From the NCBI RefSeq assembly GCF_001647715.1, contig NZ_CP015600.1:5890001-5954000 (forward strand): a stretch of DNA of 64,000 nt, written 5' to 3'. Source of the DNA: Pseudomonas antarctica. Its GTDB lineage: Bacteria; Pseudomonadota; Gammaproteobacteria; Pseudomonadales; Pseudomonadaceae. The translations under genes and the position numbers were made by a program. Shown piece by piece: positions 1 through 64,000 of the stretch. The stretch's first letter is position 1, and the number at the start of each line of letters is the position of its first letter. Under the pieces are notes generated by a model. It was not told where the DNA came from, did not search any database, and was given only the letters and a program-made list of their open reading frames with translations.

Positions 1-1
1 G

Positions 2-493
2 GCCGAACTGGCCAAGCGCGAGCGCGCGTCGCTGGACGATATCCTGACCATTCCTCTGGCCAGCAATACCGATTGGTCCGACGAAGAAATCCGTAATGAG
101 TTGGACAACAACGCCCAGGGCATCCTTGGCTATGTGGTGCGTTGGATCGACCAGGGCGTGGGCTGTTCGAAAGTGCCGGACATCAACGACGTCGGCCTGA
201 TGGAAGACCGCGCTACGCTGCGTATCTCCAGCCAGCACATCGCCAACTGGCTGCGCCACGGCGTTGTCAACGAAGCCCAAGTGATGGAAAGCCTCAAGCG
301 CATGGCGCCGGTGGTAGACCGTCAGAATGCCGGTGACGCGCTGTATCGCCCACTGGCCCCGGACTTCGACAGCAACATCGCCTTCCAGGCGGCGGTGGAA
401 CTGGTGATTGAAGGGACCAAGCAACCCAATGGTTATACCGAGCCGGTGTTGCACCGTCGGCGTCGTGAGTTCAAGGCCAAGAACGGCTTGTAA
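2..493 (+). CDS. glcB: Malate synthase G, C-terminal part (5' end outside window)
   Basis: This enzyme condenses glyoxylate with acetyl-CoA to malate in the cytoplasm (glyoxylate/glycolate use). Only the last 163 residues are present and the reading frame is open from the window edge. The segment [13 protein letters not shown] followed by [11 protein letters not shown] is the family signature. In E. coli malate synthase G the Asp of MEDRATLR is the catalytic base and the Cys lies in the acetyl-CoA tunnel; that assignment is from family knowledge. The gene ends just before a strong hairpin terminator. The protein looks intact as far as it can be seen. Confidence 0.95.
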
Positions 494-496
494 ATG

Positions 497-528
497 AAAA
501 GGCCCTGATCGCGAGATCAGGGCCTTTT
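497..528 (+). terminator. Rho-independent terminator of glcB
   Basis: A 14 bp perfect inverted repeat (AAAAGGCCCTGATC, loop GCGA, then its complement) starts a few bases after the glcB stop codon and ends in TTTT. The flanking A and T tracts would let it work in both directions. Confidence 0.9.
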
Positions 529-560
529 CATTGGGTAGTGTGGTGGTCGCACTGGCGCTT

Positions 561-642
561 TCGCGAGCAAGCCCGCTCCCACACTCGACCGCATTTCTAC
601 AGGAAGCATGCGGCCAAATGTGGGAGCGGGCTTGCTCGCGAA
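561..642. repeat. REP doublet (REPIN), GTGGGAGCGGG type
   Basis: Two REP arms in inverted orientation, TCGCGAGCAAGCCCGCTCCC and its complement, lie about 40 bp apart between glcB and the receiver-domain gene. Confidence 0.9.
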
Positions 643-666
643 GAGGCCTGCACGGTCAACAGATAA

Positions 667-1113
667 TCAAGACGCCATGCCTAACTCGCGCTTCACCATC
701 TTCGCCAACTTGGCGCTGTCGATGGGCTTGAGCATGAAGTCCACCACACTCATGTGCATGGCCTCGATGACGTCGCGCGCTTCCGCGTCCCCCGACATGA
801 TGATAATCGGCAGCGCCGCTCGGCCAGAGCTGCGCACTTGCTGGATCAGTTCCAGACCGTTGCTTGGCGCCATGCGCAGGTCAGTGATCAGTAAACCAAT
901 GGAGCTGCTGGACTCCAAGAGATCCCAGGCCGTCTCGCCACTGTCAGCGGTCATGCAGCGAATGCCGTCCAGGCCCAGGATCTCCGCCAGCAATTCACGC
1001 GCGTCCTTGTCATCATCGACAATCAACACCCGTTGTGGCGGTAAATCAGGCTCCAGCATCACGGCGCTCAGCGCCTCGCGCTCGGCATCACTCAAAATAT
1101 CGTGGTCGGACAT
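667..1113 (-). CDS. Stand-alone receiver-domain response regulator
   Basis: This 148-residue protein is essentially one CheY-like receiver domain with a short N-terminal extension. VLIVDDDKDARELLAEIL gives the acidic pocket, LLITDLRM contains the phospho-acceptor Asp, and the Lys of MLKPIDSAKL is the conserved switch residue. There is no DNA-binding or enzymatic output domain, so it probably acts through protein partners such as a phosphorelay. An upstream in-frame start would add 22 residues of low-complexity sequence. I chose the ATG at 1113 because the receiver fold begins soon after it and a GAGA ribosome-binding site precedes it. No cognate kinase is adjacent, so its signal is unknown. 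Confidence 0.85.
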   Translation of the reverse strand: MSDHDILSDAEREALSAVMLEPDLPPQRVLIVDDDKDARELLAEILGLDGIRCMTADSGETAWDLLESSSSIGLLITDLRMAPSNGLELIQQVRSSGRAALPIIIMSGDAEARDVIEAMHMSVVDFMLKPIDSAKLAKMVKRELGMAS

Positions 1114-1359
1114 ACGTTTCTCAGCAGTTCTATTCAATCTCGCAGCACACTCGTCAGACATCTGCGGAAGGGCGAACAATGTGCACTTCGTCGGAAAGTT
1201 TGCCTAGTGGGCTTTTTACCGGGTTTTAACACTAGCCATGTAAGGTATTTCCCTAGTCGTGAATCGTTTTACCGCGCACTAGACTTACGTCCAATGGGCA
1301 CCCGGAGCACGGGGGCTGACCATAAAGGACGATAACGACAAGAAACTGCGGTCACTGTT

Positions 1360-3294
1360 ATGAGTAAAGCTGATGCTTTCACGCAGGCGGGAAAAACCGC
1401 CGTGTTGCAGAACATCCACGGCACCCTGCAATTCCTGCAACGCTTCCCCCCGTTCAACCAGATGGAAAACGCCCACCTGGCGTTTCTGGTGGAACAGTGC
1501 CAACTGCGTTTCTATGGCCCCGGCGAGAGCATCCTCAAGCCGTCGGGCGGGCCGGTGGAACATTTTTATATCGTCAAGCAAGGCCGAGTCGTCGGCGAAC
1601 GCCCACTGTTAAATCAGGAAGTGGCCGAAACCACCTTCGAAATCACCACCGGTGAGTGCTTCCCTCTGGCCGCGCTGCTGGGCGAACGAGCGACACGCAC
1701 CGAGCACAAGGCCCCCGAAGATACGTTCTGCCTGCAACTGAACAAGCCGGCGTTTATCAAGCTGTTCGCCCTCTCCAGTGCGTTTCGCGACTTTGCCTTG
1801 CGCGGTGTCAGCAGCTTGCTGGACCAGGTCAACCAGCAGGTGCAGCAAAAAGCCGTAGAGACCCTCGGCACCCAGTACTCGCTGAATACCCGTCTCGGCG
1901 AACTGGCCATGCGCCATCCGGTCACCTGCAGCCCGAACACACCGCTGCGCGAGGCGGTGACGCTGATGCACGAGCAACAAGTGGGCAGCATCGTGATCGT
2001 CGACGAGCATAAGGCGCCCCTGGGGATTTTCACCCTGCGCGACCTGCGCCAGGTGGTCGCTGACGGCACCAGTGATTTCAATCAGGCCATCGAAGGTCAT
2101 ATGACCCAGGCGCCGTTCTTCCTGAGCCCGGACCACAGCGCCTTCGACGCCGCCATCGCCATGACCGAGCGGCATATCGCCCATGTGTGCCTGGTGAAAG
2201 ATCAGCGCCTGTGTGGCGTGGTGTCCGAACGCGACTTGTTTTCCCTGCAACGGGTTGACCTGGTGCACCTGGCCCGCACCATCCGCAACGCGCCCCGGGT
2301 CGAAAACCTGGTGGCACTTCGCGGCGAGATCGGCCAACTGGTCGAACGCATGCTCGCCCATGGCGCGTCGTCCACCCAGATCACGCACATCATTACGTTG
2401 CTCAACGATCACACCGTGTGCCGGGTAATCGAGCTGACGTTGGTCGAGAGAGGCGACCCCGGCGTGCCCTTCAGTTGGCTGTGTTTCGGCAGCGAAGGCC
2501 GTCGCGAGCAGACCCTGTTTACCGACCAGGACAACGGCATTCTGTTCGACGCCGGGGACGCCGCCGAAGCCGCCGCGATTCGTGGCCGCTTGTTGCCCCT
2601 GGCGCAGCAGATCAACCAAAGCCTGGCGTTGTGCGGCTTCAGCTTGTGCAAGGGCAATATCATGGCCGGCAACCCCGAACTGTGCCTGTCGCGGGCCGAA
2701 TGGGCGCGGCGCTTCGGTGCGTTTATTCGCGAGGCGACGCCGGAAAACCTGCTGGGCTCGAGCATCTATTTTGACTTGCGCGTGGTGTGGGGCGACGAAC
2801 AGGGCTGCGAGCAATTGCGTCAGGGCATTCTGGATCAAGTCGCGGATAACCGGCTGTTCCAACGCATGCTGGCCGAGAACGCCTTGCGCCAACGCCCACC
2901 CGTAGGGCGTTTCCGCGATTTTGTACTGACGCGCAAAGGCGGCGAAAAGGCCACACTCGATCTTAAGGTGCAGGGCCTCACGCCCTTTGTGGATGGCGCT
3001 CGCCTATTGGCTCTGGCCAATGGCGTCCACGCCATCAATACCCTGGAGCGCCTGCGCCAATTGGTGGACAAAGAGGTCATTGAGCCACTGGACGGCGCCG
3101 CGTACGAAGAGGCCTATCACTTTATCCAGCAAACCCGCATGCAGCAGCACCAGTTGCAGACCCGCGAGAACCAGCCCTATTCCAACCGTGTCGACCCCGA
3201 CAGCCTCAACCACCTGGACCGGCGCATCTTGCGTGAAGCCCTGCGTCAGGCCCAGCGCCTGCAAAGCAGCCTGACCTTTCGGTACCAGCTGTGA
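1360..3294 (+). CDS. Cyclic-nucleotide-binding / CBS / DUF294 nucleotidyltransferase-like protein
   Basis: A 644-residue cytoplasmic signalling protein. Residues about 25-140 form a cNMP-binding-like domain. About 185-300 hold a CBS pair (MRHPVTCSPNTPLREAV, then MTQAPFFLSPDHSAFDA). About 330-460 form the DUF294 nucleotidyltransferase-like domain with GSEGRREQTLFTDQDNGI, close to the GS-G-R-E-D-D nucleotidyltransferase signature. A DUF294 C-terminal substrate-binding-like helical domain completes it. The family resembles the regulatory uridylyltransferase fold, but I know of no proven substrate. It overlaps the next gene by 4 bp (GTGA), so the two are translationally coupled. The ligand for the N-terminal domain cannot be told from sequence. 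Confidence 0.88.
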   Translation: MSKADAFTQAGKTAVLQNIHGTLQFLQRFPPFNQMENAHLAFLVEQCQLRFYGPGESILKPSGGPVEHFYIVKQGRVVGERPLLNQEVAETTFEITTGECFPLAALLGERATRTEHKAPEDTFCLQLNKPAFIKLFALSSAFRDFALRGVSSLLDQVNQQVQQKAVETLGTQYSLNTRLGELAMRHPVTCSPNTPLREAVTLMHEQQVGSIVIVDEHKAPLGIFTLRDLRQVVADGTSDFNQAIEGHMTQAPFFLSPDHSAFDAAIAMTERHIAHVCLVKDQRLCGVVSERDLFSLQRVDLVHLARTIRNAPRVENLVALRGEIGQLVERMLAHGASSTQITHIITLLNDHTVCRVIELTLVERGDPGVPFSWLCFGSEGRREQTLFTDQDNGILFDAGDAAEAAAIRGRLLPLAQQINQSLALCGFSLCKGNIMAGNPELCLSRAEWARRFGAFIREATPENLLGSSIYFDLRVVWGDEQGCEQLRQGILDQVADNRLFQRMLAENALRQRPPVGRFRDFVLTRKGGEKATLDLKVQGLTPFVDGARLLALANGVHAINTLERLRQLVDKEVIEPLDGAAYEEAYHFIQQTRMQQHQLQTRENQPYSNRVDPDSLNHLDRRILREALRQAQRLQSSLTFRYQL

Positions 3295-3998
3295 GCCTGT
3301 TCAGTTGGCTACGTAAGAAAAAGCCCGGGCTGGACGCCCCCCAACAGCTGCGCCTGGCGCAACTGCCCAAACCCGCAGTACTGGGGAACGGTTCCCTGCG
3401 CAGCCAGCGGTGGGTGGTGGTTGACCTGGAAACCAGCGGCCTGAACCTCAACCGGGATCAGGTGCTGTCCATCGGCGCGGTGGTCATCGAGGACGGCGCG
3501 GTGGATTTCTCGCAAATGTTCGAGCGCACCCTGCAACGTGCCGAAACAAAACTGAGCCCCAGCGTGTTGATCCATGGCCTCGGCCCCAGTGCCATCGCCG
3601 CCGGCAGCGACCCGGTCGAAGCGCTGCTGGATTTCATGGCGTTTGTCGGCGACAGCCCGATGCTGGCGTTTCACGCACCGTTCGATCAACACATGCTGTG
3701 CCGCGCACTCAAGGACAGCCTGGGCTATCGGCTGAGCCATCCGTTTCTCGATGTTGCGGACATCGCCCCACTGCTCTGCCCCGAAGCGAATATCCGCGAA
3801 GCCGGCCTCGACGACTGGATCACCCACTTCAAGCTGCACGTGGGCGAACGCCATCACGCCAGCGCCGATGCACTGGCCACGGCTGAGCTGATGCTCATCC
3901 TGTTTAACCGCGCGCAGCAGCACGCCATCAACAGCCCTCAAGCGCTGCAAGAGCGCTTGAGCCAATGGAAACGCCGCAAACAAGCGCCAGCGTTTTAG
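3291..3998 (+). CDS. DnaQ-like 3'-5' exonuclease
   Basis: A 235-residue DEDDh exonuclease resembling the polymerase III epsilon proofreading subunit. The Exo I motif VVDLETSGLN holds the Asp and Glu metal ligands, Exo II is HAPFDQHML, and Exo III is ERHHASADALATAEL with the catalytic His and Asp. It starts with a GTG that overlaps the stop of the DUF294 gene. DUF294-CBS/exonuclease pairs recur in Pseudomonas, but the true epsilon subunit lies elsewhere, so this is a paralogue. A role in degrading DNA, RNA or signalling nucleotides is possible and undecided. Confidence 0.9.
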   Translation: MSLFSWLRKKKPGLDAPQQLRLAQLPKPAVLGNGSLRSQRWVVVDLETSGLNLNRDQVLSIGAVVIEDGAVDFSQMFERTLQRAETKLSPSVLIHGLGPSAIAAGSDPVEALLDFMAFVGDSPMLAFHAPFDQHMLCRALKDSLGYRLSHPFLDVADIAPLLCPEANIREAGLDDWITHFKLHVGERHHASADALATAELMLILFNRAQQHAINSPQALQERLSQWKRRKQAPAF

Positions 3999-4052
3999 TG
4001 GCACCGCCCGACAGACGCCAATTGCGCCCACCCCCTGCCTCTGACACAATCG

Positions 4053-4071
4053 CGAATAATTCTCGTTAGTT
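4053..4071 (+). promoter_or_regulatory. Probable Fur box upstream of the FecI-type sigma gene
   Basis: GCGAATAATTCTCGTTAGT matches the 19 bp Fur consensus at about 11 positions and contains the characteristic AATAATTCTC core. It lies about 28 bp before the sigma-factor start, where a Fur-repressed iron-starvation promoter is expected. Confidence 0.55.
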
Positions 4072-4098
4072 TAAACCTCTTGTTTATTCGGTGATGCC

Positions 4099-4623
4099 TT
4101 GTCGTCGGTCCAGACCCCACACAGTGAGCTTGTTGGCGCGTTATACCGCGACCATCGTGGCTGGCTGTTGGCGTGGCTGCGCCGCAACGTGGCCTGCCCG
4201 AGCCGCGCCGAAGACCTGAGCCAGGACACGTTCATGCGCCTGCTGGGCCGTGATGAGTTGCGCGAACCGCGCGAGCCACGGGCGTTTCTGGTGTCGATCG
4301 CCAAAGGCCTGCTGTTCGACTACTTCCGCCGCGCAGCACTGGAACAGGCTTACCTCAACGAACTGATGCTGCTCCCGGAAAGCGAACAGCCGTCGCCCGA
4401 AGAACAGCAATTGATCCTCGAAGACCTCAAGGCCATCGACCAACTGCTCGCCAAGATGTCGAGCAAGGCCCGCGCCGCCTTCCTCTATAACCGCCTCGAC
4501 GGCATGAGCCACGCAGAAATCGCCCGGCGTCTCGACGTGTCGGTGCCCCGCGTGCGTCAGTACCTGGCCCAGGGCATTCGCCAGTGCTACGTCGCGCTGT
4601 ATGGCGAGCCGTCGTGCCCGTGA
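4099..4623 (+). CDS. FecI-type ECF sigma factor (probable FiuI)
   Basis: A 174-residue iron-starvation ECF sigma factor that should direct polymerase to the downstream receptor gene. Region 2 includes SRAEDLSQDTFMRLLG and region 4 carries the HTH (SHAEIARRLDVSVPRVRQYLAQ). A stop codon lies at 4072 in this frame and no ATG follows before the conserved N-terminus, so the start is the TTG at 4099. It overlaps the FecR-type gene by 4 bp. Order sigma, anti-sigma, receptor beside a GST gene and creBCD matches my recollection of fiuIRA in P. aeruginosa, so this is the likely orthologue; that identity is inference. Confidence 0.88.
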   Translation: MSSVQTPHSELVGALYRDHRGWLLAWLRRNVACPSRAEDLSQDTFMRLLGRDELREPREPRAFLVSIAKGLLFDYFRRAALEQAYLNELMLLPESEQPSPEEQQLILEDLKAIDQLLAKMSSKARAAFLYNRLDGMSHAEIARRLDVSVPRVRQYLAQGIRQCYVALYGEPSCP

Positions 4624-5582
4624 TCAGCTCCAAACCGGTCTCGGCCCGCGTGCTGGACGCTGCAATTGCCTGGCAACTGTCCCTCGACTCGGGCGACGGC
4701 AACCTGGTTACGCAGGAAGAGTTCGCCAAATGGCTGGCCAGCGATGAGGAGCATGCGCGCGCCTGGCGCCAGTTGGGCATGCTCGACCAGCGTTTCAGCA
4801 GAGCGTCGGGCCCGGCGCGAGCGGCGTTGGTGCAGTCACGCGAGAGCCTGCGCCAGCGCGTGCGCAAACTTGGGCGCGGCCTGGCAAGTATCGCGCTGGT
4901 GTGCGGCCTGGTGTTGTTTGCCGGTGAGCGCTACGTGCCGATCCACTATTGGCTGGCAGACCAGCGCACCGCCACCGGCGAGCAGCGCACGCTGAAACTC
5001 GCGGATGGCACACTGATCAACCTCAATACCCACAGCGCAATCGACGTGCGCTTCGATGAAAAACGCCGGCTGATCGTGTTGCAGGAAGGCGAGATGCTGG
5101 TCGAAACCGGCCACAACGATGCGCGCCCCTTCTATGTACAAACCCGCGACGGCAGCCTGCGGGCGCTGGGCACGCGGTTTATCGTCAAGCGCGAAGACGC
5201 CGCCACGCGCCTGAGCGTGCTGCAGTCTGCGGTGGCCGCCCAGCCACAGGCACTGCATCAAGAACAGATTTTCAGCGAAGGCCAGCAAGTGCTGATGCGC
5301 AGCGACAGTCTCGGCCCTGTGCTGGCCGTCACGCCCGCCACCGATGCCTGGACACGCGGCATGCTGGTGGTCGACAACGCCCGCCTGGGCGACGTGGTCG
5401 AGGAGCTCAGCCGCTATCGCCCCGGCTACCTGGGTGTGGATAAGCGCGTGGCCGACCTGCGCATCACCGGCAGTTTCCCTCTGCATGACACTACGCTGGC
5501 GCTGAACGCCCTGCTGCCGACCTTGCCGGTGCAGATCGAGCAGCGCACGCCGTGGTGGGTGACCGTTATCGCCAAGCCTTAG
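4620..5582 (+). CDS. FecR-type transmembrane sigma regulator (probable FiuR)
   Basis: This inner-membrane protein passes the signal of a loaded outer-membrane receptor to the sigma factor. The N-terminal cytoplasmic DUF4880 part has the conserved AAIAWQLSLDSGDG and DEEHARAWRQL. One membrane helix (about residues 92-110, LASIALVCGLVLFAG) follows, then a periplasmic FecR domain (LADGTLINLNTHSAIDV) and a C-terminal DUF4974 STN-contacting domain (about 245-320). I placed the start at the GTG overlapping the sigma stop (GTGA); a GTG 6 bp upstream is also possible. It lies 229 bp before the receptor gene, separated by a REP doublet. Confidence 0.88.
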   Translation: MISSKPVSARVLDAAIAWQLSLDSGDGNLVTQEEFAKWLASDEEHARAWRQLGMLDQRFSRASGPARAALVQSRESLRQRVRKLGRGLASIALVCGLVLFAGERYVPIHYWLADQRTATGEQRTLKLADGTLINLNTHSAIDVRFDEKRRLIVLQEGEMLVETGHNDARPFYVQTRDGSLRALGTRFIVKREDAATRLSVLQSAVAAQPQALHQEQIFSEGQQVLMRSDSLGPVLAVTPATDAWTRGMLVVDNARLGDVVEELSRYRPGYLGVDKRVADLRITGSFPLHDTTLALNALLPTLPVQIEQRTPWWVTVIAKP

Positions 5583-5608
5583 GTTATGCGGTGCATGGGC
5601 TGTAGCTT

Positions 5609-5690
5609 TCGCGAGCAAGCCTGCTCCCACATTCGGCCGCGTTTTTCCAAGTAGAACGCAGTCGAATGTGGGAGCGGGCTTGCCCGCGAA
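5609..5690. repeat. REP doublet (REPIN) between fecR-type gene and receptor
   Basis: Inverted arms TCGCGAGCAAGCCTGCTCCC and GTGGGAGCGGGCTTGCCCGC flank a 37 bp spacer. Confidence 0.9.
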
Positions 5691-5811
5691 GAGGCCCTGA
5701 AAAACGCCTCAAATACTCGACTCAAAAAATATCTTCGCTCAGCCCTATCACTTTTCCAATCTCGCTCGGCACATAGGCAATTGAGAAATATTTCCATTCA
5801 GGAGCCACCCC

Positions 5812-8250
5812 ATGTCCCGCACGCTAGACACCCTGTTGCGCCCCAGCCTGTTAGCCGTGGCCATTGCCCTCAGCACGCCGCTGACTAGCACGTCGCTGAT
5901 CGCCGCTGAACAGGCCTCGAACGTGCGCGCCTACAACCTGCCGGCCGCGCCGCTGGCCAGCACCCTGAACCAGATCGCCAGCCAGGCGGGCCTGGCGCTG
6001 ACCCTTAACCCGGCGCTGGCGTCGGGCAAAACCTCGGCACCGGTGAAGGGCCAGTACGATGCGCAAGGCGCGCTGCGTGAGGCCTTGCGTGGGACAGGGT
6101 TGCAGTTGGAACAGAGCAGCGCCGGGACGTTTACCCTGGTGGCGATTCCGGAAGGCGTCGTGGCGCTGCCGGAGACCAGCATCATTGGGCAAGGCAGCTA
6201 TGAAAGCGCGTGGGGCCCGGTGGATGGTTATGTAGCAACACGCACAGCGGCGGGCACCAAGACGGATACACCGATTGCCGAACTGCCACGTTCGGTAACG
6301 GTCATTACACGTCAGCAAATGGAAGACCGCTCCGTACTCAACCTCAATGACGCCTTGCGCTACACCGCTGGCGTACAAAGCAGCGGGTATGGCGCTGATT
6401 CGCGCAGCGATTGGCTGCTGGTCCGGGGATTTGTGCCGACTCAATTCCTGGATGGCCTGCCATTGCCGAAAGGCAACTACGCCACGCCTAAGATCGACAC
6501 CTGGGACCTTGAACGTATTGCAGTGCTGCGCGGCCCAGCGTCGTCGGTGTACGGGCAAACTCCACCCGGTGGCCTGCTGGACATGGTCAGCCGTCGCCCC
6601 CAGGCTGAAAACTCGAATGAAATCGAGGTGCAAGCCGGCAGCAACAATCACAAACAAATCAACTTCGACAGCACCGGCAAGGTCGACGACCAAGGCCAGT
6701 TTCTTTATCGCGTCAGCGGCGTAGTACGCGATAGCAACGCACCCGTGGACCACATTCCAGACAAGCGCTACAACATCGCCCCCAGCCTGACCTGGAACAT
6801 TAACGACGATACCAAGCTGACGCTGCTGACCCAGTTCACTCGCGACGACACCGGAATTACCGGGCAATTCCTACCCCTGCAAGGCACCAAGCTGAGCTCG
6901 CCGGCCGGCAAGATTTCTCACCACAAGAACCTGGGTGATCCGGACTGGGAATTCTACGACCGCACCTACTACGCGCTGGGTTACGCCTTCGAAACACGTC
7001 TGAACGACACCTGGCAGTTCCATCAGAACCTGCGTTACACCAAGAACGAACTCTCGTTCCAGGGCATCACCGCAGGTGGTGCGTTCTATCCCAATGGTCC
7101 TGAAGTCGCGGTTGACGCAGAGGGTAACGTGAGTCGCTCGGCCGGTAAGGTCGACGAAAATATTGGCCAGTTTGCGGTCGACAACAACTTCCAGGCCGAC
7201 TTCCAGACCGGCGCTGTGAGCCATACGCTTTTACTCGGCCTCGACCATCAGCGCTCCACCAGCGATGCACGTTGGCTGTGGGGGTCGGCGGGGGTTCCGA
7301 CGATCAACTTCAACCGTCCGGTGTATGGGCAGGACTTCTCCAAAGTCCAGTACTTCACCATGTACGACTACACCCAGAAGACCCAGCAAACCGGCCTTTA
7401 TGCCCAGGACCAGATGGCCCTCGACAACTGGCGCCTGACCCTCGGCGGTCGTGAAGACTGGGTGCACACCGGTACAACTTTCCACAACCAGAATGACGCA
7501 ACCAACACTCAGCGCGACAAGCACTTCAGCGGCAACGCAGCGCTGAGCTACGTCTTCGACAACGGCATCACTCCGTATCTGTCCTACGCCGAGTCGTTCC
7601 AAGCGGGATCAGGCACCCAAGTGGGCAGCACCGGGGCATTCAAACCCACTGAGGGTAAACAGTACGAAGCCGGTATCAAATACCAGCCTCCAGGCACCAA
7701 AGCCCTGTTCACCGCTGCCGTGTTCGACCTGACCCAGCAAAATACTTCGGTTACCGAAGGCAGCATCACGCGCCAAGTGGGTGAAGTGCAGGTACGCGGC
7801 CTGGAACTGGAAGCCAGCGCCGACGTCACCGAAAGCCTCAAGTTGGTCGGTTCCTACACCTATAACGACAGCGAAATCACCAAAGGCGCTGCCGCTGAAA
7901 AAGGCAATCGCTTGAATCAACTGCCTCGCAACCAAGCCACCGGCTGGGCCGATTACACCTGGCGCAGTGGCCTGCTGGACGGCTTCGGGATCGGAGCGGG
8001 CGTGCGCTACGTAGGCGACACTTACGGCAACGCAGCCAACACCGACTTGGGCCATGTAGGTTCCTACACTGTGTACGACGCCTCGGTGCACTACGACCTT
8101 GGCCGCGTAAACAGCGCCATGAAAGGCGTGACTGTGGCCGTCGATGCCAAGAACATCTTCAACAAGGACTACCTGTCCACCTGCGATGGCTTCTACTGCT
8201 ACTACGGCGACCAACGTAACGTGGTCGCCAGCGTGAATTACAAATTCTAA
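5812..8250 (+). CDS. TonB-dependent ferrichrome-type siderophore receptor with signalling domain (probable FiuA)
   Basis: An 812-residue outer-membrane transducer. A signal peptide (about 1-32) is followed by an STN signalling domain (about 40-115, LPAAPLASTLNQIASQAGLAL), a plug (about 150-270, with PRSVTVITRQQMEDR and LERIAVLRGPASSVYGQ) and a 22-strand barrel ending in aromatic VNYKF. The two cysteines near the C-terminus (STCDGFYCYYGDQR) resemble the end of FhuA-type ferrichrome receptors. The STN domain and the upstream FecI/FecR pair indicate cell-surface signalling. Gene order supports FiuA. The ligand needs experiment, because xenosiderophore receptors are hard to separate by sequence. 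Confidence 0.9.
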   Translation: MSRTLDTLLRPSLLAVAIALSTPLTSTSLIAAEQASNVRAYNLPAAPLASTLNQIASQAGLALTLNPALASGKTSAPVKGQYDAQGALREALRGTGLQLEQSSAGTFTLVAIPEGVVALPETSIIGQGSYESAWGPVDGYVATRTAAGTKTDTPIAELPRSVTVITRQQMEDRSVLNLNDALRYTAGVQSSGYGADSRSDWLLVRGFVPTQFLDGLPLPKGNYATPKIDTWDLERIAVLRGPASSVYGQTPPGGLLDMVSRRPQAENSNEIEVQAGSNNHKQINFDSTGKVDDQGQFLYRVSGVVRDSNAPVDHIPDKRYNIAPSLTWNINDDTKLTLLTQFTRDDTGITGQFLPLQGTKLSSPAGKISHHKNLGDPDWEFYDRTYYALGYAFETRLNDTWQFHQNLRYTKNELSFQGITAGGAFYPNGPEVAVDAEGNVSRSAGKVDENIGQFAVDNNFQADFQTGAVSHTLLLGLDHQRSTSDARWLWGSAGVPTINFNRPVYGQDFSKVQYFTMYDYTQKTQQTGLYAQDQMALDNWRLTLGGREDWVHTGTTFHNQNDATNTQRDKHFSGNAALSYVFDNGITPYLSYAESFQAGSGTQVGSTGAFKPTEGKQYEAGIKYQPPGTKALFTAAVFDLTQQNTSVTEGSITRQVGEVQVRGLELEASADVTESLKLVGSYTYNDSEITKGAAAEKGNRLNQLPRNQATGWADYTWRSGLLDGFGIGAGVRYVGDTYGNAANTDLGHVGSYTVYDASVHYDLGRVNSAMKGVTVAVDAKNIFNKDYLSTCDGFYCYYGDQRNVVASVNYKF

Positions 8251-8271
8251 AACGGTAAACAGCCGCACATG

Positions 8272-8298
8272 AAGGGCCGCCTGAAGCGCGGCCCTTTT
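8272..8298 (+). terminator. Terminator of the receptor gene
   Basis: A 9 bp perfect stem AAGGGCCGC with its complement, loop CTGAAGC, ends in TTTT 21 bp after the receptor stop. It overlaps the upstream alternative start of the next gene, which argues for the later ATG there. Confidence 0.8.
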
Positions 8299-8313
8299 GC
8301 CTTTGGAGCCGTG

Positions 8314-9417
8314 ATGAAAAGCAAAACCATCCGCCGCTGGTCCTTCATCCACACCTGGGCCAGCCTAATCTGCACAGTCTTCCTGCTGCTGCTCGCCCTC
8401 ACCGGCCTGCCGCTGGTGTTTCACCACGAGATCGACCACCTGCTGGGCAACGAGCATGAACTTGCGCAGATGCCCGCCGACACTCCGCACCTGAACCTTG
8501 AGCAGTTGGTGGCCAAGGCCCAGGCTCATCGACCAGGTGAAGCCATGCAATACCTGGCGTGGGACGAGGACGACAAGAACGGCGTGATTGCGATCATGGC
8601 CGCCACGGCCGGCACCGAACCCAACTCGTCTCACACCTTCATGCTCGATGCGCGCACTGGCGACGCCGTGGAAACCCCGGCGGCCAACGGCGGGCTGACG
8701 CTGTTCCTGCTGCGCCTGCATGTGGATATGTTCGCCGGCCTGCCGGGCAAATTGCTGCTGGCGTTCATGGGCATTCTGTTTGTGCTGGCGATTGTCTCGG
8801 GCACGGTGCTGTACCTGCCGTTTATGCGCCGCTTGAAGTTCGCCACCGTACGCCAGGACAAATCCACCCGCCTGCGCTGGCTCGACCTGCATAACCTTAT
8901 CGGCGTGGTCACGCTGACCTGGGCGCTGGTGGTGGGCGTGACCGGCGTGATCAGCGCCTGCGCCGACCTGATCATCGCCGCCTGGCGCCAGGACAGCCTC
9001 AGCGCGATGATCGAGCCCTACAAAAACGCGCCGCCGCTGACACAACGCGCACCGGCCACCGAGCTGCTGAGCATTGCGGCCAAGGCCGCGCCCGGCATGC
9101 AGCCGGACTTTATCGCCTTCCCCGGTACGCGTTTTTCCAGCGAGCACCACTATGCGGTGTTCATGAAAGGCAGCACCCATCTGACCTCGCACTTGCTCAC
9201 GCCAGTGCTGATCGACGCGAGCACCCTGGCCGTCACCGCCATCGCCGAACGGCCGTGGTACATGGACGCCATGGGCATGTCCCAGCCGTTGCACTTTGGT
9301 GACTATGGCGGCCTGCCGATGAAGATCCTGTGGGCAGTGCTGGATGTGCTGACCATCATCGTGCTGGGCAGCGGCATTTACCTATGGATCGTGCGGCGCA
9401 AGGCGGCCAGGGCATGA
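8314..9417 (+). CDS. PepSY-associated transmembrane protein (putative siderophore/iron reductase)
   Basis: A 367-residue inner-membrane protein of the PepSY_TM family. Helices include about 15-40 (SLICTVFLLLLALTGLPLVF), a pair near 150-190 (LLLAFMGILFVLAIVSGTVL), one near 205-230 and a C-terminal helix (VLDVLTIIVLGSGIYLWIV), with PepSY-like periplasmic segments between. Histidines in the helices could bind haem. Genes of this family often follow siderophore receptors and are proposed to reduce imported ferric chelates. I use the ATG at 8314 because the upstream alternative begins inside the terminator hairpin. It overlaps the next small gene by 4 bp. Confidence 0.82.
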   Translation: MKSKTIRRWSFIHTWASLICTVFLLLLALTGLPLVFHHEIDHLLGNEHELAQMPADTPHLNLEQLVAKAQAHRPGEAMQYLAWDEDDKNGVIAIMAATAGTEPNSSHTFMLDARTGDAVETPAANGGLTLFLLRLHVDMFAGLPGKLLLAFMGILFVLAIVSGTVLYLPFMRRLKFATVRQDKSTRLRWLDLHNLIGVVTLTWALVVGVTGVISACADLIIAAWRQDSLSAMIEPYKNAPPLTQRAPATELLSIAAKAAPGMQPDFIAFPGTRFSSEHHYAVFMKGSTHLTSHLLTPVLIDASTLAVTAIAERPWYMDAMGMSQPLHFGDYGGLPMKILWAVLDVLTIIVLGSGIYLWIVRRKAARA

Positions 9418-9596
9418 AGCCGCGCCAGTCGAATTTCTGGAAGGTGTTTGGTATTCCGCTTGGGATTGGTGTGCTCAGCGCGGCCGGGTTGTTTGCGGCG
9501 TTGCTGGGCGATGGGCTGTGGGATTCGCTCAGTTGGGTAGGCTTGGGGATTCCCGCTGTCATGGGTGTTTGGGCGTTGTGTAAGCGGCGCGGCTGA
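9414..9596 (+). CDS. Small two-helix membrane protein
   Basis: A 60-residue protein whose ATG overlaps the stop of the PepSY gene (ATGA), so the two are translationally coupled. Hydrophobic stretches about 14-30 and 40-54 predict two membrane helices, and the protein ends in CKRRG. Its position suggests an accessory subunit for the PepSY protein. I do not recognise a named family. Confidence 0.7.
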   Translation: MKPRQSNFWKVFGIPLGIGVLSAAGLFAALLGDGLWDSLSWVGLGIPAVMGVWALCKRRG

Positions 9597-9600
9597 GGGC

Positions 9601-9680
9601 GCCATCGCAGGCAAGCCAGCTCCCACCTTGGGCTGCGTTCACAATTCAAAATGTGGGAGCTGGCTTGCCTGCGATGAGGC
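9601..9680. repeat. REP doublet (REPIN), GTGGGAGCTGG type
   Basis: Arms TCGCAGGCAAGCCAGCTCCC and the inverted copy lie just after the PepSY-associated small gene. Confidence 0.9.
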
Positions 9681-9760
9681 CCTCAAAAACACCCAAAAAC
9701 CCCCTCGCCAGCCACGGCGCAACCCTCTAGGCTAGCCACTGCCCATTCAGAGGAATGCCC

Positions 9761-10390
9761 ATGTCCGTGCCCAGCATGACCTTGTTCCACAACCCCGCGT
9801 CACCGTTCGTTCGCAAAGTCCGCGTGCTGCTGGCCGAGACCGGCCAGCAGGACCGTGTGGCCCTGCAAGGTTGCATGCCGACACCGGTCCAGCCGGATGC
9901 GCAATTGGTGCAAGACAACCCCGTGGGCAAAATCCCGGCCCTGCGCCTGGCCGACGGCACAGTGCTGCACGACAGCCGGGTGATCCTCGATTACCTTGAC
10001 TACCAGCACGTCGGCAACCCGCTGATACCCCGCGACGGCGCGGCGCGCTGGCGCCGCCTGACCCTGGCCTCGATGGCCGACGGCATCATGGATGCCGCCG
10101 TGTTGGTGCGTTACGAGACGGCCATGCGCCCGGCGGAAAAGCACTGGGACCAGTGGCTGGACGAACAGCGCAAAAAGATTCGTCGCACCCTCGCAGCGCT
10201 TGAAGCCGATGCAATTGCCGAACTGGCCAGCCACTTCGACATCGCCTCCATCAGTGTGGCATGCGCCCTGGGCTACCTCGACTTCCGCCACCCAGACCTG
10301 CAATGGCGTGACGCTAATCCCAAGCTTGCCGCCTGGTATGCCGAGGTCAGCCAGCGGCCTTCGATGCTGCAGACCCAGCCACCGGTGTGA
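9761..10390 (+). CDS. Glutathione S-transferase family protein
   Basis: A 209-residue protein with an N-terminal thioredoxin-fold domain (TLFHNPASPFVRKVRVLL, then NPVGKIPALRLADGTVLHDS, the cis-Pro and gamma-glutamyl-binding region) and an all-helical C-terminal domain. The AGAGG ribosome-binding site at 9749-9753 is 7 bp before the ATG at 9761 and too close to the upstream ATG at 9755, so the later start is preferred. It sits alone between two REP doublets. The substrate is unknown; PAO1 has a GST gene in the equivalent position beside the fiu locus (from memory). Confidence 0.88.
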   Translation: MSVPSMTLFHNPASPFVRKVRVLLAETGQQDRVALQGCMPTPVQPDAQLVQDNPVGKIPALRLADGTVLHDSRVILDYLDYQHVGNPLIPRDGAARWRRLTLASMADGIMDAAVLVRYETAMRPAEKHWDQWLDEQRKKIRRTLAALEADAIAELASHFDIASISVACALGYLDFRHPDLQWRDANPKLAAWYAEVSQRPSMLQTQPPV

Positions 10391-10408
10391 CATTCATCCC
10401 CATCCATT

Positions 10409-10495
10409 GTGGGAGCGGGCTTGCCCGCGATTGCGGCGTGTCATTCAGTACATCTGTTTGTGACCCACCGCTTTCGCGGGTAAGCCCGCTCCCAC
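10409..10495. repeat. REP doublet (REPIN)
   Basis: Inverted arms GTGGGAGCGGGCTTGCCCGC and TCGCGGGTAAGCCCGCTCCC lie between the convergent GST and creD genes. Confidence 0.9.
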
Positions 10496-10576
10496 TTCGG
10501 AAGGTGACGGAGTTGAGGAATATGACGATTCTTGCGGCCAACTGCGCGCCCACCTGCTGATCCTCACGCAACCCGA

Positions 10577-11950
10577 TCATTGCACGGCCTCCAGATCAAA
10601 CTGCAGTGGCTCGCCCGCTTTGCGTTTGCCCACGCCATACCAGTCCAGTTTGCGCGTCAGCACCATCACCGTGCCGAGCAGGCCGAACAGCAACAGCGAG
10701 CCCATCAGCAGCGCGTAATCCTCGGCACTCAGCAACCCGTACAACAAGCCATACAACGCCGCCAACCCCGCCGAAAACCCCAGGCCGTGAGTGACGCTGC
10801 GCAGCACATGGCACACGTAGAAACCAATCAACAACACGCAAGCACTGGCGGATATCAAATACGCCAGCGCAAAACCCAGGTGCTCGGACAACGACAACAA
10901 CAGCAAGTAGAAGAACGCCAGGGCAACACCCACCAACGCGTATTGAATCGGGTGCACGGCCAGGTTCTTGAGCACTTCGAACAGGAAGAAGCCGGCAAAC
11001 GTCAGGGCGATAAACAGCAACGCGTATTTAATTGCTCGGTCGCTCTTGAGGTACTGGTCAACCGGGTCGATGAAGTTCACGCCGAAGCTGCGATTGGTGA
11101 AGTCTTCACAGCCCTGCCGGTCCAGGCAGGTTTGCAGGGCTTGTTCGAGGTTGGTGGAAAAAAACGAAGTCTGCCAGTTGGCGGTGAAGCCTTTATCGGT
11201 GACGTCTCGTTGAGCCGGGAGGAAGTTGCCGATAAAGCTCGGGTGCGGCCAGTTGGAGGCGAGGGATACCTGGCTGGTCTTGCCCACCGGCACCACTTGC
11301 AGCTGTTCAGTGCCTTGCAGGCGCAGGTCGAAAGCAAAGTCCACCTCGGCCGGTTTTTTGCTGTCCTGCTCGGGCAGCGTTACGTGCACGCCTTCCCCTA
11401 GCCAGTCCACTTGAGTGCCCGGCGAAAACTCCAGACGCTGGCTGCCCAGCTCCAGCGTCAGCGCGTTTTCGATACCGCGAATATCGCTGATACCCACCGC
11501 CAGAAACGCCGGTTCAAAGCGGTAATCAGCAAAGTCCTCGGTGATACCCAACTGCGCAGGCAGCTCAAAACGCCCGCTGATACGGTTGTCGGCATGGAAC
11601 AGCCGCGCTTGATAAATGCCCCGTGCGCGCAGCTCGGTCTGCACCTTGCCGTCGAGTTCAAAACGCTCCGGCAGGAAATACAGACGACCGCGCTCTTCAC
11701 GGGTTTGCTCGTAGCGTTTGTTGAGCTTTTCATTGAGTTTCCACTCGCGCACGGTCTTGCGATACGGCACCACCATCACCGGCCCGGTGACGCGCTGGCT
11801 GTAGCTGGAGCTGCGGGCGATGTCCATCAATACGCCATCGCGCAGTTGCTGACGGTCGCTGATGATGCCGTTGATCATCAGCAACGGAATCAGCAACAAC
11901 AGAATCAGCAGCGCAATTGCGCCAAGTTTGAAAAGCAGGCTGCGGTTCAT
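10577..11950 (-). CDS. creD: Inner-membrane protein CreD
   Basis: A 457-residue protein with an N-terminal helix (SLLFKLGAIALLILLLLIP), a large periplasmic domain (about 40-300) and a cluster of helices in the C-terminal third (ALLFIALTFAGFFLFEVL, YALVGVALAFFYLLLL, FSAGLAALYGLLYGLL). This is the CreD layout. CreD belongs to the CreBC regulon and affects envelope integrity and beta-lactam response in several gamma-proteobacteria. The ATG at 11950 has a GGAGAG site; the longer frame starts 14 codons upstream. It lies 51 bp after creC. Confidence 0.92.
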   Translation of the reverse strand: MNRSLLFKLGAIALLILLLLIPLLMINGIISDRQQLRDGVLMDIARSSSYSQRVTGPVMVVPYRKTVREWKLNEKLNKRYEQTREERGRLYFLPERFELDGKVQTELRARGIYQARLFHADNRISGRFELPAQLGITEDFADYRFEPAFLAVGISDIRGIENALTLELGSQRLEFSPGTQVDWLGEGVHVTLPEQDSKKPAEVDFAFDLRLQGTEQLQVVPVGKTSQVSLASNWPHPSFIGNFLPAQRDVTDKGFTANWQTSFFSTNLEQALQTCLDRQGCEDFTNRSFGVNFIDPVDQYLKSDRAIKYALLFIALTFAGFFLFEVLKNLAVHPIQYALVGVALAFFYLLLLSLSEHLGFALAYLISASACVLLIGFYVCHVLRSVTHGLGFSAGLAALYGLLYGLLSAEDYALLMGSLLLFGLLGTVMVLTRKLDWYGVGKRKAGEPLQFDLEAVQ

Positions 11951-12001
11951 GGGGCTCTCCCTGTTTTGATAGGCAGAGCGTGAGCCGCGCATATGGGCGA
12001 T

Positions 12002-13441
12002 TTATGTGGGCAATGTGGAGACTGTGTGGAGATGCAGCACCACTTGTACGCCGCCTTGCACGTTGCCGATCTGCAAAGCGCCGCCGTGCAGCTTCATCAC
12101 TTCTTCGACAAAGTTCAGGCCCAGGCCGGTGCTTTTACGCCCGCTGGCCGGGCGTGGCAGCGAGTAGAAACGTTCGCTCAGGCGTGGCAGGGCGTAGTCG
12201 GGAATCGGCGCCGCCTGGTTGAACAGGCTGACGTGTACGTCGTTGTGCTGGGTGTGCGCACTGAATTTCAACGCGCCGCCCGGTGGCGTGAAGTCCAGCG
12301 CGTTTTCCAGCAGATTGCCCAAGGCCTGGCGCAACAGAAAAGGCTCGCCAAACACCTTCACATCCCCAGCAATGGTCTGCTCCACCTGCAAGCCGGCGCC
12401 CTCAATACGTGCGCATTGGGCCTTGAGTACGTCATCAACCAGGGCGGCCAACGGCACACTGGTTTGCTCTTCCAGGCCCTGGCGTTGCTCCACTTGCGCC
12501 AGGTTCAGCAGGCGTTCGATCAACTGTTGCAGGCGCGCGCTTTCACTGTCGATATTGCCGACGAAACGCTGCTGCTGCTCGCGGGTCATGTCGCCCTGCA
12601 ACAGTTCCGCTGCGCCGCGAATCGCCGCCAGCGGGCTTTTCAGTTCGTGGGTCAGGGTGTGCACGTAATGCTCGACGTAGGCCTTGCCCTCCAACTGCGT
12701 GCGCATGTGCTCCACGGCGGTGGACAGTTGCTTGAGCTCGCCGCCACGGTAATGCGGCAGCTCGGCACGCCGCCCTTCGCTCACCGCCTGCGCGTAAGCC
12801 GTCAGCCGGTGCAGCGCAACGCTCAGCCACCACGACAACAGGGCGCCGAGCAGCAGGCCCATGACCACGAGCCCGGCGCCGTACCACAGCAGGCGGCGCT
12901 CGGTGCGGTCGACATAGGGCTGCAACGAACTGTTGGGCTTGGCCACGGTGACCACGCCGATGATTTGCCCGTTATCGCGGATCGGCGCACCAACGTGCAT
13001 CACCGACGAGGCGGGGTCATCCGGTTCGCTGCGCGTGGAGCGCGCGCCGTACTCGCCGCGCAGGGTCAGGTACACGTCGTTCCACTTGGAGTAGTCCTGG
13101 CCCACCGCTTCGCCCTTGGAGTCGAGCAGCACGATGCCCTTGGCGTCGGTCACGTAGATACGGTGGTTAACCTGGTTTTTCGGCAGGCCCCAAATGGTCG
13201 CGCCGGGCTGGCGATTGCCATAGGCCTTGAGCAGTTCGGCCCAATGGCTTTGGCCGAGGGTGTGGTTTTTCACGTCATCGCGCAGAATCTCGGCCAGCAG
13301 ATTGGCGGTGTCCACCAGGGTTTCTTCGGTGGACTGGCGCACGCCCGGGCGGATTTCCTTCATCACCGTGTTGAGCACGAAGTAGCCGGTCAGGCCGATA
13401 AACAGCGCATACACCAGGAAAATCCGCAGCCCCAGGCGCAT
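12002..13441 (-). CDS. creC: Sensor histidine kinase CreC
   Basis: A 479-residue kinase with an N-terminal helix, a periplasmic sensor (about 30-180), a second helix (about 187-207, LLWYGAGLVVMGLLLGALLSWWL) followed by a HAMP-like segment, the dimerisation box HELKSPLAAIRGAAELL with the phospho-accepting His, and the ATPase domain with GNLLENALDFTPPG and GLGLNFVEEVMKLHGG. It overlaps creB by 1 bp and should phosphorylate CreB. CreC responds to carbon source, and in Pseudomonas to PBP4 inhibition (known for the system). Confidence 0.93.
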   Translation of the reverse strand: MRLGLRIFLVYALFIGLTGYFVLNTVMKEIRPGVRQSTEETLVDTANLLAEILRDDVKNHTLGQSHWAELLKAYGNRQPGATIWGLPKNQVNHRIYVTDAKGIVLLDSKGEAVGQDYSKWNDVYLTLRGEYGARSTRSEPDDPASSVMHVGAPIRDNGQIIGVVTVAKPNSSLQPYVDRTERRLLWYGAGLVVMGLLLGALLSWWLSVALHRLTAYAQAVSEGRRAELPHYRGGELKQLSTAVEHMRTQLEGKAYVEHYVHTLTHELKSPLAAIRGAAELLQGDMTREQQQRFVGNIDSESARLQQLIERLLNLAQVEQRQGLEEQTSVPLAALVDDVLKAQCARIEGAGLQVEQTIAGDVKVFGEPFLLRQALGNLLENALDFTPPGGALKFSAHTQHNDVHVSLFNQAAPIPDYALPRLSERFYSLPRPASGRKSTGLGLNFVEEVMKLHGGALQIGNVQGGVQVVLHLHTVSTLPT

Positions 13442-14109
13442 CAGCTGTGGCTCGGGCTGTAGCTGTAGCCCAGGCCGCGATGGGTCTGGATTGGCTCCGC
13501 ATCGGCCGCGATACCACGCAGTTTGCTGCGCAAGCTCTTGATGTGGCTGTCAATATTGCGCTCGTAGCCGGCATCCGCCGCCACGCCCACCGCGTCGAGT
13601 AATTGCTCGCGGCTGAACACGCGTTCGGGTTGCTCGAGCAGGCTTTGCAGCAACCGGAATTCATGCCGGGTCAGGCTCAATGACTGCCCGCGATAACTGA
13701 TTTGCATGCGTTCCAGGTCCACCTGGAACACGGCGGGCGCCACACCTGGGCCGACGCGCTTGAGGATCGCCCGCACCCGCGCCGCCACTTCCCGTGGGCT
13801 GAACGGCTTGACCACATAATCGTCGGCGCCGATCTCCAGGCCCACCACACGGTCAATCTCGGCATCCCGGGCACTGAGGAACATCACCGGTACTTCGCTG
13901 AAACGGCGCAATTGCTTGCAGGTTTCAAAGCCGGTGATATCCGGCAAGCCGATGTCGAGGATGATCAGGTCGGCCGGTGTCTGGCGCTGATGGGCCAGCG
14001 CCTCCTGGCCGAGGCTCAGCCAGGTGGTGGTGAAGCCCTCGCCTTGCAGGGCGAAAACCAACGTGTCGGCTATCGCCGCTTCGTCTTCGACAATCAGGAT
14101 ATGCGGCAT
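13441..14109 (-). CDS. creB: Response regulator CreB
   Basis: A 222-residue OmpR-family regulator. The receiver domain (about 1-120) shows VEDEAAIAD, the phospho-accepting Asp in LIILDIGLPDI and the Lys of VVKPFSPRE. The C-terminal winged helix (about 130-220) includes LLQSLLEQPERVFSREQLL and YERNIDSHIKSLRSKLR. It is first in creBCD, and its TGA shares a base with the creC ATG. creA is not in the window. Confidence 0.93.
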   Translation of the reverse strand: MPHILIVEDEAAIADTLVFALQGEGFTTTWLSLGQEALAHQRQTPADLIILDIGLPDITGFETCKQLRRFSEVPVMFLSARDAEIDRVVGLEIGADDYVVKPFSPREVAARVRAILKRVGPGVAPAVFQVDLERMQISYRGQSLSLTRHEFRLLQSLLEQPERVFSREQLLDAVGVAADAGYERNIDSHIKSLRSKLRGIAADAEPIQTHRGLGYSYSPSHS

Positions 14110-14117
14110 GGGTTCAA

Positions 14118-14633
14118 TCAGCAGTCCGGTTTATCAGCGGTATAACGACGGGCCGGGTTTACCGCCGCGCCGAATTCACGCAGGGCCTTGGCGCCGATCA
14201 GCAGCGGGTAGTTGAAGCTGCTGCGGTCAGTAAGGTTGACCTCGACGGTGCGCTTGACGTTACCCAGGCACATTTCCAGGTCAATCACCGGGCGCTTGGC
14301 CACCGTGGCTTCGTCCTTGTCCTCGTCTTCGTCGGCGCGGCTCTTGATCTTGCTGATGCGCGAGACTTTATGTTCGTAGACCTTGTCGCTCGCATCCTTG
14401 CCGCCGAGTCGGAAGCGCACCCAGTCGTCGCCGTCACGCTGGAAGGTTTCGATGTTACGGGCCGACAGCGAGGCGGTCAGCGCGCCGGTGTCCATCTTGG
14501 CCTTGAAGGTTTCACCGATCTCCGGCAACTGGATGTATTCGTAGCGACCGTAAAGGGTCGGTTCGGCGGCCATGACAGGCAGGGCAGCCATAACGGGAAG
14601 AACCAGGGCGAACGCAGCAAGGAGCAATTTCAC
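14118..14633 (-). CDS. Retropepsin-like aspartic peptidase (RloA/RimB family, PF05618)
   Basis: A 171-residue secreted or periplasmic protein with a signal peptide ending near AALPVMAAEP. The motif KMDTGALTASLSA contains the D-T-G-A of retropepsin-like peptidases; family members were formerly called ATP-dependent zinc proteases. LLIGAKALREFGAAVNPARRY is the conserved C-terminal block. A central acidic/basic insert (SRADEDEDKDEATVAK) interrupts the fold. Its stop lies 8 bp from the creB start on the same strand, so it may be co-transcribed with creBCD. Substrate unknown. Confidence 0.82.
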   Translation of the reverse strand: MKLLLAAFALVLPVMAALPVMAAEPTLYGRYEYIQLPEIGETFKAKMDTGALTASLSARNIETFQRDGDDWVRFRLGGKDASDKVYEHKVSRISKIKSRADEDEDKDEATVAKRPVIDLEMCLGNVKRTVEVNLTDRSSFNYPLLIGAKALREFGAAVNPARRYTADKPDC

Positions 14634-14804
14634 GAAGTGATTTCCTCGAAAGAAGTAGGCGGATTCTAGACCGCAAAAGCCGGACTAAGTTAGTTCTCAA
14701 CCATACCGGGCGCAGTGTGAAACATTCGTGCGGCGATTTGCGATTTGGCCTCTCGACTCAGCTTGCTTATCATGGCCCGCCCACGTCGATTCCAAGAGTT
14801 ACTT

Positions 14805-15695
14805 ATGCGCCGCCTGCTCACCGGCTGTTTCGTCACACTGCTGTTATTGCTCAACACCCTGGTGCTGTTCGGCCCCTTGATGGTGTTTGCCCTGATCAAG
14901 TTGGTGGCCCGCGGGCGCTGTCGCGACTACGCGTCATGGGCGGTGATGTGGATCGCCGAAACCTGGGCCGAAATCGACAAGCTTATATTCTCCCGGTGCA
15001 CGCCCACTCAATGGGACATTCGCGGCGGCGGCGACCTGCGACGCGATACCTCTTACCTGGTGATCAGCAACCATCAGTCGTGGGTCGACATTCCAGCCCT
15101 GATCCAGGCGCTTAACCGCCGAACGCCGTTCTTCAAATTCTTCCTGAAAAAAGAGCTGATCTGGGTGCCCTTCCTTGGCCTGGCCTGGTGGGCACTGGAT
15201 TACCCGTTCATGAAACGCTACACCAAGGCGTTCCTGGCCAAGCACCCGGAACTGGCGGGCCAGGACCTGAAAATCACCCAGCAGGCCTGCGAGCTGTTCA
15301 AGCGCCAGCCGGTGACGGTGGTCAATTACCTGGAAGGCACGCGGTTCAGCGAGGCCAAACGCAAACAACAGGATTCGCCGTTCTCGCGGTTGCTCAAGCC
15401 CAAGGCGGGCGGCGTGGCGTTTGTGCTGGCGGCGCTGGGTGAACAGCTGGACGCGGTACTCGACGTGACCGTGGTCTATCCATCTCAAGAGCAGCAGCAA
15501 AAGATTCCGGGGTTCTGGGATTTGATCAGCGGCGCGGTGCCGAAAGTGATCATTGATATCCGCACCCATGCGCTGGACCCGGCGTTGTGGCAAGGGGACT
15601 ACGAGAACGATCCGGCGTTTCGCCAGACCGTCCAGAACTGGGTGAACCAGCTCTGGAGGGAAAAAGACCGGAGAATTGAGACGTTACTCAAATAA
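14805..15695 (+). CDS. Membrane acyltransferase, PlsC/YihG-like
   Basis: A 296-residue acyltransferase of the 1-acylglycerol-3-phosphate family. An N-terminal hydrophobic anchor (LLTGCFVTLLLLLNTLVLF, about 3-30) precedes catalytic motif I SNHQSWVDIPAL (H-x4-D) and motif III NYLEGTRFSEAKR. It should acylate lysophosphatidic acid at the inner membrane. YihG-type paralogues influence phospholipid acyl composition and sometimes swarming. The start at 14805 has an AAGAG site 8 bp upstream; the ATG at 14745 would add 20 residues of unlikely sequence. Confidence 0.88.
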   Translation: MRRLLTGCFVTLLLLLNTLVLFGPLMVFALIKLVARGRCRDYASWAVMWIAETWAEIDKLIFSRCTPTQWDIRGGGDLRRDTSYLVISNHQSWVDIPALIQALNRRTPFFKFFLKKELIWVPFLGLAWWALDYPFMKRYTKAFLAKHPELAGQDLKITQQACELFKRQPVTVVNYLEGTRFSEAKRKQQDSPFSRLLKPKAGGVAFVLAALGEQLDAVLDVTVVYPSQEQQQKIPGFWDLISGAVPKVIIDIRTHALDPALWQGDYENDPAFRQTVQNWVNQLWREKDRRIETLLK

Positions 15696-16121
15696 AGCCG
15701 TCTTATCGAATCAAATTGAGTTCTAACTAACGGGGAACACATTCTCCCCAAATGTTGAGTACAGGGTCATGAGACCCTTGGGGTTCTTGTGCCTTCGAGG
15801 TATTGGCCATTCCATTCTGGGCATTAGAGTGCCGCTGGTGCCCCATCAAACCTGTACCTAGGGGCTCCCGCGGGATGGCAGGGGGGTTGATCCAATACGA
15901 GACGCCAACTGGCAAATGTGAAGTTTTCATCGTGTCACCACTTAAATTCCAATGAATGAAACCTTCCAAGCCCGTGATTAGCGCAGCTTGAAAGGTCTCA
16001 ATCTGTGGCGCATCCGTTACGGCGGTTCCCTACAATTCAATACGCCTCATTACGTATGCTTTTTCATCTTTAGCATCAATAAAGTCATCGCCCCGTGTAT
16101 GAAATACACATTCAAACGTAT
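15696..16121. other. Low-GC intergenic region after the acyltransferase
   Basis: This 426 bp region is visibly more AT-rich than its surroundings. It holds a GGGGA/TCCCC inverted repeat (15732-15749), a possible small minus-strand ORF (15727-15930), and a GTGTAT-GAA-ATACAC hairpin (16095-16109) just past the DUF2780 stop. I see no tRNA, integrase or recognisable mobile element. Confidence 0.5.
15727..15930 (-). CDS. Possible small ORF of unknown function
   Basis: A 67-codon frame that could begin at the ATG at 15930 (MKTSHLPVGVSYWINPP) or 13 codons upstream. The product is Asn/Gln/His/Pro rich and has no recognisable domain, membrane helix or signal peptide. The local base composition is low in GC for this chromosome and the ribosome-binding site is weak. 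It may be a remnant of transferred DNA or not a gene at all. Confidence 0.3.
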   Translation of the reverse strand: MKTSHLPVGVSYWINPPAIPREPLGTGLMGHQRHSNAQNGMANTSKAQEPQGSHDPVLNIWGECVPR

Positions 16122-16691
16122 TTAGCTGCCAGTGCCCCAGGCCGAGGCCAGCTTGCCCAGCACCGACTGGTTGGCGCCCTGGCCACCCAGGTATTGCAGG
16201 ATCACCGGCGCAAACTTGCCGATCATGCTGTTATCCATGCCCAGCGCGCTGAACGCGGTGTTCAGGTCGCTGGTGTCCTTCACGTTACCCAGCACGCCGT
16301 CCAGGCCGCTGGTTTTGCTGCCGCCACTCTGGCCGAGCATCCCGCTCAAGGCGCCGAGGCTGCCCAGCGAGTTGCTCCCCGACAGTTGATCCAGGCCCGG
16401 CACGCTCTTGCCCAGTTGCGAATAGTCGGTGCCGCTCAGCTTGTTTTTGGCCAGGCCCAGCATGGCGCCAGTGCCGCCAACGGCTTGTTCCGGGGTAACG
16501 TTCAGTTGCGAGGTCAGGGCCTGCAACAGGCCAGCGGTCTGGGAGCTCGGCGCTGCGGCAGCCGCCTTATTGTTGCCCTGGGCACCGGATACGGCATTGG
16601 CCACATCACCGAGGCTGAAACCTGCGGCAAACACCGGGCTGGCGGCCACGGTCATCAGGCAGGACAGGGCAAAACCGCGTGAAATCTTCAT
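16122..16691 (-). CDS. DUF2780 secreted protein
   Basis: A 189-residue exported protein. The signal peptide ends around AASPVFAAGF, and the mature part is Gly/Ser/Ala/Leu rich with repeated short helices (LTSQLNVTPEQAVGGTGAML, LGALSGMLGQS). This is the DUF2780 (VcgC/VcgE-like) pattern; no function is established. The second Met is taken as the start. It is transcribed away from the ECF sigma gene. Confidence 0.8.
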   Translation of the reverse strand: MKISRGFALSCLMTVAASPVFAAGFSLGDVANAVSGAQGNNKAAAAAPSSQTAGLLQALTSQLNVTPEQAVGGTGAMLGLAKNKLSGTDYSQLGKSVPGLDQLSGSNSLGSLGALSGMLGQSGGSKTSGLDGVLGNVKDTSDLNTAFSALGMDNSMIGKFAPVILQYLGGQGANQSVLGKLASAWGTGS

Positions 16692-16842
16692 CAAGACAAC
16701 CTCTGAATGTAGGAGCTAAAAGCAGGCGTTTGACTGACAGTCCCGAAGGAATGTTCCCACTTACAGATTAGTTCAGAAAAAGCCGCATCCAAATGTCCCT
16801 GCTCCGCGTATATCCACCAAGCACCGCCCGGAGTTGGATGGA

Positions 16843-17469
16843 ATGAATGCTCAAGCTGGACTACCCTCTGCCTACCGTGCGCAGTCCCGTCGCCTTCGTC
16901 CGAGAGCCTGGAGAAGCCCTATTTCGATCAATGATGCTGACCCGTTGCGGCCGTTGCTGGCCCAATGCGCCCTGGGCAACCGCCAGGCGTTCGAAACCCT
17001 CTACCGCAGCGTCTCGCCACGGCTGCACGGTGTGGCGTTGCGGTTCATGGGGCGCTCGGACCTGGCCGAAGAGGTGTTGCAGGAAGCTTTCGTGCGCATC
17101 TGGTACAACGCTTCGCGCTACGAGGCGCACCTGGCGGCGCCGATGACCTGGATGGTCAATATCACCCGCAACCTGGCGATCGACCAATTGCGCAAACACC
17201 GCGAACAACCCTTGGCCGACGGCCAGCAGGACGCCATGCTCGACGACAGCCCCAGCGCCCACGAGCAACTCGACAGCGAACGCGAAGCCAGCGCACTGAA
17301 CCGTTGCCTGGACACCCTCGACGGCATGCAGCGTCAATCAATTACCGTGGCTTACTTTCAGGGCCTGTCGTGCTCGGAGTTGGCCGACCACTTGGCCGCG
17401 CCCCTGGGCTCGGTCAAATCCTGGATTCGCCGCGGCATGGAGCGCCTGCGCAGGTGCCTTGAATCATGA
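16843..17469 (+). CDS. ECF RNA polymerase sigma factor
   Basis: A sigma-70 family protein with region 2 (RQAFETLYRSVSPRLHGVAL, then LAEEVLQEAFVRIWYNASRY and PMTWMVNITRNLAIDQLRKH) and region 4 (MQRQSITVAYFQGLSCSELA, then SVKSWIRRGMERLRRCL). It overlaps the anti-sigma gene by 4 bp. The N-terminal boundary is uncertain. ATG 16843 has a GGAG about 9 bp upstream but gives a 26-residue Arg-rich leader that the fold does not need, and no ATG, GTG or TTG lies close to the conserved NDADPLRPLL. The partner is an RskA-like anti-sigma, so an envelope or redox stress role is possible. Confidence 0.85.
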   Translation: MNAQAGLPSAYRAQSRRLRPRAWRSPISINDADPLRPLLAQCALGNRQAFETLYRSVSPRLHGVALRFMGRSDLAEEVLQEAFVRIWYNASRYEAHLAAPMTWMVNITRNLAIDQLRKHREQPLADGQQDAMLDDSPSAHEQLDSEREASALNRCLDTLDGMQRQSITVAYFQGLSCSELADHLAAPLGSVKSWIRRGMERLRRCLES

Positions 17470-18143
17470 ACTACCAAACCACTGCCCTGCGCCGCGCCCT
17501 GGCTGCCGATTACGCTATCGGCCTAATGCCTGCTACCGCCCGTCGGCGCTTCGACGCCCTGTTATTGGAAGACGCCGCGCTGCGCGTCGAACTGGGCCAT
17601 TGGCAGGATGCACTCGCCAGCCTGACCGGCTCTTTGCCTGAGCGGCCGGTGCCGGACCATGTGTGGGCAGGCATCAAGGCGCGGATCGAGCCGCAAGTGC
17701 TGCACGTGCCGGCGAAGAAACCGTTCTGGATGAACTTTCGCCTGCTGGCGGCTGCATGCGCGGTCGTCGTCGCCGTGTTGGTCGGCGTGCTTTATCAGCG
17801 TGATATCGGCGCCGAGTACAACGCCACGCTGGTCGCGGCTAACCAGCAACCGGCGTTGCAGATCCAGGCGTTTGGCGATCACCTGCAAGTAGAGCCACTG
17901 TCGCTGGCGGCGGTAGAGCCAACGCGAGCGCTGGAGTTGTGGGCCATTGCACCCGGCGGCAAACCGATCTCTCTGGGGCTGGTGCCTACCTCGGGTAAAG
18001 GCCGAATCCAGTTGAGCCAGGCACAGCAAGCGTTGTTGAGCGCACCGCTGACCCTCGCCGTCAGCCTGGAACCACAAGGCGGCTCGCCCACCGGCCAACC
18101 CACCGGACCAGTGCTGTACCAAGGCGCACTGGCCTCCCGCTGA
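17466..18143 (+). CDS. RskA/anti-sigma-K type anti-sigma factor
   Basis: A 225-residue inner-membrane anti-sigma factor. The N-terminal zinc-less anti-sigma domain (LAADYAIGLMPATARRRFDAL, about 10-75) is cytoplasmic. One helix spans about 93-110 (LLAAACAVVVAVLVGVLY). The periplasmic RskA domain (about 115-225) includes ALELWAIAPGGKPISLGLVP. The ATG overlaps the sigma stop, and it should sequester that sigma factor. A REP-doublet array begins 15 bp after the stop. Confidence 0.88.
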   Translation: MNYQTTALRRALAADYAIGLMPATARRRFDALLLEDAALRVELGHWQDALASLTGSLPERPVPDHVWAGIKARIEPQVLHVPAKKPFWMNFRLLAAACAVVVAVLVGVLYQRDIGAEYNATLVAANQQPALQIQAFGDHLQVEPLSLAAVEPTRALELWAIAPGGKPISLGLVPTSGKGRIQLSQAQQALLSAPLTLAVSLEPQGGSPTGQPTGPVLYQGALASR

Positions 18144-18158
18144 CCCCTCTCAACACCT

Positions 18159-19260
18159 GTGGGAGCGGGCTTGCTCGCGAAGGCGGTGTATCAGTTGATG
18201 AATGTGTTGGCTGGCACGCCGCCATCGCAGGCAAGCCAGCTCCCACATTTTGATCTTCACTGCCTGGGCGACTTGCTCACACCACTACCCTGTGGGAGCG
18301 GGCTTGCTCGCGAAGGCGGTGTATCAGTTGATGAATGTGTTGACTGACACGCCGCCATCGCAGGCAAGCCAGCTCCCACATTTTGATCTTCACTGCCTGG
18401 GCGACTTGCTCACACCACTACCCTGTGGGAGCGGGCTTGCCCGCTCCCACATTTTGATCTTCATCGGCCGGGCGACTTGCTCCAGGCGTTTGCCCGCGAT
18501 GGCGGTGTATCAACTGATGAATGTGTTGACTGACACGCCGCCATCGCAGGCAAGCCAGCTCCCACATTTTGATCTTCACCGTCTGGGCGACTTGCTCCAG
18601 GCGTTTCCCTGTGGGAGCGGGCTTGCTCGCGAAGGCGGTGTATCAGTTGATGAATGTGTTGACTGACCCACCGCTTTCGCAGGCAAGCCAGCTCCCACAT
18701 TTTGATCTTCACCGTCTGGGCGACTTGCTCCAGGCGTTTCCCTGTGGGAGCGGGCTTGCTCGCGAAGGCGGTGTATCAGTTGATGAATGTGTTGACTGAC
18801 CCACCGCTTTCGCGAGCAAGCCCGCTCCCACATTTGATTTTCATCGGCCGGGCGACTTGCTCCAGGCGTTTCCCTGTGGGAGCGGGCTTGCCCGCGATGG
18901 CGGTGTATCAGTTGATGAATGTGTTGACTGACACGCCGCCTTCGCAGGCAAGCCAGCTCCCACATTTTGATCTTCACCGTCTGGGCGACTTGCTCCAGGC
19001 GTTTGCCTGTGGGAGCGGGCTTGCCCGCGATGGCGGTGTATCAGTTGATGAATGTGTTGACTGACACGCCGCCTTCGCAGGCAAGCCAGCTCCCACATTT
19101 TGATCTTCACCGTCTGGGCGACTTGCTCCAGGCGTTTCCCTGTGGGAGCGGGCTTGCTCGCGAAGGCGGTGTATCAGTTGATGAATGTGTTGACTGACCC
19201 ACCGCTTTCGCGAGCAAGCCCGCTCCCACATTTGATTTTCATCGGCTGGGCGACTTGCTC
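18159..19260. repeat. Tandem array of REP doublets (133 bp period, about nine units)
   Basis: Each unit reads GTGGGAGCGGGCTTGCTCGC, then a constant spacer (GGTGTATCAGTTGATGAATG...), an inverted arm (TCGCAGGCAAGCCAGCTCCC or TCGCGAGCAAGCCCGCTCCC) and a second spacer with GGGCGACTTGCTC. The GGGAGCG cores of the left arms fall at 18161, 18294, 18427, 18613, 18746, 18878, 19011 and 19144, so the step is 133 bp (once 132). The step from 18427 is 186 bp because a 53 bp truncated unit is inserted there. Small open frames across the array are by-products of the repeat. Confidence 0.95.
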
Positions 19261-19300
19261 ATGGCGAAGGATGGCGCTTATAGTTCGGCGGTCGTCCACA

Positions 19301-19526
19301 TGGCGACACGGGTTTGGCGACCCGATTGAAATAATGCATGCAAAAGCACCTGCTCCTTTGCAGGTTTTTTGTACGCGTAAAGCTGCTTTATGGCGGCTGT
19401 GCGCGGGAGACCTTCGGGTCTGCCGGCCTTTGCTTTATTTCACCGGTTCGCCAACCTGCGTACAGCTGCCACCCATTCGTTTGGCGACGTGTGAGTGGTA
19501 GCCACATTCTCTGAAATAAAGGTTAA
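19301..19526 (+). promoter_or_regulatory. Structured leader region upstream of the DUF3077 gene
   Basis: This 226 bp region contains CGGGT-TTGGCGA-CCCG (19309-19324), an attenuator-like hairpin ACCTGC/GCAGGT followed by T5 (19348-19370), a stem CGG-G-AGACC closed by TTCG (19404-19425), and two interleaved helices. TCGCCAA (19448-19454) pairs with TTGGCGA (19481-19487), and GCTGCCAC (19465-19472) pairs with GTGGTAGC (19495-19502). Interleaving gives an H-type pseudoknot. An AAAGG ribosome-binding site follows. The pairings are read by eye. Confidence 0.5.
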
Positions 19527-19529
19527 AAC

Positions 19530-19790
19530 ATGAACCGATACATCCCGCTCACCGGCCACGACAGCACCACCCCTTCCCTGCTCATCGACACCCAAGTCCC
19601 ACTGGACGTGCTCCACGACGCCGCCGTCTACCGCATCCGCGCGGTCACTCAAGTCATGGAAAACCTCGCGTTTCGCGAAGGCCTGCAAACCGACACCCTT
19701 GTCCTGCAGGACTTTGCCCTGCTCTGCGCCATTCCGCTGCGAGATGGCTGCGACTTGCTCGATGTCATCAGTCGACGCTTGCAGGCTTAA
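19530..19790 (+). CDS. DUF3077 family small protein
   Basis: An 86-residue protein with an N-terminal low-complexity part (TTPSLLIDTQVPLDVLHDAA) and a helical core (VMENLAFREGL, then DFALLCAIPLRDGCDLLDVISRRL), matching the DUF3077 family of Pseudomonas small proteins. Function unknown. An AAAGG ribosome-binding site precedes the ATG, and an unusually long structured leader lies upstream. The gene stands alone and ends at a bidirectional terminator shared with fdhA. Confidence 0.8.
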   Translation: MNRYIPLTGHDSTTPSLLIDTQVPLDVLHDAAVYRIRAVTQVMENLAFREGLQTDTLVLQDFALLCAIPLRDGCDLLDVISRRLQA

Positions 19791-19802
19791 GCACCCGACG
19801 CA

Positions 19803-19830
19803 AAAAGGGCGACCCTAGGGTCGCCCTTTT
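19803..19830. terminator. Bidirectional terminator between DUF3077 gene and fdhA
   Basis: A perfect inverted repeat AAAAGGGCGACCC, loop TAG, then its complement lies between two convergent genes. A tracts on one side and T tracts on the other serve both strands. Confidence 0.92.
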
Positions 19831-19844
19831 GATTTTGCCAATGC

Positions 19845-21044
19845 TTATGCCGCGCTGAACAGTTTGTGCGGATCAATCACAAACTTCTTCGGCACGCCCG
19901 CATCAAACTCGCCGTACCCACGCGGCGCGTCATCCAGGCTGATGACTTCGACGCCGACGATATCGGCAATATGAATGCGGTCCCACATGATCGCCTGCAT
20001 CAGCTGGCGGTTGTACTTCATCACCGGGGTTTGGCCGGTGTGGAAGCTGTGGGATTTAGCCCAGCCCAGACCGAAGCGAATGCTCAGGCTGCCCATTTTC
20101 GCGGCGGCGTCGACGGCGCCCGGGTCTTCGGTCACGTACAAGCCTGGAATGCCGATTTTGCCTGCCACACGCACCACGCCCATCAGCGAGTTGAGCACGG
20201 TGGCCGGGGCTTCGGCCTTGGCGCCGTCATGCCCGTGGCCACGCGCTTCGAAGCCCACGCAGTCAACGGCGCAGTCCACTTCCGGCTCGCCCAGCAGGGC
20301 GGCGATCTGTTCGTGCAGCGGGGTGTCGGTGGACAGGTCAACCACTTCAAACCCTTGCGCCTTGGCATGGGCCAGGCGGATAGAGTTGACGTCGCCGATG
20401 ATCACGACCGCCGCGCCGAGCAGGCGTGCGGACGCCGCAGCGGCCAGGCCGACCGGGCCGGCACCCGCAATGTAAACGGTACTGCCCGGGCCGACGCCAG
20501 CAGTGACGGCACCGTGGTAACCCGTCGGGAGAATGTCGGAAAGGCAGGTCAGGTCGCGGATTTTCTCCATGGCCTTGTCGCGGTCCGGCAGTTTCAGCAG
20601 GTTGAAGTCGGCGTACGGCACCAGCACGTATTCGGCTTGGCCGCCGGTCCAGTCGCCCATGTCGACGTAGCCGTAGGCGCCACCGGCACGGGCCGGGTTG
20701 ACGGTCAGGCACACGCCGGTGTGTTGCTCTTTGCAGGAGCGGCAGCGGCCGCACGCCACGTTGAACGGCACCGAGACCAGGTCGCCGATTTTCAGGTTCT
20801 CGACATCGCTGCCCTTTTCGATCACTTCGCCGGTGATTTCATGCCCCAGTACCAGGCCGGTCTGGGCAGTGGTGCGGCCGCGCACCATGTGTTGGTCGGA
20901 GCCGCAGATGTTGGTGGAGACCACGCGCAGGATGACGCCGTGTTCAATCTTCCTGCCACGGGGGTCCTGCATTTTGGGATAGTCGATTTTCTGTACTTCG
21001 ACCTTGCCGTTGCCGAGATACACGACACCACGATTACCAGACAT
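19845..21044 (-). CDS. fdhA: Glutathione-independent formaldehyde dehydrogenase
   Basis: A 399-residue zinc alcohol-dehydrogenase-family enzyme oxidising formaldehyde to formate with NAD. STNICGSDQHMVRG and VLGHEITGEV hold catalytic zinc ligands, CGRCRSCKEQHTGVC is the structural zinc loop, and VYIAGAGPVGLAAAASARLLG is the NAD-binding Rossmann turn. It is the last gene of the glyA-soxBDAG-purU-fdhA run and detoxifies the formaldehyde made by sarcosine oxidase. A 182 bp gap with a REP doublet separates it from purU, so it may have its own level of expression. Confidence 0.95.
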   Translation of the reverse strand: MSGNRGVVYLGNGKVEVQKIDYPKMQDPRGRKIEHGVILRVVSTNICGSDQHMVRGRTTAQTGLVLGHEITGEVIEKGSDVENLKIGDLVSVPFNVACGRCRSCKEQHTGVCLTVNPARAGGAYGYVDMGDWTGGQAEYVLVPYADFNLLKLPDRDKAMEKIRDLTCLSDILPTGYHGAVTAGVGPGSTVYIAGAGPVGLAAAASARLLGAAVVIIGDVNSIRLAHAKAQGFEVVDLSTDTPLHEQIAALLGEPEVDCAVDCVGFEARGHGHDGAKAEAPATVLNSLMGVVRVAGKIGIPGLYVTEDPGAVDAAAKMGSLSIRFGLGWAKSHSFHTGQTPVMKYNRQLMQAIMWDRIHIADIVGVEVISLDDAPRGYGEFDAGVPKKFVIDPHKLFSAA

Positions 21045-21148
21045 GCTTTCACCTCGCTGTTGTTTTTATGGAACCGCGTTGCCCAGGCAGGCAGCGCGTA
21101 AAGTGCTCGGGTACAGATGCTGTTTGTGCGTTGTTGCTGATGGCCTCA

Positions 21149-21220
21149 TCGCGGGCAAGCCCGCTCCCACCTTTTGATTTGTGAACACATTCAAATGTGG
21201 GAGCTGGCTTGCCTGCGATA
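21149..21220. repeat. REP doublet with two different arm types, between purU and fdhA
   Basis: Left arm TCGCGGGCAAGCCCGCTCCC is of the GCGGG class; right arm GTGGGAGCTGGCTTGCCTGC is of the GCTGG class. Confidence 0.9.
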
Positions 21221-21225
21221 GCGAT

Positions 21226-22083
21226 CTAAAGAACGACGGTGCGATTGGCGTTCAAGAACACCCGCCGCTCTATGTGATACCCAACGGCCCGGGCCAGTGT
21301 CAGCCCTTCGATATCACGCCCCTTGGCAATCAGGTCCTCGGGATAATGGCTGTGGTCCACCACCTCCACGCCCTGGGCGATGATCGGGCCTTCATCCAGG
21401 TCGTTGTTGATGTAATGCGCCGTGGCGCCGACCAGTTTCACGCCCTTGTTGTAGGCCTGGTGATACGGCTTGGCGCCCTTGAACCCCGGCAACAACGAGT
21501 GGTGGATGTTGATCGCCTTGCCATCGAGCTTGCGGCACAGCTCCGGCGACAGCACTTGCATGTAGCGCGCAAGAATCACCAGTTCCGCACCGGTCTCTTC
21601 AATCACTTGCCACACCTGACGCTCCTGGGACGGTTTGTCGTTGGGGTCGAGGGGGAAATGGTAGTAGGGAATCTGGTGCCAGTCGGCCAACGGCTTGAGA
21701 TCGGGATGGTTGGACACCACCGCGACCACGTCCATGGACAGTTGGCCGATACGCTGGCGGTACAGCAGGTCGTTCAGGCAGTGATCGGCCTTGGAAACCA
21801 TGATCACCACTTTTGGCCGGTAGTTCGGCGCCGTCAGTTCGAAGATCATGCCAAAGGCTTCGCCGCGAGTGGCCAGGCCATCGCGGAAAGCCTGCTCGTC
21901 GAAACCGTCGGGCTGGCGGAATTCCACGCGAATAAAAAACCGGCCCGAGAGGCGGTCATCGAACGAATGGTGTTCGGTGACGTAGCAGCCCTGCTCGAAC
22001 AGGTAGCGGGTGACCGCGTCCACCGTGCCGAGCACGCTGGGGCAGTCGGCAGTCAAAATCCATGTATCGGGTGCACGGCTCAT
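21226..22083 (-). CDS. purU: Formyltetrahydrofolate deformylase
   Basis: A 285-residue cytoplasmic enzyme hydrolysing 10-formyl-THF to formate and THF. An N-terminal ACT domain (about 8-85, WILTADCPSVLGTVDAVTRY) precedes the formyltransferase fold (about 90-285), with HHSLLPGFKGAKPYHQAY and GATAHYINNDLDEGPII carrying the His and Asp of the active site. It starts 10 bp after soxG. It balances C1-loaded folate produced by sarcosine oxidase. Confidence 0.95.
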   Translation of the reverse strand: MSRAPDTWILTADCPSVLGTVDAVTRYLFEQGCYVTEHHSFDDRLSGRFFIRVEFRQPDGFDEQAFRDGLATRGEAFGMIFELTAPNYRPKVVIMVSKADHCLNDLLYRQRIGQLSMDVVAVVSNHPDLKPLADWHQIPYYHFPLDPNDKPSQERQVWQVIEETGAELVILARYMQVLSPELCRKLDGKAINIHHSLLPGFKGAKPYHQAYNKGVKLVGATAHYINNDLDEGPIIAQGVEVVDHSHYPEDLIAKGRDIEGLTLARAVGYHIERRVFLNANRTVVL

Positions 22084-22093
22084 CGGTCACTCC

Positions 22094-22726
22094 TCAGGCT
22101 TGAACGTTCAGGCCAAATTCGGCTGACGCATCCTGCAGCCACAACCACCAGTAATCCGAGAAGCTGCGACGAATCAGCAGTTCCCAGGTGTCTTCGGCGG
22201 TATGGCGGATCACCAGTTGCGACTTGGCGAACACCGTGCCCACCGCCTTGCCCACCGGGAAATTGTTCGGGTGCACGTCGTAGCTGGTGGACTTCATCAG
22301 CACGTCGCGCACATTCGGGCCGCTGAGTTCGAGGATCTGCTGGCCGCCGCTGACGTTGACGATCTGGATATGCAGGTCGCCCAGGGCAGCCCGCAGGTTT
22401 TGCTCGGCAGCGAACTCTTCACCGCTCGGCACAACCAGCAGCCATTCATCCGGGCCAAGCCATTGCAGGCTGGTTTCGCCTTTGACGATCACCTGCAGGG
22501 CGGCTGGAAGCTCGATGCCGAGGGCTTTGTGCACGCCGGCAGCGAAGGCCGCGTCATGGCCATCGCCACGAATCGTCAGGTGGCCGAGGAGTTTCTTTTC
22601 GCGCACGGTCACGCCGGCGTTCTTGCGGCCCTTGCCGACCAGGCTGGCGAGGTCGGCATGGTGCAGCGACGACTCGGCCTTGGCGCCGGTGGTTGGGCGT
22701 TGTTGGTATACGTTGGCTGCTGTCAT
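22094..22726 (-). CDS. soxG: Sarcosine oxidase gamma subunit
   Basis: A 210-residue subunit of the heterotetrameric sarcosine oxidase, with a GcvT-like fold. Diagnostic segments are LQWLGPDEWLLVVPSGEEF, VNVSGGQQILELSGPNVRDV and the C-terminal RRSFSDYWWLWLQDAS. The start at 22726 (MTAANVYQQRP) is preferred over the upstream in-frame Met at 22801, which lies in REP sequence. It is separated from soxA by a 123 bp gap holding a REP doublet. Confidence 0.94.
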   Translation of the reverse strand: MTAANVYQQRPTTGAKAESSLHHADLASLVGKGRKNAGVTVREKKLLGHLTIRGDGHDAAFAAGVHKALGIELPAALQVIVKGETSLQWLGPDEWLLVVPSGEEFAAEQNLRAALGDLHIQIVNVSGGQQILELSGPNVRDVLMKSTSYDVHPNNFPVGKAVGTVFAKSQLVIRHTAEDTWELLIRRSFSDYWWLWLQDASAEFGLNVQA

Positions 22727-22767
22727 AAAGCACCTGTCTGAATTCTGTTGTGCGGCTACTGGCCTCA

Positions 22768-22830
22768 TCGGGGGCAAGCCCCCTCCCACAGGGGAATGCA
22801 TTTCAAAATGTGGGAGGGGGCTTGCCTGCG
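22768..22830. repeat. REP doublet inside the sox operon (between soxA and soxG)
   Basis: Arms TCGGGGGCAAGCCCCCTCCC and GTGGGAGGGGGCTTGCCTGC, about 20 bp apart, fill the intercistronic gap. Confidence 0.9.
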
Positions 22831-22849
22831 CTGCAGGCGCCTCGGTCTA

Positions 22850-25800
22850 TCAGATGTTCTGCCGCTCGCCTTTCGGGTCAAAGAACACCGAAGACACAAT
22901 TTCCGCCTCGATCACGCTGCCATCCGCTTGCGGTGAGAACACGCGCTCGCCGATGCGCTTCAAGCCGCCCTTGACCACCGCCATCGCAAACGAATAGCCG
23001 AGGGAGTTGTGGGCATAGCTTGAGGTGACGTGGCCGACCATCCTCATCGGAATCGTCTGCTTCGGATCGAACACCAGCTGCGCGCCTTCCGGCAGCCATA
23101 CGTTCGGATCAATCGGCTTGAGCCCGACCAGCTGCTTACGCTCTTCGCGCACGCAGTCTTCACGGTTCATCCCGCGCCAGCCGATCCACGAGAACGGCTT
23201 GGTGCGGCCTACACACCAACCCATGTTCAGGTCGTCCGGGGTCATCGAGCCGTCGGTGTCCTGGCCGACGATGATGAAGCCCTTCTCGGCGCGCAGTACG
23301 TGCATGGTTTCGGTGCCGTACGGCGTCAGGTTGTACTTCTTTCCGGCTTCGACAATCTGTTCCAGCACGCCCATGGCGTAGTCGGCCTGCACGTTGACTT
23401 CGTACGACAGCTCACCGGTAAACGAGATACGGAACACCCGTGCCGGCACGCCGCCGACCAAGCCTTCTTTCCAGGTCATGAACGGGAAACCGTCCTTGTC
23501 CAAGTCGATATCGGTCACTTCGCTCAGCAACTTGCGGCTGTTGGGGCCGGACAGGGTCATGGTTGCCCAGTGGTCGGTGACCGAGGTGAAGTACACCTTG
23601 AGGTCCGGCCATTCGGTCTGTTGGTAGATTTCCAGCCACTGCAGCACGCGCGCTGCGCCGCCGGTGGTGGTGGTCATCAGGAAGTGGTTGTCGGCGATGC
23701 AGGCGGTGACGCCGTCATCGAAAACCATGCCGTCTTCCTTGCACATCAGGCCGTAGCGCGCCTTGCCCACGTCGAGCTTGGTCCAGGCGTTGCTGTAGAT
23801 GCGGTTGAGGAATTCACGGGCATCCGGGCCCTGAATGTCGATCTTGCCGAGGGTGGACGCATCCAGCAGGCCGACGCTGTCGCGCACGGCCAGGCATTCG
23901 CGTTTCACCGCAGCGTGCAGGTCTTCACCGTTGCGCGGGAAGTACCAGGGGCGTTTCCACTGGCCGACGTCTTCAAACTCGGCGCCGTTTTTCACGTGCC
24001 AGGCTTGCAGCGCGGTGTAGCGCACCGGTTCAAAGATGTGCCCACAGTGGCGGCCCGCAACGGCGCCGAAGGTGACCGGCGTGTAGTTCGGGCGGAACAT
24101 GGTGGTGCCCATCTGCGGGATGGTCACGTTCAACGAGCGCGCGGCAATCGCCAGGCCGTTGACGTTACCCAGCTTGCCCTGGTCGGTGCCAAAACCCAGC
24201 GCGGTGTAGCGTTTGACGTGCTCGACCGACTCGAAACCTTCACGGGTGGCGAGTTCGATGGCGGCAGCGGTCACGTCGTTTTGCAGGTCGACAAATTGCT
24301 TCGGCGCCCGTGCAGTGGCTTTTTCGTGAGGCACCTGGAACAGCGCCAGCGTCGGCTCTTCCAGACGGCTCAAGGCTTTTGGCAGCGTGCCTTGCACGGG
24401 CGCGAAACCGGCTTCGCTGGCTGCGCGCACGCCGCCTTCAAAACCATCCGCCAGGGAATCGCCAAGGCCGTACACGCCGTTGATACCACCGACGCACACG
24501 CGTTTTTGTGGTGCTTCGCCCGGTACAAAACCGAGGATATCTTCACGCCAGGTCGGCTTGCCGCCCAAGTGCGAGGCCAAGTGAACAACCGGGCTGTAGC
24601 CGCCGGAGCTGGCGACCAGGTCGCACTCCAGCCACTCGCCGGGGCTGGTGACTTTATGCGCTTTCACATCGATGGCTGCGACACGAGCACCCGTCACATG
24701 CTTGCTGCCACGGGCTTCGATCACGGCACTGCCGGTGAGGATGCGAATGCCTTTGGCACGGGCTTCTTCCACCAGAGCGCCGCGTGGGTTATGGCGAGCA
24801 TCGGCCACCGCTACAACCGCAAGGCCTGCATCAAACCAGTCCAGTGCCACGCGGTAGGCGTGGTCGTTGTTGGTCGACAGCACCAGTTTTTTGCCGGGTG
24901 CCACGCCATAGCGGCGCACGTAAGTGGAGACTGCGCCGGCGAGCATGTTGCCCGGCACGTCGTTGTTGCCGTACACCAGCGGGCGCTCGCACGCACCGGT
25001 CGCCAGCACCACACGCTTGGCGCGCACACGGTGGATACGCTGACGCACCACACCAATCGGCGCGCGGTCACCGAGGTGGTCGGTGAGGCGTTCGTGAATG
25101 GTCAGGAAGTTATGGTCGTGGTAACCGTTGACGGTGGCGCGAGGCAACAGCAGCACGTCCGGCAGGGAGTTGAGCTCGGCGATCACACTGGCGACCCACT
25201 CGGTGGCCGGTTTGCCGTCGAGGCTTTCGCGGGAATCAAGCAGCGAACCACCAAACTCTTCCTGCTCGTCCGCGATGATCACTCGCGCACCGCTGCGCGC
25301 AGCCGCCAGGGCGGCCGACAGACCGGCAGGGCCGGCGCCGACAATCAGCACGTCGCAGTGACGGTTCATGTTGTCGTAGGTGTCCGGGTCGTTCTCGGTC
25401 GGCGAGCGACCAAGGCCTGCGGCCTTGCGGATGTACTTCTCGTAGGTCATCCAGAACGATTGCGGGTACATGAAGGTTTTGTAGTAGAAGCCCGGCGGCA
25501 TCAGCTTGCCGCCGACCTTGCCGAGAATACCCATCATGTCGTTGTTCACGCTTGGCCAGCCATTGGTGCTGGTGGCGACAAGGCCTTGGTACAGCGCCTG
25601 TTGCGTGGCGCGCACGTTGGGAATCTGGGTGGCTTCGGTGGCGCCGATCTGCAGCACCGCGTTCGGCTCTTCGGCGCCGGCGGCAAAGATGCCGCGTGGG
25701 CGCGAGTATTTGAAGCTGCGACCGATGATGTCGACGCCGTTGGCCAGCAGGGCAGCGGCCAGGGTGTCGCCTTCAAAGCCTTTGTAGCTTTGGCCGTTGA

Positions 25801-25867
25801 AGGTAAACGTCAGGACTTTATTACGGTCGATGCGGCCACCGTTGGACAGGCGATTGATCTGGCTCAT
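22850..25867 (-). CDS. soxA: Sarcosine oxidase alpha subunit
   Basis: A 1005-residue subunit. The N-terminal part (about 1-100) is a 2Fe-2S-ferredoxin-like fold without cluster ligands (GFEGDTLAAALLANGVDIIG). An FAD/NAD-binding domain follows (about 170-480, VLIVGAGPAGLSAALAAARSG), then a GcvT-like folate domain (about 610-990, with MTTTTGGAARVLQWLE and RISFTGELSYEVNV). It oxidises sarcosine to glycine and passes the C1 unit to THF. Its stop codon overlaps no gene; its ATG overlaps the soxD stop by 4 bp. Full length for the family. Confidence 0.97.
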   Translation of the reverse strand: MSQINRLSNGGRIDRNKVLTFTFNGQSYKGFEGDTLAAALLANGVDIIGRSFKYSRPRGIFAAGAEEPNAVLQIGATEATQIPNVRATQQALYQGLVATSTNGWPSVNNDMMGILGKVGGKLMPPGFYYKTFMYPQSFWMTYEKYIRKAAGLGRSPTENDPDTYDNMNRHCDVLIVGAGPAGLSAALAAARSGARVIIADEQEEFGGSLLDSRESLDGKPATEWVASVIAELNSLPDVLLLPRATVNGYHDHNFLTIHERLTDHLGDRAPIGVVRQRIHRVRAKRVVLATGACERPLVYGNNDVPGNMLAGAVSTYVRRYGVAPGKKLVLSTNNDHAYRVALDWFDAGLAVVAVADARHNPRGALVEEARAKGIRILTGSAVIEARGSKHVTGARVAAIDVKAHKVTSPGEWLECDLVASSGGYSPVVHLASHLGGKPTWREDILGFVPGEAPQKRVCVGGINGVYGLGDSLADGFEGGVRAASEAGFAPVQGTLPKALSRLEEPTLALFQVPHEKATARAPKQFVDLQNDVTAAAIELATREGFESVEHVKRYTALGFGTDQGKLGNVNGLAIAARSLNVTIPQMGTTMFRPNYTPVTFGAVAGRHCGHIFEPVRYTALQAWHVKNGAEFEDVGQWKRPWYFPRNGEDLHAAVKRECLAVRDSVGLLDASTLGKIDIQGPDAREFLNRIYSNAWTKLDVGKARYGLMCKEDGMVFDDGVTACIADNHFLMTTTTGGAARVLQWLEIYQQTEWPDLKVYFTSVTDHWATMTLSGPNSRKLLSEVTDIDLDKDGFPFMTWKEGLVGGVPARVFRISFTGELSYEVNVQADYAMGVLEQIVEAGKKYNLTPYGTETMHVLRAEKGFIIVGQDTDGSMTPDDLNMGWCVGRTKPFSWIGWRGMNREDCVREERKQLVGLKPIDPNVWLPEGAQLVFDPKQTIPMRMVGHVTSSYAHNSLGYSFAMAVVKGGLKRIGERVFSPQADGSVIEAEIVSSVFFDPKGERQNI

Positions 25868-26166
25868 ACCTTCTCTCCAGAGGCCTTGGCGGTGAATTGC
25901 GGCTTCTCGCCGATCTTGTAGGTTTCAAGAATTTCGTAGGTCACGGTGTCGCGCGTGGCGTTGAAATACTGGCGGCAACCGGCGGCGTGAATCCACAGCT
26001 CGTGGTGCAGGCCACGCGGGTTATCGCGAAAGAACATGTAGTCGCCCCACTGTTCGTCGGTGCAGGCGTTCGGGTCCAGCGGGCGCGGGATGTGCGCTTG
26101 GCCGGACGCGTGGAATTCCTCTTCGGAGCGCAGTTCGCCACAGTGAGGACAGAAGATATGCAACAT
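25864..26166 (-). CDS. soxD: Sarcosine oxidase delta subunit
   Basis: A 100-residue zinc-binding subunit. FCPHCGELRSEEEF near the N-terminus gives a CxxC pair, with further His and Cys ligands later (HAAGCRQYFNATRDT). It caps the alpha/beta assembly. Coupled to soxA by a 4 bp overlap and 15 bp after soxB. Confidence 0.96.
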   Translation of the reverse strand: MLHIFCPHCGELRSEEEFHASGQAHIPRPLDPNACTDEQWGDYMFFRDNPRGLHHELWIHAAGCRQYFNATRDTVTYEILETYKIGEKPQFTAKASGEKV

Positions 26167-26181
26167 AGGGGATTTCTCCTG

Positions 26182-27432
26182 TTAGTGGGCGACGGCCGCA
26201 GCGCCGTGTTCATCGATCAACGCACCGTTGTGGAAACGGTCGATGGAGAAAGGTGCAGCCAACGGGTGCATTTCACCCTTGGCGAGGCTGGCGGCAAACA
26301 CGTTGCCTGAGCCCGGCGTGGCCTTGAAGCCACCGGTGCCCCAACCGCAGTTGAAGAACATGTTCGGCACCGGGGTTTTGGAGATGATCGGGCAGGCGTC
26401 CGGCGTGGTGTCGACGATGCCGCCCCACTGACGGTTCATGCGCACACGCGACAGCACTGGGAACATCTCGACGATGGCCTGGATGGTGTGTTCGATCACC
26501 GGGTACGAGCCGCGCTGGCCGTAGCCGTTGTAGCCGTCGATACCGGCGCCAATCACCAGGTCGCCCTTGTCGGACTGGCTGATGTAGCCGTGCACGGCGT
26601 TGGACATGATCACGCTGTCGATAATCGGCTTGATCGGCTCCGACACCAGGGCTTGCAGCGGGTGGGATTCAATCGGCAAGCGGAAGCCCGCCAGCGAAGC
26701 CATGTGCCCGGAGTTACCGGCCGTCACCACACCGACGCGCTTGGCGCCGATAAAGCCTTTATTGGTTTCCACGCCGATGCACACGCCGTTTTCCTTGCGG
26801 AAACCGATCACTTCGGTCTGCTGGATCAAGTCCACACCGAGTGCGTCAGCAGCGCGGGCAAAGCCCCAGGCCACGGCATCGTGACGGGCCACGCCGCCGC
26901 GCCGTTGCACGGTGGCGCCGAGTACCGGGTAGCGGGTGTTTTTTGAGCAGTCGAGGTACGGGATCTCATCGGCGACTTGTTTGGCGTTGAGCAGTTCGCC
27001 GTCCACGCCGTTGAGGCGGTTGGCGCTGACGCGGCGCTCGGAATCACGAATGTCTTGCAGGGTGTGGCACAGGTTATAGACGCCACGCTGGGAAAACATC
27101 ACGTTGTAGTTCAGGTCCTGGGACAGGCCTTCCCATAGTTTCATCGCGTGTTCGTAAAGGTGCGCAGACTCGTCCCAGAGGTAGTTGGAACGCACGATGG
27201 TGGTGTTGCGCGCGGTGTTACCGCCGCCCAGCCAGCCTTTTTCGACCACGGCCACGTTGGTGATGCCGTGCTCTTTGGCCAGGTAATAGGCGGTCGCCAG
27301 ACCATGCCCGCCGCCGCCGACGATGACCACGTCGTAGACCTTTTTAGGGGTCGGCGTGCGCCACATCTTCTGCCAGTTTTCGTGGTGGCTGAGTGAGTGC
27401 TTGAAGAGGCCGAAGCCCGAGTAGCGTTGCAT
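26182..27432 (-). CDS. soxB: Sarcosine oxidase beta subunit
   Basis: A 416-residue FAD enzyme carrying the sarcosine-oxidising site. [19 protein letters not shown] is the dinucleotide-binding loop, [20 protein letters not shown] is the FMN/FAD-attachment region, and [15 protein letters not shown] is the C-terminal FAD motif. The GGAG ribosome-binding site fits the ATG at 27432 (8 bp) and is too close to the ATG at 27438. It begins 22 bp after the glyA stop, in one operon. Confidence 0.97.
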
Positions 27433-27454
27433 AGTCATTACTCCAAAACCGCGC

Positions 27455-28708
<1,254 letters not shown>

Positions 28709-28867
28709 CGCGTCTCTCCCAGCCTTTCGTATTGTTAAGGCCCGTGCAGGGCCCTTTGATGCGATGGTAGGGCTGGCGCCGGTAGATCAAATGCCTACGG
28801 ACGCCACGCAAAGGTGCGTTTACGACATTGCCGGAACAACACCGAATAAATGTGGAAGCAGGCTTGT

Positions 28868-28952
28868 GTGGGAGCTGGCTTGCCTGCGATGCAGACACCT
28901 CGGTGTATCAGTTGCATTGGGGTGATGCAATCGCAGGCAAGCCAGCTCCGAC
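28868..28952. repeat. REP doublet (REPIN)
   Basis: Arms GTGGGAGCTGGCTTGCCTGC and TCGCAGGCAAGCCAGCTCCG lie between glyA and the TraX-family gene. The terminal CAC is altered in the right arm. Confidence 0.88.
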
Positions 28953-28957
28953 AGGGG

Positions 28958-29686
28958 TTAGGCGATAATCTGTCGGACGATTAGCAGCATCAAAAAATGC
29001 AGTGGATACAAGCTATATGCCCAGCGCCGCATGGCGGGTGGAGACACATGCCTGGCATGACGCACTAAGACCAACCCCGCCAATGGCGCGATCAGGCAAG
29101 TGGCCAATCCCAAAAGCGCCACGGGCGTGCCGCTGTTGAGCAGGATCTGCCATTGGTTGGCAGCCACACAGACCAAACCCGGTAACAAGCTGAAATACCA
29201 TGGGCGGCTGAACACCAGCAGCATTGCCAACGGCAGCAAGACACCGAAAAAGCCGAACATCAGGTGCGTGGAAAACACCGCGCCCATCGCGACGGCGATC
29301 AGCGCCAAACCTCGATCAAAAAGCGCCTTCTGCTGCCATCCTCGGGCAACGAGCAGGCCCAGCACCAGGGTCGGCAAGACGTTTAATGTATCGGCATCGT
29401 CGATAAACATTCGGTACGGCACTTCGCTGATCACACTGAACAGTAACAGCCAGCCCAGGTAGCGCCACTGGCCGGTCACGGGCGCAAGCCGGACCCGGCG
29501 CACATTGGCCGCAATCGCCAGGCAAAACCAGGGAAACGCCAGCCGGCCTGGCACATACAGGCCATCGAGGCTCAAACCGACATAACGCAAGTGATCCAAC
29601 ACCATGCTCAGCAGCGCCAGCCACTTGAGCAAATCCAGGGCGCCATCCCGGACGCGTCCGACAGGAATCGTTTCAGTACCGTGCAT
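28958..29686 (-). CDS. TraX family membrane protein
   Basis: A 242-residue inner-membrane protein with about eight helices. It opens with DLLKWLALLSMVLDHLRYVG, the hallmark of TraX/acyltransferase-3-like proteins (Lys-Trp then Met-x2-Asp-His), and ends with AYSLYPLHFLMLLIVRQII. TraX of plasmid F acetylates pilin, but chromosomal homologues have no defined substrate. The ATG at 29686 (MHGTETIPVGR) has a GGGG site; the frame extends 7 codons upstream. It sits between glyA and ltaE without an obvious role in the pathway. Confidence 0.82.
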   Translation of the reverse strand: MHGTETIPVGRVRDGALDLLKWLALLSMVLDHLRYVGLSLDGLYVPGRLAFPWFCLAIAANVRRVRLAPVTGQWRYLGWLLLFSVISEVPYRMFIDDADTLNVLPTLVLGLLVARGWQQKALFDRGLALIAVAMGAVFSTHLMFGFFGVLLPLAMLLVFSRPWYFSLLPGLVCVAANQWQILLNSGTPVALLGLATCLIAPLAGLVLVRHARHVSPPAMRRWAYSLYPLHFLMLLIVRQIIA

Positions 29687-29776
29687 AATTCCCCAGTGAC
29701 TTTGCATTTACAGTGCGTGCGCACCCTGGACAATCTTGGTTACAGTGCGCACCAACATCGACCACAGGAATGGGCC

Positions 29777-30817
29777 ATGACCGACAAGAGCCAACAATTC
29801 GCCAGCGACAACTATTCCGGCATCTGCCCGGAAGCCTGGGCCGCCATGGAACAAGCCAACCAGGGCCATCAACGCGCCTACGGCGATGATGAATGGACCC
29901 ACCGCGCCGCCGACGGATTCCGTCACTTGTTCGAAACCGACTGCGAGGTATTCTTCGCTTTCAACGGCACAGCCGCCAACTCCCTGGCACTGTCCTCGCT
30001 GTGCCAGAGCTACCATAGCGTGATTTGCTCGGAAACCGCCCACGTTGAAACCGACGAATGCGGCGCGCCGGAGTTTTTCTCCAATGGTTCCAAGCTCCTT
30101 ACCGCTCGCACCGAAAACGGCAAGCTGACCCCGGAATCGATCCGCGAAATCGCCCTCAAGCGCCAGGACATCCACTACCCCAAGCCCCGCGTGGTGACCC
30201 TGACCCAGGCCACTGAAGTCGGCAGTGTGTACACCCCGGAAGAAATCCGCGCGATCAGCGTCACCTGCAAGGAACTGGGCCTGAACCTGCACATGGACGG
30301 CGCGCGCTTCGCCAATGCCTGCGCGTTCCTCGGTTGCTCCCCGGCCGACCTGACCTGGAAAGCCGGTGTGGACGTGCTGTGCTTTGGCGGTACGAAAAAC
30401 GGCATGGCGGTGGGTGAAGCGATCCTGTTCTTCAACCATAAGCTGGCCGAAGACTTCGATTACCGCTGCAAACAGGCCGGCCAGCTGGCGTCGAAAATGC
30501 GCTTCCTCTCGGCACCCTGGGTGGGCCTGCTGGAAAACGACGCCTGGCTCAAACACGCACGCCACGCCAACCACTGCGCACAACTGCTGAGCAGCCTGGT
30601 GGCGGATATTCCCGGCGTGGAATTGATGTTCCCGGTGCAGGCCAACGGCGTGTTCCTGCAACTCTCGGAAGCGGCCATCGAAGCCTTGACGGCCAAGGGC
30701 TGGCGCTTCTACACCTTCATCGGCAAAGGTGGCGCACGGTTCATGTGTGCGTGGGATACCGAGGAAGAGCGTGTAAGAGAATTAGCCGCGGATATTCGCC
30801 AAGTGATGGGCGCCTAA
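29777..30817 (+). CDS. ltaE: Low-specificity L-threonine aldolase
   Basis: A 346-residue PLP fold-I enzyme cleaving threonine/allo-threonine to glycine and acetaldehyde. HMDGARFANACAFLG carries the PLP-contacting Asp, and CFGGTKNGMAVGEAILFF the Schiff-base Lys. The AGGA site at 29766-29769 fixes the ATG at 29777. Its place among glycine-betaine genes suggests it adjusts glycine; the same gene is linked in P. aeruginosa (PA5413, from memory). Confidence 0.93.
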   Translation: MTDKSQQFASDNYSGICPEAWAAMEQANQGHQRAYGDDEWTHRAADGFRHLFETDCEVFFAFNGTAANSLALSSLCQSYHSVICSETAHVETDECGAPEFFSNGSKLLTARTENGKLTPESIREIALKRQDIHYPKPRVVTLTQATEVGSVYTPEEIRAISVTCKELGLNLHMDGARFANACAFLGCSPADLTWKAGVDVLCFGGTKNGMAVGEAILFFNHKLAEDFDYRCKQAGQLASKMRFLSAPWVGLLENDAWLKHARHANHCAQLLSSLVADIPGVELMFPVQANGVFLQLSEAAIEALTAKGWRFYTFIGKGGARFMCAWDTEEERVRELAADIRQVMGA

Positions 30818-30905
30818 GCGCGACGAATACTGGCGGATTGCCGAGACTGTTATCTGGTGTTTCCGACAGCATACGACTGCATTTTCATCGACTAGCCTCT
30901 TGGAA

Positions 30906-30968
30906 CCCGAAAGGAAAAAGCCGCAGCAGCGGCCTCCTTTCGGGAATACCTGCCTGCCGAATAATCGG
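30906..30968 (+). promoter_or_regulatory. Two-tier hairpin leader upstream of a small ORF
   Basis: CCCGAAAGG (30906-30914) pairs with CCTTTCGGG (30935-30943) and encloses GCCGC/GCGGC (30920-30924, 30929-30933). A CCGAATAATCGG palindrome follows at 30957-30968. It has no T tract, so it is a leader structure and not a plain terminator. Confidence 0.45.
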
Positions 30969-31000
30969 CCGGAAACGGAAATCCAGCAGAGGGTTAGACC

Positions 31001-31201
31001 ATGGAAGTTCAATGCTACGCCATGAACGCACGCCAAGAAGGCAGTCTCAGCAACACATTCGTAAGCTGGGACGAGTTCAGGAAGCTTGCGAAAGTCGGTG
31101 ACACCATCAGGGAGCCTTCGAGAACCCTGACCATCTATGAAAAAGTCTATGAACTGACAGCCTCCGGTGATCAGTTCGCCATTCAGCTCTACGCCCGCTA
31201 A
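31001..31201 (+). CDS. Small protein of unknown function
   Basis: A 66-residue protein (MEVQCYAMNARQEGSL...) with mixed alpha/beta character and no signal peptide or membrane helix. AGAGGG at 30989-30994 is a good ribosome-binding site 6 bp before the ATG. It ends in TAA between ltaE and convergent gbcB. It may match the unannotated gene found between gbcB and ltaA in other Pseudomonas, but I cannot assign a function. Confidence 0.6.
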   Translation: MEVQCYAMNARQEGSLSNTFVSWDEFRKLAKVGDTIREPSRTLTIYEKVYELTASGDQFAIQLYAR

Positions 31202-31282
31202 GCACTAAGGACTGCGTCGGAGACTCATGACCTCCGACGCGGGACTGACTCACCTGTTGATCAGTGGTGAGCGCGCGGCTAA

Positions 31283-32383
31283 TCAGAACTCAATACGCAC
31301 ATCGCCCTTCGGCACGCTGCAGCACGACAAAATGTAGCCTTCGGCTTCGTCTTCCTCGGTAATCCCGCCGTTGTGGTCCATCTCGACCTCACCGCCCAGC
31401 TTCATCACCTTGCACGTCCCGCAGATGCCCATGCCGCAAGCCTTGGGAATCAGCAGGCCAAGTTTGGCCGCAGCGGCGTGGACGGTTTCGCCCGGCGCCA
31501 CACGAATGCTTTTGCCTGAGGCAATGAACTCCACCTGGTGCAGATCCGCCAAGTCGACTTCCGGTGCATCGGCAGCCTGTTCGGCTTGTTCCACTGCGTC
31601 GGCACGGGCTTCCGGCGGCGTGGCACCAAAGGACTCCTCGTGATAACGCGCCATGTCAAAGCCCGCCGCTTCCAGCAAGCGTTTCACCGCACTCATGTAC
31701 GGCGTAGGGCCGCAGCAGAAGACTTCGCGCTCCAGGAAGTCCGGCACCATCAGCTCGAGCATTTTGTGGTTCAGGTAGCCGCGATAACCGGCCCAGGGTT
31801 CGCCCAGGCCGTGCTTTTCGCAGATCAGGTGCAGGCTGAAGTTGTCGATCCGCGACGCCATGTGCTCCAGCTCGCGGTGGTAGATGATGTCTTTGGGCGA
31901 GCGGGCACTGTGAACAAAGGTCATGTCGACATTGGCGTTGGTGTCGTAGAACCAACGGGCCATGGACATCACCGGCGTGATGCCGACGCCACCGCTGAGG
32001 TACAACACTTTCGGGCTCGGGAAGTCGATGGCATTGAACAGCCCGACCGGCCCGTGCACCGCCAACTCCTGACCTTCATGCAGCGTGTCGTGCAACCAGT
32101 TGGAGACACGCCCGCCCGGCACGCGCTTGATCGTCACCGAGAAGCTGTAAGGCACCGACGGTGAACTGGAAATGGTGTAGGAGCGCATGATCGGCTGGCC
32201 TTCGATTTCCAGCTCCAGGGTGACGAATTGCCCAGGCTTGAAGAAGAACAGGATCGGCTGGTCGGCCATGAAGCAGAACGTGCGCACGTCCCAGGTTTCC
32301 TGGATGACTTTGACGCAACGGACGATGTGCCGACCATTGGCCCAGGTCTGGGTCGTTACCGGATTCAGGAAGTTGTTGGACAT
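31283..32383 (-). CDS. gbcB: Glycine betaine monooxygenase reductase component
   Basis: A 366-residue electron-transfer flavoprotein feeding GbcA. An FAD-binding domain (RSYTISSSPSV, about 65-80) and an NAD-binding domain (YLSGGVGITPVMSMARWF) are followed by a C-terminal plant-type 2Fe-2S ferredoxin (about 285-366) with ligands in CGMGICGTCKV and ILSCC. The GGAG site fits the ATG at 32383 and not the Met 4 codons upstream. It is divergent from gbcA over a shared 282 bp promoter region. Confidence 0.96.
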   Translation of the reverse strand: MSNNFLNPVTTQTWANGRHIVRCVKVIQETWDVRTFCFMADQPILFFFKPGQFVTLELEIEGQPIMRSYTISSSPSVPYSFSVTIKRVPGGRVSNWLHDTLHEGQELAVHGPVGLFNAIDFPSPKVLYLSGGVGITPVMSMARWFYDTNANVDMTFVHSARSPKDIIYHRELEHMASRIDNFSLHLICEKHGLGEPWAGYRGYLNHKMLELMVPDFLEREVFCCGPTPYMSAVKRLLEAAGFDMARYHEESFGATPPEARADAVEQAEQAADAPEVDLADLHQVEFIASGKSIRVAPGETVHAAAAKLGLLIPKACGMGICGTCKVMKLGGEVEMDHNGGITEEDEAEGYILSCCSVPKGDVRIEF

Positions 32384-32452
32384 GCTGTTCTCCACCGCCG
32401 ATATTCGGCCTTATGGTGGCGATTCTGCGTAACGCGAGAACCACCCATTTAC

Positions 32453-32483
32453 CTATCTGCGACATTCACATACTTATCGCGAC
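32453..32483. promoter_or_regulatory. Candidate activator half-sites in the gbcB-gbcA divergent promoter
   Basis: CTATCTGCGAC (32453-32463) and CTTATCGCGAC (32473-32483) are a degenerate direct repeat exactly 20 bp apart, the spacing expected for AraC-family regulators such as GbdR. The second copy continues as CAGCCCCCAT, resembling the tandem repeat upstream of cbcX. Confidence 0.35.
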
Positions 32484-32665
32484 CAGCCCCCATACCACGG
32501 GGCTTGCGCGTCGGGATCAGAGTGGGCCATGTCGCTCATGGATAAGGTTCTGGTATTCACCGGCCCCACACTCGCTCCCAACAAAGACGCTTTCTTTACG
32601 CCTTGCACTGCAATAACCGTAGCCACTTTCGCCGGCCACACAGAATGGCCATGAGGACACACACG

Positions 32666-33961
32666 ATGGACGTCACCGCAACCTTAAGCTTGGGCGATCC
32701 GCTGGAACCCGCACGCAAGGCCACCGCGCAAATGCTGCAAGAGCGTGAGCGCACCTTTTCGCTGCCGCAGCCGTTTTACTCTGATGAGCGGTTGTTTGAT
32801 ATCGACATGCAGGAGATCTTCCAGAAAGAGTGGTTGATCGCCGGCATGACCTGCGAGATCCCCACCAAGGGCAACTACCTGACCCTGCAAGTGGGCAAGA
32901 ACCCGATCATCGTGATCCGTGGCGTCGAAGGCGTGGTGCATGCGTTCCACAACGTGTGCCGCCACCGTGGCTCGCGCTTGTGCACCAGCGAAAAAGGCAA
33001 GGTCGCCAAACTGGTCTGCCACTACCACCAGTGGACCTACGAGCTGGACGGCCGTCTGTTGTTCGCCGGTACCGAGATGGGCGCCGACTTCGACATGAAG
33101 CAGTACGGCCTCAAACCGGTGAACGTGAAGACCGCCGGCGGCTATATCTTCATCAGCCTGGCAGAGAATCCACCGGCTATTGATGACTTCCTGTCGACGC
33201 TGAACCATTACATGGAACCGTACGACATGGAGAACACCAAGGTGGCGATTACCACCACCTTGTTTGAAAAAGCCAACTGGAAGCTGGTGCTGGAAAACAA
33301 CCGCGAGTGCTACCACTGCAACGCGTCGCACCCGGAACTGCTGAAAACCCTGCTGGAATGGGACGACGTTACCGACCCGCGCGCCGACCAGGCCTTCAAG
33401 GACCACGTCGCCGCTTCGGCCGCTGCCTGGGACGCCGAGAAAATCCCTTACGCCCACGCCAGCTTCGGCCTGCGTAACCGTATCGTGCGCATGCCGCTGC
33501 TCAAGGGCACCGTGTCGATGACCCTCGACGGCAAGCAAGGCTGCAAGAAGTTGATGGGCCGCATCAAGAACCCGGACCTGGGCTCGATGCGCATCCTGCA
33601 CCTGCCGCATTCGTGGAACCACTGCATGGGCGACCACATCATCGTGTTCACCGTGTGGCCGATCAGTGCCCAGGAAACCATGGTCACCACCAAGTGGATC
33701 GTGCACAAGGACGCCGTGGAAGGCGTGGACTACGACGTGGACCGCATGCGCCAGGTCTGGGACGCCACCAACGATCAGGACCGTCGCCTGGCCGAAGAGA
33801 ACCAGCGTGGGATCAACTCCACCGCTTACCAACCAGGGCCGTACTCCAAGACGTATGAGTTCGGCGTGGTGAACTTTGTGGATTGGTACAGCGAGCGGTT
33901 GCTGAGCAACCTGGGGGCTGCGCCGGCGCCTTATCTGAAAGGCGTTGCCGTACACGAGTAA
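32666..33961 (+). CDS. gbcA: Glycine betaine monooxygenase, Rieske oxygenase component
   Basis: A 431-residue Rieske non-haem iron oxygenase demethylating glycine betaine to dimethylglycine with release of formaldehyde. The Rieske cluster is bound by NVCRHRGSRLC and LVCHYHQWTY (about 93-120), and mononuclear iron ligands lie in NNRECYHCNASHPELL (about 212-228). The AGGA at 32654-32657 favours the ATG at 32666 over two upstream in-frame ATGs. It pairs with divergent gbcB. Confidence 0.96.
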   Translation: MDVTATLSLGDPLEPARKATAQMLQERERTFSLPQPFYSDERLFDIDMQEIFQKEWLIAGMTCEIPTKGNYLTLQVGKNPIIVIRGVEGVVHAFHNVCRHRGSRLCTSEKGKVAKLVCHYHQWTYELDGRLLFAGTEMGADFDMKQYGLKPVNVKTAGGYIFISLAENPPAIDDFLSTLNHYMEPYDMENTKVAITTTLFEKANWKLVLENNRECYHCNASHPELLKTLLEWDDVTDPRADQAFKDHVAASAAAWDAEKIPYAHASFGLRNRIVRMPLLKGTVSMTLDGKQGCKKLMGRIKNPDLGSMRILHLPHSWNHCMGDHIIVFTVWPISAQETMVTTKWIVHKDAVEGVDYDVDRMRQVWDATNDQDRRLAEENQRGINSTAYQPGPYSKTYEFGVVNFVDWYSERLLSNLGAAPAPYLKGVAVHE

Positions 33962-33987
33962 TGGGCTGACACACTGCCGATCAAAAT

Positions 33988-34076
33988 GTGGGAGCGGGCT
34001 TGCCCGCGATAGCGATTTAACATTCAACCCTTGTGTTGGTTGTTACTCCGTCATCGCGGGCAAGCCCGGCTCCCAC
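33988..34076. repeat. REP doublet (REPIN) after gbcA
   Basis: Arms GTGGGAGCGGGCTTGCCCGC and a copy with an inserted G (GCAAGCCCGGCTCCCAC) follow the gbcA stop; the REP pair may protect or end the transcript. Confidence 0.88.
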
Positions 34077-34155
34077 AGTAGTTTGTAGCTGTACATAATT
34101 CATCCAACACCCTGACAGACCGCTGGCGCCTGCCCTCCAGCCTTTGCCCAACAAC

Positions 34156-34190
34156 TTATCCACAAAGCCACCCACAGCAATTGTGGGCAA
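34156..34190 (+). promoter_or_regulatory. DnaA box 1 with inverted near-match
   Basis: Perfect TTATCCACA at 34156-34164, then TGTGGGCAA at 34182-34190, a two-mismatch DnaA box in inverted orientation. First of four similarly built elements in this gap. Confidence 0.7.
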
Positions 34191-34261
34191 GTGCGCTTCC
34201 CACCTGTAAATAAATGAAGAAAATCCGTGACTTATTCAAGTAGGCCGGTTTAAACCCCACC

Positions 34262-34362
34262 TGATCATTTATTGATCAAATCTTTGAAGGCCACGAATGA
34301 CGTGCCCTGTAGCAGTGCGCGAACACCTTATCCACAGAAGCACCAACAGACTTTGGGGGCAA
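34262..34362 (+). repeat. DnaA-box repeat unit A (AT/GATC tract plus TTATCCACA)
   Basis: A 101 bp unit beginning TGATCATTTATTGATCAA (two GATC sites) and ending in a block with TTATCCACA at 34328-34336, CCAACAGACTTTGGGGGCAA. It repeats 182 bp later with the same internal spacing. GATCAAATCTTTG (34274-34286) is one mismatch from the IHF consensus. Confidence 0.85.
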
Positions 34363-34443
34363 CTTTGCCGGCACTGTGGAAAACCGCGTCAAACCTTCAT
34401 AAAACGGGGGTTTCAGGGTTTTAATTCACTAAACAGGCCGAAT

Positions 34444-34544
34444 TGATCAATTATTGATCAACGCAGTGAGAGCCTTAATCTACGTGGCCTGTAGCCGATA
34501 GCGAACATCTTATCCACAGAAGCGCCAACAGACTTTGGGGGCAA
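34444..34544 (+). repeat. DnaA-box repeat unit B
   Basis: A 101 bp unit with the same plan as unit A: TGATCAATTATTGATCAA, a diverged middle with GGCCTGTAGC, then TTATCCACA at 34510-34518 and the identical CCAACAGACTTTGGGGGCAA end. Confidence 0.85.
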
Positions 34545-34670
34545 GTCGGTACCGGCAAATAAAGTTATTCATGGGAAAACCCCAGGAAAAACCGCTGGTT
34601 AGCCTGGTTGTTTTTCATACAGCGGGCTGCAGGGCTTTATATACCGGGGGTGTGGACAGCCGCGAACAGG

Positions 34671-34705
34671 TTATCCACAGGTGGGTCAACAGGGATTGTG
34701 GGTAA
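34671..34705 (+). promoter_or_regulatory. DnaA box 4 with inverted near-match
   Basis: Perfect TTATCCACA at 34671-34679 followed by TGTGGGTAA (34697-34705), which is one mismatch from an inverted DnaA box. Confidence 0.7.
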
Positions 34706-34716
34706 TCCTACTTTCT

Positions 34717-34820
34717 GTGGGAGTCGGGTTTGCCCGCGATAGAAGCGCCTCGGTCTATCAGTTAGACCGCGGTGATGCCATCGCAGGCAAGCCAGCTCCC
34801 ACACAAGCCCGCTCCCACAG
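34717..34820. repeat. Compound REP element downstream of etfB
   Basis: A left arm with single-base changes (GTGGGAGTCGGGTTTGCCCG) is followed by a TCGCAGGCAAGCCAGCTCCC arm and a fused partial third arm (CAAGCCCGCTCCCAC, 34804-34818). Confidence 0.85.
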
Positions 34821-34824
34821 GGAA

Positions 34825-35595
34825 TCAGCGCACCACGCCTTCTTCTATGAGTAACTTGAGGATGGCGTCTGCGCCCGCTTCAGGGCTAAGCCCCTTGAGC
34901 ACTTGCCCACCGCCGCCGCTGGCTTTGGCCGTGGCAGCCTTCATGCGGTCCGCGCCGCTTTTGGCCTTGATCACCTTGAGGCGCTTGGGCCGGGGCTTGG
35001 CGGGTTGCAACACCGCGCCTGTGAATAACTCGTCTTGCTCAATCTCGACCTCATGGGCTGCCAACTCCCCGCGTTGTGCAGGCCCGTAGGCGCTTTGCCG
35101 TGGTTTGGGCGCGGCGTTATCCACAGTGGCCAGAAACGGCAGACGCACTTTCAAACGTCGCCGTTGACCGCGCGGCAAAGCTTGCAGCACATGGGCCACG
35201 CCGCCGTCGATGGACTCCACCTGCGCCAGCCCGACAATCAACGGCCAGCCCAATTGCTCGGCCAGCAGGAACGGCAACATGCCCGAGCCCTCGCCGGTTT
35301 CGGCCTGGGTGCCGGTAAGCACCACCTGGGCGCCTGCGTCGCGCAAATACTCACTGAGCACCGGCAACGCATCAGCGCCTGCCGGCTGTTCCAACACGTG
35401 CAACTGCGGCAAGCCCATGCCCAGGTAGCTGCGCAAGGTCGGTTCGTGGAGGCTGCCGGCGTGCAGCACCTGCAACTTATCCCCAGCCATTTGCAAGCCC
35501 AGCTCGACGGCACGTGCATCTTGCTCGGCACGGCGCGGGCGACCGGACGTGGGGTGGGCGCCGATGGAAACCAGGCTGATTACAGTCGTCGTCAT
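34825..35595 (-). CDS. Electron transfer flavoprotein beta subunit (dimethylglycine catabolism)
   Basis: A 256-residue ETF beta-type protein. Conserved blocks are the adenine-nucleotide pocket region (VVLTGTQAETGEGSGMLPFLLAEQLG) and the basic GQRRRLKVRLPFLATVDN. It should carry electrons from DgcAB to the quinone pool with the alpha subunit encoded just upstream (10 bp gap). AGGA places the start at 35595; two upstream Met codons are too close or lack a site. The C-terminus carries a Gly/Lys-rich linker (KASGGGGQVLKG) longer than in classic EtfB. Confidence 0.9.
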   Translation of the reverse strand: MTTTVISLVSIGAHPTSGRPRRAEQDARAVELGLQMAGDKLQVLHAGSLHEPTLRSYLGMGLPQLHVLEQPAGADALPVLSEYLRDAGAQVVLTGTQAETGEGSGMLPFLLAEQLGWPLIVGLAQVESIDGGVAHVLQALPRGQRRRLKVRLPFLATVDNAAPKPRQSAYGPAQRGELAAHEVEIEQDELFTGAVLQPAKPRPKRLKVIKAKSGADRMKAATAKASGGGGQVLKGLSPEAGADAILKLLIEEGVVR

Positions 35596-35605
35596 GGTCA
35601 TGTTC

Positions 35606-36826
35606 CTAAGCTGCATCGCGCTTGGCGCCGTTGCGGTAAACCTGCACCGCATCGATCAAGGCTTGCAGAATCGCGGCGCTTTCGCCGATCACCGACAGGT
35701 CGGCACGCTTGATCATGTCGCAGCCAGGGTCCAGGTTGATCGCCACCACCTTGTCGCAGGCACCGATACCTTGCAGGTGCTGGATCGCCCCGGAAATCCC
35801 CACGGCTACATACACCCGCGCCGTGACCCAGGTGCCGCTGGCGCCGACCTGGCGATCACGCGCCATAAAGCCGTCGTCCACCGCCACCCGCGAGGCGCCT
35901 TCGGTCGCACCGAGGGCGGCTGCAGTCTGGTGGAACAGTGCCCAGTCCTTCACGCCGTTACCGCCAGAGAAAATAAACTCTGCTTCGGCCATGGGAATCG
36001 CCGCCGGGTCGACTGCCACGGCGCCGAGATCTTCGATCCGCGACAAGCTGCGCGCCAAGGGTGTGGATAACTCCACGGGCAACACTTCATGGCGCGTGTC
36101 GCTGACCGGATCGGCACATTCGACTGCGGCCAGAATCAAGCGTGGCAACGGGCGAGCCATATCCTCCTGGCCCGCACCGGCACGGCCGATGCACTCCTCA
36201 CCTTTGATTTGCCAGACCCGCGTGGCCGGGCGTTCCTTGAGGCTCGCAGCAAAACGCCGGCCCAACTCGCCACCACCGCTGCGACTGTCCGGCAGCAACC
36301 AATGGCGCGGGTTGAACTGGTTATCCACAGCCCGCAGGCCCTGGACGCGTTGCTCCGGTGAATAACCGTCGAATGCGTGGCCTTCGAGCACCAGCAGGCG
36401 ATCAACACCCGCCGTCGCAAAGGCGCTCTCCTTGTGTTCGCCGAACACCACCGCCAGCACGGCGCCGTCGCTGCCGGCGAGTTGCCGGGCCAGGCCGAGC
36501 ACGTCGCGGTCGTGGCTGCTCAGGCGGCCGCCGACCATGTCGGGCACCACGTTGATGTAGAACGCGGGCGCCGGTACCTGATGCAGCGGCAATTGCACCT
36601 CCACCGCCGCCGTACGCTTGGCCGCGCCGCCCTGTTGGGCGCCGCTGCGGTCAATACGCTTGAGGCCGTTGGGGCCGATAAAACCGATGCCATGCAGGTT
36701 TTTACGGATGACACCGTTAGGCCCCATCCAACTGTGTTGCAGCGGCTGCATCGCCGCATGCAAGGGGTGCAGGCGGTTACGGGCGATCCATTCGGCCCGT
36801 GGATCGCGGCGGATAATGTCGCTCAT
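35606..36826 (-). CDS. Electron transfer flavoprotein alpha subunit (dimethylglycine catabolism)
   Basis: A 406-residue ETF alpha-type protein with an unusually long N-terminus. The C-terminal FAD motif is clear: ARDRQVGASGTWVTARVYVA, GISGAIQHLQGI and INLDPGCDMIKRADLSVIG. It overlaps dgcB by 4 bp (ATGA), so it is dedicated to DgcAB. The N-terminal 100 residues (RRDPRAEWIARNRLHPLH...) are an extension compared with classical EtfA of about 310 residues. Confidence 0.92.
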   Translation of the reverse strand: MSDIIRRDPRAEWIARNRLHPLHAAMQPLQHSWMGPNGVIRKNLHGIGFIGPNGLKRIDRSGAQQGGAAKRTAAVEVQLPLHQVPAPAFYINVVPDMVGGRLSSHDRDVLGLARQLAGSDGAVLAVVFGEHKESAFATAGVDRLLVLEGHAFDGYSPEQRVQGLRAVDNQFNPRHWLLPDSRSGGGELGRRFAASLKERPATRVWQIKGEECIGRAGAGQEDMARPLPRLILAAVECADPVSDTRHEVLPVELSTPLARSLSRIEDLGAVAVDPAAIPMAEAEFIFSGGNGVKDWALFHQTAAALGATEGASRVAVDDGFMARDRQVGASGTWVTARVYVAVGISGAIQHLQGIGACDKVVAINLDPGCDMIKRADLSVIGESAAILQALIDAVQVYRNGAKRDAA

Positions 36827-38769
36827 CAATGCACCTCCGCAGGTTCACGCTTTATAGGGGCTTTCACCGGGGCGGCGTCTTCGAGCAAGGCGTCAGCGAC
36901 CAGTTCGGCGATGTCCTTGATCAATGGGCGCGGCTCGACGACGCCTTCGAGCATCGCCGTGCATTGCGGGCAGCCCACGGCCACCAGCTCGGCGCCGGTT
37001 TCGCGGATGTCTTCCATACGCATATCCGGGATACGTTGCTTGCCGGGGATATCGGTGATGGGCGCACCACCGCCACCGCCACAGCAGCGCGAGCGGAAAC
37101 CGGAGCGTTGCATTTCCTTGACCTCGATACCCAGCGCCCGCAGCACTTGGCGCGGCGCCTCGTATTCGCCGTTGTAGCGGCCGAGGTAGCACGGGTCGTG
37201 ATAGGTCACGCTACTGCCCTTGTGCTGGCCCAGGTTCAGCGCCCCCTCGCCGATCAGCTCGGCCATGAACGTGCTGTGGTGCTGCACGAGGTAGTTGCCG
37301 TTGAAGGCGCCGTATTCGTTTTTCAGCACATGGAAACTGTGCGGGTCGCAGGTGACGATGCGCTTGAAGCTGTACTTGGCCAGGGTCTGGATATTGCGCG
37401 CAGCCAGCAGCTGGAACGTGGCTTCGTCCCCCAGACGCCGCGCCACATCACCGCTGTCGCGCTCCTCCAGGCCCAGCACCGCAAAGTCGACGCTGGCCGC
37501 TTTCAGCACCTTGACGAAGGCGCGCAAGGTGCGTTGATTGCGCATGTCGAAGGCACCGTCGCCCACCCAGAACAACACATCGGCGCTGCCTTTTTCGCTG
37601 AGCAGCGGCAGGTTCAAATCCGCCGCCCAGTTCAGGCGACCGCCCGGTGCGAAGCCGCCGGGGTTGTCGGTGGCGATCAGGTTCTCGAGGACTTCGGCGC
37701 CCTTGTTCGGCGTGGCACCTTTTTCCAGGGTGAGATGGCGGCGCATGTCGACGATGGCGTCCACGTGCTCGATCATCATTGGGCACTCTTCCACACAGGC
37801 ACGGCAGGTGGTGCACGACCACAGGGTGTCGGCGTCCACCAGACCGTTGACGATTGGCTGGTGCGGGTTGCCGCTGTGTTCGCCAATCGGCTTGCCTGGA
37901 TACGGGCTGCCGGCAAAGTTGGCATCGGTGCCGCCGGCCAGGCCAACCACCATGTCCTGGATCAGCTTCTTCGGGTTCAATGGCTGGCCGGCCGCAAAGG
38001 CCGGGCACGCGGCTTCGCACTTGCCGCACTGCACGCAGGCGTCGAAACCAAGCAGTTGGTTCCAGGTGAAATCCTTGGGTTTTTCCACGCCCAGTGGCGC
38101 AGTTTTATCGCTCAAGTCCAGCGGTTTCAAACCGGTGGAGCGGCCGCCACCAAAGCGCTCGGCGCGGCGGTGCCAGGCCAGGTGCAGGGCACCGGCGAAG
38201 GCATGCTTCATCGGGCCGCCCCAGGTCATGCCGAAGAACATCTCGGACACGCCCCACAACACACCGACACCGAGCAGTGCGGCGAGCAGCCAGCCGCCAA
38301 AGTCAGCCGGCAGAACCCCGGCCACCGGCAAGGTCACCAGGAAGAAGCTCACCGAGAACGCCATCAGGCTTTTCGGCAGGCGCATCCACGGGCCTTTCGA
38401 CAGGCGTGACGGCGGGTTACGCCGGCGCAGGTAGACGAACGTGGCGCCGACAAACATCAGCACCGAGGCGAGCAGCAACGCGTAGCCGAGGATGCGGTTA
38501 TGCAGGCCGAAGCCGTGGACCAGAATCGCCAACAGCGCCGACAGCACAAAGCCCAGGGCCGTGGCGACGTGGGTGTTGGCGATGTATTTGTCGCGGGCGA
38601 CGACGTGGTGCAGGTCGACCATGTAGCGCTTGGGCATGGCCAGCAGGCCGCCGAGCAAGTCGACCCTGGAGGCGCGGCCCCGGCGCCACATGTTCACCCG
38701 GCGCAATGCGCCGAGGGCGGCAAGGCCCAGGGCGGCAAACAAGAGAATAGGCAGCAAGGTGTTCAACAT
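36826..38769 (-). CDS. dgcB: Dimethylglycine catabolism iron-sulfur membrane protein DgcB
   Basis: A 647-residue protein. Six or so helices in the first 220 residues form a membrane anchor of the nitrate-reductase-gamma/HdrE type. Two 4Fe-4S motifs follow (CVQCGKCEAACP and CTTCRACVEECP, about 265-340), then two CCG domains with RSRCCGGGGGAPIT near 560. It links DgcA to the respiratory chain. The GGAG site sets the ATG at 38769; a REP doublet lies between it and dgcA. Confidence 0.94.
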   Translation of the reverse strand: MLNTLLPILLFAALGLAALGALRRVNMWRRGRASRVDLLGGLLAMPKRYMVDLHHVVARDKYIANTHVATALGFVLSALLAILVHGFGLHNRILGYALLLASVLMFVGATFVYLRRRNPPSRLSKGPWMRLPKSLMAFSVSFFLVTLPVAGVLPADFGGWLLAALLGVGVLWGVSEMFFGMTWGGPMKHAFAGALHLAWHRRAERFGGGRSTGLKPLDLSDKTAPLGVEKPKDFTWNQLLGFDACVQCGKCEAACPAFAAGQPLNPKKLIQDMVVGLAGGTDANFAGSPYPGKPIGEHSGNPHQPIVNGLVDADTLWSCTTCRACVEECPMMIEHVDAIVDMRRHLTLEKGATPNKGAEVLENLIATDNPGGFAPGGRLNWAADLNLPLLSEKGSADVLFWVGDGAFDMRNQRTLRAFVKVLKAASVDFAVLGLEERDSGDVARRLGDEATFQLLAARNIQTLAKYSFKRIVTCDPHSFHVLKNEYGAFNGNYLVQHHSTFMAELIGEGALNLGQHKGSSVTYHDPCYLGRYNGEYEAPRQVLRALGIEVKEMQRSGFRSRCCGGGGGAPITDIPGKQRIPDMRMEDIRETGAELVAVGCPQCTAMLEGVVEPRPLIKDIAELVADALLEDAAPVKAPIKREPAEVH

Positions 38770-38819
38770 GGTGAAGCTCCCAAAGACCACACAGGTCTAC
38801 TGTGAAACCGGACCTTAAT

Positions 38820-38906
38820 GTGGGAGGGGGCTTGCTCCCGATGGCGGACTGTCAGTTCCTGTATCTGTCGCTGACCCACCGCTATCGGGAGCAAGCCCCC
38901 TCCCAC
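38820..38906. repeat. REP doublet inside the dgc operon (between dgcA and dgcB)
   Basis: Arms GTGGGAGGGGGCTTGCTCCC and GGGAGCAAGCCCCCTCCCAC, separated by about 45 bp. Confidence 0.9.
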
Positions 38907-38939
38907 ACTTGACCGAGTACACAGTGGCTCAGTGTCGGG

Positions 38940-41000
38940 TCAGAAATCCTTGCAAAGGCGCAGGGCGTCATAGATGGCGGCGTGGGTATTGCGCTGGGCC
39001 ACACAATCACCGATGCGGAACAGCAAGTACCCGTCACCCGTTTCGCTCAGGCACGGCTGCGGCTTGATCGCGAACAGGGCTTCGATGTCCATCTGGCCTT
39101 TGTTGCGCGAACCTTCCTTGAGCCCGTAATAGATTTCTTCATCCGGGCGCACGCCGTTCTCGACGACCACCTGATCGACCACCCGCTCTTCTTTGGCGCC
39201 GGTGTATTCGTTCTCCAGCACCGCCACCAGCTTGTCGCCTTCGCGGTAGACCTTTTCCAGCATCATGTCGCCGGTCATGATCACTTCCTTGGGGTACATG
39301 CTGCGGTAGTACGTCGGGAACGACGTACCGCCAATGGCCACACCCGGTTTGATATCGTCAGTGACGATCTCGACCTGGCTGCCCTTGTCCGCCAGGAAGT
39401 CCGCCACCGACATGCCGGTGAATTCGCAAATGGTGTCGTACACCAGCACGTTCTTGCCCGGCGCGACTTTGCCGTCGAGCACGTCCCAACTGCTGACCAC
39501 CAGGCCTTCGGCCGCGCCCCAGTGTTCGTTCTGCTCCAGGAACGGATGACCGCCCACCGCCAGCACGACCACGTCCGGACGCAGGTCCAGGATGGTCGCC
39601 GCGTCCGCCGCCACGCCCAGGCGCAGGTCGACGTTCAGGCGTGCCAGTTCCAGCTGGAACCAGCGGGTGATGCCGGCAATCTGGTCACGCTGCGGGGCTT
39701 TGGACGCGGTGGTGATTTGCCCGCCGATAAAGTCTTTCTTCTCGAAGAGGGTTACATCGTGGCCACGCTCGGCGGCAACGCGCGCCGCTTCCATCCCGGC
39801 AGGACCGGCCCCCACCACCACGACTTTGCGTTTGGGCCCGGTGGATTTCTCGATGATGTGCGGCACACCCATGTATTCACGGGACGTCGCGGCGTTCTGG
39901 ATGCACAACACGTCCAACCCCTGGTACTGGCGGTCGATGCAGTAGTTGGCGCCGACGCACTGCTTGATCTGGTCGATCTGGCCCATCTTGATCTTGGCGA
40001 TCAGGTGCGGGTCGGCGATATGGGCACGGGTCATGCCGACCATGTCTACATAGCCGCCTTCCAGAATGCGCGTGGCCTGGTTCGGGTCCTTGATGTTCTG
40101 CGCGTGCAGCACCGGGGCCTTGACCACTTCCTTGATACCGGCGGCCAAGTGCAAAAACGGCTCCGGTGGATAACTCATGTTCGGGATCACGTTGGCCAGG
40201 GTGTTGTGGGTGTCGCAACCTGAACCCACGACGCCGATAAAATCGAGCATGCCGGTGTCGTCGTAATACTTGGCGATCTGTTTCATGTCCTCGTGGGACA
40301 AGCCGTCCGGATGGAACTCATCGCCGCACAGGCGGATGCCCACACAGAAATCCGGGCCGACTTCCTTGCGTACCGCCTTCAAGACTTCCAGGCCGAAACG
40401 CATGCGGTTTTCAAAGCTGCCGCCCCATTCGTCGGTGCGTTTGTTGACCCGTGGGCTCCAGAACTGGTCGATCATGTGCTGGTGCACCGCCGACAGCTCC
40501 ACGCCGTCCAGGCCACCGGCTTTCGCCCGCGCCGCAGCCGTGGCGTAGTTGCCGATCACGCGCCAGATTTCTTCCGGCTCGATGGTCTTGCAGGTGGCGC
40601 GGTGCACCGGCTCGCGGATGCCCGATGGCGACAGCAAGGTCGGCCAGTGTTCGCCGTCCCAACGCGAGCGGCGGCCCATGTGGGTAATCTGGATCATGAT
40701 CTTGGCGCCATGCTTGTGCATGGCATCGGCCAGGTTCTGGAAGTGCGGGATGATCCGGTCGTCGGCCAGGTTCACCGATTTCCACCAGCCTTGCGGGCTG
40801 TCGATGGCCACGCTGGAAGAACCGCCGCAGATGGCCAGGCCGATCCCGCCCTTGGCTTTCTCTTCGTAATACTTCACATAGCGGTCGGTGGTCATGCCGC
40901 CGTCGGTGGCATACACCTCGGCGTGGGCGGTACTGAGCACGCGGTTGCGGATGGTCAGTTTGCCGATCTGGATCGGCGCAAACATTGCTTCGAAAGCCAT
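38940..41000 (-). CDS. dgcA: Dimethylglycine demethylase catalytic subunit DgcA
   Basis: A 686-residue NADH:flavin oxidoreductase-like enzyme. The FMN barrel (about 1-340) includes MIQITHMGRRSRWDG and DGVELSAVHQHMIDQFWSP. A 4Fe-4S cluster loop is CVGANYCIDRQYQGLDVLC (about 345-365). The C-terminal FAD/NAD region shows VVVVGAGPAGMEAARVAAERG. It demethylates dimethylglycine to sarcosine. The gene starts 15 bp after the DUF5943 gene, in one operon. Confidence 0.96.
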   Translation of the reverse strand: MAFEAMFAPIQIGKLTIRNRVLSTAHAEVYATDGGMTTDRYVKYYEEKAKGGIGLAICGGSSSVAIDSPQGWWKSVNLADDRIIPHFQNLADAMHKHGAKIMIQITHMGRRSRWDGEHWPTLLSPSGIREPVHRATCKTIEPEEIWRVIGNYATAAARAKAGGLDGVELSAVHQHMIDQFWSPRVNKRTDEWGGSFENRMRFGLEVLKAVRKEVGPDFCVGIRLCGDEFHPDGLSHEDMKQIAKYYDDTGMLDFIGVVGSGCDTHNTLANVIPNMSYPPEPFLHLAAGIKEVVKAPVLHAQNIKDPNQATRILEGGYVDMVGMTRAHIADPHLIAKIKMGQIDQIKQCVGANYCIDRQYQGLDVLCIQNAATSREYMGVPHIIEKSTGPKRKVVVVGAGPAGMEAARVAAERGHDVTLFEKKDFIGGQITTASKAPQRDQIAGITRWFQLELARLNVDLRLGVAADAATILDLRPDVVVLAVGGHPFLEQNEHWGAAEGLVVSSWDVLDGKVAPGKNVLVYDTICEFTGMSVADFLADKGSQVEIVTDDIKPGVAIGGTSFPTYYRSMYPKEVIMTGDMMLEKVYREGDKLVAVLENEYTGAKEERVVDQVVVENGVRPDEEIYYGLKEGSRNKGQMDIEALFAIKPQPCLSETGDGYLLFRIGDCVAQRNTHAAIYDALRLCKDF

Positions 41001-41015
41001 GGCAGGGTCCTCGAC

Positions 41016-41546
41016 TTACAACGGCTTGACGGTGAACAGCCCGTCGTCGTGGCCTTCTTCGGAGCCACCGTAGACTTGTTCGGCCACCGTGCGGATGTTA
41101 CTGCCGCGCGCTTGCAGAATCTGGTCCATGGCGCCGGCAAACCACCCGGTGAACATGTAGTCGACCTTGCGCCCGACCTTGCCGTACACATAGACGAATG
41201 CCGAGTGTTCGAGCTTGACGCTGGCGGTGCCTTTGTCGAGGTCGATGTCCTGGATCTTGAACAGGCCCCAGCCGCGTTGCGACAGGCGTTTCATGTAGTG
41301 CTCGAACACCGCAACGCCTTCCAGGCCGTGGCATTCAGCTTCTTTTTCACACCAGTGCCAGGCGGATTTGTAGCCGGCCTTGTAGAGGATTTCGGCGTAG
41401 GCTTCGCTGCCCAGCACTTCTTCGATACCCATGTGGTTATTGACGAAGAAATGGCGCGGCACGTACAGCATCGGCAGGGCGTCGGAGGTCCAGACACCGG
41501 TTTCGCTGTCGACTTCGATTGGCAATTGCGGGGCGATCTTGGCCAT
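41016..41546 (-). CDS. DUF5943 protein linked to dimethylglycine catabolism
   Basis: A 176-residue soluble protein (LPMLYVPRHFFVNNHMGIEEVL, then CHGLEGVAVFEHYMKRLSQRGWGLF) of the DUF5943 family, which has a 4-vinyl-reductase-like ligand-binding look. It is conserved upstream of dgcA in Pseudomonas (PA5397 in my recollection). Role unproven; it could bind a methylamine ligand or help DgcAB assembly. Its start is at 41546, 213 bp from the dipeptidase gene. Confidence 0.82.
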   Translation of the reverse strand: MAKIAPQLPIEVDSETGVWTSDALPMLYVPRHFFVNNHMGIEEVLGSEAYAEILYKAGYKSAWHWCEKEAECHGLEGVAVFEHYMKRLSQRGWGLFKIQDIDLDKGTASVKLEHSAFVYVYGKVGRKVDYMFTGWFAGAMDQILQARGSNIRTVAEQVYGGSEEGHDDGLFTVKPL

Positions 41547-41626
41547 GGAAACTTAACTCCAAACAATTCGGTTTCAGTGCTTAGCAAAGCTTTTGCCTTG
41601 CTCTTATAAACAAGCCGTGTGAATGA

Positions 41627-41755
41627 CTTTGGAGCCGTAGCGAGCACGTCGAGAGCAAGGAAGGACCGGAGCGACAAGCGAGACAGTACGGTACGTACGG
41701 CGAGTTTGGCGCGAGGACCTGACGCAGCTATCGGCGAGCGGAGTAGGCTCCAGAG
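41627..41755. repeat. 129 bp element with terminal inverted repeats
   Basis: CTTTGGAGCC (41627-41636) and GGCTCCAGAG (41746-41755) are inverted with one G-U-compatible mismatch and enclose a purine-rich, gene-free interior with a TACGGTACGTACGG motif. It fills most of the gap between the dipeptidase and DUF5943 genes. It could be a non-autonomous mobile element or a structured RNA. Confidence 0.5.
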
Positions 41756-41759
41756 TTAT

Positions 41760-42737
41760 TCACTCGCCCCAGACGTCTTTCAAGACATTGACCCAGTTCT
41801 CGCCCATGATCTTGCGCACCACGCGCTCGCTGTGGCCGCGCTTGAGCAGGGTCTCGGTGAGGTTGGGGAACTCGCCCACGGTGCGGATGCCCAGCGGGTT
41901 GATGATCTTGCCGAAGCTGGTCAGGCGGCGGGCATAACCCTTGTCGTGGGTCAGCATTTCGAAGAAATCCTGGCCATGGCCCTGGGTGAAGTCGGTGCCG
42001 ATGCCGATGGCGTCTTCGCCAACGATGTTCATGGTGTATTCAATGGCTTCGGCGTAGTCGTCGATGGTCGAATCAATGCCCTTGGCCAGGAACGGCGCGA
42101 ACATGGTCACGCCGACAAAACCGCCGTGGTCGGCAATGAACTTCAGCTCTTCATCGGACTTGTTGCGCGGGTGCTCTTTGAGGCCCGACGGCAGACAGTG
42201 GGAGTAGCACACCGGCTTTTTCGATTCGAGGATGACTTCTTCGGAAGTCTTGGAGCCGACGTGGGACAGGTCGCACATGATGCCGACGCGGTTCATTTCG
42301 GCAACGATCTCACGGCCGAAACCCGACAGGCCGCCGTCGCGCTCGTAGCAGCCAGTGCCGACGAGGTTCTGGGTGTTGTAGCACATCTGCACCACACCGA
42401 CGCCGAGCTGCTTGAAGATCTCGACGTAGCCCAGTTGGTCTTCAAATGCATGGGCGTTCTGGAAGCCGAAGATGATGCCGGTCTTGCCCAGTTCCTTGGC
42501 TTTGCGGATGTCGGCGGTGGTTTTCACCGGGATCACCAGGTCGCTGTTCTCACGGATCAGGGTCTGGCTGGCCACAATGTTATTGATCGTGGCCTGGAAC
42601 CCTTCCCACACCGACACGGTGCAGTTGGCGGCGGTCAGGCCACCTTTGCGCATGTCCTCGAACAGGTCGCGGTTCCACTTGGCAATGATCAGCCCGTCGA
42701 TAACGATGCTGTCGGCGTGCAATTCGGCTGGGCTCAT
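41760..42737 (-). CDS. Membrane dipeptidase (renal dipeptidase, peptidase M19 family)
   Basis: A 325-residue metal-dependent amidohydrolase. HADSIVIDGLIIAKWN starts the barrel, CDLSHVGSKTSEEVI and KKPVCYSHCLPSGLKEHPRN carry metal-binding histidines, and GIGTDFTQGHGQDFF the catalytic Asp. Although the family cleaves dipeptides, this gene is regularly linked to glycine betaine catabolism (PA5396 in memory), so the natural substrate may be a related amide. The GGGG site precedes the ATG at 42737; the upstream frame adds 49 residues of poor sequence. Confidence 0.9.
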   Translation of the reverse strand: MSPAELHADSIVIDGLIIAKWNRDLFEDMRKGGLTAANCTVSVWEGFQATINNIVASQTLIRENSDLVIPVKTTADIRKAKELGKTGIIFGFQNAHAFEDQLGYVEIFKQLGVGVVQMCYNTQNLVGTGCYERDGGLSGFGREIVAEMNRVGIMCDLSHVGSKTSEEVILESKKPVCYSHCLPSGLKEHPRNKSDEELKFIADHGGFVGVTMFAPFLAKGIDSTIDDYAEAIEYTMNIVGEDAIGIGTDFTQGHGQDFFEMLTHDKGYARRLTSFGKIINPLGIRTVGEFPNLTETLLKRGHSERVVRKIMGENWVNVLKDVWGE

Positions 42738-42956
42738 CAGGCGTCCCCTTATTGGCGATTCATGCGCCGAATCGTCTGCCGGCGCTTTGGGGCCAGCATA
42801 TGCCCAGGGGCAACCTGAGCCGGGTGCAAAAACGACAGGGGAATTGCCGAAAGCGTCAATCAACGACAAAGGCCTACATGACATCTCTGACTGGTAGCTG
42901 TTCTTTGTCCCACGCTTGAGCCAGAATTTGCTTCATCACCTATATGAGACGGCGCA

Positions 42957-43358
42957 ATGAAATCGATTTTCCTGGCTTTGGCACTCATCGCAACCGGCGT
43001 GCACGCGGCAGAAGACACCGACAACACGCCGTGCGATGGCATCGAGAACGACAAGCAAACCCTGGAATGCGCCACTTTCAACAAAACCACCGCCGAGCAA
43101 TTGCTCAAGGATAACTACCAAGGCCTGCTGGAACGCATGGGTTCGACCTATGGCAGCAACAAGTCACAACTGGCCGACATTACCGCTCGTCTGAAGGATG
43201 CCCAGCAGAAGTGGGAAAAATTGCGTGATGCCGATTGCGCCGTGGACACCTTCCCGGCGGTGAACGGCAGCAAGGACTACGCGATTCAGCAGAATGACTG
43301 CCTGGCGCGGATGAGTGATGAGCGGTCGGAGTTTTTGGAGTCGATTGGCCAGGAATAA
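42957..43358 (+). CDS. LprI-family (DUF1311) periplasmic protein
   Basis: A 133-residue protein with a signal peptide (MKSIFLALALIATGVHAAED) and the DUF1311/lysozyme-inhibitor LprI fold with four conserved cysteines (Cys in NTPCDGI, LECATF, DADCAVD and QNDCLARM). Possible role in lysozyme inhibition. It opens a short run of plus-strand genes of unknown function that interrupts the catabolic cluster. Confidence 0.82.
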   Translation: MKSIFLALALIATGVHAAEDTDNTPCDGIENDKQTLECATFNKTTAEQLLKDNYQGLLERMGSTYGSNKSQLADITARLKDAQQKWEKLRDADCAVDTFPAVNGSKDYAIQQNDCLARMSDERSEFLESIGQE

Positions 43359-43399
43359 GCCAGATTCAAAGCTTCCAGGATTATTGAAAAGGAATTCAC

Positions 43400-43882
43400 A
43401 TGTATTACCCACGCGAAGCGCAGAGGGATTTCCTCTACACGCGCGCCGCCCTGCTGTTTTTGGCCATGCTGATACTGTCGCTGATGCTGAGCTTGTCAGT
43501 GAGCCGGGGTGCTCCTTTTGCACTGATAAAGGCGGCGCCCATCGAAACCATCGGGCACATCACCCAACTGGAAAGCCTCAGCGCCTGGGCCTCAAGCACC
43601 AACGTGTATTACGCCTTCGACCATGAAGGCCAACGCATCGAAGGCATGGTGAACAACAGCAGCTACATCGACGACCCTGGCTACGAAGTGGGCAGCCCGG
43701 TCCCCGTGGTGTACTCAAAATGGTTTCCAACGGTGCATAACATCAAGGCGAACCTTAAATCGAGTTCGCCTAACTTCTACATCATGAGCGTAAGCGTCGG
43801 CTTGATGATGGTGTTCGCGATACTGATGTTCTGGACGGCACATCAGATCTATCAACATCAAGAAGAAGACCGGCATTACTGA
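43400..43882 (+). CDS. DUF3592 membrane protein
   Basis: A 160-residue protein with helices at about 14-35 (ALLFLAMLILSLMLSLSVS) and 130-150 (VSVGLMMVFAILMFWTAH), and a beta-rich periplasmic part between (STNVYYAFDHEGQRIEG, VPVVYSKWFPTVHNIKA) typical of DUF3592. Function unknown. AAAAGGA lies before the ATG. Confidence 0.78.
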   Translation: MYYPREAQRDFLYTRAALLFLAMLILSLMLSLSVSRGAPFALIKAAPIETIGHITQLESLSAWASSTNVYYAFDHEGQRIEGMVNNSSYIDDPGYEVGSPVPVVYSKWFPTVHNIKANLKSSSPNFYIMSVSVGLMMVFAILMFWTAHQIYQHQEEDRHY

Positions 43883-43922
43883 TACTCGCCACTCAGCCTC
43901 CACTTTATTTAATAGGCCATTC

Positions 43923-44339
43923 ATGACTATTTGCGGCATCGAAATCAAAGGCAGCGAAGCCATCATCGCCGTCGCCTTCCTGGACAACCAGGCGCTGACC
44001 CACGTCGCCCTGGCTACCAAAAAAATCGCCCTTGAAGACGATGATGAAGCCGCCAACGTCAAAGCCTTCGCCGCCCAGGTGAAGGCGTTTGTGCAGGCAA
44101 ACGCCATCACCCGTATCGCGATCAAGAAGCGCAGCAAGAAAGGTGAATTCGCCGGTGGGCCGACTACCTTCAAGATTGAAGGGGTGTTTCAGTTGTTGGA
44201 TGGGGTTGAGGTGACGTTGCTGTCACCACAGACCATTAATGCGCAGAACAAGAAACACAACTTTGATCTGCCGGCCTCGCTGAACAAGTATCAGCATGAG
44301 GCCTACAAGGCGGCGTGTTCGGCCTTGGTAAAGAAATAA
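43923..44339 (+). CDS. DUF3010 family protein
   Basis: A 138-residue soluble protein (MTICGIEIKGSEAIIAV...) with a RNase-H-like start (GIEIKGSEAI) and KKRSKKGEFAGGP. It is the DUF3010 family seen across gamma-proteobacteria. Function unknown. It is followed by a REP doublet. Confidence 0.85.
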   Translation: MTICGIEIKGSEAIIAVAFLDNQALTHVALATKKIALEDDDEAANVKAFAAQVKAFVQANAITRIAIKKRSKKGEFAGGPTTFKIEGVFQLLDGVEVTLLSPQTINAQNKKHNFDLPASLNKYQHEAYKAACSALVKK

Positions 44340-44357
44340 GCCACACCAAAGATCAAT

Positions 44358-44442
44358 GTGGGAGCTGGCTTGCCTGCGATGGCATCAACTGTGTGTCACT
44401 GATACACCGAGGTGCCCGCATCGCAGGCAAGCCAGCTCCCAC
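44358..44442. repeat. REP doublet (REPIN)
   Basis: Arms GTGGGAGCTGGCTTGCCTGC and TCGCAGGCAAGCCAGCTCCC lie between convergent DUF3010 and ATPase genes. Confidence 0.9.
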
Positions 44443-44460
44443 CTTTGAACCTTGTTGCCT

Positions 44461-45639
44461 TTAAATCCTTGTACGGCTTTTGTACAGCAGCCAATCACCA
44501 AAGGATTTGTCTTCCAGGGCATAGCCGCCCCGGCTCGACTTCCACACCAGCTCTTTGTCGCGCAGGGCATCGATACAGGCCTGAATCGTCTGGGTGCCCG
44601 GCACCACGTCGCTGCCCATGTCCTCCAGCGCTTTGCTGACGGCCGTGAGGGTGCTGTCCGTGAACGGCGCGAAGGGCTCGTTGGCGCGCGATCGCTCCAC
44701 CATCACTTCCAGCACGGCGCGTTGGGGAATGGTGAGATTGTTCCAGGCGCTTTCGAACTCAGTCCATATACCCGCACGCAATAGTTCGGCACGACTGTGC
44801 AGCAGTTGGCCCAAATTGCTGGCCTCGCCCAGTTCCAGCGCCACTTCACCGATGATGGTGCGCAGCATCTCGGGACGATGACCTGCCAACTCAAACGCCT
44901 CATCAATGTCGGCAGCGCTGAATTGATTGGTTTCGGCCAGGTGCGCGTTGAGGTGTGCGGTATAAGCCTGGGTGAACGCTTTGCCGAGCAAGGGGAACGG
45001 CGTGATGCTGGAGCCGAAAAACGGCTGACTTTTGCCCAACACCAGATGCGCAAGCTTGTCGCGATTGGAACCGGTGAACACGAGGTGCAAACCGCTGCCC
45101 TCCTCGTCACGGCCTTGGTTGAGCTGATCCCGGGCAGCCTTCAACGCAAACATCGCGTTGATCCCTGACTCGCTGGTTAAGGCGTGCTGCGCTTCGTCAA
45201 TCACCAGTACGACGGGTTTTTCCGCAGCACTGTGGAGCAATTCCAAGGCTTGGGTCAGCGTCGCACCGATCGGCAACTGTGGCTTGGTAAAGTCCCAGGA
45301 CAGGGTACGCAGAAAGCTGAGCTTCTCGATTCCCATGTTCTTGGCCAGTTTGCGAATGCCCTTTTCATAGGGCACCAGAGCAGCGGCAATCGCGCTGTCG
45401 ATCAACTCTGCCGGATCTTTCTCTTTGTCGGCCCAGAGATCGACATACACCGTCAGCCAACCCCGGAGCTGGCACTCCGGGATCAGGTCTTCGCGCAAAA
45501 ACGTGCTTTTACCGGTGCGCCGAGGCGCCGCCAGGAACAGGCCCGACGTGAAATCCTGAATCCCGGCCCCCACCAAACCGTCGGCAATGCTACTTGCCAG
45601 CGTGGGGCGGCGGAACACGAAGCCGCTGTTCTTCGACAT
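44461..45639 (-). CDS. P-loop ATPase of AAA/STAND type, role unknown
   Basis: A 392-residue protein. Walker A is LFLAAPRRTGKSTFLRED (about 35-52), Walker B is KPVVLVIDEAQHAL (about 145-158), and a sensor segment is LHLVFTGSNRDKLAHLV. The C-terminal third looks like winged-helix domains (TIPQRAVLEVMVERS, IQACIDALRDKELVWKSSRGG). No membrane helix. The gene stands alone, with palindromic AT-rich DNA just upstream. Proteins of this kind occur in stress and anti-phage contexts, but nothing here proves that. Confidence 0.8.
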   Translation of the reverse strand: MSKNSGFVFRRPTLASSIADGLVGAGIQDFTSGLFLAAPRRTGKSTFLREDLIPECQLRGWLTVYVDLWADKEKDPAELIDSAIAAALVPYEKGIRKLAKNMGIEKLSFLRTLSWDFTKPQLPIGATLTQALELLHSAAEKPVVLVIDEAQHALTSESGINAMFALKAARDQLNQGRDEEGSGLHLVFTGSNRDKLAHLVLGKSQPFFGSSITPFPLLGKAFTQAYTAHLNAHLAETNQFSAADIDEAFELAGHRPEMLRTIIGEVALELGEASNLGQLLHSRAELLRAGIWTEFESAWNNLTIPQRAVLEVMVERSRANEPFAPFTDSTLTAVSKALEDMGSDVVPGTQTIQACIDALRDKELVWKSSRGGYALEDKSFGDWLLYKSRTRI

Positions 45640-45663
45640 GGTTTTATACCCAATTATTCAAGC

Positions 45664-45704
45664 AACTATAAATTATAGTCGTGAGTATAATTAACTATAA
45701 TTGC
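45664..45704. promoter_or_regulatory. AT-rich palindromic operator upstream of the P-loop ATPase gene
   Basis: ACTATAAATTATAGT (45665-45679) is a perfect 7-1-7 palindrome. AACTATAA recurs at 45693-45700, after a related AGTATAATTA. The spacing suggests two repressor sites over the ATPase promoter. Confidence 0.55.
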
Positions 45705-45707
45705 CTG

Positions 45708-46652
45708 TCAAACCACCTCCCGTCGCCGATCCTCCCTCGGACACTTGGCAAACCGCGCCCGATAGCTACGCGTGAAATAGGACGGCGACTCAAACCCGCA
45801 CGCAATACTCACCTCCAGCACGCTCATATCGCTCTGGCGCAGCAGTTGCCGGGCTTTTTCCAGGCGTAAGCCCAAATAGAAGTTGCTCGGCGTTTCGTTC
45901 AAGTGCAGGCGAAACAGCCGCTCCAGCTGCCGCCGCGTCACTTTGATTGCCTCCGCCAGCGCCAAGGTGCTCAGCGGCGGTTCGGTGTGTTGTTCCATCT
46001 CGCCAATCACCTGCACCAACTTCTTGTTGTTGATGCCGTAGCGCGTGGCGATCTGCATGCGTTGGTGGTCTTTGCGTGGGCGGATGCGGCCGAGCACGAA
46101 TTGCTCGGACACCTGGATCGCCAGGTCCGGCCCGTGAGCCTGGGCGATCAGGTCGAGCATCAAGTCGATGGACGCTGTGCCGCCAGCGCAGGTGATGCGG
46201 CGACGGTCGATCTCGAACAGCTCCTGGGTCACGGTGAGCTGTGGGTAAGATTCCTTGAAGGCGTCGATGGCTTCCCAGTGCAAGGTGAGCCGGTGGCCGT
46301 CGAGCAGGCCTGCTTCGGCGAGCACGCAGGCGCCGGTGTCGATGGCGCCGAGCGTGACGCCATCGTGATCGAGGCGGCGCAGCCAGTGTTCCAGTGCCGG
46401 CGTGGCGAACTGCAGTGGCTCGAACCCGGCCACCACCAGCAGGGTCGCGCCCTTTTTCAACGGTTCCAGCGCAGCGTCGGCGTTGACCGACATGCCATTG
46501 CTCGCCAGCACCGCGCCGCCGTCGGCGCTCAATACGTGCCAGCGATACAGCTCGCCGCGAAAACGATTGGCCACCCGCAGCGGCTCGATCGCAGAAATAA
46601 AGCCGATGGCAGAGAAGCCCGGCATCAGCAGAAAGTAGAAATCCTGGGACAT
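45708..46652 (-). CDS. cdhR: Carnitine catabolism regulator CdhR
   Basis: A 314-residue GlxA-type regulator: an N-terminal GATase1/DJ-1-like domain (about 1-170, with DTGACVLAEAGLLDG) and a C-terminal AraC HTH pair (about 215-312; LALAEAIKVTRRQLERLFRLH and SVLEVSIACGFESPSYFTRSYR). It activates the divergent carnitine genes in response to carnitine (known for the P. aeruginosa orthologue). The start MSQDFYFLLMPGF at 46652 gives the usual length; the long frame upstream is not used. Confidence 0.93.
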   Translation of the reverse strand: MSQDFYFLLMPGFSAIGFISAIEPLRVANRFRGELYRWHVLSADGGAVLASNGMSVNADAALEPLKKGATLLVVAGFEPLQFATPALEHWLRRLDHDGVTLGAIDTGACVLAEAGLLDGHRLTLHWEAIDAFKESYPQLTVTQELFEIDRRRITCAGGTASIDLMLDLIAQAHGPDLAIQVSEQFVLGRIRPRKDHQRMQIATRYGINNKKLVQVIGEMEQHTEPPLSTLALAEAIKVTRRQLERLFRLHLNETPSNFYLGLRLEKARQLLRQSDMSVLEVSIACGFESPSYFTRSYRARFAKCPREDRRREVV

Positions 46653-46845
46653 GGAGCGCTCTCGTAGGACGGACAGCGTGGTCACTGTGATACGCCAGTT
46701 CAATCGGCCATTCAAGGGGGCAGGTCGCTGCAGTGCAAGAGCTGGTCGCCGCCGTGCGTTTTGTCGCCCCGCAAGCTGCGTAACGTGATCCCACGGCGCA
46801 CAAAGACGCCGGAACCCACAATAACAACCTGCCGAGGGAACCACC

Positions 46846-47790
46846 ATGAACCGACTGATCAGCCGCTGCGTGCTCGCACTCAGCGCCAGCGCCATCTTGA
46901 GCACCAACGTCATGGCAGCCGATGCGGCTTCTTGCCAGAACGTGCGCATGGGCGTGGTGAACTGGACCGACGTAATCGCCACCAGCGCCATGACCCAAGT
47001 GTTGCTCGACGGCCTCGGCTACAAGACCAAACAAACCAGCGCCTCCCAGCAAATCATCTTCGCCGGCATCCGCGACCAGCGCCTGGACTTGTTCCTGGGT
47101 TACTGGAACCCGCTGATGACCCAGACCATCACCCCGTTCGTCGACGCCAAGCAGGTCAAGGTCCTTGAAAAACCTAGCCTGCAAGACGCCCGCGCGACCC
47201 TGGCGGTGCCAACCTACCTGGCCGACAAGGGCCTGAAAACCTTCGCCGATATCGCCAAGTTCGAGAAAGAACTGGGCGGCAAGATCTACGGCATCGAGCC
47301 GGGCTCGGGTGCCAACACCCAGATCAAGGCGATGATTGCCAAGAACCAGTTCGGCCTGGGCAAGTTCCAGCTGGTGGAGTCCAGTGAAGCCGGCATGCTC
47401 GCCGCCGTGGACCGCGCCGTGCGCCGCAAGGAAGCCGTGGTGTTCTTCGGCTGGGCGCCGCACCCGATGAACGTCAACGTCGCGATGACTTACCTCACCG
47501 GCAGCGACGATGCCCTGGGCCCGAACGAAGGCATGGCCACCGTGTGGAGCGTCACCTCACCGACCTACGCCGAACAGTGCCCCAACATCCACAAGCTGCT
47601 GACCAACCTGACCTTCACCGCCGCCGACGAGAGCCGAATGATGCAGCCGTTGCTGGATCACAAGGACGCTCTCGAGTCCGCCAGGCAGTGGCTCAAGGAT
47701 CACCCGCAAGACCAGCAGCGCTGGCTCGAAGGGGTGACGACCTTCGACGGCAAACCGGCCGCCGCCAACCTGCAATTGAGCAGCCAATAA
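46846..47790 (+). CDS. caiX: Carnitine ABC transporter substrate-binding protein CaiX
   Basis: A 314-residue periplasmic protein of the ProX/OpuAC type. The signal peptide ends near NVMAADAA. MGVVNWTDVIATSAMTQVLL and GWAPHPMNVNVAMTYL are ligand-binding regions for quaternary amines. It lacks a permease or ATPase next to it. In P. aeruginosa CaiX uses the CbcWV core, whose genes are 10 kb away here. It is first in the caiX-cdhCAB group facing cdhR. Confidence 0.92.
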   Translation: MNRLISRCVLALSASAILSTNVMAADAASCQNVRMGVVNWTDVIATSAMTQVLLDGLGYKTKQTSASQQIIFAGIRDQRLDLFLGYWNPLMTQTITPFVDAKQVKVLEKPSLQDARATLAVPTYLADKGLKTFADIAKFEKELGGKIYGIEPGSGANTQIKAMIAKNQFGLGKFQLVESSEAGMLAAVDRAVRRKEAVVFFGWAPHPMNVNVAMTYLTGSDDALGPNEGMATVWSVTSPTYAEQCPNIHKLLTNLTFTAADESRMMQPLLDHKDALESARQWLKDHPQDQQRWLEGVTTFDGKPAAANLQLSSQ

Positions 47791-47868
47791 CCTGATTCGA
47801 ATCACCGTGTCGCAGCCGCGCCTGGCTGCGAACGGCATCACTACGCCCGCCTGTAAGGAACCTGCCTC

Positions 47869-48756
47869 ATGAACCACGACGTCATCATCACCTGCGCACT
47901 CACCGGTGCTGGCGACACGACCGCCAGAAGCCCACACGTGCCGGTCACCCCCAAACAAATCGCCGCCGCCGCCGTGGAAGCCGCCAAGGCCGGTGCGACT
48001 GTCGTGCATTGCCACGTGCGTGACCCGCAGACCGGCAAGTTCAGCCGCGACGTCGCCCTGTACCGCGAAGTGATGGAGCGCATTCGTGAGGCCGACATCG
48101 ACATCATCGTCAACCTCACCGCCGGCATGGGCGGCGACCTGGAAATCGGCGGCGGCGAGAACCCGATGGAATTCGGCCCCAACACCGACCTGGTCGGCCC
48201 GCTGACCCGCCTGGCGCACGTCGAGGCGCTGCTGCCGGAAATCTGCACCCTGGACTGCGGCACCCTGAACTTCGGCGATGGCGACACCATTTACGTGTCC
48301 ACCCCCGCGCAACTGCGTGCCGGCGCCAAGCGTATTCAAGCGCTGGGCGTAAAAGCCGAGCTGGAAATTTTCGACACCGGGCACCTGTGGTTCGCCAAGC
48401 AGATGATCAAGGAAGGCCTGCTCGACAACCCGTTGTTCCAGCTGTGCCTGGGCATCCCATGGGGCGCGCCGGCCGACACCACCACCATGAAAGCCATGGT
48501 CGACAACCTGCCCGCTGATGCGGTGTGGGCTGGCTTCGGGATCGGCCGCATGCAAATGCCGATGGCGGCGCAAGCCGTGCTGCTGGGCGGCAACGTGCGG
48601 GTCGGCCTGGAAGACAACCTGTGGCTGGACAAAGGCGTGCTCGCCACCAATGGCCAACTGGTGGAACGCGCCAGTGAAATCCTCAGCCGCCTCGGCGCAC
48701 GGGTCATGACCCCGGCGGAAGGCCGCGTGAAGATGGGCCTGACCAAACGCGGCTAG
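47869..48756 (+). CDS. cdhC: 3-dehydrocarnitine cleavage enzyme CdhC (BKACE family)
   Basis: A 295-residue beta-keto acid cleavage enzyme. It splits 3-dehydrocarnitine with acetyl-CoA to acetoacetate and betainyl-Co[18 protein letters not shown] holds the two zinc-binding His residues, and NLTAGMGGD is the acyl-binding loop. Spacing to caiX is 78 bp, and a REP doublet lies between it and cdhA. Confidence 0.94.
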
Positions 48757-48792
48757 ACACGCAACAGGCTCCCCTGCCGAAACCGAATCAAA

Positions 48793-48882
48793 TGTGGGAG
48801 CGGGCTTGCTCGCGAAGGCGGCGAATCAGCCACCGAATGCATCAACTGACACAGCGCATTCGCGAGCAAGCCCGCTCCCCCA
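48793..48882. repeat. REP doublet in the cdh operon (between cdhC and cdhA)
   Basis: Arms GTGGGAGCGGGCTTGCTCGC and TCGCGAGCAAGCCCGCTCCC; the spacer resembles the unit of the 18 kb array (ATGCATCAACTGACAC). Confidence 0.9.
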
Positions 48883-48932
48883 CTTTGAACGGGTTGCCAA
48901 AACAGAATGTGCGAATACTTTAGGAAATTGCC

Positions 48933-49898
48933 ATGCGCTTTATCACTGAGATCAAAACCTTCGCCGCCCTCGGCAGCGGCGTTATCGGCAGCGGTTGGGT
49001 GTCCCGCGCCCTGGCCCACGGCCTGGACGTGGTCGCCTGGGACCCGGCGCCCGGCGCTGAGGCAGCCCTGCGCAAGCGTGTCGCCAATGCCTGGGGCGCG
49101 CTGGAGAAACAAGGCCTGGCACCGGGTGCATCCCAGGACCGCTTGCGTTTCGTCGCGACCATCGAAGCATGCGTAAAAGACGCGGACTTCATCCAGGAAA
49201 GTGCCCCGGAGCGACTGGAGCTGAAACTGGAACTGCACAGCAAGATCAGCGCGGCGGCCAAGCCGAATGCGTTGATTGGCTCGAGCACTTCAGGCCTGTT
49301 GCCGAGTGAGTTCTACGAGGGCTCGACCCACCCGGAACGCTGCGTGGTCGGTCACCCGTTCAACCCGGTTTACCTGCTGCCGCTGGTAGAAGTGGTGGGT
49401 GGCAAGCACACGGCACCGGAGGCTGTTCAAGCAGCGATAAAGGTGTACGAATCCCTCGGCATGCGCCCTTTGCATGTGCGCAAGGAAGTCCCGGGTTTTA
49501 TCGCTGACCGCCTGCTCGAAGCGCTGTGGCGTGAAGCGTTGCACCTGGTGAATGACGGCGTGGCGACGACGGGCGAGATCGACGACGCGATCCGTTTTGG
49601 CGCCGGTTTGCGCTGGTCGTTCATGGGCACCTTCCTGACTTACACCCTCGCAGGTGGCGATGCCGGCATGCGGCACTTCATGGCACAGTTCGGCCCGGCG
49701 CTGCAGTTGCCGTGGACGTACTTGCCCGCGCCGGAATTGACCGACAAGTTGATTGACGATGTGGTGGATGGCACCAGTGAGCAGTTGGGCAAGCACAGCA
49801 TTTCGGCGCTGGAGCGCTATCGTGATGATTGCCTGTTGGCGGTGCTTGAAGCGGTAAAAACCACCAAAGCCAAACACGGTATGAGCTTCGCTGAGTAA
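48933..49898 (+). CDS. cdhA: L-carnitine dehydrogenase
   Basis: A 321-residue NAD enzyme oxidising L-carnitine to 3-dehydrocarnitine. [26 protein letters not shown] is the Rossmann loop, and [18 protein letters not shown] the 3-hydroxyacyl-CoA dehydrogenase-type active-site segment with the catalytic His. The C-terminal helical domain contains [16 protein letters not shown]. Length matches the family. Confidence 0.95.
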
Positions 49899-49902
49899 CT
49901 AA

Positions 49903-49990
49903 TGTGGGAGCGGGCTTGCTCGCGAATGCGGTGGATCAGTACCGAATGCATCAACTGACACACCGCATTCGCGAGCAAGCCCGCTCCCAC
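49903..49990. repeat. REP doublet in the cdh operon (between cdhA and cdhB)
   Basis: Arms GTGGGAGCGGGCTTGCTCGC and TCGCGAGCAAGCCCGCTCCC start 5 bp after the cdhA stop codon. The spacer again reads ATGCATCAACTGACAC. Confidence 0.9.
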
Positions 49991-50024
49991 ATTTTTGACC
50001 GAGTACATTTTCGGATTACACGCC

Positions 50025-50504
50025 ATGCCTGCACTGACTACCTACACCACAAAAATCCAGCCCGACTGGGTCGACTATAACGGCCACCTGCGTGATGCGT
50101 TTTACCTGCTGATCTTCAGCTACGCCACCGACGCACTGATGGACACCTTGGGTCTGGACAGCGAAAACCGCGAAGCCAGCGGCCACTCGCTGTTCACCCT
50201 GGAGCTGCACCTCAACTACCTGCACGAGGTAAAACTCGGCGCCGAAGTGGAGGTGCACACCCAGCTCATCGCCCACGATGCCAAGCGCCTGCACCTCTAT
50301 CACAGCCTGCACCTGGTGGGCGGTGAGAACGAACTGGCGGGCAATGAACAGATGTTGCTGCACGTCGATCTCGCCGGCCCGCATTCGGCGCCGTTCACCG
50401 AGGCCACCCTGGAAAAACTCATCGCCATCAGCGCTGAGCAGGCCGACTTGCCACGGCCAGCCCTCCTCGGCCGGGTGATTGGACTGCCACCCGGAAAACA
50501 ATAA
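50025..50504 (+). CDS. cdhB: Betainyl-CoA thioesterase CdhB
   Basis: A 159-residue hot-dog-fold (4HBT) thioesterase releasing glycine betaine from betainyl-CoA. DWVDYNGHLRDAFYLLIF is the catalytic Asp-containing motif. I use the ATG at 50025 (MPALTTYTTKIQP); the frame extends 10 codons upstream into less conserved sequence. It ends 9 bp before the dioxygenase gene. Confidence 0.92.
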   Translation: MPALTTYTTKIQPDWVDYNGHLRDAFYLLIFSYATDALMDTLGLDSENREASGHSLFTLELHLNYLHEVKLGAEVEVHTQLIAHDAKRLHLYHSLHLVGGENELAGNEQMLLHVDLAGPHSAPFTEATLEKLIAISAEQADLPRPALLGRVIGLPPGKQ

Positions 50505-50513
50505 GGAGCCACC

Positions 50514-51674
50514 ATGCAAACCGCCGCCGCTGTTGCCGATTTTCGTACTTACCCGCTGATCAGTGACCTCGCCGAGCCGCAGGTGCTGGACGATCAGATT
50601 CGTGTGCAATGGGCCGATGGGCGGCTGAGCCCGTTTCATCATCAGTGGCTGCGGGACAACTGCCCCTGCGCGGAATGCGTGTACAGCGTGACCCGCGAGC
50701 AGGTGCTGGAAATTGTCGATGTGGATGAACACCTCAGCGCAGTCAGTGCCTGTATTGACGAAGGTTTTCTGCAGGTGGAATGGAGCGGCGGCCATCTCAG
50801 CCGGTACGCTCCCGGCTGGCTGCGGGCGCACGCCTATGACGATGAGTCGCGCGCTGAACGCCGTGCGGCAAAACCCCAATCCACGCTGTGGGATCAGCGG
50901 TTTACGCTGCCGGTGTTCGACTACGCCGCAGTGATGGAAGACCCCAAGGTCTTGCTCCAATGGTTGCTGGCCTTGCGTGATTCAGGCCTTACGCAAATCC
51001 GTGGTGTGCCTACCGAACCCGGCTCTCTGGCGCTGGTAGCCAAGCACATTTCCTTTATTCGCGAGAGCAACTTCGGCGTGCTGTTCAACGTGCAATCCAA
51101 GGCCGATGCCGACAGCAATGCCTATACCGCTTTCAACCTGCCGCTGCACAGCGACTTACCGACGCGGGAGCTGCAACCGGGGCTGCAATTCCTGCATTGC
51201 CTGGTGAACGATGCCACCGGTGGCGAGAGTATTTTTGTCGACGGGTTTGCTATCGCCACGGCGCTGCGCACGGAAGACCCCGAGGCGTTTCGTGCCCTGT
51301 GTGAAATCCCGGTGGAGTTTCGCAACAAAGACCGTCACAGCGACTACCGCCGCCTGGCGCCGATCATTGCGCTGGATGCCTTGGGGGATGTCGCGGAAAT
51401 TCGCATGGCTAACTTTCTGCGGGGGCCGTTTGAGGCGCCGGTGGAGCAGATGCCGTTGCTGTATCGCGCGTATCGGCGCTTTATTGCGATGACGCGGGAA
51501 GAGCGTTTTCGTTTGGTCAAACGTTTGAATCCGGGTGAGTTGTGGTGCTTTGATAATCGCCGCACGTTGCATGCGCGCAACGCGTTCGACCCGGCCTCCG
51601 GCGCGCGGCACTTCCAGGGTTGCTATGTCGACCGGGATGAGTTGCTCTCGCGGATTCTGGTGTTGCAGCGGTAG
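50514..51674 (+). CDS. Gamma-butyrobetaine dioxygenase
   Basis: A 386-residue Fe(II)/2-oxoglutarate hydroxylase converting gamma-butyrobetaine to L-carnitine. The N-terminal DUF971-like zinc domain has HHQWLRDNCPCAECV. The catalytic jelly roll shows LPLHSDLPTRELQPG (iron His and Asp), FVDGFAIATALR, and LHARNAFDP with the C-terminal His and nearby Arg. AAGGAG lies 7 bp before the ATG. As the last gene in the cdh operon it feeds carnitine into the same pathway. Confidence 0.92.
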   Translation: MQTAAAVADFRTYPLISDLAEPQVLDDQIRVQWADGRLSPFHHQWLRDNCPCAECVYSVTREQVLEIVDVDEHLSAVSACIDEGFLQVEWSGGHLSRYAPGWLRAHAYDDESRAERRAAKPQSTLWDQRFTLPVFDYAAVMEDPKVLLQWLLALRDSGLTQIRGVPTEPGSLALVAKHISFIRESNFGVLFNVQSKADADSNAYTAFNLPLHSDLPTRELQPGLQFLHCLVNDATGGESIFVDGFAIATALRTEDPEAFRALCEIPVEFRNKDRHSDYRRLAPIIALDALGDVAEIRMANFLRGPFEAPVEQMPLLYRAYRRFIAMTREERFRLVKRLNPGELWCFDNRRTLHARNAFDPASGARHFQGCYVDRDELLSRILVLQR

Positions 51675-51689
51675 ACCGCAGCGCGGCCA

Positions 51690-51770
51690 TCGCAGGCAAG
51701 CCAGCGCCCACACTTGCCGGCATTTCAAAGATAAAACTCGGTCAAGTGTGGGAGCGGGCTTGCTCGCGAA
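51690..51770. repeat. REP doublet with two arm types
   Basis: Left arm TCGCAGGCAAGCCAGCGCCC and right arm GTGGGAGCGGGCTTGCTCGC follow the dioxygenase gene. Confidence 0.88.
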
Positions 51771-51801
51771 GAGGCCAGTGCAGTCACTGCAAATCCCAGG
51801 T

Positions 51802-51838
51802 AAAAAAAGCCCCGAACCAGCCGTGACTGGATCGGGGC
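51802..51838 (-). terminator. Orphan rho-independent terminator reading the minus strand
   Basis: GCCCCGAACCAG (51809-51820) pairs with CTGGATCGGGGC (51827-51838) with one mismatch. Seven A residues at 51802-51808 give a T7 tract on the minus strand. No minus-strand gene ends here, so it may close a small RNA. Confidence 0.75.
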
Positions 51839-51960
51839 AGAGTGCAATGCGTGAGCGTGACATCCCGAGGGTGACCAAACCTTCAAGCTGCTTGCCTGGC
51901 AGTCAGTGTGCCTATTACTTGCGTCGGTAAATGACCCGAAAACGACCTGTTCATAGCCAT
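51809..51960 (-). ncRNA. Candidate small RNA ending at the orphan terminator
   Basis: The 378 bp gap between the dioxygenase and the next gene has no minus-strand ORF to explain the strong minus-strand terminator. A weak promoter-like arrangement (TTTTCG, 17 bp, AGTAAT on the minus strand around 51915-51945) would give a transcript of roughly 120-150 nt. The 5' end is a guess. Confidence 0.3.
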
Positions 51961-52051
51961 CTGAGCCATTCGTTGATTCTGCCCTTGCCGACCGGCCGAG
52001 GGCCTACCAGAATCCAGGTCAATCCCCGTTCCCTACACCAGGATAAACGTC

Positions 52052-52315
52052 ATGATGCACGCGGATTTGATTGACCAGCATGACCTGCTGAGCCAGCTGC
52101 GCTCGCTGGGTTTTGAAGTGTCCAGCGGTGCCACCGCCGAGCAGGCCTGCGAGTGTGCGGTACGCGGTTTGAGTGCCGCACGGGCCAAAGCACTCAAGGG
52201 CATGGTGGAACAGATGTACACCGGCAGCGCGACGATTTTGCCGGCAGTGAGGCAGGCAATCGACAAGCAGTTGTTGCCGGCTTTGGTGCAGTTCAAGCAA
52301 AACTCCGGCGCCTGA
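52052..52315 (+). CDS. Small protein of unknown function
   Basis: An 87-residue helical protein (LIDQHDLLSQLRSLGFEVSS, then EQACECAVRGLSAARAKALKG) with no signal peptide. Alternating basic and small residues suggest a small soluble helical protein. It lies between the cdh operon and gbdR and is not an obvious pathway enzyme. Confidence 0.65.
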   Translation: MMHADLIDQHDLLSQLRSLGFEVSSGATAEQACECAVRGLSAARAKALKGMVEQMYTGSATILPAVRQAIDKQLLPALVQFKQNSGA

Positions 52316-52324
52316 TAGAGCGCT

Positions 52325-52400
52325 GTCACGAGCAAGCCCGCTCCCACAGTTGACGGTGTTCACACATCAAAATGTGGGCGCTGGCTTGCCTGCGATGCAG
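52325..52400. repeat. REP doublet (REPIN) between the small gene and gbdR
   Basis: Arms TCACGAGCAAGCCCGCTCCC and GTGGGCGCTGGCTTGCCTGC, both with single changes, so probably an old copy. Confidence 0.88.
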
Positions 52401-52410
52401 GCGACTCGGT

Positions 52411-53514
52411 CTAGAGCCTTACACTGGCAAACGTCGACTCATTACGCGCCTGACTCAACGCCGACATCGGCCCCGACAACGGTGACAACACCAGCGCCTG
52501 CGGAATCGGCATCATCGCCACTTGCTGGGCGGTGTTGGAACCTACGCGCTCATCCCGTGGCGGGATGCCGAAGTATTCGCGGTAGCACTTGGAGAAGTGC
52601 GGCGTGGACACAAACCCGCACACCGAGGCCACTTCGATGATCGACATCGGCGTTTGCTTGAGCAATTGCCGCGCACGGATCAGGCGCAACTTGAGGTAGT
52701 AGCGTGATGGCGAGCAATGCAGGTATTTCTGGAACAGCCGCTCCAGCTGCCGACGGGACACAGCGACGTACACCGCCAGCTCGTCCAGGTCGATCGGCTC
52801 TTCCAGGTTAGCTTCCATCAGCGCAACAATTTCCTGAAGCTTTGGCTGGTTGGTGCCGAGCATGTGCTTGAGCGGCACGCGCTGGTGATCCTGTTCGTTG
52901 CGGATGCGTTCGTACACAAACATCTCGGAGATGGCGGCCGACAATTCACGGCCGTGGTCGCGGCTGATCAGGTGCAGCATCATGTCCAGCGGCGCGGTGC
53001 CGCCCGAGCTGGTGAAACGGTTGCGGTCGAGGGTAAACAGGCGTGTGCTCATGGCCACGCGGGGGAAAGCTTCCTGCATCGACGCCAGGCATTCCCAGTG
53101 CACGCTGCAATCAAAACCGTCGAGCAAACCGGCGCAAGCCAGGGCCCAACTGCCGGTGCACACGGCGCCGAGACGACGCGACTGGCGCGCCTGGCTTTGC
53201 AGCCACGACACGTGTTCACGGGTGACGGTGCGCTGGATACCCACGCCGCCGCACACAATGACAGTGTCCAGGGCCGGGGCTTTGTGCATGGAGGCATCGG
53301 GGGTGATTTGCAGACCGTCGCTGGCCCAGACCTGGTTGCCGTCGACACTCAGGGTTGTCCAGCGATACAGCTCGCGGCCGGACAACTGGTTGGCCATGCG
53401 CAGTGGTTCCACAGCCGACGCCAGGGAAATCAGCGTGAAATTGTCCAGCAGCAAAAAGCCGATGGATTGAGGCGCACGGTTCTGGGGTTGAGCCCCGGAG
53501 TTGAACGACGTCAT
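52411..53514 (-). CDS. gbdR: Glycine betaine/dimethylglycine-responsive activator GbdR
   Basis: A 367-residue GlxA/AraC regulator. The GATase1-like domain (about 15-200) includes IGFLLLDNFTLISLASAVEPLRMA and AVCTGSWALACAGLLDG, and the HTH domain (about 225-330) includes LDELAVYVAVSRRQLERLFQKY and SIIEVASVCGFVSTPHFSKCYREYFG. It senses glycine betaine and dimethylglycine and activates gbcAB, dgcAB, sox and sdaB-cbc genes in P. aeruginosa. Length equals that of the known protein. Confidence 0.94.
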   Translation of the reverse strand: MTSFNSGAQPQNRAPQSIGFLLLDNFTLISLASAVEPLRMANQLSGRELYRWTTLSVDGNQVWASDGLQITPDASMHKAPALDTVIVCGGVGIQRTVTREHVSWLQSQARQSRRLGAVCTGSWALACAGLLDGFDCSVHWECLASMQEAFPRVAMSTRLFTLDRNRFTSSGGTAPLDMMLHLISRDHGRELSAAISEMFVYERIRNEQDHQRVPLKHMLGTNQPKLQEIVALMEANLEEPIDLDELAVYVAVSRRQLERLFQKYLHCSPSRYYLKLRLIRARQLLKQTPMSIIEVASVCGFVSTPHFSKCYREYFGIPPRDERVGSNTAQQVAMMPIPQALVLSPLSGPMSALSQARNESTFASVRL

Positions 53515-54023
53515 CGCGGTATCTCCTCACACAAAGCGGGTGATGGCCTCAGGCGAGGCTCTTGTTATTGCGCTCTGCTCTTGTGCAGAGAGAGGCTTTG
53601 ATTTGATAGAGCAAATGCCATGCCTAAAATTGAATGGGCATTCAATAACTCCTGAAAACGACCTGATGACGTGTCTATATAAGCCCGCGCAGGAAGTGCG
53701 GGATATGCCCCGAAAAGGACGCAGGAGCAGCCTTGCTCAAGGGGTGTGAGCAGTTCGGTAGCACTTGTGGGAAGGCGCTTTGAGGGCGTGGGAAAAGTCT
53801 GTCACCGCACGCACAGGTGACGGGTGGCGGGGCGGGAAATCGTTTGGGAGCTACTTATCTGTTTGCGACGCGCTAAAAGGTGGCGCTTTTGTATCCGGGT
53901 GTTCACTTTTTGAGCAGTGTTGCCTGAGCTACCGCCATCGCGGGCAAGCCCGCTCCCACATTTTGATCTGTGAATACATTCAAAGGTGGGAGCTGGCTTG
54001 CCTGCGATGCAGGCGACTCGGTC
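53515..54023. other. Intergenic region between gbdR and sdaB
   Basis: A 509 bp gap with no ORF I accept. It contains a REP doublet (53938-54010) and a GCGCTAAAAGGTGGCGCTTTT hairpin-like stretch at about 53871-53891. The promoter of gbdR must lie near 53515-53650, but I see no convincing motif. Confidence 0.5.
53938..54010. repeat. REP doublet with two arm types, downstream of sdaB
   Basis: Left arm TCGCGGGCAAGCCCGCTCCC and right arm GTGGGAGCTGGCTTGCCTGC, separated by about 27 bp. Confidence 0.88.
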
Positions 54024-55400
54024 TCAACACTCCACCGCACTCACCGCCAACCCACCGCGCGAAGTTTCCTTGTACTTGTCATGCATATCCGCCCCGGTAT
54101 CGCGCATGGTGCGGATCACGCGGTCCAGGGAGATAAAGTGCTGGCCATCTCCGCGCAGCGCCATTTGCGCCGCGTTGATCGCTTTCACCGCCGCAATCGC
54201 ATTGCGCTCGATGCACGGCACTTGCACCAGCCCGCCCACTGGGTCGCACGTCAGGCCGAGGTTGTGTTCCAGGCCGATTTCGGCGGCATTGCACACCTGC
54301 TCCGGCGTGGCGCCGAGGATCTCGGCCAGCCCGGCGGCGGCCATGGCGCACGCCGAACCGACTTCGCCCTGGCAGCCGACTTCAGCCCCCGAGATCGAAG
54401 CGTTTTTCTTGCACAAAATACCCACCGCCGCCGCACCCAGCAGGTAGTCGACGACGTTGGCTTCCGTTACCTCTTCGCTGAACTTCATAAAGTAGTGCAG
54501 CACCGCCGGAATAATCCCCGCCGCACCATTAGTCGGCGCGGTGACCATGCGCCCACCCGCTGCGTTTTCTTCATTGACCGCCAGGGCGAACAGATTGACC
54601 CACTCCATGGCGCTCAAGGTCGAGCCAATCACATTCGGCTTGCCCAGCTCCTGCAGGCTGCGGTGCAATTTGGCGGCGCGACGACGCACATTCAGGCCAC
54701 CGGGCAAGATGCCTTCGTGCTTGAGGCCCTGCTCCACGCAATCCTGCATGGCCCGCCAGAGTTTCATCAGGCCACTGCGGATTTCTTCTTCGGAGCGCCA
54801 GACCTTTTCGTTAGCCAGCATCAACTCGGCCACGCGCAGGTTATGGGTTTTGCACAGCTGCAACAGTTCCACCGCACTGGAAAAATCATAGGGCAGTTCG
54901 GTGCGGTCCATGTCGGCCACACCGCTTTGCGCCTGGGCTTCGTCCACCACAAAACCGCCACCGACTGAATAGTAAGTATCGCGGTGCAGTTCGCCGTCTT
55001 CACCGAACACCACCAGCGTCATGCCGTTGGGATGGAACGGGAGGTTTTCGTCGAGCAGGCGCATGTCCCGCGCCCACATGAAAGGCACTGGCAAATGCCC
55101 ATCGAGCAAGAGCGTGTCGGTCTCGCGCAGGGTGTGAATGCGCAGGCCGATTTGCGACGGGTCGATTGCGTCCGGCCACTCGCCCATCAGGCCCATGAGG
55201 GTGGCGGTGTCGCTGCCGTGGCCGATGCCGGTGGCCGACAACGAGCCATACAGCTGAACTTCGACCCGCCTGACTTGTTCCAACAATTCACGTTCACGTA
55301 ATGCCTGGACGAACAACGCCGCGGCACGCATGGGGCCGACGGTGTGAGAACTCGAAGGCCCAATGCCGATCTTGAACAGGTCGAAAACGCTGATAGCCAT
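54024..55400 (-). CDS. sdaB: L-serine dehydratase
   Basis: A 458-residue single-chain 4Fe-4S serine deaminase making pyruvate. The N-terminal half has [22 protein letters not shown]. The C-terminal half binds the cluster through Cys in [19 protein letters not shown] and [12 protein letters not shown]. The chain ends in VSAVEC; in a homologous Legionella enzyme (also 458 residues) the terminal Cys sits in the active site as the free cluster ligand. It completes betaine-to-pyruvate conversion and is divergent from cbcX. Confidence 0.95.
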
Positions 55401-55816
55401 TGCGGTAGAACTCCTCGATAAGCACGGCCAGGCTTGAACGAGGTGCTACGCTCAGATCGCCCAGATGGCCGCATCATCAAGCTTTTGGCGGTCCTCACGG
55501 CGTCTCACACCGACGCACCCATGCTCACTAGCGTCGCACCCGTGCGATCAGGCGTTTTGGCCGTTTTTAGCGGTGCAGATCGGTAAAAACTGCAGTTTTG
55601 CCTTTGGAAAAATCTGTAAGCGACGTCACCGACACTGGATACGACCATCCCTGTACTGGATACGACGCCCCCTGTAGGCGTCAGATTTTCACTGGTACAT
55701 GATCAGTCTCGACTCGTTTGCAAGGCACCGTGCCTGCGCTTCATCGCACGCCCCAACCGCAACACTTATAAAGCGCGGCGAATGCCGCCAGAAAAAAGAC
55801 ACAGGAGTCTACCCCG
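55401..55816. other. Divergent sdaB-cbcX promoter region
   Basis: A 416 bp gap with no ORF. It holds the 21 bp tandem repeat at 55634-55675, described separately, which is the likely activator site for both directions. No REP doublet occurs here, unlike most gaps in this window. Confidence 0.6.
55634..55675. promoter_or_regulatory. 21 bp tandem repeat, candidate GbdR site
   Basis: ACTGGATACGACCATCCCTGT and ACTGGATACGACGCCCCCTGT adjoin exactly (21 bp period, two helical turns), differing at 3 positions. The two copies lie on the same face of the helix, as AraC-family half-sites do, about 140 bp before cbcX. Confidence 0.55.
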
Positions 55817-56764
55817 ATGAAAGGTTCACCCTCGTTGTTGTTGGCCGCCATGCTGAGTCTGCCAGTCCTGGCGAACGCTGCAGAACCGGCACAATGTCAG
55901 ACCGTCAACTTCTCCGATGTCGGCTGGACCGACATCACCGTCACTACCGCGACCACCAGCGAAATCCTCAAGGGCCTGGGCTACAAGCCACGCACCACGA
56001 TGATTTCGGTGCCGGTGACCTACAAGTCCCTGGCCGACGGCAAGAACATGGACATCTTCCTCGGCAACTGGATGCCGACCATGGAAAACGACATCAAGCA
56101 GTACCGTGATGCCGGCACCGTGGAAACCGTGCGCGCCAACCTTGAGAACGCCAAGTACACCCTGGCGGTGCCCGAGGAGCTGTACAACAAAGGCCTGAAA
56201 GACTTCGCCGATATCGCCAAATTCAAGGACGAGCTGGGCGGCAAGATCTACGGTATCGAACCGGGTAACGACGGCAACCGCACCATCCAGACCGTCATCG
56301 ACAAGAACCAGTTCGGCTTGAAAGACGCAGGCTTCAAGGTCGTGGAATCCAGCGAAGCCGGGATGCTCTCCCAGGTGGAACGCGCCACCAAACGTGGCCA
56401 GGCCATTGTGTTCCTCGGCTGGGAACCGCACCCGATGAACACCCGCTTCAAGATCAAGTACCTGACCGGGGGTGACGATTCGTTCGGCCCCAACTACGGC
56501 CAGGCCACCATCTACACCAACGTTCGCAAGGGCTACACCCAGGAATGCAGCAACGTTGGCCAATTGCTGAAAAACCTGTCGTTCACCCTGGACATGGAAA
56601 GCTCGCTGATGGGTAACGTCCTGGACGACAAAATGAAGCCTGACGCCGCGGCCAAGGCCTGGCTGAAGAAGAACCCCGCCGTACTCGACACCTGGCTCGC
56701 CGGTGTGACCACCGTCGATGGCAAACCAGGTCTGGAGGCAGTAAAAGCGTATCTCGCCAAGTAA
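55817..56764 (+). CDS. cbcX: Choline/betaine/carnitine ABC substrate-binding protein
   Basis: A 315-residue periplasmic binding protein (signal peptide MKGSPSLLLAAMLSLPVLANA). VGWTDITVTTATTSEILKG and GWEPHPMNTRFKIKYL correspond to aromatic-box regions of quaternary-amine binders. It precedes the cbcWV genes in one operon and is related to CaiX at 46.8 kb. Confidence 0.94.
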   Translation: MKGSPSLLLAAMLSLPVLANAAEPAQCQTVNFSDVGWTDITVTTATTSEILKGLGYKPRTTMISVPVTYKSLADGKNMDIFLGNWMPTMENDIKQYRDAGTVETVRANLENAKYTLAVPEELYNKGLKDFADIAKFKDELGGKIYGIEPGNDGNRTIQTVIDKNQFGLKDAGFKVVESSEAGMLSQVERATKRGQAIVFLGWEPHPMNTRFKIKYLTGGDDSFGPNYGQATIYTNVRKGYTQECSNVGQLLKNLSFTLDMESSLMGNVLDDKMKPDAAAKAWLKKNPAVLDTWLAGVTTVDGKPGLEAVKAYLAK

Positions 56765-56831
56765 GTGCTGACCCCGGGCCGGTACGCTGGCCCGGGATGT
56801 TTTTCCCCTTCGCATGTGGACATTCACTACC

Positions 56832-57677
56832 ATGCTGACTGAACAGAAAATCCCACTAGGCCAGTACATCGCTGCCTTCGTCGAATGGTTGACCAAACAT
56901 GGTGCCAACTACTTCGACGCAATCGCATCGACACTGGAAACGATGATCCACGGCGTGACGTTTGCGCTGACCTGGTTCAATCCGCTGGCATTGATCGGTC
57001 TGATTGCGCTACTCGCTCACTTTATTCAACGCAAATGGGGCCTGACGGTTTTTGTCATCGCCTCCTTCCTGCTGATCCTGAACCTCGGGTACTGGCAGGA
57101 AACCATGGAAACCCTCGCGCAGGTGCTGTTCGCCACCCTGGTCTGCGTGGTCATCGGTGTGCCGCTGGGCATTGTTGCCGCGCACAAACCGCTGTTCTAC
57201 ACCATGATGCGGCCGGTACTCGATCTGATGCAGACCGTGCCGACCTTCGTCTACCTCATCCCTACCCTGACCCTCTTCGGGCTGGGTGTGGTGCCCGGTC
57301 TGATTTCCACGGTGGTGTTCGCGATTGCCGCGCCTATCCGCCTGACTTACCTGGGTATCCGCGATGTGCCACAAGAGTTGATGGACGCCGGTAAAGCCTT
57401 TGGCTGCTCGCGCCGTCAGTTGCTCTCACGCATTGAACTGCCCCACGCCATGCCGAGCATTGCCGCCGGCATTACCCAATGCATCATGCTGTCGTTGTCG
57501 ATGGTGGTGATCGCGGCCCTGGTGGGCGCCGACGGCCTCGGCAAGCCGGTGGTCAACGCACTGAACACCGCCGACATTGCCCTGGGCTTTGAAGCCGGCC
57601 TGGCAATCGTATTGCTGGCCATCATGCTCGACCGCATCTGCAAACAACCCGACGCCAAAGTAGGGGGTGATGCATGA
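56832..57677 (+). CDS. cbcW: ABC permease of the choline/betaine/carnitine system
   Basis: A 281-residue inner-membrane permease with about six helices (ALTWFNPLALIGLIALLAHF, LFATLVCVVIGVPLGIVAA, VVFAIAAPIRLTYLGI, ITQCIMLSLSMVVIAALVGA). The EAA loop is FGCSRRQLLSRIELPHAMPSI. The start at 56832 leaves a short leader; an upstream in-frame GTG/ATG at 56814 is less likely. It overlaps cbcV by 4 bp. Confidence 0.94.
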   Translation: MLTEQKIPLGQYIAAFVEWLTKHGANYFDAIASTLETMIHGVTFALTWFNPLALIGLIALLAHFIQRKWGLTVFVIASFLLILNLGYWQETMETLAQVLFATLVCVVIGVPLGIVAAHKPLFYTMMRPVLDLMQTVPTFVYLIPTLTLFGLGVVPGLISTVVFAIAAPIRLTYLGIRDVPQELMDAGKAFGCSRRQLLSRIELPHAMPSIAAGITQCIMLSLSMVVIAALVGADGLGKPVVNALNTADIALGFEAGLAIVLLAIMLDRICKQPDAKVGGDA

Positions 57678-58852
57678 GCATTATCCGATTCGACAATGTC
57701 GATGTGATCTTCTCCAAAGACCCGCGCGAAGCCCTCAAGCTGCTCGACCAGGGCATGCACCGCAACGAGATCCTGAAAAAAACCGGGCAGATTGTCGGCG
57801 TTGAAAAAGCCAGCCTGGACATTGAGAAAGGCGAGATCTGCGTGCTGATGGGCCTGTCGGGCTCAGGCAAGTCGAGCTTGCTGCGCTGCATCAACGGCCT
57901 CAACACCGTGAGCCGCGGCAAGCTGTTTGTCGAACATGAAGGCCGCCAGATCGACATCGCTTCGTGCACACCTGCCGAGCTCAAAATGATGCGCACCAAG
58001 CGCATCGCCATGGTGTTCCAGAAGTTCGCCCTGATGCCTTGGCTGACGGTGCGCGAGAACATCAGCTTCGGTCTGGAAATGCAGGGCCGCCCCGAGAAGG
58101 AACGGCGCAAGCTGGTGGATGACAAGCTGGAACTGGTGGGCCTGGCCCAATGGCGCAACAAGAAGCCTGACGAGTTGTCCGGCGGCATGCAGCAGCGTGT
58201 CGGCCTGGCCCGCGCGTTGGCGATGGACGCCGATATCCTGCTGATGGACGAACCCTTCTCCGCCCTCGACCCACTGATTCGCCAAGGCCTGCAAGATGAA
58301 CTGCTGGAGCTGCAACGCAAGCTGAGCAAGACCATCGTGTTCGTGAGTCACGACCTGGATGAAGCACTTAAGCTGGGCAGCCGCATCGCCATCATGAAAG
58401 ACGGCAAGATCATCCAGTACAGCGTGCCGGAAGAGATCGTGCTGAACCCGGCGGACGACTATGTGCGCACCTTCGTCGCCCATACCAACCCGCTGAACGT
58501 ACTGTGCGGTCGCAGCCTGATGCGCACCCTGGACAACTGCAAACGCATCAACGGTTCGGTGTGTTTGGACCCGGGCGGCGACTCGTGGCTGGACCTGGCG
58601 GAAGGCAACACCATCAAGGGCGCACGCCAGAATGGCGCGGTGCTGAACTTGCAGAACTGGGTACCGGGGCAAGCGGTTGAAGGGTTGGGCCGGGTGCCAA
58701 CGCTGGTGGATTCGAATATCGGCATGCGCGATGCGTTGCAGATTCGTTACCACACCGGGAACAAGCTGGTGTTGCACAACAACAACCAGGTGGTGGGGAT
58801 CTTGGGGGACAGCGAGCTGTATCACGCCCTGCTCGGCAAGAACCTGGGCTGA
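57674..58852 (+). CDS. cbcV: ABC ATP-binding protein of the choline/betaine/carnitine system
   Basis: A 392-residue ATPase of the OpuAA/ProV type. Walker A is GLSGSGKSSLL, the Q-loop lies in MVFQKFALMPWL, the signature is ELSGGMQQRVGLARAL, Walker B is ILLMDEPFSALDP, and the switch His follows in IVFVSHDLDEAL. A C-terminal CBS-like extension (about 280-390) is typical of osmolyte transporters. It is the motor for CbcX and probably for CaiX. Confidence 0.95.
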   Translation: MSIIRFDNVDVIFSKDPREALKLLDQGMHRNEILKKTGQIVGVEKASLDIEKGEICVLMGLSGSGKSSLLRCINGLNTVSRGKLFVEHEGRQIDIASCTPAELKMMRTKRIAMVFQKFALMPWLTVRENISFGLEMQGRPEKERRKLVDDKLELVGLAQWRNKKPDELSGGMQQRVGLARALAMDADILLMDEPFSALDPLIRQGLQDELLELQRKLSKTIVFVSHDLDEALKLGSRIAIMKDGKIIQYSVPEEIVLNPADDYVRTFVAHTNPLNVLCGRSLMRTLDNCKRINGSVCLDPGGDSWLDLAEGNTIKGARQNGAVLNLQNWVPGQAVEGLGRVPTLVDSNIGMRDALQIRYHTGNKLVLHNNNQVVGILGDSELYHALLGKNLG

Positions 58853-58896
58853 GGCTGAGGCAACACCATAAACCCTACTGGAGAAACTGGGTCAAT

Positions 58897-58966
58897 GTGG
58901 GAGCTGGCTTGCCTGCGATAGCGGTAGTGAATTCACCATCGCCATCGCAGGCAAGCCAGCTCCCAC
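58897..58966. repeat. REP doublet (REPIN)
   Basis: Arms GTGGGAGCTGGCTTGCCTGC and TCGCAGGCAAGCCAGCTCCC lie between cbcV and the betT terminator. Confidence 0.9.
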
Positions 58967-58986
58967 ATTGGTCTGTGTTGACACAT

Positions 58987-59016
58987 AAAAAAAGCGGCAC
59001 CAGTGAAGGCACCGCT
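58987..59016 (-). terminator. Rho-independent terminator of betT
   Basis: On the minus strand AGCGGTGCC pairs with GGTGCCGCT (two G-U pairs) and is followed by T7, just past the betT stop. Confidence 0.88.
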
Positions 59017-59027
59017 GCGCTCAACCA

Positions 59028-61019
59028 TCAGCTATAGACACGGCCAAGGAGCTGCCGATGGCTTTCAAACTGATCGAGCACGTCCCGGGTGATTTGTTCC
59101 TGGGCAAAGCCCATCAGGTCGTATTCCTGAGGCCCATTGTGCAGGTAAACCTCGGCCCGGTAGTAACGCGTACGCTCTTCCTCGGGCACGTCGCTCGGTG
59201 CCGACGAATAAGCATCCAGGCTCACTTCGTAGACAAACGGGTTGCCCTCCTCCATCTCGATGCGCACACCAATGCAGCGCTTGGACTTGCCCAGCAGGGT
59301 CTGCACTTCCAGCCCTTGATCACGCAACGCAGTCGCCGCTTCTTCCAGCGCCGGCGTCACATGTTTGTCCATAAAACGCTGCACAGTGCCCTGGCTCGGC
59401 TGCAGGTCCAGTGCGGTCAGGCGCTCGCTGAAACCACGACGACCACGCTCAGCCAACTGTGCCTGCTCCTGCTCCATCGCCACGTCCTGGCGCATCGCCT
59501 TGTGCAAACCGAACATAAACAAAATCAGCACCACCGAGAACGGCAGCCCCGCCAGCACGACCATGGTCTGCATGGCTTCGAAGTTGCCGGCAAACAGCAG
59601 GCCGATGGTCACCAGCGTAATCACCGCCGACCAGAAAATCCGCAGCCAGTGCGGCGCATCTTCATCCACATTGCCGCCTTTGCAGGAAAGGTTGGCCATC
59701 ATCACCGCGCCGGAGTCCGCCGGGGTCAGGAACAGCACAAAGCCAACAAAGATCGACACACCGATGACGATTTTCGACGCCGGGTAATGCTCCAGCAATT
59801 GGTAGATGGCCATCGACGGTTGTTCCAGCGCCGTCTTGCCCAACTCCACCGCACCGTGGTTCAGCACCAGGTCCAGCGCCGAGTTACCGAAAATCGACAA
59901 CCACGCCAAGGTGAAGCCCAGCGGGATCAGCAGCACGCCGGCCACCAGTTCACGCACCGTGCGACCACGGGAAATACGCGCGATGAACATGCCCACGAAT
60001 GGCGCCCAGGAAATCCACCAGGCCCAGTAGAACAGGGTCCACAGGCCCATCCAGCGTTCGGTTTTGTCGGCGTCGCCTTCGTACACATAGAGGTCGAAGG
60101 TTTTCAGCACGATACCGTTGAGGTAGTCACCGGTGTTCTGCACCAAGCCGTTGAGCAAATGCAGGGTCGGGCCGAACAGCAGCACAAAAATCAGCAAACC
60201 ACTGAACAGTACGATGTTGAGGTTGGACAGGCGGCGAATGCCGTTTTCCACACCCGACACGGCAGCGATGGTCGCCACGGTGCTCATCACAATAATCACG
60301 ATCAGCAGGTTGGTGTTGCTGTGCGCCATGCCGAACAGGTTTTCCAACCCGGACGACACTTGCATCGCACCAATCCCCAGGTTCGTCACCAGGCCCAACA
60401 GGGTCACGAACATACCAAAACCGTCCACCGCGTGGCCGGCTGCGCCCTTCACCCAGCGCTCGCCCACCAGCGGGTACAGCGCCGAACGCAAGGCCAGCGG
60501 CTGGTTATGACGGTAGGCGAAATACGCCACGGCCAGGCCGACCAACGCATAGATCGCCCAGCCGTGCAGGCCCCAGTGCAGGAACGTCAGTTGCAGCGCC
60601 TGGCGTGCCGCGCCATTGCTGGCGGCCGCGCCTTCGGGCGGGTTGAAGTAGTGGTCCAACGGCTCCGAGGCGCCGAAGTACAGCAGCGAGATGCCGATAC
60701 CCGACGAGAACAACATGCCGGCCCAGGCGCCGTAGCTGAAGTCCGGGGTGTCATCCTTGCTGCCCAGTTTCAATTTGCCGTAGGACGAAAACGCCAGGCC
60801 GACCACAAACACCAGGTAAGCGGCGATGACCACCATGTAGTACCAGCCGAAGCTTTTCGAAAGCCAGGCTTGCGCTACGCCAAGCATGCGCCCGGCCTCC
60901 TGCGGGGCGATGATCAGAATGGCGGTCAACAACAGAATCAGCGCGGTGGAGGTGTAGAACACCCAACCGTTGACCCGTACCTTTTCCGGCGGGGTCTTTA
61001 TAAGAGAGGCAGAACTCAT
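59028..61019 (-). CDS. betT: Choline BCCT-family transporter
   Basis: A 663-residue secondary transporter with 12 helices in the first about 510 residues. The BCCT signature region reads WTLFYWAWWISWAPFVGMFIARISRGRTVREL, with the conserved Trp cluster for the trimethylammonium group. A hydrophilic C-terminal domain of about 150 residues follows, as in osmotically controlled BetT. The start at 61019 drops 20 unlikely residues. It is divergent from betIBA over the BetI operator. Confidence 0.95.
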   Translation of the reverse strand: MSSASLIKTPPEKVRVNGWVFYTSTALILLLTAILIIAPQEAGRMLGVAQAWLSKSFGWYYMVVIAAYLVFVVGLAFSSYGKLKLGSKDDTPDFSYGAWAGMLFSSGIGISLLYFGASEPLDHYFNPPEGAAASNGAARQALQLTFLHWGLHGWAIYALVGLAVAYFAYRHNQPLALRSALYPLVGERWVKGAAGHAVDGFGMFVTLLGLVTNLGIGAMQVSSGLENLFGMAHSNTNLLIVIIVMSTVATIAAVSGVENGIRRLSNLNIVLFSGLLIFVLLFGPTLHLLNGLVQNTGDYLNGIVLKTFDLYVYEGDADKTERWMGLWTLFYWAWWISWAPFVGMFIARISRGRTVRELVAGVLLIPLGFTLAWLSIFGNSALDLVLNHGAVELGKTALEQPSMAIYQLLEHYPASKIVIGVSIFVGFVLFLTPADSGAVMMANLSCKGGNVDEDAPHWLRIFWSAVITLVTIGLLFAGNFEAMQTMVVLAGLPFSVVLILFMFGLHKAMRQDVAMEQEQAQLAERGRRGFSERLTALDLQPSQGTVQRFMDKHVTPALEEAATALRDQGLEVQTLLGKSKRCIGVRIEMEEGNPFVYEVSLDAYSSAPSDVPEEERTRYYRAEVYLHNGPQEYDLMGFAQEQITRDVLDQFESHRQLLGRVYS

Positions 61020-61262
61020 GGCGCAGATGCTCCAGGCAGTGCGAGAGAGAAACACAAGGCAACGGTTATCCCGGGACATCGATTTTTCGGCAGTCGACGG
61101 ACGGGTGTTATAAAGACACCCCGAAAATTCTTGAGCCCCGCCGAAGCGGTGGCAGGCCCTGATATGGCCGGTTTCAAGGATTTTTGCAGGTGTCAGAGGC
61201 TGCTGCTCACAGGTAGGAAATATCTGTAGGGAGCGACCATTTGTCGCAGATCTTATTCTTTG

Positions 61263-61282
61263 TTGATTGAACGTTCAATCAA
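61263..61282. promoter_or_regulatory. BetI operator
   Basis: TTGATTGAACGTTCAATCAA is a perfect 20 bp palindrome in the betT-betI gap, of the form known for BetI (TetR family). Confidence 0.85.
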
Positions 61283-61352
61283 AACAAAATAGACTGGCCT
61301 TCAAGCCGACGGACGTTTATCGCCCACCGGCAGGCCTAAGGAGAGGTGCTAC

Positions 61353-61946
61353 ATGCCCAAGGTCGGTATGCAACCCATACGCCGCCAGCAGTTGATCGAA
61401 GCCACCTTGACGGCCATCGATCAGGTCGGGATGGGAGATGCCAGCATTGCGCTGATCGCCCGTTTGGCCGGCGTCTCGAACGGCATCATCAGTCACTACT
61501 TTCAGGACAAGAACGGCCTGATCGCCGCAACGATGCGGTACTTGATGAATGTGCTGATCGAGAACGTCCACGAACGCAGGCTTGCGCTGAAGGACGACAG
61601 CCCACGGGCGCACCTTCGGGTGATCATCGAGGGCAACTTCGACGCCAGCCAAGTCAACGGACCGGCAATGAAAACCTGGCTGGCCTTCTGGGCCACCAGC
61701 ATGCATCACCCGTCATTGCACAGGTTGCAGCGGATCAACGATCAACGTCTGTATTCCAACCTGTGCTGCCAGTTCCGCCGAGTGCTACCGCTGCCGCACG
61801 CACGCAAAGCAGCCAGAGGCCTGGCGGCCCTGATCGACGGTTTGTGGCTGCGCGGCGCCCTGTCGGGAGACGCTTTCGACACGGAGCAGGCGCAACGGAT
61901 CGCTTACGAATACATGGATTTCCAATTGGCCAAGCAGGTGAGTTAG
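61353..61946 (+). CDS. betI: Choline-responsive repressor BetI
   Basis: A 197-residue TetR-family repressor. The N-terminal HTH (about 8-55) reads [20 protein letters not shown] and [20 protein letters not shown]. The C-terminal ligand domain includes [22 protein letters not shown]. Choline releases it from DNA. AAGGAGAGG lies 7 bp before the ATG. Confidence 0.96.
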
Positions 61947-62055
61947 AGCACACATAACCGCTCAACCCCTGAACGTCCGCCGCTCAGTGTTGCCAGAACC
62001 CCATGGCCCACTTTCGGCGGGTAACGCCAACCACTTATGCACTTGCGAGGACTTT

Positions 62056-63528
62056 ATGGCCCGTTTCGAACTGCAAAAACTCTACATTGACGGCGGCTAC
62101 AGCGACGCTGGCAGCGATGCCACCTTCGAAGCCATCAACCCGGCTAACGGTGAAGTTCTCGCCCAAGTGCAACGTGCTACCAAAGACGACGTTGAACGTG
62201 CCGTGGTCAGCGCTGAAAAAGGCCAGAAAATCTGGGCCGCCATGACCGCCATGGAGCGTTCGCGCATCCTGCGCCGTGCCGTCGACATCCTGCGCGAGCG
62301 CAACGATGAGCTGGCAGCCCTGGAAACCCTGGACACCGGTAAAGCCTTCTCCGAAACCCAATACGTCGACATCGTCACCGGCGCTGACGTGCTGGAATAC
62401 TACGCAGGCCTGGTGCCGGCCATCGAAGGCGAGCAGATCCCGCTGCGCGACACCTCCTTCGTCTATACCCGCCGCGAGCCGCTGGGCGTGGTCGCCGGTA
62501 TCGGCGCGTGGAACTACCCGATCCAGATCGCCCTGTGGAAATCCGCACCGGCCCTGGCCGCGGGTAACGCGATGATCTTCAAGCCAAGCGAAGTCACCTC
62601 GCTGACCACCCTGAAACTGGCCGAGATCTACACCGAAGCCGGCGTTCCTGCAGGCGTGTTCAACGTGTTGACCGGCAGCGGCCGTGAAGTCGGCACCTGG
62701 CTGACCGAGCACCCACGCATCGAGAAGGTCTCGTTCACCGGCGGCACCGACACCGGCAAAAAAGTCATGGCCAGCGCTTCCAGCTCCTCGCTGAAAGAAG
62801 TGACCATGGAACTGGGTGGCAAGTCCCCGCTGATCGTGTTCGAAGACGCCGACCTGGATCGCGCGGCCGACATCGCGATGATGGCCAACTTCTACAGCTC
62901 CGGTCAGGTCTGCACCAACGGCACTCGCGTATTCGTGCCCAAGCACCTGCAAGCAGCCTTCGAAGCCAAGATCGTTGAGCGTGTGGCGCGCATTCGCGTC
63001 GGCAACCCGCAAGACGAGAACACCAACTTCGGCCCGCTGGTCAGCTTCGCCCACATGGAAAGCGTGCTCGGCTACATCGCCAAAGGTAAGGAAGAAGGCG
63101 CCCGCGTACTGTGCGGCGGCGACCGTCTGACCGCTGGCGAATTCGCCAAAGGCGCCTTCGTGGCTCCGACCGTGTTCACCGACTGCACCGACGAAATGAC
63201 CATCGTCCGTGAAGAAATCTTCGGCCCGGTGATGAGCATTCTCACTTACGAGACCGAAGAAGAAGTGATCCGCCGCGCCAACGATACCGACTTCGGCCTG
63301 GCTGCCGGCCTGGTCACCAAAGACCTGAACCGCGCTCACCGCGTGATTCATCAACTGGAAGCCGGTATCTGCTGGATCAACGCCTGGGGCGAGTCCGACG
63401 CCAAGATGCCAGTCGGTGGCTACAAGCAGTCGGGTGTTGGCCGTGAGAACGGCATCAGCTCGCTGAACAACTTCACCCGCATCAAATCGGTACAGGTTGA
63501 GCTGGGCGACTACGCCTCGGTGTTCTAA
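62056..63528 (+). CDS. betB: Betaine aldehyde dehydrogenase
   Basis: A 490-residue aldehyde dehydrogenase producing glycine betaine with NAD(P). [20 protein letters not shown] holds the catalytic Asn, [16 protein letters not shown] the general-base Glu, and [13 protein letters not shown] the nucleophilic Cys. The GCGAGG site sits 8 bp before the ATG at 62056; the upstream Met gives an extra 23 residues of no family similarity. A REP doublet separates it from betA. Confidence 0.97.
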
Positions 63529-63560
63529 ACCCGAGCCTTGCGTTGCCTTTGAGGCCGCCA

Positions 63561-63632
63561 TCGGGGGCAAGCCCCCTCCCACCTTTGACTGTGTAAACCC
63601 GATCAAATGTGGGAGGGGGCTTGCCCCCGATG
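63561..63632. repeat. REP doublet inside the bet operon (betB-betA)
   Basis: Arms TCGGGGGCAAGCCCCCTCCC and GTGGGAGGGGGCTTGCCCCC are a perfect pair, suggesting a recent copy. Confidence 0.92.
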
Positions 63633-63670
63633 AGGCCCGACCTGACCACACTTCAAAGAGGGTGCATCCA

Positions 63671-64000
63671 ATGTCCCAAGAATACGACTACATCATTGTG
63701 GGTGCCGGCTCCGCCGGTAACACCCTGGCGACCCGTCTGACCGAAGACGAAGGCGTCACCGTTTTGCTGCTGGAAGCCGGCGGCCCTGACTACCGCTTCG
63801 ACTTCCGCACCCAAATGCCGGCCGCCCTGGCGTTCCCGCTGCAAGGCCGTCGCTACAACTGGGCCTACGAAACCGATCCAGAGCCACACATGGACGGTCG
63901 CCGGATGGAATGCGGGCGCGGCAAGGGCCTGGGTGGCTCTTCCCTGATCAACGGCATGTGCTACATCCGTGGCAACGCCATGGACTACGACAACTGGGCA
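63671..64000 (+). CDS. betA: Choline dehydrogenase, N-terminal part (continues past window)
   Basis: The first 110 residues of a GMC-family flavoenzyme oxidising choline to betaine aldehyde at the membrane. [20 protein letters not shown] is the FAD-binding loop, and [20 protein letters not shown] is the GMC signature. An AGAGGG site precedes the ATG. The gene runs off the 3' edge of the window. Confidence 0.96.

What the first reader, a model, noticed from the sequence alone, without database searches (positions are those of the whole stretch)
34140..34710. Cluster of four perfect DnaA boxes in repeated units: a candidate DnaA-titration or origin-control locus
The gbcA-etf gap contains TTATCCACA, the strongest DnaA-binding nonamer, at 34156, 34328, 34510 and 34671, all in one orientation and 160-182 bp apart. 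A given 9-mer is expected about once per 262 kb per strand, so four in 0.52 kb is far beyond chance. Two units (34262-34362, 34444-34544) repeat at 182 bp with AT-rich TGATCA-n-TGATCA tracts and a near IHF site; each box has an inverted near-match or a conserved G-rich tail (CCAACAGACTTTGGGGGCAA). E. coli datA and DARS loci are non-coding DnaA-box clusters with an IHF site that set initiation timing. I know of no such locus described at this position in Pseudomonas.
Basis: partly seen in the sequence, partly recalled or inferred. Interest (0 to 1): 0.8.

Follow-up and report, generated by a model that had tools for sequence, protein, structure and literature searches.

The report
Conserved DnaA-control array near origin
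A stretch of non-coding DNA found at the same place in many Pseudomonas chromosomes carries four copies of a binding pattern for the protein that starts chromosome copying, spaced exactly as in known E. coli sites that recharge this protein, so it is probably a control site for when the chromosome is copied.

Summary
The four TTATCCACA boxes are real and form this genome's largest perfect-box group outside oriC in 600-2500 bp windows. The gap lies between convergent genes gbcA and etfB, so it is no promoter for either. It is conserved: 66 of 80 GbcA-anchored Pseudomonas loci carry 3-5 cores within 3.5 kb of gbcA, one carries two, and the other 13 carry cores 7-9 kb downstream. In 26 of 28 genomes it lies 7-10% of the chromosome upstream of dnaA.

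New point: every box belongs to a 35-bp core with a second box at +12 and an inverted box at +26, exactly the three-box geometry of E. coli DARS1 and DARS2. Cores in other gammaproteobacteria bridge the two; a model built from them finds E. coli DARS1 but not DARS2. The TGATCA tracts are conserved Fis-consensus sites; IHF is not supported.

So this is a DnaA-control locus with DARS-type cores. Boxes I and II are weak and the position resembles datA, so reactivation versus inactivation or titration stays undecided. New variant of a known kind.

The parts
34156..34190 (+). DARS-type core 1: strong box 34156-34164 (+), second box 34168-34176 (+, CCACCCACA), inverted box 34182-34190 (-, TTGCCCACA). 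Read on the - strand these are boxes I, II, III at 0/14/26
   Evidence: model R1 E 1.5e-10, model R2 E 5.8e-7
34328..34362 (+). DARS-type core 2: strong box 34328-34336, weak box 34340-34348 (GCACCAACA), inverted weak box 34354-34362 (TTGCCCCCA on -)
   Evidence: R1 E 1.6e-10, R2 E 2.8e-5
34510..34544 (+). DARS-type core 3: strong box 34510-34518, weak box 34522-34530 (GCGCCAACA), inverted weak box 34536-34544
   Evidence: R1 E 1.3e-10, R2 E 2e-4
34671..34705 (+). DARS-type core 4: strong box 34671-34679, weak box 34683-34691 (GGGTCAACA), inverted box 34697-34705 (TTACCCACA on -)
   Evidence: R1 E 1.5e-10, R2 E 1.8e-6
34263..34277 (.). Fis-consensus site GATCATTTATTGATC (GNNYANNNNNTRNNC), 65 bp before strong box 2
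   Evidence: conserved at 65-66 bp before a strong box in related clusters
34445..34459 (.). Fis-consensus site GATCAATTATTGATC, 65 bp before strong box 3
34375..34383 (-). additional one-mismatch box TTTTCCACA after core 2, conserved in relatives
34216..34236 (.). near-invariant block GAAGAAAATCCGTGACTTATT of unknown function between cores 1 and 2
34287..34313 (.). conserved block (relatives: AAGCCACGTATTACGTGGCCTGCAGC) before core 2, variant before core 3; function unknown
35117..35125 (+). perfect DnaA box inside etfB (Val-Asp-Asn codons), synonymous codons conserved above background
36062..36070 (-). perfect DnaA box inside etfA (TTA-TCC-ACA, Leu-Ser-Thr); synonymous test inconclusive (2 rows)
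36321..36329 (+). perfect DnaA box inside etfA (Val-Asp-Asn codons), synonymous codons conserved, in a partly conserved neighbourhood
32651..33961 (+). flanking gene gbcA (glycine betaine monooxygenase oxygenase subunit), 3' end faces the gap
   Evidence: NF058607, 805.7 bits, cut-off 670
34825..35589 (-). flanking gene etfB (electron transfer flavoprotein subunit beta), 3' end faces the gap
   Evidence: NF051844, 411.5 bits, cut-off 350
33987..34078 (.). REP-type inverted repeat left of the array (another to the right, 34715-34820), poorly conserved in relatives
   Evidence: the name REP is recalled

Best explanation
A non-coding chromosomal DnaA-control element built from four tandem DARS-type cores with Fis sites. 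SHOWN (sequence): four cores, each one strong DnaA box plus a same-strand weak box at +12 and an inverted weak box at +26, i.e. boxes I/II/III at 0(+), 14(-), 26(-) on the other strand, the geometry of E. coli DARS1 and DARS2; two perfect Fis-consensus sites 65 bp before strong boxes 2 and 3; location between convergent genes, ~8% of the chromosome from oriC; conservation across Pseudomonas. INFERRED: DnaA occupies the strong box and recruits DnaA to the weak sites; Fis bends the DNA between cores; DnaA on the opposed boxes I and II meets head to head, which in E. coli DARS releases ADP and regenerates ATP-DnaA. Being close to oriC, the element doubles early after initiation and sets how much active DnaA is available for the next round. 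Odds as I see them: a selected DnaA-binding control locus ~0.9; DARS-type reactivation as main activity ~0.5; inactivation or titration ~0.4.
For: Geometry identical to both E. coli DARS cores in 4 of 4 units of the window and in three more cores of the same genome. In 110 related loci, of 622 perfect boxes 367 have the inverted element at offset 26; the other 33 offsets tested (11-44) total 56, 45 of them at offset 36, unexplained. R1 cores in 137 of 149 Pseudomonas genomes, four or more in 108 of 149. R1 matches in 96 of 369 gammaproteobacterial genomes (own one included) at E <= 0.01 per genome; the 29 cores read mostly follow YTATCCACAGAGTTATCCACAGNNTTTGTGGATAA; none of the 29 loci has a dnaA, dnaN, mnmG, mioC, rpmH or rnpA match within the fetched flanks. 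Model R2 built from 28 of these, without Pseudomonas or E. coli, finds E. coli DARS1 (E 2.7e-5) and all four window cores. Strict Fis sites in 78 of 86 clusters, 153 of 173 of them 65-66 bp before a strong box, against 0.67 per cluster in shuffles. Box codons in etfB conserved at synonymous positions (56, 54, 56 of 57 against a background mean of 0.65).
Against: Boxes II and I are weak here by the E. coli consensus, whereas they are the essential pair in DARS (PMC10380432, section 10). R1 does not find E. coli DARS1 or DARS2 at E <= 10; R2 does not find DARS2, and R2 gives partial matches to ordinary box pairs in oriC and datA up to 16-17.6 bits against 21.5 for DARS1. No IHF consensus site is conserved, although DARS2 needs IHF. 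Position (8%) is unlike DARS1 (32.9%) and DARS2 (20.6%) and like datA (10.1%). The genome has two better DARS1-like cores at 29% and 34%, so the array may do something else. The same conservation and spacing would also fit a datA-like site.
Confidence: 0.5

Rival explanations
1. datA-like negative element: DnaA bound at the strong boxes, 160-180 bp apart in one orientation, is brought together by DNA bending (Fis or an unrecognised IHF site) and its ATP is hydrolysed, so early duplication of the site blocks re-initiation.
For: Position 8% from oriC against 10.1% for datA. Strong boxes 161-182 bp apart in one orientation; datA boxes 2 and 3 lie 162 bp apart. Weak head-to-tail sites about 11-12 bp from the strong box, as datA box 7 to box 2. 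Canonical DARS cores exist elsewhere in the genome.
Against: No conserved IHF site, which is essential at datA. datA itself shows no 0/12/26 triple in the scan, while the four units do.
Confidence: 0.28
2. Passive titration sink: the array merely holds many DnaA molecules near oriC, one part of an origin-centred gradient of DnaA boxes; geometry within the cores is incidental.
For: 164 perfect boxes against 19 for the reversed control; 140 of 152 boxes of C1 (11 tandem-repeat boxes left out) lie within 1.4 Mb of oriC; E. coli also has boxes enriched near oriC and titration evidence (PMC12371093, abstract, section 6 and part of the discussion).
Against: A sink needs no exact spacing of weak boxes, no Fis sites and no cross-genus core, all of which are conserved.
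Confidence: 0.12
3. Transcriptional or RNA element: a DnaA-regulated promoter, terminator region or small RNA gene in the gap.
For: DnaA acts as a transcription factor elsewhere (general knowledge); strong non-coding conservation is also typical of RNA genes.
Against: Both neighbours end at the gap; no sigma-70-like promoter found; no Rfam match near a gathering score; RNA folding z-score -1.55, 1 of 20 shuffles folds as well; conservation follows DnaA boxes and Fis sites.
Confidence: 0.05
4. Chance or repeat artefact: a DnaA box carried inside a duplicated or REP-like repeat.
For: The units are repeats and REP-type elements flank them.
Against: The array is conserved over the genus while the REP-type parts are not; the core occurs outside Pseudomonas.
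Confidence: 0.02

Closest known systems
DARS1 and DARS2 of Escherichia coli (DnaA-reactivating sequences)
   Same: Three-box core with boxes at 0(+), 14(-), 26(-), non-coding, and (DARS2) Fis sites (PMC5742627 and PMC8682772, passages).
   Different: Four cores in tandem instead of one; box III strong, II and I weak; no conserved IHF consensus; 8% instead of 20.6-32.9% of the chromosome from oriC.
datA of Escherichia coli
   Same: Non-coding box cluster near oriC (10.1% there, 8% here), same-orientation strong boxes about 160-180 bp apart with a bend site between.
   Different: No conserved IHF site; has the DARS triple geometry that datA lacks.
DnaA-box clusters of Bacillus subtilis and Streptomyces coelicolor described as analogous to datA
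   Same: Chromosomal DnaA-box clusters outside oriC (PMC5742627, one passage).
   Different: Not compared here at sequence level.
DARS-like sequences reported in many proteobacterial species
   Same: PMC10380432 (section 10) states that sequences similar to DARS1 and DARS2 are conserved in many proteobacterial genomes; the two canonical cores found here at 29% and 34% would fit.
   Different: The primary paper was not held, so whether it lists Pseudomonas or this array could not be checked.

Membership tests
DARS | three DnaA boxes, box I opposed to II and III, with the spacing shared by DARS1 and DARS2 | tested here: met
   4 of 4 units at 0/14/26 on the - strand, as in E. coli. The assignment of the E. 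coli boxes is mine, from a <=2-mismatch scan and the description in PMC5742627
DARS | boxes I and II are functional DnaA sites (essential head-to-head pair) | tested here: inconclusive
   conserved but weak: 1-3 mismatches (I) and 3-4 (II) to TTWTNCACA, counted by eye
DARS | non-coding chromosomal site | tested here: met
   gap between convergent gbcA and etfB; longest ORF over a core 57 aa
DARS (DARS2 type) | Fis-binding sites | tested here: met
   consensus only: 78 of 86 clusters; binding not tested
DARS (DARS2 type) | IHF-binding sites | tested here: not met
   0-mismatch site in 1 of 96 clusters, <=1 mismatch in 53 of 96, scattered. DARS1 does not need IHF (PMC5742627, passage)
DARS | promotes ADP release from DnaA | not testable with these tools
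   needs purified DnaA
DARS | mid-replichore location as in E. coli (20.6% and 32.9%) | tested here: not met
   median 8.3% in 28 genomes; a positional trait, not a strict definition
datA | IHF site between DnaA boxes 2 and 3 | tested here: not met
   the datA scan does find its IHF site at L120:2310, so the scan works
datA | oriC-proximal cluster of DnaA boxes | tested here: met
[quoted passage not shown]
   needs purified proteins
oriC | location beside dnaA | tested here: not met
   oriC-like boxes lie at C1:215-487 beside dnaA; the array is 518 kb away

The most novel reading that the evidence does not exclude
Pseudomonas carries, at a fixed ~8% distance from oriC, a second class of DARS-type element: a tandem array in which each DARS core has its affinity moved from the opposed pair I/II to box III, coupled to Fis instead of IHF, and continued by synonymously constrained DnaA boxes in the neighbouring etf genes. 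It would be an origin-proximal DnaA control centre distinct in wiring from both datA and DARS, perhaps able to switch between holding and recharging DnaA with growth phase through Fis.
Probability: 0.3. Interest if true: 0.8.

Novelty: new variant of a known kind. Interest (0 to 1): 0.64.

Why it matters
Nearly all knowledge of non-oriC DnaA control sites comes from E. coli. A locus with DARS-type cores conserved in 137 of 149 sampled Pseudomonas genomes at core level gives a ready place to test whether chromosomal position, core geometry or plain box number sets initiation timing, in a genus that (recalled, not tested) lacks Dam/SeqA sequestration. The shared core in other gammaproteobacteria suggests that DARS geometry is an old feature that can be found by sequence alone.

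Tried and rejected
IHF reading of the TGATCA tracts: rejected as conserved feature; Fis consensus fits. Promoter, RNA gene and coding readings: no support. Synteny with E. coli DARS neighbours: E. coli bioC, bioD, uvrB, rppH, mutH, ygdQ and others searched by tblastn against 29 class-level loci and further Pseudomonas loci; only uvrB matched (L174 C-terminal end, about 1.1 kb from the core, and a weak 33% piece in L179), not in the DARS1 arrangement, so no synteny. R1 against E. coli DARS1/2: nothing at E <= 10. R2 against DARS2: not found. E. coli whole chromosome with R2: not held, not searched. Synonymous test at the 36062 box: only 2 rows, no use. BLAST of the gap against plasmids: one record, REP-containing part only (query 767-872), no array. 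Literature: ten searches gave no paper describing this locus; one asked for gbcA with DnaA and found 0 papers. The library lacks most subscription papers.

Rows left out: 11 tandem-repeat boxes at C1:150030-158850 and the one box on C2; 7 of 35 genomes with a dnaA position (G003, G015, G020, G065, G104, G110, G132) from the distance table, because one search gave no long array match there. In four of these seven, core or short BLAST matches lie 326-384 kb (5.9-7.5%) from dnaA, on the downstream side by the coordinates. L167 was left out of model R2 as a near copy of L166. The 110 loci contain some genomes twice (two collections); related species are not independent.

Full report
1. Observation. 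The four perfect boxes are at the stated places, all on the + strand, 172, 182 and 161 bp apart. Allowing for the high local box density around oriC, the expected number of such groups is 4e-4 (5e-5 on one strand). In 600-, 1000- and 2500-bp windows the group is the largest outside oriC; with the boxes at 35117, 36062 and 36321 it reaches 7 in 2.2 kb. Genome-wide there are 164 perfect boxes against 19 for the reversed control, and 140 of the 152 counted on C1 lie within 1.4 Mb of its start, where oriC and dnaA are.

2. Setting. The gap lies between the 3' ends of gbcA (NF058607, 805.7 bits, cut-off 670) and etfB (NF051844, 411.5 bits, cut-off 350). No promoter-like site, no Rfam match near a gathering score, no marked RNA folding (z -1.55) and no long ORF over a core was found. 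REP-type repeats lie on both sides but are poorly conserved.

3. Conservation. BLASTN with the gap matched 118 of 149 sampled Pseudomonas genomes, often over short parts only. The 30 best loci all have four or more perfect boxes at nearly constant spacing. Mean identity to the window base is 0.84-0.92 over the best 50-bp stretches of the array against 0.70-0.79 in the 3' part of gbcA and about 0.4 in the REP-type parts. An unbiased look from the neighbour gene: the 80 best GbcA relatives in named Pseudomonas genomes carry 3-5 cores within 3.5 kb in 66, two in one and none in 13. The 14 genomes with none or two were searched whole and all have cores; by coordinates the nearest core of the 13 lies 7,195-7,462 bp downstream of gbcA in 12 and 8,990 bp in one. 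That these are the same contigs follows from the coordinates, and for L088, L092 and L104 also from contig length.

4. Position. In 28 (near-)complete genomes with a clear array match and a dnaA position, the array is upstream of dnaA in 27; 26 lie at 7.0-9.9% of the chromosome on that side, G029 at 17.0%, and G018 at 9.2% on the other side (8 of 28 genome lengths are rounded). Seven further genomes of the 35 searched for dnaA were not used; in four of them core or short matches lie at 5.9-7.5%.

5. Anatomy. Each unit reads, from the strong box, TTATCCACA - 3 bp - weak box ending in MACA - 5 bp - inverted weak box (TGKGGGYAA) at +26, usually with CGAACA about 3-8 bp before the strong box. In 110 related loci with 622 perfect boxes, 367 have the inverted element at offset 26; all other offsets from 11 to 44 together give 56, of which 45 at offset 36 remain unexplained.

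6. Comparison with E. coli. In MG1655 the DARS1 region has boxes at 1608(+), 1622(-), 1634(-) of L118 and the DARS2 region at 2136(+), 2150(-), 2162(-) of L119: offsets 0, 14, 26 in both. Read on its - strand each Pseudomonas unit has boxes at 0(+), 14(-), 26(-), the same. Reviews state that box I is opposed to II and III, that the spacing is the same in DARS1 and DARS2 (PMC5742627, passages), and that the head-to-head pair I/II is characteristic and essential (PMC10380432, section 10).

7. Bridge. A sequence-only model of 50 Pseudomonas cores (R1) gives seven significant places in this genome: the four units, two at C1:669 kb and one at C1:5610 kb, plus a weak one at 800.8 kb. In the genus it matches 137 of 149 genomes at E <= 0.001, 108 of 149 with four or more cores. 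In the class it matches 96 of 369 genomes (own included) at E <= 0.01, where about 4 would be expected if the rough E-values hold. The 29 best class-level cores were read; most look like YTATCCACAGAGTTATCCACAGNNTTTGTGGATAA, three good boxes in the same geometry; 24 of 29 lie outside any ORF of 100 aa or more, and none is near dnaA or other oriC neighbours in the fetched flank. A second model from 28 of them (R2) finds E. coli DARS1 at E 2.7e-5 (21.5 bits) and the four window units at 5.8e-7 to 2e-4, but not DARS2; ordinary box pairs in own oriC, datA and E. coli oriC give partial matches of 15.7-16.8 bits, and one in L034 17.6 bits. The margin is therefore real but modest. R1 itself does not find the E. 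coli sites.

8. Fis, not IHF. The two TGATCA tracts are perfect, self-complementary matches to the Fis consensus. Of 86 clusters with four or more boxes, 78 have at least one strict Fis site; 153 of 173 sites lie 65 or 66 bp before a strong box, against 0.67 sites per cluster in shuffles. IHF: 0-mismatch in 1 of 96 clusters, <=1 mismatch in 53 of 96 at scattered places, while the same scan finds the datA IHF site. Fis and IHF activate DARS2 in E. coli (PMC4245941 and PMC8682772, passages).

9. Spread into etf genes. In etfB the Val-Asp-Asn codons that form the box at 35117 are GTG, GAT, AAC in 56, 54 and 56 of 57 loci, against a mean major-codon share of 0.65 in 40 neighbouring columns (1 of 40 at 0.9 or more). 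In etfA the box at 36321 shows 43, 42 and 43 of 43 against 0.71, but 28% of its neighbours are also at 0.9 or more. Loci where the peptide pattern did not match are not counted (57 and 43 of 80 used).

10. Other cores in this genome. R2 also finds C1:4586208-4586237 (-; TTGTCCACT-GAG-TTATCCACA-GCTTC-TGTGGATTG) and C1:2191913-2191942 (+; CTGTTCACA-AGG-TTATCCACA-ATTTG-TGTGGATAA), at 28.8% and 34.0% of the chromosome from oriC, like E. coli DARS1 at 32.9%. These look like the ordinary DARS of the genus, which makes the origin-proximal array a separate, second kind.

11. Interpretation. The array is a selected DnaA-binding control locus (about 0.9). Core geometry, the bridge to DARS1 and Fis favour DARS-type reactivation (about 0.5). 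Position, weak boxes I/II and the 160-180 bp spacing of strong boxes favour a datA-like or titration role (about 0.4 together). Sequence cannot decide this; the assays named would.

12. Novelty. DARS-like sequences in many proteobacteria are already stated in print (PMC10380432, section 10, citing a paper not held). Ten library searches found no description of this Pseudomonas array. Tandem cores, origin-proximal position and shifted box strengths make it a new variant of a known kind.

Noticed in passing
outside the window, own genome C1:4586203-4586237 (L195) and C1:2191908-2191942 (L196): Two canonical E. coli-like DARS cores at 28.8% and 34.0% of the chromosome from oriC; the first recurs with the same score in 22 of 40 Pseudomonas genomes (capped list), the second is part of a longer palindrome with four boxes in relatives.
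   Followed up: partly
own genome C1:6360481-6360539 (L198): Five DnaA-like boxes head to tail with an exact 12-bp period, 81 kb from oriC; similar partial matches are listed in other genomes but were not read.
   Followed up: no
own genome, whole C1: Perfect DnaA boxes form a strong gradient: 140 of 152 counted lie within 1.4 Mb of oriC, 11-12 in the remaining chromosome.
   Followed up: partly
window 35117, 36062, 36321: Perfect DnaA boxes inside etfB and etfA; the first two-codon-degenerate sites are kept at synonymous positions, and the one at 36062 uses the rare-looking TTA leucine codon (rarity of TTA recalled).
   Followed up: partly
own genome C1:150030-158850: Eleven perfect boxes at multiples of 630 bp, probably inside a tandemly repeated coding region.
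   Followed up: no
window 34216-34236 and 34287-34313: Two near-invariant blocks in the array that match neither DnaA, Fis nor IHF consensus.
   Followed up: no
L045, L088, L090, L092, L093, L095, L098, L099, L104, L110, L112, L115, L117: In 13 of 80 GbcA loci about 7 kb (9 kb in one) separates gbcA from the array, apparently inserted genes; the array itself is kept.
   Followed up: no
own genome C1:669256-669655 (L034) and C1:5610014-5610048 (L035): Two smaller loci with the same core type at 10.4% and 12.9% from oriC, one on each side.
   Followed up: partly
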